Source: Thermoleophilaceae bacterium (GTDB taxonomy: Bacteria > Actinomycetota > Thermoleophilia > Solirubrobacterales > Thermoleophilaceae). Taken from it: a stretch of 39,028 bases of DNA. The translations under genes were made by a program, and so were the position numbers. Of this stretch, positions 1 through 39,028 are shown piece after piece. The number at the start of each line of letters is the position of its first letter. The first letter of the stretch is position 1. The DNA is taken from the NCBI GenBank assembly GCA_025928345.1, contig JAICJR010000007.1:1-39028 (forward strand). Direction: 5' to 3'. Below the pieces are notes generated by a model. The model did no database searches. It was not told the DNA's origin and saw nothing but the letters and a program-made list of their open reading frames with translations.

Positions 1-682
<682 letters not shown>

Positions 683-686
<4 letters not shown>

Positions 687-1591
687 GCGCGGACGAGGCA
701 GCCGGAGAGATCCGGCGGCTCGTTCCTGACGTCGAGACGCTGGCGCAGCGCCTGGCCGGCGTCGACTACCTGGTGGACGAGGGGCTCGCCACGTCGATGT
801 TCCTCTCGCTGCGCCTGCCGCAGCCGCTGCTGCTCGAGGGCGAGGCCGGTGTGGGCAAGACCGAGGCGGCGAAAGCGCTCGCCTCGATTTTGGAGACGCC
901 TCTGGTGCGCCTGCAGTGCTACGAGGGCATCGACGCCGCCGAGGCGCTGTACGAATGGAACTACCCGCGCCAGCTGCTGTCGATCCGGCTGGCGGAGTCT
1001 CAGGGCGAGTCGCTCGGCGAGGAGGACCTTTTCGGGCCGGACTACCTGATCCGGCGGCCGCTGCTGCGGGCTCTCGAACATCCGGGACCGCGCCCGGCCG
1101 TGCTGCTGGTGGACGAGATCGACCGCGCGGACGACGACTTCGAGGCGTTCCTGCTCGAGCTGCTCGCCGAGGCGGCCGTGACGATCCCGGAGCTCGGGAC
1201 CGTGCGTGCCACGCACCCACCGGCGATCGTTTTGACGTCGAATCGCACTCGCGACCTCCACGACGCCGTGAAGCGCCGTTGCCTCTACCACTGGATCCCC
1301 TACCCCACGCCGGAGCGCGAGGTGGAGATCGTGCGCCGGAGGGTGAAGGGAGCGTCTGAGACGCTTGCGGTGCAGGTGGCGAACGCCGTCTCGCGGATGC
1401 GCCACTCGGATGTGCAGAAGCCGCCCGGGATCGCCGAGGCGATCGACTGGCTGGCGGCGCTCGAGCTGCTCGGCGTGGAGACGCTCGACGCCGGCACCAT
1501 GGACCGCACGCTCGGCACGGTGCTCAAGTACGAGGAGGACCAGGAGGTGATTCGCGCGGCAGGCCTGGAGGAGCTCGTGCGCAACAAATGA
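683..1591 (+). CDS. coxD: CoxD-type MoxR AAA+ ATPase
   Basis: A 302-residue MoxR-family AAA+ ATPase. Walker A is GEAGVGKT (about residues 53-60) and Walker B is AVLLVDEID (about 139-147), followed by an LTSNRTRDLHDAVKRRC segment typical of sensor 1 and the arginine-finger region. In CO-oxidising bacteria CoxD is needed for maturation of the active-site cluster of CO dehydrogenase, probably as a chaperone acting with the VWA protein CoxE. The start is taken as GTG overlapping the coxL stop (GTGA). The frame is open further upstream, but only as a shadow of coxL. The gene overlaps coxE by ATGA, so coxL-D-E look translationally coupled. Confidence 0.9.
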
Positions 1592-2931
1592 GTCGCGAGT
1601 TTCGAGTTTCGAGTGTCGAGCTGGACCTGCCGCCATTCGTCGGCGCCTTCAGCCGCCGCCTGCACGAGGCCGGGCTGCCGATCACGCCCGCTCGCGCCGC
1701 CGACTTCGCGCGCGCCCTCACGCTCGTGGAGCCGATCTCCCGCCGCCGCCTCTACTGGACCGCGCGCGGCGTGCTCGTGACCGACCAGTCGCAGGTGAAG
1801 ACCTTCGACTCCGTGTTCTTTGCGGTGTTCGGGCACCGCCTTGACGACAAGCCATTCGAGCCCGAGACGACAGAATCCGCGCCTCCGACCGAAGAGCAGC
1901 CCTCCGACCTCCGACCTCCGACCTCCTCCGGCGAGGCCGAACACGGCCGCCCGTCATGGAGCCGCGCCGGCGGAGCCGCAGACGAAGAGGGAGAAGAGGC
2001 GCAGCCACAGCTGATCGCGAGCGACGAGGAGCGCCTCGCCTCGAAGAGCTTCGACGCCCTCGAGCCGGGCGAGCTGGCTCAGCTCTACCACCTGATGTCG
2101 AGCCTCGAGGTGGCCACGCCGGTGCGCCGCACGCGCCGCCACGTGACGAGCCGCCACGGCGCGAAGATCGACATGCGGCGGACGCTGCGCGGCAGCCTAC
2201 GCAGCGGCGGCGACCCGGTGCACCTGCGCCACCGCGAGCGCCGGATCAAGCGCCGCCGGCTCGTGATGCTGTGCGACATCTCCGGCTCGATGGAGCCGTA
2301 CGCGCGCGCGTACCTCCAGTTCCTCACCTCCGCGGTGGGAAGCGGGCCGAACGCGGAGGTGTTCGTGTTCGCCACGCGGCTCACGCGGCTCACGCGCGCG
2401 CTCTCCTCGCGCAACCCGGAACGCGCGATCCAGCGTGCGGCACAGGCGGCGCCCGACTGGTCGAGCGGCACACGCATCGGGGACGCGCTGAAGGAGTTCA
2501 ACGATCGTCACGGTCGGCGCGGCATGGCGCGGGGCGCGGTGATCGTGATCCTGTCGGATGGGTGGGAGCGCGGCGATCCCGCTCTCGTGGCTCGTGAGAT
2601 GGAGCGCCTGTCACGGCTTGCCCGCAAGATCATCTGGGTCAATCCGCGGATTGCGGCGAGCGCCTTCACGCCCAGCGCTGGCGGGATGGCAGCGGCGCTG
2701 CCCTACATCGATGAGCTTGTGAGCGGACATTCGTTCGCCGCGTTGCGGGCCGTGGTTCAGGCCATTGGCGAGGTCGGAGGCCGGAGGCCGGAGGTCGGAG
2801 GGGCTGGGCCCGAGCCGGTCGAGGAGGACTGGGCCTCGGCTGAGCCTGTTGCGGGCAGCTCTGTCGCCATGCCTTCTGGCTATGGGCCATCACGTGGCAA
2901 TACGACGCCGGGTTGGGTCACCGATGAGTGA
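1588..2931 (+). CDS. coxE: CoxE-type von Willebrand factor A domain protein
   Basis: A 447-residue VWA-domain protein. The domain begins near residue 225 with LCDISGSM, an intact DxSxS metal-ion-dependent adhesion site. CoxE proteins work with the CoxD ATPase in CO dehydrogenase maturation. The ATG overlaps the coxD stop (ATGA). Three stretches of this gene are built from period-7 tandem repeats of the form GAG-N4: at the very start (1596-1623), in the linker before the VWA domain (1901-1930, encoding SDLRPPTS) and near the C-terminus (2770-2804, encoding EVGGRRPEVGG). They keep the frame and lie in N-terminal, linker and tail regions, so the conserved domain should be unaffected. The C-terminal tail past residue 390 is low complexity and unlikely to be conserved. 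Confidence 0.88.
   Translation: MSREFRVSSVELDLPPFVGAFSRRLHEAGLPITPARAADFARALTLVEPISRRRLYWTARGVLVTDQSQVKTFDSVFFAVFGHRLDDKPFEPETTESAPPTEEQPSDLRPPTSSGEAEHGRPSWSRAGGAADEEGEEAQPQLIASDEERLASKSFDALEPGELAQLYHLMSSLEVATPVRRTRRHVTSRHGAKIDMRRTLRGSLRSGGDPVHLRHRERRIKRRRLVMLCDISGSMEPYARAYLQFLTSAVGSGPNAEVFVFATRLTRLTRALSSRNPERAIQRAAQAAPDWSSGTRIGDALKEFNDRHGRRGMARGAVIVILSDGWERGDPALVAREMERLSRLARKIIWVNPRIAASAFTPSAGGMAAALPYIDELVSGHSFAALRAVVQAIGEVGGRRPEVGGAGPEPVEEDWASAEPVAGSSVAMPSGYGPSRGNTTPGWVTDE
1596..1623 (+). repeat. GAG-N4 heptamer array a (within start of coxE)
   Basis: Four head-to-tail heptamers read CGAGTTT, CGAGTTT, CGAGTGT, CGAGCTG (in GAG phase: GAGTTTC x2, GAGTGTC, GAGCTGG). The array begins three codons into coxE and encodes its first residues after Met-Ser-Arg. 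It has the same period of 7 as five other arrays in this window. Confidence 0.75.
1901..1930 (-). repeat. GAG-N4 heptamer array b (coxE linker)
   Basis: Plus strand CCTCCGA repeated three times, then CCTCCTC; on the minus strand this is GAGGTCG x3 followed by a GAGGGCT-like unit. It is in frame in the CoxE linker and encodes the hexapeptide DLRPPT, which is also encoded by array f in fdhD. Confidence 0.8.
2770..2804 (+). repeat. GAG-N4 heptamer array c (coxE C-terminus)
   Basis: Five heptamers: GAGGTCG, GAGGCCG, GAGGCCG, GAGGTCG, GAGGGGC. The array lies in frame in the C-terminal tail of CoxE, on the opposite strand orientation to array b in the same gene. Confidence 0.8.
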
Positions 2932-3109
2932 GACGAAGATCTGCATCTATCCGGGCTGCGAGCGGCCCGCGGTTCCGGCGGATCCGCGGGGCGGGCCGCA
3001 GCCGGCGTTCTGTGACCTCGAGGAGCACAACGCGCTGACCGCACATCAAGAGCGCCAGCGCCTGGCCAAAGAGGGTTCTACCGAGGAGAAGGAGGAAGCG
3101 AGTGGCTGA
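2924..3109 (+). CDS. Small Cys-rich (zinc-finger-like) protein in cox cluster
   Basis: A 61-residue protein. Cys7 and Cys12 (CIYPGC) and a downstream FCDLEEHN give a possible C-x4-C...C-x4-H zinc site; the tail is Glu/Lys-rich. The pattern C-x-x-PGC-x-RPA then a CD-x3-HN-x-LTA segment resembles small actinobacterial zinc-finger proteins, but I cannot assign a function. The ATG lies 8 bases inside the end of coxE, and the next gene starts inside this gene's last codons, so it belongs to the cox transcript and is probably translated by coupling. It may assist assembly of the molybdoenzyme; this is inference from position only. Confidence 0.6.
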   Translation: MSETKICIYPGCERPAVPADPRGGPQPAFCDLEEHNALTAHQERQRLAKEGSTEEKEEASG

Positions 3110-3563
3110 CGAGGCCTACCGCGCGGTGTTCCTGCGCGTTCACCCGACGGGAAAGATGGTGCTGAGCCTGACCACCGAGTCAGATGGCAAGGAGCCGGAG
3201 TACGCGCAGCTCGTGGCGAAGGAGCTCGGCGTGCCGTCGCTCGACGTGAAGGTCGTGCCGGCGGACACCGACCGCTTCGGCGAGGGTCACGGCTACAACA
3301 CGGCGCCGTCCGGCGGCACCGAGGCGGCGATCGTGAGCGCCACGGCCAAGATCCGCGAAAAGGCGCAGCTGCTCGCGAGCGCCGCGCTGGGCGCCCCGCC
3401 GGAGACGCTCACATGGAAGAACGGCGCCTTCATGAACGGCGACGGCAGCGACCCCACCCAGGTGAAGACGATCGAGGACATCGCCATGTACGCGCACGGC
3501 ACAGGCGCACTGCCGCCGGGCGTGGAGGGCGGCCTCGACGGCCAGACGGTCTACCGCGACTAG
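3102..3563 (+). CDS. Free-standing CoxL-like segment (mid-domain of a molybdenum hydroxylase large subunit)
   Basis: A 153-residue open reading frame that reads as an internal piece of a CoxL-family subunit. Its C-terminal half (AKIREKAQLLASAAL ... IEDIAMYAHGTGALPPGVEGGLDGQTVY) aligns residue for residue with the first 55 or so residues visible of the coxL gene at the start of this window, but diverges at about 45% of positions, so it is not a recent duplicate. Its N-terminal half (VFLRVHPTGKMVLSL, YAQLVAKELGVP, the Pro-Ser-Gly-Gly loop) matches the segment just before that in the family. It lacks the catalytic GVGESP region. The GTG start overlaps the previous stop, and the frame is clean. 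It is either a stable accessory protein or the remnant of a second large subunit. The stop TAG shares a CTAG palindrome with the stop of the opposing yceI-like gene. Confidence 0.65.
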   Translation: MADEAYRAVFLRVHPTGKMVLSLTTESDGKEPEYAQLVAKELGVPSLDVKVVPADTDRFGEGHGYNTAPSGGTEAAIVSATAKIREKAQLLASAALGAPPETLTWKNGAFMNGDGSDPTQVKTIEDIAMYAHGTGALPPGVEGGLDGQTVYRD

Positions 3564-4075
3564 GTCTCGATCCGAACCTCAACCTCGTCGGCCACCTTCA
3601 GCGCGCCGAACAGCGCCGTGTAGGGCTTCATCCCCCACTCGGTCTGCTTGACAACCGCGCTGCCCGTCACGTGGCCGTCGCCCTCCATGGCAAGGTTGAA
3701 GGTAATCGGGTGAGTGTTCTCGTTGAGGGTGAGGTCCCCGGTAACGCTCAGGTTGCCGCCGTCGGCCTTCACCTCCGTGGAGCGGAACGTGATTGGCCGC
3801 TTGAGGAGCACCTCGTCGTCGATCGTCTGGTGGATATTGGCCCGGTCGTCGTCATCGAGCGCCTTCATGCCACCCGTGCCCTCGACGACCTTGAACGAGG
3901 TCGAGTCCACTTCCAGCTCCACCTTCGGCTCGCCCGAGAGGTCGAGCGTGCCGTGCCAGGAGGTGACCTCGATGGTGAGGTCGTGGCCCGCCTTTGCCAC
4001 GGCGCCCGTGCGCTTCGTGTGCACGGTCAGGCGCGCGTTGTCCGGTCCGAGCTGATGCGTGCCCTGAGTCGCCAC
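3560..4075 (-). CDS. YceI-family lipocalin-like protein
   Basis: A 171-residue YceI-family protein: family features seen are the AGHDLTIEV strand, the SFKVVEGTGG and RPITFRSTEV segments and a closing FGALKVADEVEV strand. YceI proteins form a lipocalin-like barrel binding isoprenoid-type or amphiphilic ligands; most have a signal peptide, but this one has none and would be cytosolic. Start is GTG at 4075; a TATAAG hexamer ends 9 bases before it with no clear Shine-Dalgarno, so a very short or absent leader is likely. It converges on the CoxL-like segment with a 4-base overlap. Confidence 0.85.
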   Translation of the reverse strand: MATQGTHQLGPDNARLTVHTKRTGAVAKAGHDLTIEVTSWHGTLDLSGEPKVELEVDSTSFKVVEGTGGMKALDDDDRANIHQTIDDEVLLKRPITFRSTEVKADGGNLSVTGDLTLNENTHPITFNLAMEGDGHVTGSAVVKQTEWGMKPYTALFGALKVADEVEVRIET

Positions 4076-4084
4076 GTTCGGCAG

Positions 4085-4090
4085 CTTATA
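4085..4090 (-). promoter_or_regulatory. Candidate -10 element (TATAAG) for the yceI-like gene
   Basis: On the minus strand TATAAG is followed after 9 bases by the GTG start. No convincing -35 was identified. The short distance fits a leaderless or near-leaderless transcript. Confidence 0.35.
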
Positions 4091-4134
4091 TTCAGTCAGG
4101 AACCTGGCTCATTCTCAACAGAGGGGACTTGCAC

Positions 4135-4566
4135 ATGGCGGTAGATCTCGACCACACCTTCACCACCGCGAAGCCGATCGACGAGAGCTTCGCCGCGATC
4201 ACGGACCTCGAGCGCGTCGTGCCCGCGGTGGAGGGCGGAAGCGTGACCGAGAAGACGAGCGACGACTCGGTGAAGGCGGAGATCAGGGTGAAGATGGGCG
4301 CGATGTCGCTCACGTTCGCCGGCACCGTGGAGGTGGCCGAGAAGGACGAGGCCGAGCACCGCGCGCTGCTCGTTGTGAAGTCGCGCGAGAAGAGCGGTCA
4401 GGGCTACGCCAACGCGGACGTGGAGTTCAAGCTGAACGACGGCGGCGGCGACATCCACACCCACGCGCAGATCACCGGCAAGGCGGCGTCGATGGGCGAG
4501 GGCGTGATGGTGGGCGTGCTCGACGCGCTGATCCAAGACTTCACCACCAAGCTGCCCAACATCTGA
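4135..4566 (+). CDS. CoxG-type SRPBCC protein
   Basis: A 143-residue SRPBCC (START-like) protein of the CoxG family: N-terminal strand and helix DHTFTTAKPIDESFAAITDLERVVP, then VKAEIRVKMGAMSLTFAGTVEVAEKD, a typical CoxG pattern. CoxG helps attach CO dehydrogenase to the membrane in Oligotropha; here the nearby coxL-D-E cluster supports a related role. The ATG at 4135 is preceded by GAGGGGACTTGCAC; the frame is open upstream, but those residues do not match the family. It is transcribed divergently from the yceI-like gene, which separates it from the cox operon. Confidence 0.82.
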   Translation: MAVDLDHTFTTAKPIDESFAAITDLERVVPAVEGGSVTEKTSDDSVKAEIRVKMGAMSLTFAGTVEVAEKDEAEHRALLVVKSREKSGQGYANADVEFKLNDGGGDIHTHAQITGKAASMGEGVMVGVLDALIQDFTTKLPNI

Positions 4567-4577
4567 GCGAGCGGGCG

Positions 4578-4847
4578 ATGGCCACGGTCACGATGAAGCA
4601 GGTGCGGCCGGGCGAGGTTCCAAAGGACGGCGGGACCGCCGTGCAGGAGGATCCCGGCCGGCCCGTGTTCCGCGGCAACGGGCCGAACGACTACGTGTGC
4701 GTGGAGTGCGGCAACGTGCTCGCCGTATCGATGCACCCGGACCAGATGACCTTCCGGGTGCGCGTGAAGTGCGCCGTCTGCCGCACCATCAACGTGGCGG
4801 AGAACGACGACCGCCCGCCAGAGCAGCGCCGCCGGCGTCGGATCTGA
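4578..4847 (+). CDS. Small zinc-ribbon protein, unknown function
   Basis: An 89-residue protein with two CxxC knuckles, CVEC and CAVC, about 27 residues apart, which would form a zinc ribbon. The N-terminus is disordered and the tail is Arg-rich (RRRRRI). It begins 11 bases after the coxG-like stop, so the two may be co-transcribed. The last 59 bases overlap the end of the convergent gene on the other strand, and its C-terminal Arg tail falls in that overlap. Function unknown. Confidence 0.6.
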   Translation: MATVTMKQVRPGEVPKDGGTAVQEDPGRPVFRGNGPNDYVCVECGNVLAVSMHPDQMTFRVRVKCAVCRTINVAENDDRPPEQRRRRRI

Positions 4848-5433
4848 AGCGGGCGTAGGCCGCCGCGCCGTCGCCGTCCAGCACGGCGATGCGGACGAGC
4901 GGCGGGTGGCCCATCGCGGGCGGGGCGAGGTCGAAGAGCGCGTCGTGATAGGCGCGCTCGCGGGGCACACCGCCGAAGCCGAAGGCCTTGGCGGCAAGCG
5001 AGCGCCCGGCGCGGTCAGCTTCTCCCGCGTGCTCGCGGCAGAGGGACTTGTGCTCCTCGATGTCGAAGCCGAGCGCCGCGTCCGGCGGATACAGGTCCAG
5101 CGCCGTGAGCCGGAACGAGGTGAAGTGCGAGAGGTCGTCGAGCTGGATCAGCGTGCCGCTCGGCTCGTGCACGTGCTGCACCGGCAGGAGCAGGTTCTCG
5201 CGCGCCGCGTACAGCACCGCGACGTCGCCGCCGAGGCGGGCGAAGACCGTCGCGAGTGCGCTCAGCGCGGCCTTCACCGGCTCGACTATCGACGGATCGC
5301 GCCGCGCCTTGGCCACCCGCTCGAGCCCCACGTGCCCCTGCTCGCACAGCCAATCGAAGGAACCCGGCGCGAGCTCGATCCCGTCCGTCGCGGCCGCCTC
5401 TGCAAACGCCGCCGCGGGAGCGCCCGGCGCCAC
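4789..5433 (-). CDS. Hypothetical protein (about 214 aa)
   Basis: Not recognised. The protein is soluble, Ala-rich and slightly acidic, with segments SFDWLCEQGHVGLERVAKARRD, LLLPVQHVHEPSGTLIQLDDLSHFTSF and FDIEEHKSLCREHAGEADRA. It starts with GTG 5 bases after the stop of the SCP2-like gene and so is likely its operon partner. The 3' end overlaps the zinc-ribbon gene by 59 bases and the last 15 residues are low complexity, so the true stop region may be unimportant. Confidence 0.6.
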   Translation of the reverse strand: MAPGAPAAAFAEAAATDGIELAPGSFDWLCEQGHVGLERVAKARRDPSIVEPVKAALSALATVFARLGGDVAVLYAARENLLLPVQHVHEPSGTLIQLDDLSHFTSFRLTALDLYPPDAALGFDIEEHKSLCREHAGEADRAGRSLAAKAFGFGGVPRERAYHDALFDLAPPAMGHPPLVRIAVLDGDGAAAYARFRSDAGGAALAGGRRSPPR

Positions 5434-5438
5434 GGCGC

Positions 5439-5732
5439 TCAGCGAGCGCGGGCCAGCTGGCGCTCGATCACGTTGCCGATCAGCTTGACCACGGCGGCCT
5501 CGCCGGTGACCTTCACGTGACCGCGCTCGTACGCGTCCACCCAGTCCTTCAGCTGGCCGTCCTTCGCGAGCTCGTTGAAGTGCGGGCGCGACACCGACAC
5601 GTCGAGCCGAGCGTCGCCCGCCGGGTCCTTCGTGATCTGCGGCCCCGGCACCTCCACGCGCCAGATCGGCACGTCTCCGTGCGAGCGCAGCTCGAGGCGA
5701 ATCACCAGCTTGAGTTGCTGCAGCGCGGGCAC
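5439..5732 (-). CDS. SCP2-like sterol-carrier-domain protein
   Basis: A 97-residue protein whose C-terminal half (SVSRPHFNELAKDGQLKDWVDAYERGHVKVTGEAAVVKLIGNVIE) resembles the lipid-binding SCP2 fold. The annotated GTG at 5732 is the first conventional start, but the frame is open and protein-like for some 20 more codons upstream (RDLIGRAVQQFGNE), ending at a TAA, with only CTG or other rare starts available. A non-standard start may therefore extend it by up to about 12 residues. It is followed after 5 bases by the hypothetical gene and divides from the CaiB-type gene. Confidence 0.55.
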   Translation of the reverse strand: MPALQQLKLVIRLELRSHGDVPIWRVEVPGPQITKDPAGDARLDVSVSRPHFNELAKDGQLKDWVDAYERGHVKVTGEAAVVKLIGNVIERQLARAR

Positions 5733-5821
5733 CTCGTTGCCGAACTGCTGGACAGCGCGGCCGATCAGGTCTCTGGTGTCACCCGTTGACGACGTCGCCC
5801 GATATTAGTGTCCGACCTTCA

Positions 5822-7000
5822 ATGCCGCCTCTCGACGGACTTCGGGTGCTGGACCTCTCGCGCGTGCTGGCCGGCCCGTACTGCACGATGGTGCTCGCGG
5901 ACCTCGGCGCGGACGTGATCAAAGTCGAGCGACCGGGCACGGGCGACGAGACGCGCGGCTGGGGCCCGCCGTACGCCGGTGGCGAGGCGGCCTACTACCT
6001 GTCGGTGAACCGTGGCAAGCGAAGCTGCGCGATCGACCTCGCCTCGGAAGACGGCCGCCGCCTCGCGCTTGAGCTCTGCTCGCGCGCCGACGTGGTGATC
6101 GAGAACTTCAAGGCCGGAACCGCCAAGCGGATGGGCCTCGACCGCGCGAGCGTGGCCGAGCGCAACCCGCACGTGGTCTATTGCTCGATCAGCGGCTTCG
6201 GCTCGCAACGCGAGCCCACGAGGCGGCCCGGCTACGACTTCGTGGTCCAGGCGGAGAGCGGGATCATGTCGATCACCGGCGCGGCCGATGGCGAGCCGAT
6301 GAAGGTGGGCGTGGCGATGGTGGACGTACTCACCGGCCTCCACGCCGCGGTGGCGATACTCGCAGCGGTTAACCGCGGCGACGGCGACCAGATCGAGGTG
6401 TCGCTCCTGGACAGCGGGCTCGCGGCGCTCGTCAACGTGGTTTCGAACGTGCTCGTCACCGGCGAGCAGCCGCAGCGGCACGGCAACGCGCACCCGAACA
6501 TCGTTCCCTACCAGTCCTTCCCGACTGCTGACGGCTGGATCGCGATCGCGGCGCCCAACGACGGCCTCTACTCAAAGCTCTGCGAGGTGCTCGGCGCGCC
6601 CGAGCTGGCGAGCGACGAACGCTTCGCCACGAATGCGAAACGCGTGGAGAACCGCGAGGTGCTCGTGTCGCTGATCGAAGAGCGCCTGGCGACGAAGTCG
6701 GCCGAGGAGTGGCTTGCGGCTCTCGAGAAGCTCGGCGTGCCGTCGGGCAAGATCCGAACCGTGCCCGACGCGCTGCGCGCAGCAGCCGAGGCAGGCGTGG
6801 CCGCCACCACCAAGGTGCCGCACCCCACCGCGGGCGAGGTGGAGCTCGTGAACTCGCCGATCCAGATCGAGTCGGGCCTGCGCCCGGCGGAGGCGCCGCC
6901 GCTGCTCGGCCAGCACACGCACGAGGTGTTGAAGGAGCTCGGCGTGGACGATGGCGAGATCGAGCGCCTGGCCGCCGCCGGCGTGGTCTCGCTTAGATGA
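5822..7000 (+). CDS. CaiB/BaiF-type class III CoA transferase
   Basis: A 392-residue family III CoA transferase. The start PPLDGLRVLDLSRVLAGPY and the segment VIKVERPGTGDETRGWGPP are diagnostic, and Asp139 in RPGYDFVVQA matches the aspartate that carries the acyl-CoA intermediate in formyl-CoA transferase. The family moves CoA between carboxylic acids in acyl-CoA catabolism; the substrate cannot be read from sequence. ATG at 5822 is preferred to the in-frame TTG at 5786 because the family begins at this point. The 3' end overlaps the convergent secreted-protein gene by 8 bases. An acyl-CoA dehydrogenase and an acyl-CoA synthetase lie within 5 kb. Confidence 0.9.
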   Translation: MPPLDGLRVLDLSRVLAGPYCTMVLADLGADVIKVERPGTGDETRGWGPPYAGGEAAYYLSVNRGKRSCAIDLASEDGRRLALELCSRADVVIENFKAGTAKRMGLDRASVAERNPHVVYCSISGFGSQREPTRRPGYDFVVQAESGIMSITGAADGEPMKVGVAMVDVLTGLHAAVAILAAVNRGDGDQIEVSLLDSGLAALVNVVSNVLVTGEQPQRHGNAHPNIVPYQSFPTADGWIAIAAPNDGLYSKLCEVLGAPELASDERFATNAKRVENREVLVSLIEERLATKSAEEWLAALEKLGVPSGKIRTVPDALRAAAEAGVAATTKVPHPTAGEVELVNSPIQIESGLRPAEAPPLLGQHTHEVLKELGVDDGEIERLAAAGVVSLR

Positions 7001-7922
7001 GGCAGTGCTTGGCGGTCGCGATGTCGCAGCCGTGCGCGGGACCCGTCGGCCGGATCTTGACCGTGTAGTGCACCGACATCGACTCGGCGCAGCTCAGGAT
7101 GCCGTAGTCGTTCGGCCCGCTCGGCGGCCCGACGTCCGGGCAGTCCTGGTCGAACGGCACCGGTTTGTGCGAGTTGTCCACGTTCGTGGACACGTGCAGC
7201 GTGACCGCATGCCCGTGCGCCAGCGGCCGGATCCTGTGCTGGAGCTTGTTCCAGTTGAGCATCACGCTCGCGTCAAGCGCCTGCATCTGCTGCCTTGGCG
7301 TGTAGCGCACGTCGTAGATCGGCAGGTCGTTCGCGGGGTCGATCGGCACCAGCCCGCTCGGGTCCCCGTCCCACTCGCCCTGCGCCACGTCGAGCTCGGG
7401 CGGGTTCGCGTGAATGTTGGTCGGCGTCCCGCCGGGATAGCCCAGGTAGAAGATGTCGTCCGGGTCGAGCTCCCGGTCGTCCCAGCTCACAAACGGCGGC
7501 GGCTTGTTGAAGATCGTCGCGCTCGCTGACGTGGTGGTCAGGACCGGGCAGGCGTCCTCGTTGTTCGGGTCGTCCTTCAGATAGCTCCCGCTGTACTGGT
7601 AGGACCCGCCAGACACACCGCCCTTCCCCCTGGGCGCGTTCTTCAGCACGAACCCGGTCTTGCGGAGCGGGACGATCACACGCTTGAAGGTCGCCTTCCA
7701 GGAGACGGTGCCCGTCTTCTGCTCAGTTGTGTCCTGCGCGGGACAGTTGAAGCCGGCCTGCGGCGGCTGCTGGATCTTGAGTGTCTGCGAGCCCGTGGTC
7801 TGGCCGGTAATCGTCACGACCGCACGGACCGCCGGAAAACGCGCGGAGGCCGCCGCCGGCAGAGCGAAGGCGACAGACGCGGCCGCAGCCGCCACGAGTG
7901 GGCTCTTCAACTTCGAATGCAC
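6993..7922 (-). CDS. Secreted protein of unknown function
   Basis: A 309-residue protein with a Sec signal peptide (SKLKSP, then a hydrophobic Ala/Val core, then AAASA before the likely cleavage). The mature part has five scattered cysteine pairs or near pairs, including NCPAQ, DACPVL, QDCPDVG, LSCAES and HGCDIATAKHCLI, consistent with disulfides outside the cell. There is an Asp/Pro-rich middle. No family is recognised. Start is GTG at 7922. It converges on the CoA transferase with an 8-base overlap. Confidence 0.7.
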   Translation of the reverse strand: MHSKLKSPLVAAAAASVAFALPAAASARFPAVRAVVTITGQTTGSQTLKIQQPPQAGFNCPAQDTTEQKTGTVSWKATFKRVIVPLRKTGFVLKNAPRGKGGVSGGSYQYSGSYLKDDPNNEDACPVLTTTSASATIFNKPPPFVSWDDRELDPDDIFYLGYPGGTPTNIHANPPELDVAQGEWDGDPSGLVPIDPANDLPIYDVRYTPRQQMQALDASVMLNWNKLQHRIRPLAHGHAVTLHVSTNVDNSHKPVPFDQDCPDVGPPSGPNDYGILSCAESMSVHYTVKIRPTGPAHGCDIATAKHCLI

Positions 7923-7972
7923 GCGAGTCCCAGCAAACTTAACCCGGATCGCCCATCCGCGCCAGATCGCGC

Positions 7973-7978
7973 TAGCGT
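7973..7978 (+). promoter_or_regulatory. Candidate -10 element (TAGCGT), leaderless context
   Basis: TAGCGT is followed after only 6 bases by the GTG start at 7985, with no ribosome-binding sequence in between. That is the spacing expected for transcription beginning at or next to the start codon. Confidence 0.35.
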
Positions 7979-7984
7979 GCGCGC

Positions 7985-8479
7985 GTGGCCTCGCGCGCCG
8001 ACTTCACCGACGAGGAATGGGCTCGCCTTCTCCGCGCCCCGCTCCTCGCCGGTATCGCCATCTCGCTGTCGGACCCCGGGGGCCCGATCGAGGGTCTCAA
8101 GGAGTCAGGTGCCGCGCTCAGGACAGCGATGGAGGTGGGGAACCAGCGCGAGTTCGGCTCGTTCGTTCGGTCGCTCTCGAACGATCTTGCTGCCAAGGCA
8201 CAGCGACGCGAGAACCCGATTGCCGGCTTCGCGCCAGACCGGCGGCACGCGCTCGACCAGATTCTCGACGAGCTGCGCTCGGTCCACACGCTGCTCACCG
8301 ACAAGGGCTCGCCCGAGGACATGGACGACTTCCGTGAATGGATCAGGACCAGCTCACAGCAGGCGGCGCTGGCGGCCAAAGAAGGCGGCTTCCTCGGCAT
8401 CGGCGCCGAGCGGGTGAGTGAGCGCGAGCAGCAGATGCTCGAGACGCTCGGAGAGATATTCGGGGTGCCGCGGAGCTAG
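7985..8479 (+). CDS. Hypothetical protein, helical, 164 aa
   Basis: Not firmly recognised. The protein is soluble and mostly helical, with FTDEEWARLLRAPLLAGIAISLSDPGG at the N-terminus, a typical opening of small actinobacterial proteins, and a C-terminal SEREQQMLETLGEIFGV helix. No catalytic motif is seen. Start is GTG with a TAGCGT hexamer 6 bases upstream. The gene converges on the acyl-CoA dehydrogenase with a 5-base gap. Confidence 0.65.
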   Translation: MASRADFTDEEWARLLRAPLLAGIAISLSDPGGPIEGLKESGAALRTAMEVGNQREFGSFVRSLSNDLAAKAQRRENPIAGFAPDRRHALDQILDELRSVHTLLTDKGSPEDMDDFREWIRTSSQQAALAAKEGGFLGIGAERVSEREQQMLETLGEIFGVPRS

Positions 8480-8484
8480 CGCTG

Positions 8485-9693
8485 CTAGATCTTGTTGCGC
8501 TTGAGCAGGGTGCGCCCGATCACCATCTTCTGGATCTCGGACGTGCCCTCCCCGATCAGAAGCAACGGTGCGTCGCGGTAGAGCCGCTCGATCTCGTACT
8601 CCTTCGAGTAGCCGTAGCCGCCGTGGATCCGCAGCGCCTCCTCCACGACCTCCTTGGCCGCCTCTGAGGCGAACAGCTTCGCCATGCCCGCTTCCAGATC
8701 GGAGCGCTCACCCGCGTCCTTCATGCGAGCTGCCTTGACCGTCAAAAGACGCGCGGCCTCCACCTTCGTGCCCATCTCGGCGAGCTTGAACTGGATCGCC
8801 TGGTGCTGCGCGATCGGCTTGCCGAACGTGCGCCGCTCCTGGGAGTAGCGCAGCGCCAGCTCCAGCGCCCGCTGCCCGAGCCCCACGCCGCGCGCCGCCA
8901 CGTTCACGCGGCCCACCTCGAGCGCGTCCATCATCTGCGGGAAGCCCTTGTTCACGCCGGCCTCCTCGCCGCCCAGCACGTTCTCGGACGGGCAGCGGTA
9001 GTCCTCGAACACGAGCTCCGTGGACTCCACGCCCTTGTAGCCCATCTTCTTGATCTGAGGCGGGACGTTGAGGCCCTTGTAGTCGCCCGTGTTCTCCGCG
9101 GCGCCCGGCTCCTTCTCGCAGATGAAGCAGGTCATGCCCTTGTGCGGCGGGTCGGCGTCGGGGTCGGACTTGGCGAGCAGGAAGACGAGCCCGGCGCGCA
9201 GCCCGTTCGTCACCCACATCTTGGTTCCGTTGATCACCCACTGGTCGCCGTCCTTCTTCGCGCGCGTGGTGATCGCGGCGACGTCTGAGCCGAGGCCGGG
9301 CTCCGACAGCGAGAAGGCCGCGCGGACCTCGCCGGTGGCCATCTTCGGCAGGTACTTCTCCTTCTGCTCGTCCGTGCCGAACTTCATGAGCAGGTAGGAG
9401 CCGATGAAGTGCGTGTTGACGATGCCGGAGACCGAGATCCAGCCGCGCGAGAGCTCCTCGACGATCATCGCGTAGGTGGTGAGGTCGAGCCCCATCCCGC
9501 CGTACTCCTCGGGGATGGTCACGCCGAACAGGCCGAGCTCGCGCATCTGCTCCACGACCGCGTCCGGGAACTTGTCCTCGTGGTCGTGCTCCTCCGCGAT
9601 CGGAATCACCTGCTCGTCGACGAACTGCCGCACCATCTCGGTGATCGCGCGCTGCTCGTCGGTCTTCTCGCTGTACGGCGTGGCAACTGCCAA
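8485..9693 (-). CDS. Acyl-CoA dehydrogenase
   Basis: A 402-residue flavin-dependent acyl-CoA dehydrogenase of short/medium-chain type, which introduces the alpha,beta double bond of an acyl-CoA. The three domains are visible: N-terminal helices, the middle FAD-binding strand AAFSLSEPGLGSDVAAITTRA and KMWVTNG, and the C-terminal helical domain with GVGLGQRALELALRYSQERRTFGKPIAQHQAIQ, IHGGYGYSKEYEIERLYRD and IGEGTSEIQ, whose Glu is the likely catalytic base. The start is TTG at 9693, preceded by CAGGGAG at a suitable distance. A perfect 14-bp palindrome sits 21 bases upstream, next to a TAGACT hexamer, suggesting TetR-type control. Confidence 0.92.
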   Translation of the reverse strand: MAVATPYSEKTDEQRAITEMVRQFVDEQVIPIAEEHDHEDKFPDAVVEQMRELGLFGVTIPEEYGGMGLDLTTYAMIVEELSRGWISVSGIVNTHFIGSYLLMKFGTDEQKEKYLPKMATGEVRAAFSLSEPGLGSDVAAITTRAKKDGDQWVINGTKMWVTNGLRAGLVFLLAKSDPDADPPHKGMTCFICEKEPGAAENTGDYKGLNVPPQIKKMGYKGVESTELVFEDYRCPSENVLGGEEAGVNKGFPQMMDALEVGRVNVAARGVGLGQRALELALRYSQERRTFGKPIAQHQAIQFKLAEMGTKVEAARLLTVKAARMKDAGERSDLEAGMAKLFASEAAKEVVEEALRIHGGYGYSKEYEIERLYRDAPLLLIGEGTSEIQKMVIGRTLLKRNKI

Positions 9694-9713
9694 ATCGGAC
9701 TCCCTGACGTCGT

Positions 9714-9727
9714 TGACTCGCGAGTCA
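9714..9727. promoter_or_regulatory. Perfect palindromic operator TGACTCGCGAGTCA
   Basis: A 14-bp perfect dyad between the acyl-CoA dehydrogenase start (9693) and a minus-strand TAGACT hexamer (9732-9727) that could serve as -10. The placement, over the expected transcription start, is that of a repressor site; size and symmetry fit TetR-family regulators of acyl-CoA genes. No such regulator is in the window. Confidence 0.55.
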
Positions 9728-9747
9728 GTCTACCCGCGGAGCGCATC

Positions 9748-10290
9748 TCACTGTCTCAGGTAGACACGCGCGACGGCCGCCGAGAGGACCTTCTTCCTCG
9801 CCGTTGTGGCACCTGGCCACTTGAGGATCACTGTGATCAGCCGGCGCTTGTTGGCGGTGAGCAGCTGCCCCTCCCCCGGAAACCAGTCGGCGTCCAGGCC
9901 CAGGCCCGCCACGCGCTGTGGTGGCGGCTCCTTTCGCACGGTGCTGAACTGCTGGGCGTCCTCCTCCACGGCGCGCTCCAGCCGGGTGAACGGCTGCGGC
10001 GAGCTGTCGATGTTGGCGATCACCGTCAGGTGCCCGGCGCGGTAGGTGCACTGGGGCTGGGCGTTGTTCCCCGTGGACTGCCGTTGCGAAGAGACGGAGG
10101 CGTGAGAGGCGCGAACCACGACCGCGCGTGCCTGCGGGAGGCATACCGATGGCGGACGGTGCGCGGTGGTGCGAGCCTGGGTGTGACCGCCGCCGCCTCC
10201 GCCGCCGCAGCCGGCAAGCAGCAACGCCGCGCACACGGAGGGACACAGCCCGCGCGAAAACCGAGGAGTCCGTGGGACGCAGGGCCGCAC
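9748..10290 (-). CDS. Putative lipoprotein
   Basis: A protein of up to 180 residues with a lipobox-like LLLAGC followed by a Gly run (CGGGGGGG), so it is expected to be lipid-anchored outside the membrane. The rest has no recognised domain. The start is uncertain: the first conventional codon is GTG at 10290, which falls inside hairpin element E2, and the frame is the same as the upstream NlpC/P60 gene, separated from it only by the TAG at 10348-10350 plus 19 codons. The N-terminus before the lipobox is Pro/Arg-rich. Confidence 0.6.
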   Translation of the reverse strand: MRPCVPRTPRFSRGLCPSVCAALLLAGCGGGGGGGHTQARTTAHRPPSVCLPQARAVVVRASHASVSSQRQSTGNNAQPQCTYRAGHLTVIANIDSSPQPFTRLERAVEEDAQQFSTVRKEPPPQRVAGLGLDADWFPGEGQLLTANKRRLITVILKWPGATTARKKVLSAAVARVYLRQ

Positions 10291-10321
10291 GCGTACGACA
10301 GTACGCGAAGTGCCCGAGGAC
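10275..10321 (-). repeat. Hairpin element E2 (GTCCTCGGG-N28-CCCTGCGTCC)
   Basis: On the minus strand GTCCTCGGG (10321-10313) and CCCTGCGTCC (10284-10275) flank exactly 28 bases that contain a perfect 7-bp stem, CGCGTAC-TGTC-GTACGCG. The same flanks at the same spacing occur in element E1 (16063-16109) on the other strand, around a different stem. It lies between the NlpC/P60 gene and the lipoprotein gene and covers the annotated lipoprotein start. Confidence 0.7.
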
Positions 10322-10347
10322 CCCGGAGTCCGAAGGTTTGCAGCCGG

Positions 10348-10941
10348 CTAGAGGCCGAGCGGATGCCGCGCGTGGTAACCGCGGGTGGGACGCGGTCCGC
10401 CCCAGCGCGGGCCGCTGCCGGGGGCGGCGCCGTGCGCCTTGGCCATGCGGTCGCGCCAGCCGGTGTCGAAGCGGAGCCCGGCGATCATCATGAACGCGTG
10501 CGCCGGGTTCGTGTAGACGGTGATCCACTGGCCCTTGCCCGCCTCGCCCCAGTGCATGAAGTCGCTCGAGTCGAGCGGCGTGTCGAGCAGACCGGCGCCG
10601 TGGAGCGCGAAGCTCACAGAGCCAGAGCAGTCATAGCCCTTCGAGATGAACGACCTGTGGCCGCCGCCGAAGATGTACGGCTTGGTGACGATCTCGTTCG
10701 CGGCATTGATCGCGTCGACCACCTGCTGCGGCGCCCCGAGCGGCGGAATGGCGATGCCGCCCACGATCTTCGCCTTCGGCGTGGGCTGGAACTGCGGATC
10801 GCTCGGCGATACGCCACCGGTGGTATTTGGTGCAGGAGCCGGCGTCGTTGAGGTTTGCCCGAACGCAGCGGTGGGCAGCAACGCGCAGCAGGCCAAGACC
10901 ATTACTGCGAGCAAAAGCGGTTTGTCAGCGCGCTTCGGCAA
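10348..10941 (-). CDS. Secreted NlpC/P60-type cell-wall peptidase
   Basis: A 197-residue protein: signal peptide (MPKRADK then a hydrophobic core ending AAFG), a Thr/Pro linker, and an NlpC/P60-like domain with Cys105 in GYDCSGSVS and His148 in NPAHAFMMI as catalytic dyad. Such enzymes cut peptidoglycan stem peptides. The C-terminus is Gly/Pro/Arg-rich. Start is TTG at 10941, chosen because it supplies the positively charged signal-peptide start and is preceded by GAAAGAGATC; an internal ATG at 10902 would remove most of it. The gene lies directly behind a c-di-AMP riboswitch, a known arrangement for cell-wall hydrolases in actinobacteria. Confidence 0.85.
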   Translation of the reverse strand: MPKRADKPLLLAVMVLACCALLPTAAFGQTSTTPAPAPNTTGGVSPSDPQFQPTPKAKIVGGIAIPPLGAPQQVVDAINAANEIVTKPYIFGGGHRSFISKGYDCSGSVSFALHGAGLLDTPLDSSDFMHWGEAGKGQWITVYTNPAHAFMMIAGLRFDTGWRDRMAKAHGAAPGSGPRWGGPRPTRGYHARHPLGL

Positions 10942-10954
10942 GATCTCTTTCGTA

Positions 10955-11080
10955 CGCCTGCCGGGTTAGCTGACGGGCTCGCGCTGAAAGAGCTTGCGCG
11001 CCTCTACTTCCCCCCTGGAAGAGAGGTTCGCCCCAAAACTTGGTTCCCCGGTCCCGCTCACGCGGGTTCGGCGTGGCGGG
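10955..11080 (-). ncRNA. ydaO/yuaA-type cyclic di-AMP riboswitch
   Basis: Read on the minus strand, the region upstream of the NlpC/P60 start carries the conserved blocks of the ydaO aptamer in order: GCCGAACCCGC, GCGGGACCGGGGAACCA, TTGGGGCGAACC, and GAGCCCGTCAGCTAACCCGG followed by CAGGCG. The terminal CGCC (about 11079) and GGCG (about 10955) can close P1. A variable arm lies between the third and fourth blocks. The family binds c-di-AMP and usually turns expression off; it controls cell-wall hydrolase and ion-transport genes. The start codon follows 13 bases after the aptamer, so the expression platform is short and may act on ribosome binding. Confidence 0.93.
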
Positions 11081-11154
11081 CACTCTACAACATCGTCACG
11101 CGGAATGCCTTCGGCAGTTCTGGGCGCTTTCCTGCCGCCTACGATTCGGCGCTG

Positions 11155-12573
11155 ATGAACTTCGCACTGGATGTGGTGGAGAAGGCTCCGCGAGCGCGCA
11201 CGGCCCTCATCGCGCTGAGCCGGGACGGATCCCGCCGGGAGATCACGTTCGCCGAGGTGGCCGATCGCTCCGCGCGCCTGGCGGGCACCCTGGCCGCCCG
11301 CGGCGTGGGGCGCGGTGACGTCGTGATGACGCTCGTGGGGAACCGCCCGGAGTGGGTCTACTCAATGGTCGCGTGCTTCCGCATGGGCGCGGTGGTGCTG
11401 CCCTGCAGCGAGCAGCTGCGGCCGAAGGACCTGCGCGAGCGGATGGAGCGCGTGGACGCGCGCGCGGTCGTCGTGGACGAGCGCAACCTCGAGACCGTGG
11501 AGGCCACCGGCTTCGACGGCGAGCTGCTCGTCATTCCCGACGAGCGCTTCTTCGATTCCGATCCCCATCCGGCCGTCGATCTCTCCGCCACCGATCCCGC
11601 GCTCATCACGTTCACCTCAGGCACCTCCGGCGAGCCGAAGCCGATCCGCCACGGCCAGCGCTACCTCCCCGGCCAGCACGTGCAGGCCGAGCACTGGTTC
11701 GGCGCGCGGGAGGGTGACCTCTGCTGGTGCACGGCGGCGAGCGGCTGGTCGAAGTCCGCGCGCAACGTGTTCATCGCGCCGTGGGTGCGCGGCGCGACCG
11801 CGCTGTTGCAGGACGCGCGCTTCGACCCCGAGGAGCGGCTCGCGACCGTCGAGCGCGAGGGCGTGAACGTGCTCTGCATGGCGCCCACCGAGTACCGGAC
11901 GATCGCCAAGCGCACCGAGCTGCGCGAGCTGCCGACGCTGCGCCACGCGGTGGCCGCGGGCGAGCCGCTCAACCCCGAAATCGTGCGGCTTTGGGCGGAA
12001 ACCGTGAAGGTCGATATCCACGACGGCTACGGCCAGACCGAGACCGGGGCGCTCACCGGCATGCCGATCGGCCCGCCCGTGCGCCCGGGATCGATGGGCA
12101 AGCCGCTGCCGGGCTTCCGCCTCTGGATCGAGGACGGCGAGCTGTGCGCCGACCCGAAGACCGTGCCCACCTTCTTCATCGACGGGCCCGACGACGTGTG
12201 GCGCACAGGCGACCGCGTGCGCGAGGACGAGGACGGCTATTTCTGGTTCGAGGGCCGCGCCGACGACGTGATCATCTCGGCGGGCTACCGCATCGGGCCG
12301 TTCGAGGTGGAGTCCGCACTGGTGTCGCACCCGGCTGTGGCCGAGGCCGCGGCTGTGGCGGCGCCCGACGAGGAGCGCGGCGCGATCGTGCGGGCGATCG
12401 TGGTGCTGCGCGAGGGCCACAACGGAAGCGACGAGCTCGTGCGCGAGCTCCAGGACCACGTGAAGGGCGAGACGGCTCCCTACAAGTACCCGCGCATCGT
12501 CGAGTTCGCGGACGAGCTGCCGAAGACGGCGAGCGGCAAGATCAAGCGGGCGGTACTGCGCGGCCAGGGCTAG
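11155..12573 (+). CDS. Acyl-CoA synthetase (AMP-forming, medium-chain type)
   Basis: A 472-residue ANL-superfamily ligase that activates a carboxylic acid to its CoA thioester through an acyl-adenylate. Seen: P-loop TFTSGTSGEPKP (about residue 151), DGYGQTETG (about 290), WRTGDRV, the hinge region VIISAGYRIGPFEVES and the C-terminal catalytic lysine in PKTASGKIKR (about 460). The family member type is close to ACSM-like enzymes. ATG 11155 is the first usable start (MNFALDVVEKAP matches the family's N-terminus); the frame is open upstream but holds no ATG/GTG/TTG over the 25 preceding codons, and further up lies the antisense riboswitch. The 3' end overlaps a small gene by 32 bases. Confidence 0.9.
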   Translation: MNFALDVVEKAPRARTALIALSRDGSRREITFAEVADRSARLAGTLAARGVGRGDVVMTLVGNRPEWVYSMVACFRMGAVVLPCSEQLRPKDLRERMERVDARAVVVDERNLETVEATGFDGELLVIPDERFFDSDPHPAVDLSATDPALITFTSGTSGEPKPIRHGQRYLPGQHVQAEHWFGAREGDLCWCTAASGWSKSARNVFIAPWVRGATALLQDARFDPEERLATVEREGVNVLCMAPTEYRTIAKRTELRELPTLRHAVAAGEPLNPEIVRLWAETVKVDIHDGYGQTETGALTGMPIGPPVRPGSMGKPLPGFRLWIEDGELCADPKTVPTFFIDGPDDVWRTGDRVREDEDGYFWFEGRADDVIISAGYRIGPFEVESALVSHPAVAEAAAVAAPDEERGAIVRAIVVLREGHNGSDELVRELQDHVKGETAPYKYPRIVEFADELPKTASGKIKRAVLRGQG

Positions 12574-12727
12574 GGTGGTCGGGCCTCGTGCGCTCGAGCA
12601 GGCGCGCGATCGCATCCGCCACCGCGGCGAGGTCCGCCGCCACGATCCGCTCGCGGCTGCGCACGTCCTCCACGATCACACGCGGCTCCGTCTCGCTCAC
12701 ACGCACCACAAATGTCCGGATCCCCAT
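12542..12727 (-). CDS. Small conserved-looking protein, 61 aa
   Basis: A 61-residue protein with a plausible beta-beta-alpha pattern: TFVVRVSETEPRVIVEDV, then RERIVAADLAAVADAIARLLE. Similar short proteins starting RTFVVRV are, to my recollection, common in Thermoleophilia near large BTAD/LuxR-type regulators; I cannot verify that here. It begins 35 bases after the BTAD regulator stop on the same strand and may be its operon partner. No Shine-Dalgarno is visible. The last 10 residues lie in the overlap with the acyl-CoA synthetase and are low complexity. Confidence 0.5.
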   Translation of the reverse strand: MGIRTFVVRVSETEPRVIVEDVRSRERIVAADLAAVADAIARLLERTRPDHPSPGRAVPPA

Positions 12728-12762
12728 GCGGGCGAACTTAAGAGCGGCCGCTCACGCGACGC

Positions 12763-15700
12763 TCACACGGTCTCGCCGGCGAGGATGAGGCGCTGCAGCG
12801 CCGCCGTCTCCTCGGCAGGCTCGACGCCCAGCCCGTCCACCAGCGCGCGCCGGCACGCGAGAAACTGCCGCAGAGCATGTCCGCGCCTGCCGGAGCGCGC
12901 ATACAGGAGCATGAGGCGCCGCTGCGCTGCCTCGTCGAGCGGGTCCACCTCCACGGCGCGGAGGCTCGCGTCGATCGCGCGCGGGTTGTCGCCCGCGGCG
13001 GCGTGCTCGTCGGCAAGCGCGCCGAGCACCTGGCCGTAGAGGTCGAGCAGGCGCTCGCGCCACGCGATCGCCCAGTCCTCGTAGCGGTCCTCCGGAAGCG
13101 GCTCGCCGCCCCAGCGCGCGGCCGCCACCTCGAGCAGCGGGACGCGGTCGGGCCGGCGGGCCGAGAGCGCAGCGCGCGCGGCGCGCTCGAACTCGTCGGC
13201 GTCCACCGAGTCGCCGGGGCGCAGGCGCAGCCTGTACGAGCGCTCCGACACCTCGATCGTGGTCTGTTCCGCGCCCGGCGGGTCGAGCACCGCCCTCGCG
13301 CTCGACACCGCCACCTGGAGGCCGCGGCGCGCGGCGTCGGCGGGCTTGTCGGGCCAGAACGCCTCGAACAGCACGTCCTCCGGCACGGGGGCGTCGCGCC
13401 TCACAAGCAGGAGGCGGACGAGACGCTGCGCCACGCGCCTCTCCCATGCCTCGTCGTCGACGGTGAACGCGCCGCGCCGCAGGCCGAACCCGCCGAGCAG
13501 CGTGAACACGAGCGCCGGCGGCTCGCTCGCCAGCCGCCGGCCGGACGCGCGAGCCGCCGCGGCCACGGCGGCGTCCTTGACGCGCTCCAGCTCGCCCACC
13601 GCGCGCGGCGCCTCCGGGTGGCCGGACGCCACGGCTGCCACCAGCGCGGCGCGGCGCACCTCGGCCATCGGATGACGAGTGAAGGCCAGCAGCGGCGCGC
13701 CACCCGGCATCGCGCCCTCGATCGCGGCCACCACCTCGTCCGGCGGCAGCACGCCCTGCTCGAGCGCGGTCCAAAGGAGCGGCTCGAGCCAGCGCCACTC
13801 GCGGCGGACGAGGTTCTGGGGCTCCGTGCCGGCGTCATGCCAGGCGCATCCCAAGTCCTCGAGCGCCCCGGGATCGTCCCCCTCGTTGCGGCGCAGCCAC
13901 GCCCGCTGCGCGAACAGGCGCGGCGAGCGGCACTCGCGCGGACGGCCGCGAAGCGCGTCGTCGAGCAGTTCGCGCGCCCACGACGGCTGCCCCGCCTCCA
14001 CCAGCACGGGCACGAGGATCGCCGTGGAGCGCGCGCGACCGAGCCATGTGTCGAGCGCGCCGTGCTCGATCGCCGAAGCCGCGGCGTCCGACGCCGCGTC
14101 GTGATCGCCGCGGCGGGCCGCCAGCGCCGCGCGCGCGACGTGGGTCTCGGCCGCCCAATTGCGCACCAGCGGCCGCACGCGGCCCAGCTCGAGCTCGGCA
14201 TCCGCCACATGGCCAAGGCGCGCGTGCAATCCGGCCTTGAAGGTGTGCGCGAGCCCGCTCACGTAGCTGCCCATCCAGGTGCGCTCGGTGAGCCGCTCGA
14301 GGCGGTCGGCCATCTCCATAGCGGAGTCGTCCTCGCCGCGCTCGTCGTGGATCAGCGCGCCGTAGCCGAGGAAGAGAGGAAGGCGGTTCGCCGGGTCGGT
14401 GCGCTCGAGCGCCGCCACGACCTCGCGCAGGCCGGCCAGGGCGCCGTCGAGCTTGGCCTGCGGGAAGTCGAGGAACGTCCCGCGGAAGCCGCCGGCAAGC
14501 GGCGCGAGCACGGCGGCGCGCGAATGGGTCATCGCGCGGTCGAACAGCTCGGCCGCCTCCGCGAAGCGCGACGCCCGCGCATGCGCACACGCCACCGACA
14601 CCGCGGTCATCGGCGCGGCGTGGGCCTCTGCGCCGTCGAACCCCGCGGAAAGCGCTGCCGCGGCGTCGTAGTCCTCGAGCATCAGCAGAACGTCCGAGAG
14701 GAGCAGCCGCATCCGCCACTCGTGCGCCGTGTCGCCGCGCGCCGCATAGCCCGCAATCGCCTCGTTGAGAGCCGGCACCGCGTGCTCGAGGTCGCCCTCC
14801 CCCGCTGCCAGGCGCCCCTCGATTGTCCGCAGCTCAGGCGCATCGCGCAGCTCGTCCGGCAGGGCGTCGAGCCACGACGCGACGGTTGCGGGCGCGCTCC
14901 GGAACAGCACGTGCCCCTCGCGCGCGACCGCATCGGCCGCGCGGACCTCGTCCCCTGCAGCAAGCCAGTGCTCCACCGCCTCGGCGCCCCGCCCTGAACG
15001 CTCGAGCGCCGCCGCAAGCGCGCCGTGCAGCTCTCGCACCCGCTCCGGTGGCCGCTCGTGCGCGAGGCGCTCGCGCAGCAGGTCGCGGACGAGCGGGTGG
15101 TAAGCCATGCGCGCGCCCGAGTCGACGCTGCGGAGCGGCACGCCGCGGCGGCCGGCTACGTCGAGCAGCGTTGCGGGAAGGCCGAGCCCGGTGAGCATCT
15201 CCTCGTCGAGGTCCGGGGCGAGACTCGATTCGAGGAGTGCGATGCGGAGCTCCTCGCCGAGCGGCGCGAGCAGCTCCTCCTCGAGGAAGGCGCCGAGGGC
15301 GGCGGAGCCACCCGGATCGGGCACGAGCGCGCCGCCCGAAGCCGCGGACAGGGCGACGCCGAGCGGCCAGCCCTCGGTGGCCGACCAGAGCGCATCGAGC
15401 TCCGGCTCGCTCGGCTCGTGACCGCTGGCCGCCTGGAACAGCTCGGCGCACTCTTCGGGGCTGAAAGCGAGGTCGGCCGAACCGAACTGCTGCAGGCGCC
15501 CGCTCGCGCGGAGCTTCGACAGCCGCAGCGGCAGGATCACGCGTGAGGCCACGGCCACGCGGAGCGCAGGAGTGCCGGTGCCAAGCAAATCGCGCACCAC
15601 CGCGCCGGCCTCGGGCGAGTCGGCGAGCTGCTCGGAGTCGTCGATCACGATCGTGAGCGGGTCCACCAGCAACCGCTCGAGCTCCTGGGCGAGCTCCCGC

Positions 15701-15993
15701 GAGGCCAGCGCCGGGTCCACCTGCAGCGGTGCGGTGGCGAGCCGCTCGCCGAGCACATCGGCCGCCCCGGGGGCCGCACTCGCCAGCGCGCGGACAAGGT
15801 CGGTGAGCAGCCGTCCGGGATCGCGGTCGAGCTCCGTGCAACGCACCCACGCCACCGCGCCGCCGCGCAGCTCGAGCGCGTCCTCCAGCGCCATCGTCTT
15901 TCCAAAGCCGGCGCCCGCCACGAGCAGCACGTGACCGTCATCGAGGACACGGGCCAGACGAGCCGCCACAGCGGGGCGAGGAATGCGATCCAT
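12763..15993 (-). CDS. Large transcriptional regulator: STAND ATPase, TPR region, winged helix and BTAD
   Basis: A 1076-residue regulator. The N-terminus is a MalT-like STAND ATPase with Walker A GAGFGKT (27-33) and Walker B LTIVIDDSEQL. A long helical, TPR-like central region follows. The C-terminal quarter holds an OmpR-type winged helix (FTLLGGFGLRRGAF ... VPEDVLFEAFWPDKPADAARRGLQVAVSSARAVL) followed by a BTAD domain (DEFERAARAAL ... DPLDEAAQRRLMLLYARSGRRGHALRQF). In classical SARP/AfsR proteins the winged helix and BTAD are N-terminal, so the order here is reversed. ATG 15993 is preferred; an in-frame GTG at 16020 would add nine residues and lies in a palindromic element. The signal sensed is unknown. 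Confidence 0.87.
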   Translation of the reverse strand: MDRIPRPAVAARLARVLDDGHVLLVAGAGFGKTMALEDALELRGGAVAWVRCTELDRDPGRLLTDLVRALASAAPGAADVLGERLATAPLQVDPALASRELAQELERLLVDPLTIVIDDSEQLADSPEAGAVVRDLLGTGTPALRVAVASRVILPLRLSKLRASGRLQQFGSADLAFSPEECAELFQAASGHEPSEPELDALWSATEGWPLGVALSAASGGALVPDPGGSAALGAFLEEELLAPLGEELRIALLESSLAPDLDEEMLTGLGLPATLLDVAGRRGVPLRSVDSGARMAYHPLVRDLLRERLAHERPPERVRELHGALAAALERSGRGAEAVEHWLAAGDEVRAADAVAREGHVLFRSAPATVASWLDALPDELRDAPELRTIEGRLAAGEGDLEHAVPALNEAIAGYAARGDTAHEWRMRLLLSDVLLMLEDYDAAAALSAGFDGAEAHAAPMTAVSVACAHARASRFAEAAELFDRAMTHSRAAVLAPLAGGFRGTFLDFPQAKLDGALAGLREVVAALERTDPANRLPLFLGYGALIHDERGEDDSAMEMADRLERLTERTWMGSYVSGLAHTFKAGLHARLGHVADAELELGRVRPLVRNWAAETHVARAALAARRGDHDAASDAAASAIEHGALDTWLGRARSTAILVPVLVEAGQPSWARELLDDALRGRPRECRSPRLFAQRAWLRRNEGDDPGALEDLGCAWHDAGTEPQNLVRREWRWLEPLLWTALEQGVLPPDEVVAAIEGAMPGGAPLLAFTRHPMAEVRRAALVAAVASGHPEAPRAVGELERVKDAAVAAAARASGRRLASEPPALVFTLLGGFGLRRGAFTVDDEAWERRVAQRLVRLLLVRRDAPVPEDVLFEAFWPDKPADAARRGLQVAVSSARAVLDPPGAEQTTIEVSERSYRLRLRPGDSVDADEFERAARAALSARRPDRVPLLEVAAARWGGEPLPEDRYEDWAIAWRERLLDLYGQVLGALADEHAAAGDNPRAIDASLRAVEVDPLDEAAQRRLMLLYARSGRRGHALRQFLACRRALVDGLGVEPAEETAALQRLILAGETV

Positions 15994-16000
15994 GGGCTTT

Positions 16001-16165
16001 TTAGATGACTGACTCCACACTCACGCACGGCCGGATGACGCGCCACATCTGCGCTGGGCTGCGTCCTCGGGTCTCGGCTTGCAACAAGCAAGCACTCCAC
16101 CCTGCGTCCTTGCCCAGCTTGATCTGGACGCGCCCCCGGTCATACGCGACTGTGGAGTCAGCCAT
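16001..16165 (-). CDS. Possible 54-aa small ORF inside palindromic element E1
   Basis: An ATG-to-TAA frame (starts [19 protein letters not shown], ends VSVESVI) running through the whole palindrome just upstream of the BTAD regulator. The start and stop lie at the two arms of the inverted repeat. It is too short to judge by codon use, no ribosome-binding site is evident, and the palindromic structure by itself may explain the open frame. Recorded because it would otherwise be missed. Confidence 0.2.
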
Positions 16166-16168
16166 CTA
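16002..16168. repeat. 167-bp imperfect palindrome (element E1 with 21-bp terminal inverted repeats)
   Basis: The two ends, 16002-16022 and 16148-16168, are inverted repeats of 21 bp with two differences (TAGATG-R-CTGACTCCACA-S-TC). Inside are a perfect 7-bp arm GCTGGGC/GCCCAGC, a symmetric internal loop presenting TGCGTCCT on both sides, GGGT/ACCC, and an apical GCTTGC-AACAA-GCAAGC. Most differences in the outer arms become G-U pairs in a minus-strand RNA. The core 16063-16109 matches element E2. The ends begin and finish with TA. It occupies nearly all the space between the BTAD regulator and the DUF255 gene. Confidence 0.75.
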
Positions 16169-16199
16169 GCCGATTATCTGCGCGAACCCCCGCCATAGC

Positions 16200-16205
16200 T
16201 AGCCT
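16200..16205 (+). promoter_or_regulatory. Candidate -10 element (TAGCCT) for the DUF255 gene
   Basis: TAGCCT is followed after 7 bases by the ATG at 16213. There is no Shine-Dalgarno between them, which fits a leaderless mRNA. Confidence 0.35.
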
Positions 16206-16212
16206 CTCCTGG

Positions 16213-18156
<1,944 letters not shown>

Positions 18157-18264
18157 GCCGGGCTCCGGCGTCAGCGGGGGCTCTCGCTTCCACGGTCTGG
18201 GGTTTTTGGGCTCCCTGACCGCCATTCAGTGGCAATGCTTGGCACGGCGGCACTCCCTTCGGTC
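18157..18264. other. Convergent intergenic gap between the DUF255 gene and response regulator
   Basis: A gap of 108 bases in which I see a possible weak stem (GTCAG near 18172 with CTGAC near 18216, with G-rich and C-rich arms) around a T5 stretch, but no clean terminator. Confidence 0.25.
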
Positions 18265-18933
18265 CTAGCCGGCGGTCCCACCGGGTGTTACCAGGCCTGA
18301 CTCGTACGCCAGGATCACGGCCTGCACCCGATCGCGCAGGCCGAGCTTCGCCAGCACGTGGGCCACGTGCGTCTTCACGGTGCCGCCTGACACCACCAGG
18401 CGTTCGGCTATCTCGCCGTTGGAGAGGCCCTGGGCGAGCAGCTCGAGCACCTCGCGCTCGCGGGCGGTTAGCTCGTCGAGCACGGGCGCCGGCGGCTTGG
18501 GCGCCGGAGAGCGGCGCGTGAACTCCTCGATCACCGCGCGCGTGACCGCCGGTGCGATGAGCGCGTCGCCGCGCGCCACCACCTCGATGGCCGCGAGCAG
18601 CTCCTCCGGCGGCGCGTCCTTCAGCATGAAGCCACTTGCCCCGGCGCGCAGCGCGTCGTACACGTAGTCGTCGAGGCCGAACGTGGTGAGGATGAGCACG
18701 CGCGTGCCGTCGCCGTCCTTCGTGAGCCGGCGCGTGGCCTCGATGCCGTCAAGGCGCGGCATGCGGATGTCCATCAGCACGAGGCTCGGCAAGAGGCGCC
18801 GGGCCTGCTCCACCGCCTCCTCGCCGTCGGCCGCCTCCCCCACCACCTCTATGTCCGGCGCGGACTCGAGCAGCTTGCGGAAGCCGGCGCGCACCAGCGA
18901 CTGGTCGTCCGCGATCAGGATGCGCGTGCTCAC
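18265..18933 (-). CDS. NarL/FixJ-type response regulator
   Basis: A 222-residue two-component response regulator. The receiver domain has acidic Asp9/Asp10 (IADDQ), phospho-acceptor Asp55 (LVLMDIRMPR), the conserved Thr in LTTFG and a Lys in MLKDAPPEE. The C-terminal LuxR-type helix-turn-helix reads ELTAREREVLELLAQGLSNG ... GTVKTHVAHVLAKLGL. Such regulators are normally paired with a histidine kinase of the HisKA_3 type; none lies next to it here. Start is GTG at 18933 with a TAGGTT hexamer 6 bases upstream and no Shine-Dalgarno. Confidence 0.92.
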   Translation of the reverse strand: MSTRILIADDQSLVRAGFRKLLESAPDIEVVGEAADGEEAVEQARRLLPSLVLMDIRMPRLDGIEATRRLTKDGDGTRVLILTTFGLDDYVYDALRAGASGFMLKDAPPEELLAAIEVVARGDALIAPAVTRAVIEEFTRRSPAPKPPAPVLDELTAREREVLELLAQGLSNGEIAERLVVSGGTVKTHVAHVLAKLGLRDRVQAVILAYESGLVTPGGTAG

Positions 18934-18939
18934 TGCGCA

Positions 18940-18945
18940 AACCTA
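18940..18945 (-). promoter_or_regulatory. Candidate -10 element (TAGGTT) for the response regulator
   Basis: On the minus strand TAGGTT is followed after 6 bases by the GTG start at 18933, matching the spacing seen at 7973 and 16200. Confidence 0.35.
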
Positions 18946-19029
18946 ACCGGGCGCCGCCCCTTTTTCATCTGCCGCGCGGCCGATATGCCGGGGCGCAAGA
19001 TCAGCCGCTCGGCAGAGCCCGAAATCGCC

Positions 19030-19048
19030 CCATTTCCAGACGAAATGG
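19030..19048. promoter_or_regulatory. Inverted repeat CCATTTC-N5-GAAATGG
   Basis: A perfect 7-bp dyad with a 5-base spacer, about 50 bases upstream of the membrane-protein start at 19100. It stands out as AT-rich in a GC-rich setting and could be a regulator site or a leader hairpin. Confidence 0.45.
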
Positions 19049-19099
19049 CTGCCGCGCCCGCTTAGCGTTCGTCCCTGTCAACCCCGAAGGAGGACTCGG

Positions 19100-19753
19100 A
19101 TGAACGAAGACCGCCTGTCTCGAATCGGCCCGCTCTGCGGCGTTCTGTTCACGCTGCTCAGCTTCGGCGGCTTCGCGGTCGGCAGCGGCCCGACGCTCAC
19201 GCTGTCGGACTCGAGCGCCAAGATCGTGAAGGGCTATGCCGATCCCATCGGAAACGGAGCGTGGATCGGCAACTACATGACGTTTCTGTCGCTGGCGGCG
19301 TTCGTGGTGTTCGCCACCTGGCTCTACCGCTCGCACAAGGGCGAGTTCAGAACCGCCGGCATGGCCGCGGTGGCCGCGTACGTGGGCGTGATCCTGGTGA
19401 ACGTGGCTGCCACGTGCGTACTCGACTACAGGGCGGGACACGGCATGGACGCGCAGCAGACGCTGACGCTGTTCTACCTCCAGGAGTTCCTCTACATCGC
19501 GAGCTGGGGCCTGTCCGCGGCGGTGCTCGTCGCACTTCCGGTCGGTGGCTGGCTCAAGCGAAGCGCCCTCATGCTCGCCCCGCTCATCCTCGTGGTGATG
19601 GCGGTGCCGAAGGCCGGCGTGGCCCAGTTCCCGCCGACGCTCTTCTACATCTGGGTGCTGGTTGCGGGAATCGCCTCAGGCAGAAGTGCGTACCGAGAAA
19701 ACAGGCGGCAGGTGGCTGGCCGCGCTGAACCAGGTCGCGCCGGCGTCGCCTGA
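19100..19753 (+). CDS. Integral membrane protein (DUF4386-like)
   Basis: A 217-residue protein with about six predicted membrane segments: near residues 8-28, 52-75, 85-108, 128-150, 156-173 and 178-195. The arrangement, with DRLSRIGPLCGVLFTLLSFGGF at the start, resembles DUF4386-type membrane proteins, though I cannot confirm that. No catalytic residues seen. The start has the strongest ribosome-binding site in this part of the window (GAAGGAGG, 8 bases before ATG). The C-terminal 26 codons overlap the convergent BNR-protein gene; that tail is hydrophilic and may be poorly conserved. Confidence 0.7.
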   Translation: MNEDRLSRIGPLCGVLFTLLSFGGFAVGSGPTLTLSDSSAKIVKGYADPIGNGAWIGNYMTFLSLAAFVVFATWLYRSHKGEFRTAGMAAVAAYVGVILVNVAATCVLDYRAGHGMDAQQTLTLFYLQEFLYIASWGLSAAVLVALPVGGWLKRSALMLAPLILVVMAVPKAGVAQFPPTLFYIWVLVAGIASGRSAYRENRRQVAGRAEPGRAGVA

Positions 19754-20743
19754 GCCGAAGACGTCTCCGGACGTGGCGCCGAAGTAGAGCTCGAGCTGGT
19801 CACCGCCGCCGGCGCGGCCGAATGCCTGGCGCAGCACCGTGAGGTACGCGTGCTCGCTCGGCAGGCCGTCGCCGCGCGGCGTCCAGCTCGCGCCGGCGTC
19901 ACGAGTCTCGTACACGCGCACGCACCCGTCCGGCGTCACGCGATCCATGTCCGCCACGAGCGGGATCACGAAGGCGCTGTCCGGATCGTCCGGATCCACC
20001 ACGAGCGGGAAGCCGAAGTCGGACGGCAGGCCGTCGGCGATGCTCGTCCAGTTCTCGCCGGCATCGTCGGACCGGTACACGCCGCCGTGAAACTGCATGA
20101 ACAGCCGCTCCGGCTGCTTGGGCGCGCGGTGGACGTTGTGGATGCAGAGCTGGATCGTGTCCGCCGGAGCGTCGTCCGGCAGGTAGCGCGGGCTGATCCC
20201 GCCGTTCCCGTTGCGCCAGGACTTGCCGCCGTCGTCGGTGAGCCAGATGCCGACCGCCGAGAGACCGAGCGTGAGCTTGTCCGGATCGCCCGGCCACGGC
20301 ACGATCGAGTGCAGGCACAGCCCGCCGCCGCCGGGCGTCCAGTCCGGGCGCGTGGGGTGCTCCCAGAGCGCGCGGTTGAGCTCCCATGAAAGTCCACCGT
20401 CACGGCTCTCGAACAGCACGCCGGGATCGCCGCCCGCGTAGACCGTCTGCTCGTCCTCGCCGGCCACGATCGTCCAGATGCGCTCGAGCGCCTCGTCGCC
20501 GCCCTCCGGCAGCGCGACTCCCTGGGCCTGCTCCCACTCGCCGTTCGGGTCGTCGGTGTAGAAGATCTTCGGGCCGTGGAACGCGTTGGTGACCGACGCC
20601 ATCAGGCGGCCGCTGCGGGGATCCCGCATCGCGTATTCCACAGGCATCCCGGCGAACGCGCGCGCCTTCACCTCGAACTCCGAGCCCGGCTCCCCCTCGA
20701 GCACGAACAGCCCCTTCTTGGTACCCACGAGAAGCTCGGTCAT
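19676..20743 (-). CDS. BNR/sialidase-like beta-propeller protein
   Basis: A 355-residue protein made of repeated Asp-box (BNR) motifs such as SRDGGLSWE, TDDGGKSWRN, SDDAGENWT, TRDAGASWT and SGDAGATWF, predicting a beta-propeller like those of sialidases and photosystem II assembly factor HCF136. There is no signal peptide, so it is probably cytosolic and not a secreted glycosidase. The start is ATG 20743, because MTELLVGTKKGLFVLEG is a natural first blade; the frame is open upstream but not protein-like. Its Shine-Dalgarno AGGAGGT lies in the last codons of the MoaD-like gene, so the two are one operon. Confidence 0.82.
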   Translation of the reverse strand: MTELLVGTKKGLFVLEGEPGSEFEVKARAFAGMPVEYAMRDPRSGRLMASVTNAFHGPKIFYTDDPNGEWEQAQGVALPEGGDEALERIWTIVAGEDEQTVYAGGDPGVLFESRDGGLSWELNRALWEHPTRPDWTPGGGGLCLHSIVPWPGDPDKLTLGLSAVGIWLTDDGGKSWRNGNGGISPRYLPDDAPADTIQLCIHNVHRAPKQPERLFMQFHGGVYRSDDAGENWTSIADGLPSDFGFPLVVDPDDPDSAFVIPLVADMDRVTPDGCVRVYETRDAGASWTPRGDGLPSEHAYLTVLRQAFGRAGGGDQLELYFGATSGDVFGSGDAGATWFSAASHLPPVFSVRTSA

Positions 20744-20750
20744 CCGGCCG

Positions 20751-21011
20751 TCAACCTCCTGATATCGCGGGGAGGATGTCGATCCGGTCATCCGGCCCGA
20801 CCTGCGAGTCCTCCCTCTCTTGCTCACCGTTCACGAACACGTTGATGTGGCGGCGGATCAGACCGCGCTCGTCGAGGATCCAGCCGTCAAGCGCCGGGCG
20901 CGAACGCTCCAGCTCACGCAGCACCTCCACCACCGTGGCGCCGTCGACCGGGTGGTCCGCCTCGCCTCCGGCGAGCTGCTTCAGCGGGCCACGCAATCTC
21001 ACGACGCACAC
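20751..21011 (-). CDS. MoaD/ThiS-family ubiquitin-like sulfur carrier
   Basis: An 86-residue beta-grasp protein (VRLRGPLKQLAGG, GATVVEVLRELERSRPAL, INVFVNGEQ, DRIDILPAISGG) ending in Gly-Gly, the feature by which MoaD and ThiS carry sulfur as a C-terminal thiocarboxylate after activation by an E1-like enzyme. It could serve molybdopterin synthesis, thiamine synthesis or another sulfur transfer; no moaE, thiF or thiG is adjacent. GTG 21011 is taken as start; a second in-frame GTG nine bases on is possible. It is followed 7 bases later by the BNR-protein gene. Confidence 0.85.
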   Translation of the reverse strand: MCVVRLRGPLKQLAGGEADHPVDGATVVEVLRELERSRPALDGWILDERGLIRRHINVFVNGEQEREDSQVGPDDRIDILPAISGG

Positions 21012-21168
21012 AGGCCGCAGTGTACGGACGGCCGATGGCGCGAGGCCGGGGGTTACCCGTACGGGCGCCGACCGACGCGGCTCCTAGCCTCGCTTGTTTG
21101 TGCCGACCGATGAATCTCAGAACTCTGCCCTGTCTCAGTCTCCGGTGAGCGAAAGCAAGGAGCTGAAC
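21012..21168. other. Divergent promoter region, moaD-like gene and MFS gene
   Basis: A 157-base gap with a perfect 10-bp palindrome CCCGTACGGG (21056-21065) and a plus-strand TAGCCT at about 21088-21093. No other structure is evident. Promoters for both directions should lie here. Confidence 0.35.
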
Positions 21169-22614
21169 ATGCCTGACCGCACCCGCTGGATCGCCCTCTA
21201 CGTGCTGTGCGCGGGGGTGCTGATGATCGTGCTCGACGTGACCGTCGTGAACGTCGCGCTGCCGTCGATCCAGAGCGACCTGGGCTTCTCGCAGTCCGGC
21301 CTGGCGTGGGTGGTGAACGCGTACCTGATCGCGTTCGGCGGCCTGCTGCTCCTGGCCGGCCGCTTCGGCGACATCCTCGGCCGCAAGCGCATCTTCATGT
21401 ACGGCCTCGCGCTGTTCACCGTGTCGTCCGCGTTCTGCGGCTTCGCGGACAGTCAGGGCGTGATCGTCGCTGCGCGCTTCGTGCAGGGGGTGGCCGGCGC
21501 GTTCACCTCGGCGGTGGTGCTCGGCATGATCGTGACGATGTTCCCCAACCCGCGGGAGCAGGCGAAGGCGATCGGCGTGTACGGCTTCGTCGCGTCCGCC
21601 GGCGGCTCGGTCGGCCTGCTCGCGGGCGGCGTCCTCACGCAGGCGATCAACTGGCACTGGATCTTCTTCATCAACGTGCCGATCGGGATCGTCACCGGGC
21701 TGCTCGCGTCGCGGCTGATCGAGAACGACGAGGGAATCGGCCTCGGCCAGGGCGCGGACATCCCCGGCGCCGTGCTCATCACGAGCTCGCTGATGGTGGG
21801 CGTGTACACGATCGTGAAGCCCGCCGCGGAGGACGGCTGGGGCGCCGGCACCACGCTGCTGTTTGCGGCGCTGTCGCTCGCGCTGCTCGTCGCGTTCATC
21901 GCCCGCGAGGCCACCGCGCGCAACCCGCTGATCCCACTGCGCATCTTCCGCTCGCGCAACGTGTCGGGCGCGAACGCCGTGCAGGCGCTGCTCGTGGCCG
22001 GGATGTTCGGCATGTTCTTCCTCGGCGCGCTGTATCTCCAGCGCGTGCTCGGCTACGACGCCCTGCAGATCGGCTTCGCGTTCCTGCCCGCCACCGTCGT
22101 GATGGGCACGCTGTCGCTGCGCTTCTCGGAGCCGATCATCACGCGCTACGGCGCACGCAATGCGCTCATCCCCGGGCTGCTCCTAATCGGCGCCGGGCTC
22201 GCGCTGTTCGCGCGCGCGCCGGTCGACGGCAGCTACTGGCGCGACGTGCTGCCGACGATGCTCGTGCTGGCGCTCGGCATCGGCGTCTCGTTCCCGTCGC
22301 TGATGACGCTGGCCATGTCCGGCGCCACGCGCGAGGACGCGGGCCTCGCCTCCGGTCTTGTGAACACCTCCGCCCAGGTGGGCGGCGCGCTCGGGCTGGC
22401 GGTGCTCGCCACCGTCTCAGCCACGCGCACGAGCCACCTCGAGCACGCGGGCAAGGCCACGGCATCCGCGCTCACGGGCGGCTACCACCTCGCGTTCCTG
22501 ATCGGAGCCGCGCTCTGCCTCGCGGCCCTGGCGGTCGTGCTCGTGGTGATGGAGCCCGAGAAGAAGGCTGCCGCCGAGGCTCACGCCGGCGAGCCTGCCT
22601 ACTCCGAAGGCTGA
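21169..22614 (+). CDS. DHA2-family MFS exporter (EmrB/QacA type)
   Basis: A 481-residue major facilitator with about 14 membrane segments, the hallmark of the DHA2 drug:H+ antiporter family. Motif D-like LDVTVVNVALPSIQSDL in helix 1, motif A GRFGDILGRKR after helix 2 and motif C GVYGFVASAGGSVGLLAGGVL in helix 5 are all intact. The substrate is not predictable. ATG 21169 has AAGGAG six bases upstream; 25 more codons are open upstream but not membrane-protein-like. No TetR or MarR regulator is adjacent. The 3' end overlaps the LLM gene by 16 bases. Confidence 0.92.
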   Translation: MPDRTRWIALYVLCAGVLMIVLDVTVVNVALPSIQSDLGFSQSGLAWVVNAYLIAFGGLLLLAGRFGDILGRKRIFMYGLALFTVSSAFCGFADSQGVIVAARFVQGVAGAFTSAVVLGMIVTMFPNPREQAKAIGVYGFVASAGGSVGLLAGGVLTQAINWHWIFFINVPIGIVTGLLASRLIENDEGIGLGQGADIPGAVLITSSLMVGVYTIVKPAAEDGWGAGTTLLFAALSLALLVAFIAREATARNPLIPLRIFRSRNVSGANAVQALLVAGMFGMFFLGALYLQRVLGYDALQIGFAFLPATVVMGTLSLRFSEPIITRYGARNALIPGLLLIGAGLALFARAPVDGSYWRDVLPTMLVLALGIGVSFPSLMTLAMSGATREDAGLASGLVNTSAQVGGALGLAVLATVSATRTSHLEHAGKATASALTGGYHLAFLIGAALCLAALAVVLVVMEPEKKAAAEAHAGEPAYSEG

Positions 22615-23534
22615 TCGAGCAAGGCGAGGGCGCGGCCGAGCTCGCGGACCGATGCCTCGGTGATCGGGCTCGCCACGAGGATCGCCTCGTCGGCGCCGGC
22701 GTCCGCCAGCCCTCGCAGGTGCTGGGCCACCCGCTCGGGCGACCCTTCAACGCCCTCGAAGTCTCCTCTCGGCACGCGCTCCTTCGCGGACGGGTCCAGC
22801 ACCACGAACACGCACGCGCTGCGCTCGATCTCGCCGGGATCGCGCCCCGCCCCGCGCGCGGCCTCGCTGATCCGCCCGTTCAGCTCCGCGAAGCCCTCGA
22901 CGCTGTTGCCGAAGTCCTCGAACCACGTGTTCCACGCATGCACGTGCGGGAGCGCGATCCCGAGCATCCGCGGCCCGTTGCTGCCAACCATCAGGCGCGG
23001 CGCACGCGCCGGGCGCGGCAGCAGCACCGCGTCGTCGGCCTGCCAATAGCGACCCTCGAACGTCACCCGCTCGCCCGCCAGCAGCCGCCGCACGATCCCG
23101 AACGCCTCCTCGAAGCGCGACACGCGATGGTCGTACGGCAGCCCGAACGCGCGGTACTCGCGCTCGTTCCAGCCGGCGCCGAGACCAAGGACGAAGCGCC
23201 CGCCGCTCACTTCCGTAAGCGTGGCCGCCATCTTCGCGATGAGGCCCGGCGGGTGGAAGCTGGCGCACGCCACGAGCGGGCCGAGCTCCACGCGCTCGGT
23301 CACCGCCGCGAGCGCCGCCAGCAGCGTCCAGGACTCCCACGGTCCCCGCTCGCCGCGGCCGTTGTCCGCGTGGAGCAGATGGTCGCCGATCCAGATCGAG
23401 TCGAAGCCCACCTCCTCCGCGGCGCGCGCCATCGCCACGTACTCCGGCCAGCGCACCTCCCGCTCCACCTCCGGAAGCTGGATTCCGACACGCAGTGGCC
23501 TCCGGCTGCCAGAGTTCGACCGAGCTGAATGCAC
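22599..23534 (-). CDS. LLM-class (luciferase-like, F420-type) oxidoreductase
   Basis: A 311-residue bacterial luciferase-like monooxygenase of the LLM family, a TIM-barrel that mostly uses reduced F420 (or FMNH2) in actinobacteria. Seen: VGIQLPEVE, AEEVGFDSIWIGDHLL, ERVELGPLVACASFHPPGLIAKMAATL, GRFVLGLGAGWNEREYRAFG, LPRPARAPRLMVGSNG and VEGSPERVAQHLRGLADAGADE. Substrate unknown. The GTG start at 23534 adds about 14 unstructured residues before the first strand. It is divergent from the methyltransferase with a 22-base gap. Confidence 0.9.
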   Translation of the reverse strand: MHSARSNSGSRRPLRVGIQLPEVEREVRWPEYVAMARAAEEVGFDSIWIGDHLLHADNGRGERGPWESWTLLAALAAVTERVELGPLVACASFHPPGLIAKMAATLTEVSGGRFVLGLGAGWNEREYRAFGLPYDHRVSRFEEAFGIVRRLLAGERVTFEGRYWQADDAVLLPRPARAPRLMVGSNGPRMLGIALPHVHAWNTWFEDFGNSVEGFAELNGRISEAARGAGRDPGEIERSACVFVVLDPSAKERVPRGDFEGVEGSPERVAQHLRGLADAGADEAILVASPITEASVRELGRALALLDQPSE

Positions 23535-23556
23535 GAGCGGGGCACATCGTAGGCGG

Positions 23557-24231
23557 ATGACCGAGGCGGATCCCGAAGAGCTGGCGCGGGCGCTGTCCGG
23601 TGAGTCGATCGCGCGCGGCGATCCCAGCGGCTGGTTCGAGCGCCTCTACTCCGCCGCCGAGGGCGGCGAGGCGGTTGTGCCCTGGGACCGCGGGGCGCCG
23701 CACCCGCTGCTCGTGGACTGGGCCGAGACCACCAGACTCGACGGCGGCGACCGGCGCTCTCTCGTGGTCGGCGCAGGCCTCGGCTCGGACGCCGAGCTGA
23801 TCGCCGGCCTCGGCTTTCGCACCACCGCGTTCGACATCTCCCCCACGGCGATCCAGATGGCGCTCGACCGGTTCCCACAGTCCGAGGTGCAGTACGCGGT
23901 GGCGGATCTGCTCGACCCGCCCGAGGAATGGCGCAGAGCGTTCGACCTCGTGGTCGAGATCATCACCGTCCAGGCGCTTCCGCGAAGCGTGCGCGCCGAG
24001 GCGACGGCGCACGTGCGCGACTTCGTCGCGCCCGGCGGCACGCTGCTCGTGATCTCGACCGCGCTCGGTGACGGCGACGATCCGAATAGCGGGCCGCCCT
24101 GGCCGCTGACGCGCACCGAGCTCGAGGCCTTCGCCGGCGACGAGTTGGAGGTGCGCCACATCGACCGCTTCCCGCATCCCGACGAGCCGCAGATCCAGCG
24201 CTGGCGGGCCGAGTTCACCCGGCCCGCCTGA
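23557..24231 (+). CDS. Class I SAM-dependent methyltransferase
   Basis: A 224-residue methyltransferase of TPMT-like or UbiE-like class I fold. The SAM-binding motif I is SLVVGAGLGSDAELIAGLGF, the acidic end of strand 2 is TTAFDIS, and later motifs are VQYAVADLLDPPEEW and FVAPGGTLLVIST. The N-terminal segment (RGDPSGWFERLYSAAEGGEAVVPWDRGAPHPLLVDW) resembles TPMT-like thiol methyltransferases. Substrate unknown. ATG 23557 is the first good start. It converges on glnA with a 7-base gap. Confidence 0.87.
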   Translation: MTEADPEELARALSGESIARGDPSGWFERLYSAAEGGEAVVPWDRGAPHPLLVDWAETTRLDGGDRRSLVVGAGLGSDAELIAGLGFRTTAFDISPTAIQMALDRFPQSEVQYAVADLLDPPEEWRRAFDLVVEIITVQALPRSVRAEATAHVRDFVAPGGTLLVISTALGDGDDPNSGPPWPLTRTELEAFAGDELEVRHIDRFPHPDEPQIQRWRAEFTRPA

Positions 24232-24238
24232 CCAGCAG

Positions 24239-25588
24239 CTACAGGATGGCCATGTACCGGTCCAGCTCCCAGCGCGAGACCTGGATCCGGTAGTCCTCCC
24301 ACTCCTGCCGCTTGATCTCGACGTAGCGGTTGAACATGTGCTCGCCGAGCGTCCGCAACACGAGCTCGGACTCAGACGTGAGCTCGATCGCCTCGCCGAG
24401 CGTCTCAGGCAGCTGCTCGATCCCGAGCCGCTTCCGCTCGTCCGGCGACAGGTGGTAGAGGTTCTTCTCCATCGGCTCGGGCAGCTCGTAGCCCTTCTCG
24501 ATTCCCTCGAGTCCCGCCATCAGCAGCGTCGCGAAAGTCAGGTACGGGTTGCACGCCGGGTCCGGGCAGCGTAGCTCCATGCGCGTGGCCTGCTCCTTGC
24601 CGGGGTGGTAGAGCGGCACCCGCACGAGCGCGGAGCGGTTGCGGCGCGACCAGGCGCAGTACACCGGCGCCTCGTAACCGGGCACGAGCCGCTTGTACGA
24701 GTTCACCCACTGGGCGAAGATCGACGAGATCTCGCGCGCGTGCTTGAGCTGGCCGGCGATGAACGCCTTGCCGACCGGTGAGAGGAAGTACTGGTCGTCC
24801 GCGTCGTAGAAGGCGTTGCGGCCCTCGGTGAAGAGCGACTGGTGCGTGTGCATGCCGGACCCGTTCTCGCCGAACAGGGGCTTGGGCATGAACGTGGCGT
24901 GCCAGCCGTACTTCATGGCGTATTCCTTGACCGTGATGCGGTAGGTCATGCAGTCGTCCGCCATCTTCAGCGCGGGCGCGTAGCGCATGTCGATCTCGTG
25001 CTGCGACGGCCCAACCTCGTGGTGCGTGTACTCCACGTGGATGCCGAGCTCCTCGAGGGCGAGCACGGTCTCGCGTCGCACGTCGGAACCTGCGTCGAGC
25101 GTGGTGAGGTCGAAGTAGCCGCCCTCGTCCAGGATCTCGGGATGGCCGTCCGCCGGGCGGGCGCTGCGGAAGTAGAAGTACTCGAGCTCGGGGCCGACGT
25201 TGAAGGTGTCGAAGCCCATCGACTCCGCTCGCTGGAGCGCGCGCCGGAGCACGTAGCGCGGGTCGCCCTCGTAGGGCTCGCGGCTCGGCGTGACGATGTC
25301 GCAGAAGATGCGGCCCACGCCCTTGTCCTCGGGCCGCCACGGCAGCACCGCGAAGGTCTGCGGGTCGGGCATCGCGATCATGTCCGACTCCTCGATCGCG
25401 TTGAAGCCCGTGATGGAGGAGCCGTCGAAGCCCATGCCGCCCTCGAAGGCGTCGTCGAGCTCCGCGGAATTGATGGAGAAGCTCTTCAGCTGTCCGAGGA
25501 TGTCCGTGAACCAGAAGCGGACGAAGCGGATGTCGCGCTCCTGGACGATCGCCTTGACGTCATCGGCGGTCTGCGGCTGGTCTGCCAT
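24239..25588 (-). CDS. glnA: Glutamine synthetase, type I
   Basis: A 449-residue type I glutamine synthetase (glutamate + ammonia + ATP to glutamine). Seen in order: RFVRFWFTDILGQLKSFSI, GFDGSSITGF, GPELEYFYF with the metal-binding Glu, NGSGMHTHQSL, KRLVPGYEAPVYCAWSRRNRSALVRVP and ELRCPDPACNPYLTFATLL. The length (about 450) fits the GSI-alpha subtype rather than the longer adenylylated GSI-beta, although NLYHLSPDE has a Tyr at the position of the adenylylation loop. ATG 25588 follows AAGGAG. With gltB and gltD further along this completes the GS-GOGAT pathway in the window. Confidence 0.95.
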   Translation of the reverse strand: MADQPQTADDVKAIVQERDIRFVRFWFTDILGQLKSFSINSAELDDAFEGGMGFDGSSITGFNAIEESDMIAMPDPQTFAVLPWRPEDKGVGRIFCDIVTPSREPYEGDPRYVLRRALQRAESMGFDTFNVGPELEYFYFRSARPADGHPEILDEGGYFDLTTLDAGSDVRRETVLALEELGIHVEYTHHEVGPSQHEIDMRYAPALKMADDCMTYRITVKEYAMKYGWHATFMPKPLFGENGSGMHTHQSLFTEGRNAFYDADDQYFLSPVGKAFIAGQLKHAREISSIFAQWVNSYKRLVPGYEAPVYCAWSRRNRSALVRVPLYHPGKEQATRMELRCPDPACNPYLTFATLLMAGLEGIEKGYELPEPMEKNLYHLSPDERKRLGIEQLPETLGEAIELTSESELVLRTLGEHMFNRYVEIKRQEWEDYRIQVSRWELDRYMAIL

Positions 25589-25634
25589 CGGGCTCCTTCG
25601 CGGGTCGGCGGGACGAACGAACGCGCGTAGGCTA

Positions 25635-25653
25635 GCTGCGCTGAGCGCGCAGC
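25635..25653. terminator. Stem-loop between hxlR-type gene and glnA
   Basis: GCTGCGC-TGAGC-GCGCAGC, a perfect 7-bp stem, 19 bases past the HxlR-type stop on the minus strand and upstream of glnA. It lacks a T run, so a terminator role is tentative. Confidence 0.35.
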
Positions 25654-25671
25654 GCTTTCAAGCCCCCGCTC

Positions 25672-26040
25672 TCAGAGCCAGCTGTTGGCCCAGGACTTCA
25701 GAGCGCGTACCGCGGGTTCCAGCGCCATGCCCTTCTTCGTCAGCGCGTACTCCACGCGGACCGGCGAACCCTCCAGCACCCTGCGCTCGACGATGTCCTC
25801 CGCCTCGAGCTCCTTGAGCCGCTCGGACAGCAGGCGATCCGAGAGGTCGGGCACGAGCTGCCTTATCTCGGAAAAGCGGAGCGGGCCGTCGAGGAGCACG
25901 AGGAGGATCGCCCCGGTCCAGCGCTTGCCGACGAGCTCCACCGCACGGTGGTAGAGCCGGCAGCACTCACTGCGTCCGGCTATCCCCTGGTCCTCAGCCC
26001 CCGGAACCGTTTGGGCCTCAGTTGCCGCACTGGCGGCCAT
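25672..26040 (-). CDS. HxlR/DUF24-family transcriptional regulator
   Basis: A 122-residue winged-helix regulator of the HxlR family: CCRLYHRAVELVGKRWTGAILLVLLDGPLRFSEIRQLVPDLSDRLLSERLKELEAEDIVERRV is diagnostic. The two adjacent cysteines (ECC, about residues 26-27) near the helix-turn-helix are where redox-sensing DUF24 regulators keep their sensor cysteine. ATG 26040 is preferred to a TTG two codons upstream. It is the second gene of an operon behind the decarboxylase-like gene (17-base gap), so it probably controls its own promoter at 26648-26666. Confidence 0.9.
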   Translation of the reverse strand: MAASAATEAQTVPGAEDQGIAGRSECCRLYHRAVELVGKRWTGAILLVLLDGPLRFSEIRQLVPDLSDRLLSERLKELEAEDIVERRVLEGSPVRVEYALTKKGMALEPAVRALKSWANSWL

Positions 26041-26057
26041 GCCCAAATCCTAGAAGG

Positions 26058-26621
26058 TCAGGCGGCTTGAGAGAGGCGGGACCCCTCGACGGAGCCGTCA
26101 CGCGGGAGATCTCCTGCCCTCGTTACGAGGTTTGTGAACGTGGCGAGCGCCACGTGGGCGACCGCCTCGAGCACCTGCTCGTCGCTCCATCCCGCCTCGC
26201 GAGCCTCCTCGAGGAGGTGCGGCGGAGGCGCGCCATCGGACTCGAGCAGCGCCTTCAGGAAGCGCAGGAGCGTGGCCTCGCGCTCGTCATGAGAGTCGAA
26301 CTCGCGGGCGAGCGCGATCTCGTCGAGCCCAAGCCCGGCGTCCCGCGCGGTGCGATGGAGCGCGGGAAGCGAGTACTCGCTGCCCTGGTGCTCCGCCACC
26401 GCGAGCGCGATGCGCTGCTGAGTGGCCCACTCGAGCGCCCCGTGGCGCAGCTCCGAACGGAAGCGCGCGTAGCCGCGAAGCGCCGCGGGCGAACCCGCGA
26501 GAACGCCCAGGAAGTTGGATAGCTGGCCCCCGCTTGCCAGCGCGCCAGAGAGGACGGGAAGACTTCGCTCGGGAGCGGTCAGTTCGTCGTGGACCTGAAA
26601 CCTGCTCTCCTTGGTCTTCAT
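26058..26621 (-). CDS. Carboxymuconolactone decarboxylase/AhpD-like protein lacking the CxxC
   Basis: A 187-residue all-helical protein of the CMD/AhpD superfamily: FLGVLAGSPAALRGYARFRSELRHGAL, QQRIALAVAEHQGSEYSLPALHRTARDAGL and WSDEQVLEAVAHVALATFTNLVTR. In AhpD the ExxCxxC motif provides the peroxidase dithiol; here the corresponding positions read AEHQGSEYSL, with no cysteine. The product is thus not a dithiol peroxidase and may act as a non-redox CMD-like enzyme. It heads an operon with an HxlR regulator, often seen for electrophile or oxidant responses. Confidence 0.85.
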   Translation of the reverse strand: MKTKESRFQVHDELTAPERSLPVLSGALASGGQLSNFLGVLAGSPAALRGYARFRSELRHGALEWATQQRIALAVAEHQGSEYSLPALHRTARDAGLGLDEIALAREFDSHDEREATLLRFLKALLESDGAPPPHLLEEAREAGWSDEQVLEAVAHVALATFTNLVTRAGDLPRDGSVEGSRLSQAA

Positions 26622-26852
26622 CTCTTTACTTCACTTTCTGCACGCCGCTTACGTGCGGTAAGTATAGGCGTCCCCTGCCTCGCGCAACAGCATCGTCGTC
26701 ACCCGATGCCCCCATTGGGGGGATTCGTACCTTGACGCACGTTCCCCAAACGCGAAGTGCACGTTCTATGCGGCTTTTTCTAACCGTTCCTGAGCGTTCC
26801 TACGCCAGGTTGACGGCAATTACCCCAGCGACGGTAAAGCTTGGGGTACGGA
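26622..26852. other. 231-base intergenic region with several dyads
   Basis: Relatively AT-rich. Besides the promoter/operator at 26648-26666 it contains CCCCCATTGGGGG near 26708, and TACCCCAGC/GCTTGGGGTA (about 26821-26847), which forms a stem with one bulge. A third dyad, CCCCT-CGTAT-AGGGG near 26859, lies in the end of the next gene. The last two may terminate that gene, but they lack T runs. No protein-coding frame is convincing. Confidence 0.4.
26648..26666 (-). promoter_or_regulatory. Promoter -10 TATACT overlapping dyad CTTAC-N5-GTAAG
   Basis: On the minus strand TATACT (26666-26661) is a good -10; a perfect 5-bp inverted repeat CTTAC-GTGCG-GTAAG (26648-26662) overlaps it and covers the expected transcription start of the decarboxylase-HxlR operon. 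This fits an autoregulatory HxlR operator. No good -35 is seen. Confidence 0.5.
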
Positions 26853-27590
26853 CTAACCCCTCGTATAGGGGAAGGCCTGGCCCTGCGTGGACTCGCGAAT
26901 CAGCACCGCGCGCGTTGCTCCGAAGCGCCAGCTCGTGGGGTCGAGATCGGCCGGCGCGCACCCCGGCGGGCCGAAGAAGGTCTGGATCGTCCCGCTGTAG
27001 CGGCCGGGCGCGAGCGGTCGCAGGCGCCACACGGCGGCGCCCGCCGGGACGGTGCAACCGTTTGCGATCGAAAACGCCTCGCGGGCGCGACCCACGTAGA
27101 GCTTGCCCTCGCGCTTGACGATCACGCCCGCTCCATTGCGCAGCCACGTGCCGATCACGGGGTCGTGCCCGCTCAGCGCCGGCCGGATGCGGCTGAAGGT
27201 GCTGGGCGGCGGCCGGCGGCCTCCCGGCAGCTTGGAGGACTCGGTGAAGCGCAGGTCGCTCTGCACCCTGATCGTCGAGGAGACGAGGCGCCGCCGGCAG
27301 CCCTTCCCCACCAGCGCCACCCGGCCCTTCCAATAATCGGAACCGCCGTGCGTGGCGGCGAAGCGGTAGGAGCTGAACACCACCGTTCCCCTGCGGACGA
27401 GGCAGTGACCGATCCTCACGCTCGTGAGCGAGCGGCCGGATACGCGGCCGTGGTGATCGGCGAAGCGGTACTTGTCGCCGTGGAAGCTCCAGTCGCCGGC
27501 GAGCTCGTACTTCGGCGTAGCGGCATGGGCCGCAGCCGGGACGACGGCGGCCAGGCACCCGGCAAGCGTCAGCAGTGCGGGCGCGCGCAC
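26853..27590 (-). CDS. Secreted protein of unknown function
   Basis: A 245-residue protein with a signal peptide (RAPALLTLAGCLAAVVPAAAHAA). The mature part is basic with several cysteines (IGHCLVRR, GKGCRRR, NGCTVPAG, PPGCAP) that may form disulfides. A WSFHGDKYRFADHHGRV segment and a repeat-like beta-rich pattern suggest a beta protein. Not recognised. GTG 27590 start. The small membrane protein lies 18 bases upstream on the same strand. Confidence 0.65.
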   Translation of the reverse strand: MRAPALLTLAGCLAAVVPAAAHAATPKYELAGDWSFHGDKYRFADHHGRVSGRSLTSVRIGHCLVRRGTVVFSSYRFAATHGGSDYWKGRVALVGKGCRRRLVSSTIRVQSDLRFTESSKLPGGRRPPPSTFSRIRPALSGHDPVIGTWLRNGAGVIVKREGKLYVGRAREAFSIANGCTVPAGAAVWRLRPLAPGRYSGTIQTFFGPPGCAPADLDPTSWRFGATRAVLIRESTQGQAFPYTRG

Positions 27591-27608
27591 CTTGTCATTC
27601 GATCACGC

Positions 27609-27908
27609 TCAGCGGACGTGTGCCACATGGGCGGCCGGCGCCGCGTGGTGCGGCGGCTGCGCGTGCGCGCTGGCGGCGGCGATGGCGATCATCACGAGGC
27701 CGAGCACCAGCGCCCATAGCGCGAGCCGGTCCGGCCGCGCGGACATACGCGTGGACGCCGGCGGGCGCCGGCGGCGCGGCGGAGGAACGGTCTGGCCCGT
27801 GATCTTGACCGTCCGCCTCTCGCCGTTGCGAGGAAACGGGTAGACGTCAGCGACCCGCTCTTCGCGAGCAGGCGCGTACTCGTCCCGAAGTGGGGCCTCA
27901 CGAGCCAA
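27609..27908 (-). CDS. Small single-pass membrane protein
   Basis: A 99-residue protein if TTG 27908 is the start; an internal ATG at 27746 would give 45 residues. The segment DVYPFPRNGERRTVKITGQTVPPPRRRRPP is followed by DRLALWALVLGLVMIAIAAASAHA, one membrane helix, and a His/Ala tail. The order of a TVKITGQTVPPP stretch, a basic patch and a DRLALWAL helix looks like a conserved small-protein family of this lineage, which is why the longer form is preferred; that is recollection, not proof. Function unknown. Confidence 0.5.
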   Translation of the reverse strand: MAREAPLRDEYAPAREERVADVYPFPRNGERRTVKITGQTVPPPRRRRPPASTRMSARPDRLALWALVLGLVMIAIAAASAHAQPPHHAAPAAHVAHVR

Positions 27909-28045
27909 CGCGTCGCACGGTAGCAACGTTCGCGGACGGATGTAACCGTGCGGCGCGGCAGATTTCCCTGCAATTTCCGGGATGAGTAGGGGGTACGGAG
28001 TAAGGAGTAGGGAGAGAGCTTCACGACGCGGGGGCTTAGTCAGCC
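27909..28045. other. Intergenic region left of the four-helix-bundle gene
   Basis: 137 bases. The right half is heptamer array d (27984-28018); the left part shows no clear site. A possible promoter for the four-helix-bundle gene must be short. Confidence 0.3.
27984..28018 (+). repeat. GAG-N4 heptamer array d (left of four-helix-bundle gene)
   Basis: Five heptamers: GAGTAGG, GGGTACG, GAGTAAG, GAGTAGG, GAGAGAG. The gene begins 28 bases after the array. Array e beyond the gene has the same unit in opposite orientation. Confidence 0.8.
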
Positions 28046-28390
28046 ATGGCTCGCAGCAAGTTCCGCGACCTGCATGTCTATCGCTTGGCCGTTGCCCTCG
28101 CCGACGATCTGTACAGCCGGATCGCGCGCTGGCCCGTGCTCGCGCGGCACACCTTCGGTGAGCAGCTCGTTCGCGCCGCGGATTCAGTGGGCGCGAATAT
28201 CGCGGAGGCCGTCGGAAGGGGCCATACACCCGATAAACGGCGACTGCTCTACATCGCAAGGGGCTCGCTCTACGAGACTGAGCATTGGATCATCCGAGCC
28301 GAGCGACGCGGCCTCCTCGAGCTCGGCACGAGCGCCCGCGCCGAAGAGATTGCACGGGCACTGAATGGCCTTATCAGGAATCCGGGCTAG
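28046..28390 (+). CDS. Four-helix-bundle protein (S23/IVP family, TIGR02436-like)
   Basis: A 114-residue helical protein: FRDLHVYRLAVALADDLYSRI, HTFGEQLVRAADSVGANIAEAVGRG, KRRLLYIARGSLYETEHWIIRAERRG and a last helix. This is the four-helix-bundle family first seen encoded in 23S rRNA intervening sequences and related in fold to the Avd protein of diversity-generating retroelements; members are basic and pentameric and are thought to bind nucleic acid. No rRNA gene or reverse transcriptase is present here. The gene sits alone between inverted heptamer arrays d and e, in opposite orientation to both neighbouring genes. Confidence 0.88.
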   Translation: MARSKFRDLHVYRLAVALADDLYSRIARWPVLARHTFGEQLVRAADSVGANIAEAVGRGHTPDKRRLLYIARGSLYETEHWIIRAERRGLLELGTSARAEEIARALNGLIRNPG

Positions 28391-28413
28391 GTCAGCGGCC
28401 TGCGGAGAAAGGG

Positions 28414-28442
28414 CTCCCTACTCCCTACTCCCTACTCCCCTA
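28414..28442 (-). repeat. GAG-N4 heptamer array e (right of four-helix-bundle gene)
   Basis: Plus strand CTCCCTA x3 then CTCCCCTA; on the minus strand GAGTAGG units. The last unit supplies the stop codon (TAG, 28442-28440) of the adjacent cytochrome gene. With array d it forms inverted repeats around the four-helix-bundle gene. Confidence 0.82.
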
Positions 28443-28937
28443 CTGGCCGGCAACCGCAGCCACAAACTGCGCCACCGCCACCGCGTTCGGCCCCTGCAAC
28501 ACCCCTGCCGGCATTCGCCTCTGCCCCGTCCCCCCGATACGGATCGCGCTCTCGATCCGCTTCACCGAGGCGGCGGTGTTGCTCAGTCCGATGCGGTCGA
28601 GGTCGGGGCCGGTGACGCCGCGGGCGTTCACCGCGGCGAGGGTGTGGCAGCTCGCGCAGGTCTGCCGGAAGAGCGTCTTGCCCTTCTGAAGCGAGCTCGA
28701 GGCGGACTTCGTCTGGAGCTTCGAGGTGGCGCCCTGGGCGTCGTGGCGGGCGCTCAGGATGATCGCGGGCACGGCGAGGCCGACGCCGAGGTAGATCACG
28801 ATCATCGAAATCTGGAAGAAGCGGCTGCCGCGCGTGAGATAGGCCTGACGGGCGCCGGCGCCGCCGCCGTGGAAGGCGACGAAGATGACACCGATCCCCA
28901 CCAGGATCCATGGAACGAGAAAGAACCAGACGGTCAT
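28440..28937 (-). CDS. Membrane-anchored c-type cytochrome
   Basis: A 165-residue protein: two N-terminal membrane segments (about residues 3-22 and 42-62) and a C-terminal class I cytochrome c domain with heme-binding CASCH at 94-98 and a likely Met ligand in RRMPAGVL (about 143). It would carry electrons on the outer face of the membrane, perhaps to a terminal oxidase, but its partner is not in the window. The stop codon lies in heptamer array e, so the C-terminal residues after the Met-ligand region may have been changed by the array. ATG at 28937. Confidence 0.88.
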   Translation of the reverse strand: MTVWFFLVPWILVGIGVIFVAFHGGGAGARQAYLTRGSRFFQISMIVIYLGVGLAVPAIILSARHDAQGATSKLQTKSASSSLQKGKTLFRQTCASCHTLAAVNARGVTGPDLDRIGLSNTAASVKRIESAIRIGGTGQRRMPAGVLQGPNAVAVAQFVAAVAGQ

Positions 28938-28976
28938 TCGGCGCGGGATCCTAATAGAGGGCGGTGATGGTCGCCG

Positions 28977-29876
28977 TCAGGCGGCTCTAGTGCTCGCCGC
29001 CGCGGGCTTCCCACGGCTGACCCGTCCCCTCGCCCGCGCGCGGGTCCGGCGCGGCGGGCGGCAGCCTGCCGCGGCCAGTTGCGGCTGCGGCTCCTCGTCG
29101 ACGTCGAGGCGCTCGCGCACATCGTCGATCGACTGGCGGATGAGGCGCGACACGTGCATCTGCGAGATGCCGATCTGCTCCGCGATCTCCGACTGAGTCA
29201 TGCCGAGGAAGAAGCGCATGTGCAGGATCTTCCGCTCGCGCTCGCCAAGTTCCTTGAAGCCCTCACGCAACAGCTGGCGCTCCTCCGCGAGCTCGTATCC
29301 CTGGTCCTCGTCACCGAGGTGCTCGAGCGGGTCGGCGCCGTCTTCGTCGCTGTCGTCGCCCCCGGTGGGCGTTGACAGTGAGACCGTGTTGTACGCGCGG
29401 GAGGAGTCGAGCGCCTCCACCACCTGCTCGGTGGTGGACTCCGTCGCCTGAGCGAGCTCCTCCACGCTCGGGGAGCGGCCGAGCTTGCCGGTAAGCTCGT
29501 CGACCACGCGGCCGAGCTTCACGTTCAGCTCCTGCACGTCGCGCGGCACGCGGACCGACCAGCCCTTGTCGCGGAAGTGGCGCTTGATCTCGCCGAGCAC
29601 GTTCGGCGCCGCGTAGGTGGCGAGCGTGACCTTGTACTGGCCGTCGAAGCGGTCGATCGCCTTGATCAGTCCGACGCAGCCGACCTGCGTGAGGTCGTCG
29701 ATCGTCTCGCCGCGGTGCGCGTAGCGCTGTGCCAGCCGGCGCACGAAGCCGATGTGGCGCTCGATCAGCGCCTGGCGCGCGCGCACGTCTCCGTCCTCGT
29801 GGTAGCGGCGCAGGAGCTCGCCGTCCGAGGCGGACCCGTAGACCAGGTCCTCCCGAGCCATCGCTGTGACCGTCAT
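28977..29876 (-). CDS. SigB/SigF-type RNA polymerase sigma factor
   Basis: A 299-residue group 3 sigma factor. Region 2 (HIGFVRRLAQRYAHRGETIDDLTQVGCVGLIKAIDRFD), region 3 (HFRDKGWSVRVPRDVQEL) and region 4 (LGERERKILHMRFFLGMTQSEIAEQIGISQMHVSRLI) are all present and typical of SigF/SigB. A basic Ala/Arg-rich tail of about 40 residues after region 4 is unusual. These factors usually serve general stress or developmental regulons under anti-sigma control; no RsbW or RsbV type gene is adjacent. The ATG overlaps the stop of the upstream zinc-ribbon gene (ATGA); a second ATG five codons on is possible. Confidence 0.9.
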   Translation of the reverse strand: MTVTAMAREDLVYGSASDGELLRRYHEDGDVRARQALIERHIGFVRRLAQRYAHRGETIDDLTQVGCVGLIKAIDRFDGQYKVTLATYAAPNVLGEIKRHFRDKGWSVRVPRDVQELNVKLGRVVDELTGKLGRSPSVEELAQATESTTEQVVEALDSSRAYNTVSLSTPTGGDDSDEDGADPLEHLGDEDQGYELAEERQLLREGFKELGERERKILHMRFFLGMTQSEIAEQIGISQMHVSRLIRQSIDDVRERLDVDEEPQPQLAAAGCRPPRRTRARARGRVSRGKPAAASTRAA

Positions 29877-30304
29877 GCCGCGGTCGCCGCCTCCCGCCGG
29901 GCGCGCTTCCAGCTGCCGAACGCCGCGAACACGTCGCTCAGCTCGGGCAGGCTCTTGTCGAGCGAAGCCTTCTGCTGGTAGTCGACCATGAGCAGGCGTT
30001 CCGGCCGCGAGCCGAGCTGCTCGGCGACCGTGCGGATTGCCGCGCGGACCTCGTCGGGAGAGACGTCCGACTCGTCCTGGCGCTTGGCCTGATGAGCGAA
30101 CACGCCCGCGGCCGTGCCACGCGCGCCGGGGTTGGCCGCCGGCGAGGGACGGGCGCGGCCGACGCCGATCATCAACCGGCAGTGCGGGCAACGCGAGGGT
30201 GCCGGGGGCCAGTCGCCCCCCACGTCACCTTCCACAAGCAGGAAGCAGTGGGGACAGTAAGCATCAGTCGTCTCCCCGGCCCCCTTGCGTGCGACCTTCG
30301 CCAT
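29873..30304 (-). CDS. Zinc-ribbon protein coupled to the SigF-type factor
   Basis: A 143-residue protein with an N-terminal zinc ribbon, CPHC (about 17-20) and CPHC (about 39-42), then a disordered linker and a C-terminal helical part (SPDEVRAAIRTVAEQLGSRPERLL ... LPELSDVFAAFGSWKRARREA) reminiscent of small homeodomain-like DNA-binding modules. Function unknown. It precedes the sigma-factor gene with an ATGA overlap, so equal production is likely; it could be a sigma-associated regulator. ATG 30304. Confidence 0.72.
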   Translation of the reverse strand: MAKVARKGAGETTDAYCPHCFLLVEGDVGGDWPPAPSRCPHCRLMIGVGRARPSPAANPGARGTAAGVFAHQAKRQDESDVSPDEVRAAIRTVAEQLGSRPERLLMVDYQQKASLDKSLPELSDVFAAFGSWKRARREAATAA

Positions 30305-30455
30305 CGAACCTCCCTAGCAACCTCTCCAAGCCCCGGCGACGGCCCGGACTTCTCACCGTTAAGTCTCGCCACCTCGCGCTGCTCCTAAACGTGGCAACCG
30401 TCCCAATCGCGGCTGGCCGCGTGGCCAGTTTGGGGTAGAGCGCTGTAAAGAGGGC
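30305..30455. other. Intergenic region upstream of the zinc-ribbon/sigma operon
   Basis: 151 bases between two same-strand genes, holding the candidate stem-loop at 30413-30428. A promoter for the zinc-ribbon/sigma operon is expected here, but I could not pick a convincing pair of boxes. Confidence 0.3.
30413..30428 (-). terminator. Stem-loop after the RpoD-like gene
   Basis: CTGGCC-GCGT-GGCCAG (plus strand), a perfect 6-bp stem 28 bases past the RpoD-like stop codon. No T run follows, so it is at best a weak intrinsic terminator. Confidence 0.3.
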
Positions 30456-31499
30456 TTAAGCCGCGAGCGCCTGGAGCTCGCGTTCCTCCGCGAGCCTGCG
30501 GAGCGCCCGGCGCTCGAGCTTGCGGACGCCCTCAGGCGAGAGGCCGATCAGCTTGGCGACCTCGCGCAGGGCAAGAGGCTCGCCGCCGCCGATGCCGAAG
30601 CGAAGCTCGATCACGCGGCGTGCATTCGGGTCGAGCCGCTTGAGCGCGCGCCGGATCGACTCCTCCTCGAGCTCCACGGCGACTTCCTCGAGCGGAGTGG
30701 GTCCTTCGAACGGGATGAGCGAGCCGAGCTCGGCATCGCCCTCGGAGCCCACCGGCGTCTCGAGGCTCACCGGCACACGCTCCGCGGAGCGCAGCTCCTC
30801 GAGCTGGTGCACGTCCATCCCCAGCTGCTTTGCGACCTCCTCGGCCGTGGGCTCGCGGCCGAGTTCGCTGCCGAGCTTGCGCTCGACGGCGCGGACCTTC
30901 GTCAGCTCCTGGCCGATGTGCACCGGGATGCGGATCGTCCTCGAGTGATGCTGGAGGCCGCGCTGCATCGCCTGGCGGATCCACCAGGTGGCATATGTCG
31001 AGAACTTGAACCCGCGCCTGTAGTCGAACTTCTCCACCGCGCGAATGAGCCCGAGGATGCCCTCCTGGATGAGGTCGAGGAACGGCAGGCCGAGTCCGCG
31101 GTAGCGCTTGGCGTTCGCGACGACGAGCCGCAGGTTCGACTCGATCATCTTGTTCTTCGCGTCCTGGTCGCCACGCTCGATGCGCTTGGCGAGCTCCACC
31201 TCCTCGGTGGCTGTGAGGAGCGGCCGCTGCGCGATGTCGCGCAGGAAGAGCTGGAGCGAGTCGCTCGTCGCGTCCGCCACCTCGTCCAGCGTGTAGCTGG
31301 ATTTCGTCTCCGCGTTCGAGACGTCGTCCTCCACTTCGATCCCGCGCCGCTCGGCCTCGGCGTAGATCGCCTCGAGCGCACCGGGCTCGAGCTCGAACTC
31401 CTCCACCGCGGAGGCGATTTCGGACAGCTCGAGGCGGCCCGCTTCCTCGCCGCGGCGGTAGAGGGCGTCAATGGCGTCGTTTGGCGACATGTCGCTCAT
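30456..31499 (-). CDS. RpoD/SigA-like sigma factor
   Basis: A 347-residue group 1/2 sigma-70. Region 1.2 ([28 protein letters not shown]), region 2 ([57 protein letters not shown]), region 3 and region 4 ([27 protein letters not shown]) are complete. It is short for a principal sigma factor because little of region 1.1 is present, so it could be the housekeeping factor of this lineage or an HrdB-like paralogue. A TATGCT hexamer ends 9 bases before the ATG and no Shine-Dalgarno is seen. Confidence 0.9.
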
Positions 31500-31508
31500 C
31501 TCTCGCTC

Positions 31509-31514
31509 AGCATA
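31509..31514 (-). promoter_or_regulatory. Candidate -10 element (TATGCT) for the RpoD-like gene
   Basis: On the minus strand TATGCT is followed after 9 bases by the ATG at 31499. The spacing points to a short or absent leader. Confidence 0.35.
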
Positions 31515-31540
31515 CGACGCGCCGCGCCGGGACTACGCGG

Positions 31541-32353
31541 TTAGCCGCGCAGAAGGCCGGAACCTGCGTACACGTTCAGCGAGCCGTCGCGCACGAAGCC
31601 GCACAGCAGCATGCCGCGCTCGCGCGCCAGATCGACCGCGAGGGTCGAGGGCGGACCGACCGCCACGAGGCCGATCAGGGAGGCGAGGCTCGCTTTCTGC
31701 ACCAGCTCGAACGACGCGCGCCCGCTCACCGCCGCGAAAACGCCCTCGAGCGGGAAGCGCCCGGCGAGCAGGAGCGATCCGATCGCCTTGTCCATCGCGT
31801 TGTGCCGGCCGACGTCCTCGCGCACCACGAGCAGGGTGCCGTCGGCCTCGAACAGGCCCGTGGCGTGGAGCCCGCCGGTGCGGTCGAAAGCGAGTTGCCT
31901 GCTACGCACTGCGTCAGGGGCGCTGAGTACGACTTCGGCTCGGAGGTCGGAGGTCGGAGGTCGGAGGTCTGGAGCTTTCTGTGTCACGAATTCGAGGGCT
32001 CCCTTGCCGCAGACGCCGCAGGAGGAGGTGAGGTAGAAGCTGCGCTCGTCCTTCGGGTCCCGGCGCAGGCCGTTCTTCGTGCGCACGTCCACGGTGTTCG
32101 CGGCGAAGTCGCGGGTCGGGCCGACATCGGCAATGTCCTCGCGCCCTGCGATCAGGCCTTCGCCGGCGAGGAAGCCGGCGGCCAGCTCCTCGTCTTCGCC
32201 CGGAGTGCGCATCGTCACGGCGAGCGGCTCGCCGTCCACGCGGATCTCGAGCGGCTCCTCCACGGCGAGCTCGTCGCGCATCCCCTCGCGGACGCCTTTG
32301 TGGAGCTTCTCGATGGACGCCGCGGCTACGTGCGGGTCGAACCCCGTGGACAT
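31541..32353 (-). CDS. fdhD: FdhD sulfurtransferase for formate dehydrogenase
   Basis: A 270-residue FdhD homologue, which passes sulfur from a cysteine desulfurase to the molybdenum cofactor of formate dehydrogenase. Visible are the CxxC of SSCGVCGKG that carries the sulfur, [41 protein letters not shown] and [13 protein letters not shown]. Array f (31941-31974) adds an in-frame [14 protein letters not shown] insertion after the CxxC region. The ATG overlaps the stop of the ArsR-type gene (TGATG). No formate dehydrogenase gene is in the window; upstream, the cox genes are the other molybdoenzyme system. Confidence 0.93.
31941..31974 (+). repeat. GAG-N4 heptamer array f (inside fdhD)
   Basis: GAGGTCG repeated three times, then GAGGTCT and a GGAG remnant. 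On the coding (minus) strand it encodes the same DLRPPT hexapeptide as array b in coxE. The unit is identical to that of arrays b and c. Confidence 0.8.
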
Positions 32354-32673
32354 CACTTCGCCCGCGGGCTCGAGAACTGGGCCTGAAGCGCGGCGAGGCG
32401 CGAGTCCCACTGTCCGCCGACGTCAGCGATCCAGCCAACGGCGTCCGCCAGCGGCTCCGGCGTGACGGTGTAGCGCACCTCGCGGCCCGCCCGAGCGCTC
32501 GTGACGAGGCGCGCATCGCGCAGCGCCTCGAGGTGCTTCAGCACAGCCTGGCGCGTAATCGGCAGTTCGGCTGCGAGCTGCGTGGCGGTGGCCGGGCCGC
32601 CGTCGGCCAGACGAGTGAGAAGCGTGCGGCGCGTCGCGTCCGAGAGTGCCGCGAATACGGGCTCGCCGCTCAC
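32353..32673 (-). CDS. ArsR/SmtB-family regulator
   Basis: A 106-residue winged-helix regulator: [51 protein letters not shown] is diagnostic of the ArsR subgroup paired with SRPBCC proteins. It lacks an obvious metal-binding cysteine set. GTG 32673 overlaps the SRPBCC stop (GTGA), and its stop overlaps the fdhD start. The two dyads at 33123-33140 and 33160-33177 in front of the operon are its likely binding sites, giving autoregulation. Confidence 0.9.
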
Positions 32674-33107
32674 GCCAGCACGAGAGCGAGCGCTGTGGGG
32701 CCCTGCGCCCGGAAGCCCGGCAGCGGTATGCCGATGCAGTCGAGCGTCGCCATCGGGCTCGTCTCGACAACGCGGACGACCGTGCCCTCGTCGGTCTCCT
32801 CGAGAGAGATCTCGACGCGCGTGGACACGTCGTCCTCGGGCCGCCGCCACCAGAACGCTAAGCGCTGCGCCTCAGCGTCCATCTCCTCCACGAAGCCCAC
32901 GCGCTCACCGGCGTCGCCGTCGAAGCGGATGTGGAAGTCGCCACCCGGCACGGGGTCCATCTCCACCTCGCCTCCGAGCCAGTCGCCCAGGCGCTCCACG
33001 TCGGCCACCGATTCCCAGGCGTCCTCAGGCTCTACGCCGGGTAGGAGGAGGTCACGTTCCACGGAGTGGATCACTACGGTCTCTTTTCCAGCCTTTCCGA
33101 GCTCCAT
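32670..33107 (-). CDS. SRPBCC (AHSA1-like) domain protein
   Basis: A 145-residue START-like protein. The pattern VEPEDAWESVADVERLGDWLGGEVEMDPVPGGDFHIRFD and VVRVVETSP is typical of the AHSA1 group that is found next to ArsR regulators. It probably binds a small hydrophobic ligand; the function is not established. It heads the SRPBCC-arsR-fdhD operon. ATG 33107 follows AAAGGAAG. It is divergent from clpP. Confidence 0.88.
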   Translation of the reverse strand: MELGKAGKETVVIHSVERDLLLPGVEPEDAWESVADVERLGDWLGGEVEMDPVPGGDFHIRFDGDAGERVGFVEEMDAEAQRLAFWWRRPEDDVSTRVEISLEETDEGTVVRVVETSPMATLDCIGIPLPGFRAQGPTALALVLA

Positions 33108-33122
33108 GTCTTCCTTTCGATG

Positions 33123-33140
33123 TGCAACTGAGCGGTTGCG
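33123..33140. promoter_or_regulatory. ArsR-type operator 1 (TGCAAC-N6-GTTGCG)
   Basis: Dyad TGCAAC-TGAGCG-GTTGCG, 16 bases before the SRPBCC ATG on the minus strand. It matches operator 2 in both arms, with one change at the outer edge. Confidence 0.65.
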
Positions 33141-33159
33141 CTATGGTACCAGCATGAAG

Positions 33160-33177
33160 TGCAACTCGCAGGTTGCA
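33160..33177. promoter_or_regulatory. ArsR-type operator 2 (TGCAAC-N6-GTTGCA)
   Basis: Perfect 6-bp dyad with a 6-base spacer, 37 bases centre to centre from operator 1. It lies 26 bases before the clpP start on the other side, so binding could affect clpP as well. Confidence 0.65.
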
Positions 33178-33202
33178 TCCGACCCCGACTAGGAGATCCG
33201 CC

Positions 33203-33820
33203 ATGCCACTCGTCCCAATGGTCATCGAGCAGACGGCGCGCGGCGAGCGCTCGTTCGACATCTACTCCCGGCTTCTCAACGAGCGGATCGTGTTCATCGG
33301 CTCGCCGGTGGACGACCAGATCGCGAACCTCGCGGTGGCGCAGCTCCTGCACCTCCAGGCGGAGGATCCGGACAAGGACATCTCGATGTACATCAACTCG
33401 CCCGGCGGCGTGATCTATTCCGGCCTCGCGATCTACGACACGATGCAGTACGTCAAGCCCGACGTGCAGACCATCTGCTTCGGCATGGCGATGTCAATGG
33501 GGTCGCTGCTCTTGGCCGGCGGCGCGCCCGGCAAGCGGATGGTGCTGCCGAACGCACGCGTGCTGATCCATCAGCCCTCGGGCGGGTTCGAGGGCCAGTC
33601 CTCCGACATCCAGATCCACGCGCAGGAGGTGCTCAACCTGCGCCGCCGGGTCGATGAGATCTACGCGCAGCACACCGGCCAGGAACTTGAGCGCGTGCAC
33701 GAGGACATGGAGCGGGACCGCTTCTTCACCGCCGAGGAGGCCGTGGAGTACGGGCTCGCCGACCGCGTGATCGAGACGCACGAGATTGCCCGCACGCCCA
33801 CCGGGTTCAATGGTCGATGA
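33203..33820 (+). CDS. clpP: ATP-dependent Clp protease proteolytic subunit
   Basis: A 205-residue ClpP. Catalytic Ser98 lies in [14 protein letters not shown], His123 in VLIHQPSGG, and the Asp near 172 in the MERDRFF segment. [22 protein letters not shown] is the usual N-terminus. ClpP forms a tetradecameric chamber used with ClpX or ClpC. ATG 33203 with AGGAG seven bases upstream is preferred over an open frame from 33173. No trigger factor, clpX or second clpP is adjacent, which is unlike the common tig-clpP-clpX order, so it may be an extra clpP copy. Confidence 0.95.
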
Positions 33821-34160
33821 GCGCGAGGAGCTGCTGAAAGGCGCCTACGCGGCGTTCAACGCTCGCGACGTCGAGCGGGCGCTCGTGCTGATGCGCCCGG
33901 ACGTGGACTGGCCGAATGGGATGGAGGGCGGCCGCGTGCGCGGACATGACGGCGTGCGCGAGTACTGGACACGCCAGTTCGGCATGATCGACTCGCACGT
34001 CGAGCCCGCCGGATTCGAAGCTCTGGACGACGGGCGAGTGGCGGTGCAAGTGCACCAGGTGGTGCGGTCATTGGGCGGCGACGTAATTTCGGACGGCTAC
34101 GTGACGCACGTGTACTCGTTCCGGGACGGGCTGGTATCCGCCATGGAGATCAGCGCCTAG
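33810..34160 (+). CDS. SnoaL-like (NTF2-fold) protein
   Basis: A 116-residue NTF2/SnoaL-like protein: [42 protein letters not shown] and VSAMEISA are typical of this fold. Such proteins are isomerases, hydrolases or orphan binding domains; function not assignable. The ATG lies 11 bases inside the end of clpP, so translation is coupled to it. Confidence 0.8.
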
Positions 34161-34186
34161 TCCCCCGTGAGCGTTGCGTGAGCGCG

Positions 34187-34205
34187 GCCCCGCAGGATGC
34201 GGGGC
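34187..34205 (+). promoter_or_regulatory. Leader hairpin with AGGA in the loop, abutting the start codon
   Basis: GCCCCGC-AGGAT-GCGGGGC is a perfect 7-bp GC-only stem ending directly at the ATG of 34206. The AGGA in the loop could be the Shine-Dalgarno, but its spacing to the ATG would be 8 bases, all inside the stem. Confidence 0.5.
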
Positions 34206-35003
34206 ATGAACTCACGCCTCCACATCAAGCTGTTCGTCTTTACCGCCGCGGTGGTGCTGGTCGGCGCTGCGGTGGCCCTCGCTGAAATCAGCCCGAATCC
34301 GGTGAAGTTCTCCGGCGCCGGGGTGAAGACGGTGGTCATTACCAACACCTCGGCGCGCACCGCGATCTACAAGGTCTCGATCGTGCCGTCCTCAGCACCC
34401 TTCCATGTGCCGAACGCGAAGGACTGCAGTCACGTGCAGCCGAATGGCAGGTGCGTGCTCAGGGTGTCCTACTCACCCAGTGGCGCTGCGCAGGATCGCG
34501 CGACGCTTCGCGTTCTTGCGACCGGCCAGCCGGTGCAGCAGGCCGACCTCATCGGCAAGCCGGGCAGCGGCGATGGCGGCGGTGGCGGCGGCAACGGTCC
34601 GAACTGCACGCTCCACGTGGCACGTCACCAGAAGCTCGTGAAGCACGCCCACGGCAAGACGGTGCGCTCGCCATACGCGGTCTCGCTGACCTCCAGCGAG
34701 GATGGCCAGGTGACCGCTCAGGCGGTCGGCAAGACCGCCAAGGGGAAGACGATCTTCCTCGAGAACGCCAATGCGGTTGACACCGCGGGCAACGGAGTGG
34801 TGCTCAAGCTGAAGCTCGGACGCAAGAGCGAGAACCTGATCCGCTCAGACCTCGCGGCGGGACACTCGCCGAAGATGACGCTGTCAGCTTCGTGCTCGAC
34901 TGACGCTGGTGCCACCCCGGTCAGCGCCAAGATCCACTTCAGCGACGCAAAGCACGGCAAGGGCTTCAAGCTGCCGCTCGAAGCCGACGCGAACGTCAAG
35001 TAA
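34206..35003 (+). CDS. Secreted protein with an Ig-like (choice-of-anchor D type) region
   Basis: A 265-residue secreted protein. The signal peptide is NSRLHIKLFVFTAAVVLVGAAVALA. The next 90 residues (ISPNPVKFSGAGVKTVVITNTSARTAIYKVSI ... CVLRVSYSPSGAAQDRATLRVL) look like an Ig-like strand domain of the type that follows neighbouring-protein anchors. A Gly-rich linker separates a second basic beta-rich region (PNCTLHVARHQKL ...). ATG 34206 is preferred to ATG 34197, which lies in the hairpin. It converges on gltD with an 8-base overlap. Function unknown. Confidence 0.68.
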   Translation: MNSRLHIKLFVFTAAVVLVGAAVALAEISPNPVKFSGAGVKTVVITNTSARTAIYKVSIVPSSAPFHVPNAKDCSHVQPNGRCVLRVSYSPSGAAQDRATLRVLATGQPVQQADLIGKPGSGDGGGGGGNGPNCTLHVARHQKLVKHAHGKTVRSPYAVSLTSSEDGQVTAQAVGKTAKGKTIFLENANAVDTAGNGVVLKLKLGRKSENLIRSDLAAGHSPKMTLSASCSTDAGATPVSAKIHFSDAKHGKGFKLPLEADANVK

Positions 35004-36441
35004 CGAGCAGCTGCCTTAAATCCTCGCCGGGCTCCTCACCGAGCTCGGCGAGGTAGGCATCCGCGGCGCGTGCCGCCTTGCGGCCTTCGTTGATCGCCCA
35101 CACGACGAGCGACTGGCCGCGGCGCGCGTCGCCCGCCGCGAACACTCCTGGGACGCTCGTGGCGAACTCGCCGGCGTCCACGTTGCCGCGCTGGTCGAGG
35201 TCGACGGCGAGCTGCTCGATCAGGCCGTCGTGCTGCGTGTGCAGGAAGCCCATCGCGAGCAGCACGAGGTCGGCCTTGATCTCGAACTCGCTGCCCTCGA
35301 TCGGATCGAAGCTCGGCGGCGGGCCGACCCCCTTCGCGCGCAGCGCCACCACGCGCCCGTTCTCCCCCAGGAGCTCGGTCGTGTTGACGCTGAAGCGGCG
35401 CTCGCCGCCTTCGTCGTGGGCCGGTGACGTGCGCAGGATCAGCGGCCACTGCGGCCACGGAGTGATGTCGTCCGGCCGCTCGGGCGGCGGCTCGGGCAGC
35501 AGCTCGAACTGCGTCACGCTCGCCGGCTCCTCGCGGTGCGAGTTGCCGAGGCAGTCGGCACCTGTGTCGCCGCCGCCGATGATCACGACGTGCTTCCCGG
35601 CGGCGCTGATCGGCTTGGCCGGCGCGGCGTCGCCCGCGACGAAGCGGTTGCGCTGCTCGAGGTACTCCATCGCGAAGTGCACGCCGTCGAGCTCGCGGCC
35701 GGGCACGGGAAGGTCGCGCGGGATGGTCGAGCCGGTGGCGATCACAATCGCGTCGAACTCCTCGCGCAGCTCGCGAGCGTCAACGTCCCTGCCCACCTCG
35801 GTGTTGGTGCGGAACTCGATGCCCTCGGCCTCGAGGATGTCCACGCGGCGCTGCACCACGCCCTTGTCGAGCTTGAAGTCGGGCACGCCGTAGCGCAGCA
35901 GCCCGCCCACGCGGTCGCTCCGCTCGAACACGGTGACCTGATGGCCGAACTGGTTGAGCTCGGCGGCCGCGGCCAGTCCCGCGGGGCCGGAGCCGATCAC
36001 CGCAACGGTCTGGCCGCTCCGAAGCGCCGGCGGCCGCGGCTTCACCCAGCCCTCCTCGAAGGCGCGCTCGACGATCGCCACCTCGATCTGCTTGATCGTG
36101 ACGGCGTCGTCGCCCAAGTCGAGCACGCACGCCGCCTCGCACGGTGCGGGGCAGATGCGGCCGGTGAAGTCAGGGAAGTTGTTGGTGGCGTGCAGCGCCG
36201 CGATCGCGTCCTTCCAGCGATCGCGGTACACGAGGTCGTTCCAGTCCGGGATCAGGTTTCCGAGCGGGCAGCCGTTGTGGCAGAAGGGCACGCCGCAGTC
36301 CATGCAGCGGGCACCCTGCTCGCGCAGCCCTTCTGTGTCGAGCGTCTGCTGGAACTCGTCGAAGTCGTTCACGCGCTCGCCCACCGGGCGCTTGGGCCCG
36401 TTCACGCGCTCGATGCGCAGGAAGCCGCCAAGCTCACCCAT
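34996..36441 (-). CDS. gltD: Glutamate synthase small subunit
   Basis: A 481-residue GltD. The N-terminal iron-sulfur region has [20 protein letters not shown] and [11 protein letters not shown], then FAD motif [12 protein letters not shown], the [14 protein letters not shown] segment and NADPH motif [13 protein letters not shown], and a final [21 protein letters not shown]. GltD supplies electrons from NADPH to GltB, which converts glutamine plus 2-oxoglutarate to two glutamates. The ATG overlaps the end of gltB by 8 bases. The iron-sulfur cluster count suits the NADPH-dependent enzyme. Confidence 0.96.
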
Positions 36442-39028
36442 GACCGTCTCCCATCCGGCCGTCGGCGTCCGCCGAGGGCGCGATGCCGGCCACGCTCGTC
36501 TCGTGCTCGTGCCGCTCCTCGTGGCGCTGGTGGGCGGTCGGCTTGCCGTTCAGGCCGGCGATGTCGTCCGCCGCGCGTGCGGCCTGCTCCGCGATAGCCC
36601 GCGCGTAATCGGTGGGCATCACCTTCACCCAGTAGCCGATCAGCCCCTCCCAGTTGGCGAGGGTGCGCCTGGCCACCGTGCTGCCGGTGCGGTCGCGGTG
36701 CTCCTCCACGAGCGCGCGGATCTCCTCGAAGTCCTCGGCGCTCGGCGTCTCCAGCTCGACGAGCTCCGTGTTGCAGCGCTCGTCGAAGTCGCCGACCTTG
36801 TCGAGCACGTAGGCGATGCCGCCGCTCATACCCGCGGCGAAGTTACGCCCGGTGAGGCCGAGCACCACTACGCGCCCGCCGGTCATGTACTCGCAGCCGT
36901 GGTCGCCCACGCCCTCCACCACCGCGCTCACTCCCGAGTTGCGGACCGCGAAGCGCTCGCCGGCGAGACCGCGGAAGAAGGCGCGACCGCTGGTGGCGCC
37001 GTAGAGCACGGTGTTGCCGACCACCACGTTCTCCTCGGCCTTGAAGGTCGAGGCCTCGGGCGGGCGCACGGCGAGCACGCCGCCAGACATGCCCTTGCCG
37101 GCGAAGTCGTTGGCGTCGCCCTCGAGGTCGAGCGTGACGCCGCGTGCGAGCCAGGCGCCGAAGCTCTGGCCGCCGGAACCCTTGGCGTGCACGACGATCG
37201 TGTCGTCGGGAAGTCCCGCGGCACCATGGCGCCGGGCGACCTCGCCGGACAGAAGGCCGCCGACCGTGCGGTGCTTGTTCTCCACCTCGATGCCGAGCTC
37301 GACCTTCTCGCCGTTCGCGAGCGCCGGCTCCGCGAGCTCGATCAGCGCGTGATCCAGGTGATCGCACAGCACGGGGTCCTGCGGCCGTACTCGACGGCGC
37401 GGGACCTCGGCCGGAGCGTCCGCCGGCGCGAGGATGTTCGTGAGGTCGACGCCGCGCGCCTTCCAGTGCTCGATCGCGGCGTCGGCCTCGAGCAGGTCGA
37501 TTCGGCCGACGAGGTCGTCGAACTTCGCGATGCCGAGCTGCGCCATCAGCCGGCGCACCTCCTCCGCGATGAAGAAGAAGTAGTTGACCACGTGCTCGGG
37601 CCGGCCGGCGAAGCGCTTGCGCAGCTCCGGGTCCTGCGTGGCGATGCCAACCGGGCACGTGTTCAGGTGGCAGGCGCGCATCATGATGCAGCCCATCGCG
37701 ATCAGCGGAGCGGTGGCGAAGCCGAACTCCTCCGCGCCGAGCAGCGCGGCGACCACGACGTCGCGGCCGGTCTTGAGCTGGCCGTCGGTCTGCACGACGA
37801 TGCGGTCGCGCAGCTTGTTCTTCACGAGCGTCTGCTGCGTTTCGGCCAGGCCGATCTCCCACGGCACGCCGGCGTTGTGGACCGAGCTCACCGGCGAGGC
37901 GCCCGTGCCGCCGTCGTGGCCCGCGATCACCACGTGGTCCGAGTTCGCCTTTGCCACACCCGCGGCCACGGTGCCCACGCCCACCTCGGACACGAGCTTT
38001 ACGCTGATGCGCGCGTCCGGGTTCGCGCAGCGCAGGTCGAAGATCAGCTGCTTGAGGTCCTCGATCGAGTAGATGTCGTGGTGCGGCGGCGGCGAGATGA
38101 GGCCGACGCCGGGCGTGGAGTGGCGGATCTTCCCGATGTACTCGTCCACCTTGTGGCCGGGGAGCTGGCCGCCCTCGCCGGGCTTCGCGCCCTGCGCCAT
38201 CTTGATCTGCAGCTCGTCCGCGTTCACCAGGTAATGCGCCGTCACGCCGAAGCGGCCGGACGCCACCTGCTTGATCGCCGAGCGGCGGTTGTCGCCATTC
38301 GGATCGGGTGTGAAGCGGCGCGGATCCTCGCCGCCCTCGCCGGTGTTCGACTTGCCGCCGAGGCGGTTCATCGCGATCGCGAGCGTCTCGTGCGCCTCGG
38401 TGGAGATCGAGCCGAGCGACATCGCGCCGGTGGCGAAGCGCTTGACGATCTCCTTGGCGGATTCGACCTCGTCGAGCGGGATCGGCGTCTGCTCGCTCGT
38501 GCGGAGCTTGAGCAGGCCGCGCAGCGCCGCCTTGCGCGTGGATTCCTCGTTCACGCGCTCGGTGAAGCGCTCGTACGACTCCTGCCCGCCGTGCCGCACA
38601 GCGTGCTGGACCTCGGCAATCGTCTCCGGGTTCCACTGGTGGTGCTCGCCGCCCCTGCGCCAGGCGTGCACGCCGCCGTTCGGCAGCCGCTCCTCCGACG
38701 CCGGCCGCGCCGCACTCGGATACGCGCGCGCGTGGCGGATGAGCGCCTCCTTGGCGAGAACCTCGAGCCCGATCCCGCCGATGCGCGAGGTGGTGCCGGT
38801 GAAGTAGCGCTCAACGAGCTTCGGCTCGAGACCCACCGCCTCGAAGATCTGCGCACCCGAGTAGCTGCGCACGGTGGAGATGCCCATCTTCGAGATCGTC
38901 TTGAGCAGCCCCTTGCCGACGGCCTTGATCATGTTCGCCTCGGCGAGGTGGGCGCCGTCGACGCCCGGCAGCAGGCCGAGGTCGTGCATCTCGATCAGCG
39001 TCTCGAACGCGAGGTACGGACACACCGG
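36434..39028 (-). CDS. gltB: Glutamate synthase large subunit, C-terminal part (partial)
   Basis: About 864 residues of the large subunit are visible and the frame runs off the right edge, so the N-terminal glutaminase domain and part of the central domain are missing. Seen are the FMN-binding synthase domain ([53 protein letters not shown]), the [3Fe-4S] cysteines in [20 protein letters not shown], and the C-terminal GXGXG beta-helix ([37 protein letters not shown]). It runs directly into gltD with an 8-base overlap. Confidence 0.97.

What the first reader, a model, noticed from the sequence alone, without database searches (positions are those of the whole stretch)
16002..16168. 167-bp palindrome with wobble-paired arms and a two-fold symmetric internal loop
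The arms agree over 21 bp with two differences; further in, several differences turn into G-U pairs in the minus-strand RNA but into A-C mismatches in the plus-strand RNA, suggesting selection on a minus-strand transcript. Inside, GCTGGGC/GCCCAGC encloses a symmetric loop with the same octamer (AGGACGCA on the minus strand) on both sides, then GGGT/ACCC and an apical hairpin. The element is the leader region of the STAND/BTAD regulator. Alternative: a small MITE, since the ends are TA-bounded inverted repeats.
Basis: partly seen in the sequence, partly recalled or inferred. Interest (0 to 1): 0.72.

Follow-up and report, generated by a model that had tools for sequence, protein, structure and literature searches.

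The report
Mobile hairpin element before BTAD gene
The palindrome is one copy of a family of small mobile DNA elements in Thermoleophilia bacteria, whose one strand folds into a strongly conserved hairpin; this copy sits just upstream of a regulator gene and is missing from the same place in the nearest relative available.

Summary
The palindrome is real: the minus strand of 16002-16168 folds at -113.6 kcal/mol (z -11.5), the plus strand at -85.9 (z -7.5). It is not a private leader RNA. A covariance model from five own-genome copies finds 10 copies here (one more in the window, 10247-10349), matches 26 of 31 genomes with the own one counted, up to 45 per genome, and 66 of 149 of the class. 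On 76 distinct copies 94.3% of modelled cells pair and 20 of 21 pairs show double changes. The core holds four small loops around a two-fold G-GA-C/G-GA-C centre whose closing pair covaries. No Rfam family reaches its threshold on it. Congener G001 has the same BTAD-YyaL spacer without the element; rejoining the flanks through one TA fits. Copies abut gene and tRNA 3' ends in one orientation: all 7 tRNAs found near copies are antisense on the 3' side. No mobilising enzyme was found; what the fold does is inferred.

The parts
16002..16168 (-). whole element: 163 bp between two TA dinucleotides, long imperfect palindrome; conserved strand taken as minus
   Evidence: absent from the same spacer of congener G001
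16002..16003 (.). TA, putative target duplication (BTAD side)
   Evidence: flanks joined through one TA fit G001, which itself has GG there
16167..16168 (.). TA, putative target duplication (YyaL side)
16154..16168 (-). terminal repeat TAGATGGCTGACTCC (5' end of the minus strand)
   Evidence: pattern TAGATGRYTGAYTCC, up to 1 mismatch: 131 hits in 27 of 31 genomes against 3 for the reversed pattern
16002..16016 (+). terminal repeat TAGATGACTGACTCC (inverted partner)
16035..16136 (-). conserved structured core matched by covariance model R1 (98.9 bits; the focal copy is one of the five training copies)
16103..16110 (-). 5' strand of the symmetric loop, AGGACGCA
   Evidence: G-GA-C module
16060..16067 (-). 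3' strand of the symmetric loop, AGGACGCA
16112..16118 (-). 7-bp helix, 5' strand GCTGGGC
   Evidence: covarying helix 3
16053..16059 (-). 7-bp helix, 3' strand GCCCAGC
   Evidence: covarying helix 3
10247..10349 (+). second copy of the family in the window (59.1 bits), at the stop codon of an antisense ORF (10348-10764, minus)
12763..15993 (-). BTAD/AAA regulator gene; likely ATG at 15993, 8 bp from the element (CAT kept in G001)
   Evidence: Pfam PF03704
16213..18156 (+). YyaL-type gene (Thioredox_DsbH, PF03190), divergent neighbour used for synteny

Best explanation
It is a non-autonomous mobile element (MITE-like, 163 bp plus a TA on each side) of a large family dispersed through Thermoleophilia. 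Shown: many dispersed copies, shared kinds of ends, empty sites in congeners, a focal site that fits a TA duplication, a covarying hairpin with a strand bias, and a preference for the 3' ends of genes and tRNAs in one orientation. Inferred: an enzyme supplied in trans acts on the TA-bounded ends, and the family persists through copies whose one strand still folds. The central tandem-GA module is two-fold only when folded, because its two halves are direct repeats in the duplex; it is most likely a docking site for a dimeric protein that acts on the folded RNA or single-stranded DNA. At the focal site the hairpin lies 8 nt before the BTAD start codon and probably affects that gene as a side effect.
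For: Own-genome copies; 26 of 31 genomes and 66 of 149 class genomes. Covariation on 76 distinct copies: 295 doubly changed cells against 79.3 in shuffles, 0 of 500 shuffles reach it, and sliding the partners destroys it (shuffles do not allow for relatedness). The MAFFT-only five-copy alignment shows it too. Loop pair 37-125 is C-G in 60, A-U in 13, G-C in 1 and unpaired in 2 of 76; the tandem G-A positions hold in 72 and 76 of 76. Focal site empty in G001. Of 8 other own copies, 3 sites are empty in G001 and a fourth lacks the element; of 11 copies of G002, 2 sites are empty in G017. Near-identical dispersed copies in G013 with the same kind of ends. Terminal-repeat pairs 166-170 bp apart in 13 of 27 pairs. 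G-U exceeds A-C 84 to 29 and 38 to 10. Gene ends; tRNA ends.
Against: No enzyme identified: PF13358 in 4 of 31 genomes and not in the own one; PF01797 in 2 of 31. Short-armed copies do not all show TA at the ends, and L011's junction fits no TA duplication. The one-sided orientation at gene and tRNA ends is not expected of a simple TA-targeting palindrome. The by-element sign test for outer arms is 25 to 13 (p 0.07), and one cruder count shows no bias. G001 has GG where the target TA would be. No transcript data.
Confidence: 0.7

Rival explanations
1. A resident structured RNA that each copy provides to its neighbouring gene, for instance as an insulator or terminator at gene ends; dispersal is old and copies are kept because they work.
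For: Strong covariation in dispersed copies. In 25 of 79 copies the antisense gene on the 3' side ends 4-15 nt outside the core, against 2 of 79 for the sense gene on the 5' side. All 7 tRNAs found in 77 sources lie antisense on the 3' side, 6 within 7 nt. The thiolase 3' end carries a copy in both G000 and G003.
Against: Empty sites in congeners. Placement is mixed: of 62 copies with a called gene on both sides and none overlapping, 19 lie between convergent, 12 between divergent and 31 between tandem genes. At the thiolase site 17 of 19 printed sites lack it, one of them cut short by a contig end (by eye).
Confidence: 0.17
2. A riboswitch or conserved leader RNA of the BTAD regulator.
For: Position 8 bp before the start codon, same strand as the gene.
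Against: G001 keeps the gene start without the element; other copies show no consistent upstream placement; no Rfam match at gathering threshold here.
Confidence: 0.03
3. A plain decaying MITE derived from an IS630-type transposon; the hairpin reflects only its long inverted repeats and the fold has no role.
For: TA ends, long terminal inverted repeats, inner-deleted forms. TA is 8.6 per kb in coding bodies and 28.5 elsewhere, so TA targeting alone would favour TA-bearing stops. Two IS630-type elements in G011 and G010 have TA-bounded repeats beginning TAGTGACC and TAGTGGGCC, a little like the TAGTGG ends of some copies.
Against: Conserved loops with compensatory change inside them and the strand bias are not expected of passive inverted repeats. 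Many of the abutting stops are TGA, not TA-bearing. The orientation at tRNA and gene ends is one-sided. The IS ends match only over the first bases.
Confidence: 0.15

Closest known systems
RUP of Streptococcus pneumoniae
   Same: 107 bp, TA targets, terminal inverted repeats, dispersed and intergenic (PMC2229807, passages read)
   Different: RUP is linked to IS630-Spn1; no partner was found here. This family has covarying internal loops and lives in about 70% GC genomes.
ERIC/RU-1 and Correia/NEMIS
   Same: Small repeats with 5'-TA-3' at the termini whose transcripts form long stem-loops; NEMIS RNA is proposed to be a target of RNase III (PMC2229807, passages read)
   Different: Not compared letter by letter. 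Here a two-fold tandem-GA module is conserved across many genomes of a class, and two interiors occur in the same arms.
YPAL/RU-2 of Yersinia (about 168 bp)
   Same: Nearly the same length, not A+T-rich, palindromic (PMC2229807, passages read)
   Different: YPAL lacks TA at its ends and its repeats are internal (same source).
REP/BIME with RAYT (Y1) transposases
   Same: Extragenic hairpins, often at gene 3' ends (recalled)
   Different: Y1 transposase in only 2 of 31 genomes, not in the own one.
Rfam RF01729 Termite-flg
   Same: Sub-threshold match to one copy (30.8 bits, threshold 40)
   Different: The aligned fold differs from the element's own; taken as chance.

Membership tests
MITE (bacterial) | Short, no transposase gene, repeated at dispersed sites | tested here: met
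   167 bp incl. both TA; 10 matches in the genome, near-identical copies in G013
MITE (bacterial) | Terminal inverted repeats | tested here: met
   TAGATGRYTGAYTCC pairs; short-armed copies have weaker and varied ends
MITE (bacterial) | Target-site duplication shown against an empty site | tested here: inconclusive
   L009: CTA on both sides, one CTA in G001. Focal copy: TA on both sides fits, but G001 has GG there. L011: no TA duplication
MITE (bacterial) | Autonomous partner with the same ends | tested here: not met
   No DDE_3 match in the own genome, 4 of 31 genomes; ends of two of them share only the first bases. Other transposase families were not tested
IS630-derived MITE | TA target | tested here: inconclusive
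   fits at the focal site and L009, not at L011
IS630-derived MITE | Ends homologous to a resident IS630 | tested here: not met
REP/RAYT | Y1 transposase in carrier genomes | tested here: not met
   2 of 31 genomes
Cis-regulatory RNA / riboswitch | Conserved placement upstream of one class of genes | tested here: not met
   empty congener leader
Any Rfam 15 family | Score above gathering threshold | tested here: not met
   window; five loci, permissive
Structured nucleic acid in general | Covariation beyond shuffles and slides | tested here: met
Structured RNA in general | Transcript exists | not testable with these tools
   no expression data

The most novel reading that the evidence does not exclude
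A family of mobile elements, spread through a bacterial class, that moves or persists through a folded single strand: a dimeric protein recognises the two-fold G-GA-C tandem-GA module in RNA or single-stranded DNA, and the element is placed in one orientation at the 3' ends of genes and tRNAs, with arms free to change and even to match the end of the neighbouring gene.
Probability: 0.28. Interest if true: 0.87.

Novelty: new variant of a known kind. Interest (0 to 1): 0.62.

Why it matters
Bacterial MITEs are mostly treated as leftovers of transposons (recalled). Here a small mobile element keeps a covarying, strand-biased fold with a two-fold symmetric core in many genomes of a class, at up to 45 copies per genome, and Rfam 15 does not list it. 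Whether a fold itself is what such an element is selected for becomes directly testable, and the one-sided placement at gene and tRNA ends asks for a targeting mechanism. It also warns that a leader-like hairpin beside a regulator gene can be a recent insertion.

Tried and rejected
Riboswitch or private leader: rejected, empty leader in G001. Known RNA family: none at threshold; Termite-flg match judged chance. IS630 and Y1 as mobiliser: neither tracks the element. Ten transposase loci scanned for the element's terminal repeat gave nothing with fewer than four mismatches. Insertion into existing terminator hairpins: at six empty sites the sequence is no more hairpin-prone than its surroundings (percentiles 0.14 to 0.81); only L011's site in G001 shows a clear hairpin. 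One search aligned G001 in the wrong orientation and was dropped; one search replaces it. One search's arm extension was too lenient; one search replaces it. One search had a wrong search expression; one search replaces it. One search (whole-hairpin local alignment) gave G-U 93, A-C 90, probably because conserved loops were counted; its eight-element set used the strand picked for stability, so its 38 to 4 is biased. The C139 match (22 bp, E 0.16) was dropped as chance. Viral contigs: one match, not followed. Literature: five searches; judged by titles and abstract starts, no listed paper describes this family; only open-licence PMC papers are held. After the one check of this report I added; the one-sided tRNA result moved the novel case from 0.20 to 0.28, the best explanation from 0.75 to 0.70, the plain-MITE rival from 0.20 to 0.15 and the resident-RNA rival from 0.15 to 0.17.

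Full report
OBSERVATION. The palindrome at 16002-16168 is as described. The minus strand folds at -113.6 kcal/mol against a shuffled mean of -65.2 (z -11.45), the plus strand at -85.9 (z -7.45). The window is 69.8% GC; at gathering thresholds Rfam finds only a c-di-AMP riboswitch elsewhere in it.

THE FAMILY. BLASTN in the own genome found four partial relatives besides the focal copy. In the stretches cut around all five, the strand with AGGACGCA is the more stable one. A covariance model (R1) from these five finds 10 matches in the own genome at E up to 1, nine of them below 1e-6 (five are the training copies), one being a second copy in this window at 10247-10349. It matches 26 of 31 genomes at E up to 0.1, own genome included, with up to 45 copies; 66 of 149 genomes of the class at E up to 0.001; and 13 of 246 of the phylum, six in the own class and seven in one other family.

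THE FOLD. The 79 matches come from 77 sources, mostly the best-scoring copies. On the 76 distinct ones 94.3% of cells pair, 20 of 21 pairs have changes on both sides, and 295 cells are doubly changed against 79.3 in shuffles; sliding partners by one to three columns drops pairing to 29-39%. This alignment was fitted to the model, and shuffles do not allow for relatedness, but the MAFFT-only five-copy alignment gives the same picture. The loops are the most conserved part. In detail there are four 2-by-3 loops: loop 1 is GA/GCA in 63 of 76; loop 2 is mostly RA/GMA (GA/GAA 30, GA/GAC 17); loop 3 is mostly AA/GCN (GCC 27, GCA 22); loop 4 is GCA/GA in 69. Between loops 3 and 4 lies 5'-G-GA-C-3'/5'-G-GA-C-3'. 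Its G-A and A-G positions hold in 72 and 76 of 76; its closing pair is C-G in 60, A-U in 13, G-C in 1 and unpaired in 2. Loops 3 and 4 lie symmetrically about it. The two halves are direct repeats in duplex DNA, so the symmetry exists only in a folded strand. Sheared G-A pairing is my inference.

STRAND. G-U exceeds A-C on the element strand, 84 to 29 in outer arms (70 copies, alignment blind to wobble) and 38 to 10 in model pairs. By element the outer arms give 25 to 13 (p 0.07), the model pairs 25 to 5 (p 0.0003; that alignment may favour G-U). A cruder whole-hairpin count gave 93 to 90. So one strand seems favoured; RNA and single-stranded DNA cannot be told apart here.

MOBILITY. The YyaL-type gene beside the element has a 92% identical orthologue in congener G001, with the same BTAD neighbour and the same spacer but without the element. 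Flanks joined through one TA align with G001 across the junction apart from one nucleotide and substitutions; G001 has GG at the TA itself. In 15 further relatives printed I recognised no BTAD neighbour by eye, and two of those prints fell inside the gene, so they are uninformative. For eight other own-genome copies, G001 shows three empty sites (L009, L011, L014), one site without the element but with unrelated sequence (L013), and four sites with only one flank found. For eleven copies of G002 against G017, two are empty (L026, L374), one is unclear (L375) and eight are uninformative. L009 has CTA on both sides where G001 has one, in what reads by eye as a native TAG stop (my gene caller did not call that gene); L011 shows no TA duplication.

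CLASSES. Long-armed copies like the focal one end in TAGATGRYTGAYTCC: with up to one mismatch 131 hits in 27 of 31 genomes against 3 for the reversed pattern. Read off that list, 27 inverted pairs lie within 400 bp: 13 at 166-170 bp, 12 at 35-143 bp, and two at 179 and 381 bp. Several short forms (L145-L147, L152, L156) read as inner deletions of longer ones. A second interior (type B, no symmetric loop) sits in similar arms in L149-L151, L157 and L162 and in L158 of G020, where R1 found no core. Near-identical copies in G013 (L056-L059, L063) share the focal kind of ends, though two of them lack TA at the left end.

PLACEMENT. The antisense gene on the 3' side ends 4-15 nt outside the core in 25 of 79 copies, the sense gene on the 5' side in 2 of 79 (simple gene caller). 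tRNA scans of the same 77 sources found tRNAs in seven (L017, L023, L035, L038, L041, L079, L086): all seven lie on the 3' side and antisense to the element, six with the tRNA 3' end within 7 nt of the core model and L079 at 74 nt. L373, outside that set, is alike. TA is 8.6 per kb in coding bodies and 28.5 elsewhere, so TA targeting would favour TA-bearing stops, but many of these stops are TGA and TA targeting does not explain the orientation. The focal copy, between divergent gene starts, is not of this kind.

UNEXPLAINED. In L013, L072, L022 and L026 the arm pairs on into the neighbour's coding end, and at the thiolase site the arm differs between G000 and G003 in step with the gene. Arms average 18.9 nt against 8.5 when arms of different copies are crossed (95th percentile 27), so L026 stands out alone while single arms of about 20 nt do not. 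Template switching at the hairpin or target-templated insertion are possible. Insertion into existing hairpins was tested at six empty sites and not supported.

MOBILISER. DDE_3 is in 4 of 31 genomes, not the own one; Y1 in 2 of 31. Two IS630-type elements have TA-bounded ends starting TAGTG, like some copies (L014, L034, L062) but only over the first bases.

COMPARISON. The review PMC2229807 (passages read) lists TA ends and stem-loop transcripts for Correia/NEMIS, ERIC and RUP; PMC10969869 (passages) calls MITEs typically AT-rich; PMC3049150 was seen as abstract and outline. Five text searches listed no paper that by title or abstract start describes this family. It behaves like a MITE; the partner transposase is missing, the target duplication is clear at one site only, and the conserved two-fold fold and one-sided placement set it apart.

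Noticed in passing
window 10940-11083 (-): c-di-AMP riboswitch (RF00379, 78 bits) upstream of a 138-aa minus-strand ORF without Pfam match; the second element copy follows that ORF's stop codon.
   Followed up: partly
window 10247-10349 (+): Second copy of the element family in the same window, with changed loops (GTGGGACGCAGGG / CCCGAGGACCCC).
   Followed up: partly
L017, L023, L035, L038, L041, L086, L373: Copies abut tRNA 3' ends (Lys, His, Arg, Lys, Lys, Val, Ile), each antisense and on the 3' side; some arms pair into the tRNA end (by eye).
   Followed up: partly
L149-L151, L157, L162, L158: A second interior type (GCGCCGCACGC...GGGTGGCGA) in similar terminal arms: the interior seems exchangeable.
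   Followed up: partly
L193 and L215 (thiolase 3' ends): Element directly after the TAG stop in two genera; the opposite arm is an inverted copy of each genome's own coding end, with AGA/AGG codons in the gene.
   Followed up: partly
L064 (1510-1915) and L055 (1501-1719): Clusters of copies in one orientation, about 100-200 bp apart.
   Followed up: no
L236 (909-2069), L238 (1345-2541): IS630-type elements with TA-bounded inverted repeats TAGTGACCTGAGTCG and TAGTGGGCCTTCTCG.
   Followed up: partly
L316 (6816-6879): One core-pattern match in Cephaloticoccus, chance or transfer.
   Followed up: no
L397 (601-651, -): One core-pattern match in an IMG/VR contig, possibly host DNA.
   Followed up: no

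Follow-up and report, generated by a model that had tools for sequence, protein, structure and literature searches.

A structure of an S23/IVP protein has been available since 2006. The S23p proteins encoded by rRNA intervening sequences (IVS) have no known function, the Xanthomonas homologue is a pentamer, and the element of this family located in the Coxiella 23S rRNA is excised by RNase III (PMC4990558). Besides these proteins, tandem repeats with a 7-bp unit have been described in several bacterial groups, including GGGAATC and GGGGAYT in Xanthomonas and Nostoc, with 70 and 75 convergent heptamer pairs in two Xanthomonas genomes and no general association with mobile elements (PMC4692102), and TAACTGA in Beggiatoaceae and Cyanobacteria (PMC4679880). 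Neither of these two studies mentions S23 or a four-helix protein. Finally, REPINs are doublets of REP sequences mobilised in trans by a Y1 transposase (PMC3116915, PMC2817692).

Here, we have analysed a stretch of 39,028 nucleotides (the window) from the genome of a Thermoleophilaceae bacterium (G000). A first-pass annotation of this window had reported inverted heptamer arrays around an S23/IVP gene, and both its coordinates and its description proved right when checked with TRF and the PF05635 and TIGR02436 profiles. The element and its context are composed as follows:

27984-28014, plus strand: upstream tandem array, about 4.4 copies of GAGTAGG with the variants GAGTAAG and GGGTACG (TRF)
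28046-28390, plus strand: gene of an S23/IVP four-helix-bundle protein of 114 amino acids (PF05635, TIGR02436)
28402-28412, no strand assigned: subterminal stretch GCGGAGAAAGG adjoining the array (direct comparison with gene-less elements)
28414-28444, minus strand: downstream tandem array, GAGTAGG inverted, about 4.3 copies read as CTCCCTA (TRF)
28440-28937, minus strand: neighbouring putative c-type cytochrome ORF (context only)

The downstream array matches the upstream one in inverted orientation with a score of 20, and GCGGAGAAAGG is common to the right ends of gene-less elements, as GCGGAGAAAGGCGC in L035 and GCGGAGAGCGCG in L045. The downstream array had also been described as supplying the stop codon of the cytochrome gene, as if the unit had been placed there. 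The overlap is real, the TAG stop being located at 28440-28442 (minus strand), but an identical CTA/TAG occurs in the same-genus relative G001, where the orthologous site has no array (CCCTACCGGCC); the array therefore did not create this stop, and the idea that its insertion did so was rejected. Elsewhere in the window, TCGGAGG/GGAGGCC period-7 arrays are found at 1901-1926, 2770-2801 and 31940-31974 with no S23/IVP gene adjoining, and represent a further heptamer family in this genome, while a short CGAGTTT period-7 array occupies 1596-1620. The window also contains a c-di-AMP riboswitch (RF00379, 10940-11083, minus strand, 78 bits, Rfam).

Regarding the protein, it matches PF05635 (23S_rRNA_IVP; E 3.6e-23, 82.2 bits for a curated cut-off of 33.8) and TIGR02436 (80.9 bits, cut-off 24). 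It is predicted to adopt the four-helix-bundle fold, its AlphaFold2 monomer model (pLDDT 94.9) being closest to 2gsc, which is XCC0516 of Xanthomonas campestris (TM 0.88), and then to 2rld, which is BT_0352 (TM 0.77). The kinship in fold with Avd of retroelements that had been put forward from the sequence is borne out by the model, Avd (4dwl, TM 0.71) being a more distant fold relative, and a PDB sequence search returned no sequence-level match to Avd. No nuclease or transferase domain was recognised in the protein by profile searches. A polar core (Y12, S47, N51, E54, R58, R72, S74, E77) is strongly conserved across IVP proteins, which are, as judged from substitution ratios, under purifying selection: dN/dS is 0.11 between the window protein and its closest relative L003, and ranges from 0.04 to 0.31 in the seven IVP pairs that gave a value.

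The gene-array arrangement of the window element is no local oddity. We surveyed 80 loci from a genome collection (Cyanobacteria, Acidobacteriota, Planctomycetota, Chloroflexota, Thermoleophilia and others), a sample ranked by similarity to the query and drawn from mostly incomplete genomes, along with 30 loci from a phylum-wide search and family-level loci, leading to 116 independent loci once 3 duplicates were removed. Aligning the 300 bp upstream with the reverse complement of the 300 bp downstream, 103 of the 116 IVP loci reached an inverted-repeat score of 12 or more, compared with 6 of 199 control ORFs from the same loci. Under a strict definition, period-7 arrays on both sides of TIGR02436-type genes, which the first-pass annotation had proposed to look for, were found at 78 of the 116 loci and in many phyla, against none of 464 random stretches from the same loci, and any other period accounts for at most 4 of the 116. 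The two-unit GAGTAGG pattern has, by pattern search in a genome about 88% complete, 66 matches in G000 and none when read backwards; together with the both-sided arrays (78/116 versus 0/464), this excludes chance. The proposal that gene and arrays form one unit thus withstood the comparison which could have overturned it (103/116 and 78/116 versus 0/464), and we regard the unit, as well as the generality of the association, as almost certain.

Among family-level relatives, all seven IVP copies are bracketed by arrays, with units of the GAGTAGG, GAGTTGCG, GGTGGAC, GGTGACT, GGGCATA, CAGCCCA and GCCCGCG types, and the window's own genome contains a second IVP gene, also between inverted arrays, with a different unit and a period of 8. 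Clear inverted arrays were missing at 9 of the 30 phylum-wide loci and at 2 of the 6 plasmid loci; the other four plasmid members have inverted repeats across the gene, 3 of them as clear heptamer arrays. The IVP locus of Nostoc edaphicum plasmid pNe_5 has the window's own heptamer, even though the identity of its protein to the query used is as low as 31%. No IVP relative was confirmed in IMG/VR viral contigs. Plasmid copies sit in operons (cas6/cas4, cas10/cmr3 and nrdB/nrdA); three cyanobacterial plasmids (L233, L234, L236) have four-helix-bundle genes within cas operons, in cas10-cmr3 and cas6-cas4 gaps, heptamer arrays being present in the flanks of two.

Such a location within operons is one of the arguments for a post-transcriptional element, in which, by analogy with rRNA intervening sequences, the arrays would form an RNA stem cut out by RNase III and the IVP protein would protect or process the RNA. 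The RNase III-excised Coxiella element has the same protein family and the same layout, and the predicted RNA fold of the window unit is more stable than shuffled sequences (z -3.1) with the outer arrays paired. However, the order of unit variants is not matched between the two arms of a pair, which means that no exact complementarity is imposed on the arms, many arrays stand alone, and Rfam finds no rRNA family in the window. We thus consider RNA processing a very unlikely account of these elements.

Support for a relation between protein and repeats comes from 91 loci where both flanks have period-7 arrays. Here, unit similarity is 0.80 for the two arms of a locus, 0.555 for different loci and 0.458 for arms matched in direct orientation, and it follows protein similarity with a Mantel r of 0.61, the maximum of 2000 permutations being 0.24. 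Part of this correlation is due to common descent of neighbouring loci. Host composition alone is insufficient to explain it, since G001 has four IVP genes with four units, two of which match the two genes of G000. As unit and protein co-vary, the repeat-handling role initially suggested for the IVP protein appears plausible at the level of sequence. The variation within arrays is concentrated in one position of the unit, which could result from duplication as well as from selection. The same two features would fit a site-binding protein, the IVP being a regulator, an RNA-binding or a chromosome-structuring protein, the arrays its sites, those around its own gene autoregulatory, and their spread a matter of replication slippage and recombination and not of the IVP: unit and protein would co-vary, and the other positions of the unit look as if constrained. 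Autoregulation, however, needs no two convergent arrays tightly around the gene.

The arrays are not restricted to IVP genes but dispersed in the genomes. By pattern search, GAGTAGG has 66 and 32 matches in the two genomes whose IVP gene it flanks, and no more than 3 in any of 29 relatives; GGTGACT has 51 where an IVP has this unit, 14 in the congener of that genome and at most 2 elsewhere; for GGTGGAC, the genome with the matching IVP has 90, G019 has 40 and the others have background numbers. Arrays on opposite strands at most 300 bp apart are convergent in 43 of 43 cases (counted from the listed positions). In G000, twelve convergent pairs besides the window were inspected, eleven spanning 46-213 bp and one 1107 bp. 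Some pairs have a common interior of 110-210 bp, reminiscent of MITEs, at non-orthologous sites: the interior GCAGCAATAA...TTATTGCTGC, or parts of it, is common to L035, L042-L045 and others, and a GCGGAGA-type stretch adjoining the array is common to several gene-less pairs and to the gene-bearing window unit.

Other pairs are more unusual. The 1107-bp GAGTAGG pair (L031, G000:C59, about 957-2063) encloses no IVP but an ORF for a putative GntR-like regulator, named from its sequence, and an overlapping reverse-strand ORF; at the same site in G001, only 145 bp separate the arrays. L171 (G001:C50, 1052-1114) is a hybrid with GAGTAGG in its left arm and another unit, AGTCACC, in its right arm. 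In G001, the GGTGACT arrays of L178-L180 and L182-L184 are single, with no partner arm, some of them apparently in coding linkers rich in simple sequence. The correspondence between dispersed arrays and genes also has exceptions. In the G383 family, ATTCGYR is rare in G383 outside its own IVP unit and plentiful in genomes such as G391 (105 matches), yet the only IVP detected in the latter has another unit; the rule that dispersed arrays occur only beside a present cognate IVP fails in this family. G019 and G000, both incomplete genomes, contain many arrays of a unit for which no cognate gene was detected.

The mobility suspected in the first-pass annotation finds support in duplicated units and in the MITE-like derivatives. 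L228 and L229, in one genome, are gene-bearing units 94% identical over 460 bp, the identity ending at the arrays and the flanks being unrelated; L212, from another genome, is likewise 95% identical to L229 over about 460 bp, again ending at the arrays and with unrelated flanks. It had also been proposed to search relatives for an empty site. At the window site, G001 retains both flanks (84-85% identical) and has neither gene nor arrays, as this proposal anticipated, but its 133-bp allele, which contains a hairpin and a possible right-end remnant, is not a perfectly clean empty site. Among 12 further G000 element sites compared with G001, both flanks were located at 10 and a single one for L030 and L039. 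Eight of these ten sites have arrays in G000 as well as in G001, in degenerate form at L043, often with different interiors (1107 versus 145 bp at L031, 64 bp versus a MITE-like interior at L041, 189 versus 97 bp at L045); at L032 and L036, the arrays are missing from G001, which has about 1 kb of unrelated DNA instead. Since arrays are in both genomes at 8 of the 11 located sites, window included, most insertions predate the species split. Elements thus seem to come and go while the cargo between the arrays turns over. None of the G000 element sites provided a perfectly clean empty site in G001, no target-site duplication was seen at the compared sites, where the arrays obscure the ends, and no parent transposon was found for the MITE-like elements. 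Altogether, the mobility of the unit has good support, and we think it likely.

These comparisons bear on two rival explanations. The retention of arrays between two species at 8 of 11 sites is a further point for the site-binding protein, which nevertheless has to face the duplication of entire units to unrelated loci and the interiors common to non-orthologous sites, which resemble copied elements; we hold it to be unlikely. Alternatively, the arrays could have come first, as ordinary simple-sequence repeats into which IVP genes insert or between which they recombine, the cargo being swapped by homologous recombination. Orthologous pairs with different interiors in G000 and G001 (L031, L041, L045), the GntR-like ORF occupying the place of an IVP in L031 and the two different units of the L171 hybrid are what such a scenario would produce. 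It leaves unexplained, however, why the unit tracks the protein sequence, why IVPs of one genome have different units and why the arrays are nearly absent from relatives without an IVP, which makes it quite unlikely in our view.

With a mobile unit as the preferred reading, the question arises of what moves it. The organisation resembles that of REPINs and RAYTs and the protein model resembles Avd (4dwl, TM 0.71), pointing to a known enzyme, either a REP-associated Y1 transposase or a retroelement using an Avd-like IVP. Y1_Tnp (PF01797) has no match in G000, G001, G003 and G019, and no RVT_1 reverse transcriptase was found in six IVP genomes; both movers were rejected on this ground, and spreading by a known enzyme, already contradicted unless the missing genome parts hold it, is extremely improbable.

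Because the S23/IVP gene is bracketed by arrays in many phyla and copies of the repeats are scattered in the genomes, it looks like the gene of very small elements, mobile or repeat-spreading, that form a class not recognised so far. In the model we propose, the element consists of a single S23/IVP gene with a convergent array on either side, made of a short unit that is 7 bp long in nearly all cases, and this element and its gene-less derivatives (array pairs enclosing a short or MITE-like interior, and lone arrays) are scattered over the genome as REPINs are around a RAYT gene. An oligomer of the IVP protein would recognise the heptamer register of its own arrays, in folded single-stranded DNA, in RNA or in duplex; this recognition would maintain the arrays and might allow new array pairs to be copied elsewhere with replication and repair enzymes of the host, which we propose because neither a Y1 transposase nor a reverse transcriptase was found. 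Taken by itself, the idea that the IVP protein is the spreading factor appears to us evenly balanced. The overall picture, namely widespread tiny elements with an S23/IVP gene between convergent arrays, whose array pairs spread with the help of the protein, is one toward which we lean.

Such a system would merge two puzzles, the function of S23/IVP proteins and the way in which 7-bp repeats are made and maintained in so many bacterial genomes. Were the protein to drive the spread of the arrays, the unit would be a minimal selfish element, about 460 bp long and relying on a new principle of mobility, with a sequence-specific code between protein and repeat that could be deciphered from hundreds of natural pairs. 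Even if IVP proteins only bind the arrays, the function of a large family of 'unknown' proteins becomes directly testable.

We found no publication joining heptamer arrays to the S23/IVP family, in a literature search that excluded bioRxiv preprints and most subscription journals, and we regard the system as new since this search came back empty and the elements did not group with IVS, RAYTs or Avd when membership of each was tested. The 23S rRNA IVS of Coxiella is similar in its protein family, its size (428 nt versus about 460 bp here), its complementary ends and its patchy distribution (PMC4990558), but the window unit is not located in an rRNA gene, has heptamer-array ends and is accompanied by dispersed gene-less derivatives. 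Avd (4dwl, 8ub7) has the four-helix-bundle fold in common (TM about 0.7), in contrast with the lack of a reverse transcriptase in the six IVP genomes and of a sequence-level match in the PDB. MITEs are likewise short and dispersed, with inverted ends and a common interior, whereas the present elements end in tandem heptamers, with no parent transposon found and no target-site duplication seen. The closest likeness in organisation is with REPINs and RAYTs, whose short sequences are likewise dispersed between genes in convergent pairs, potentially folding into hairpins, and also flank a gene, with a repeat that co-varies with the protein (the G383 family being an exception here); the differences are a four-helix bundle of the S23/IVP family instead of a Y1 transposase, and tandem heptamer arrays instead of single palindromes. 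We read the 460-bp stretch of the window as one member of a widespread REPIN-like class of elements built on a four-helix-bundle protein. The heptamer repeats of Xanthomonas and Nostoc and the TAACTGA repeats are, as here, intergenic and dispersed 7-bp tandem arrays, and X. campestris, whose genus hosts such repeats, also encodes the IVP homologue XCC0516 (2gsc). It is possible, if somewhat less likely than not, that S23/IVP provides the only gene of a distinct class of mobile or repeat-propagating elements, with tandem heptamer arrays as ends, specific recognition of their own unit and a spread that relies on no known transposase or reverse transcriptase; many of the enigmatic heptamer repeats of cyanobacteria, xanthomonads and further bacteria would then be their products, and the rRNA IVS a side branch settled in 23S rRNA.
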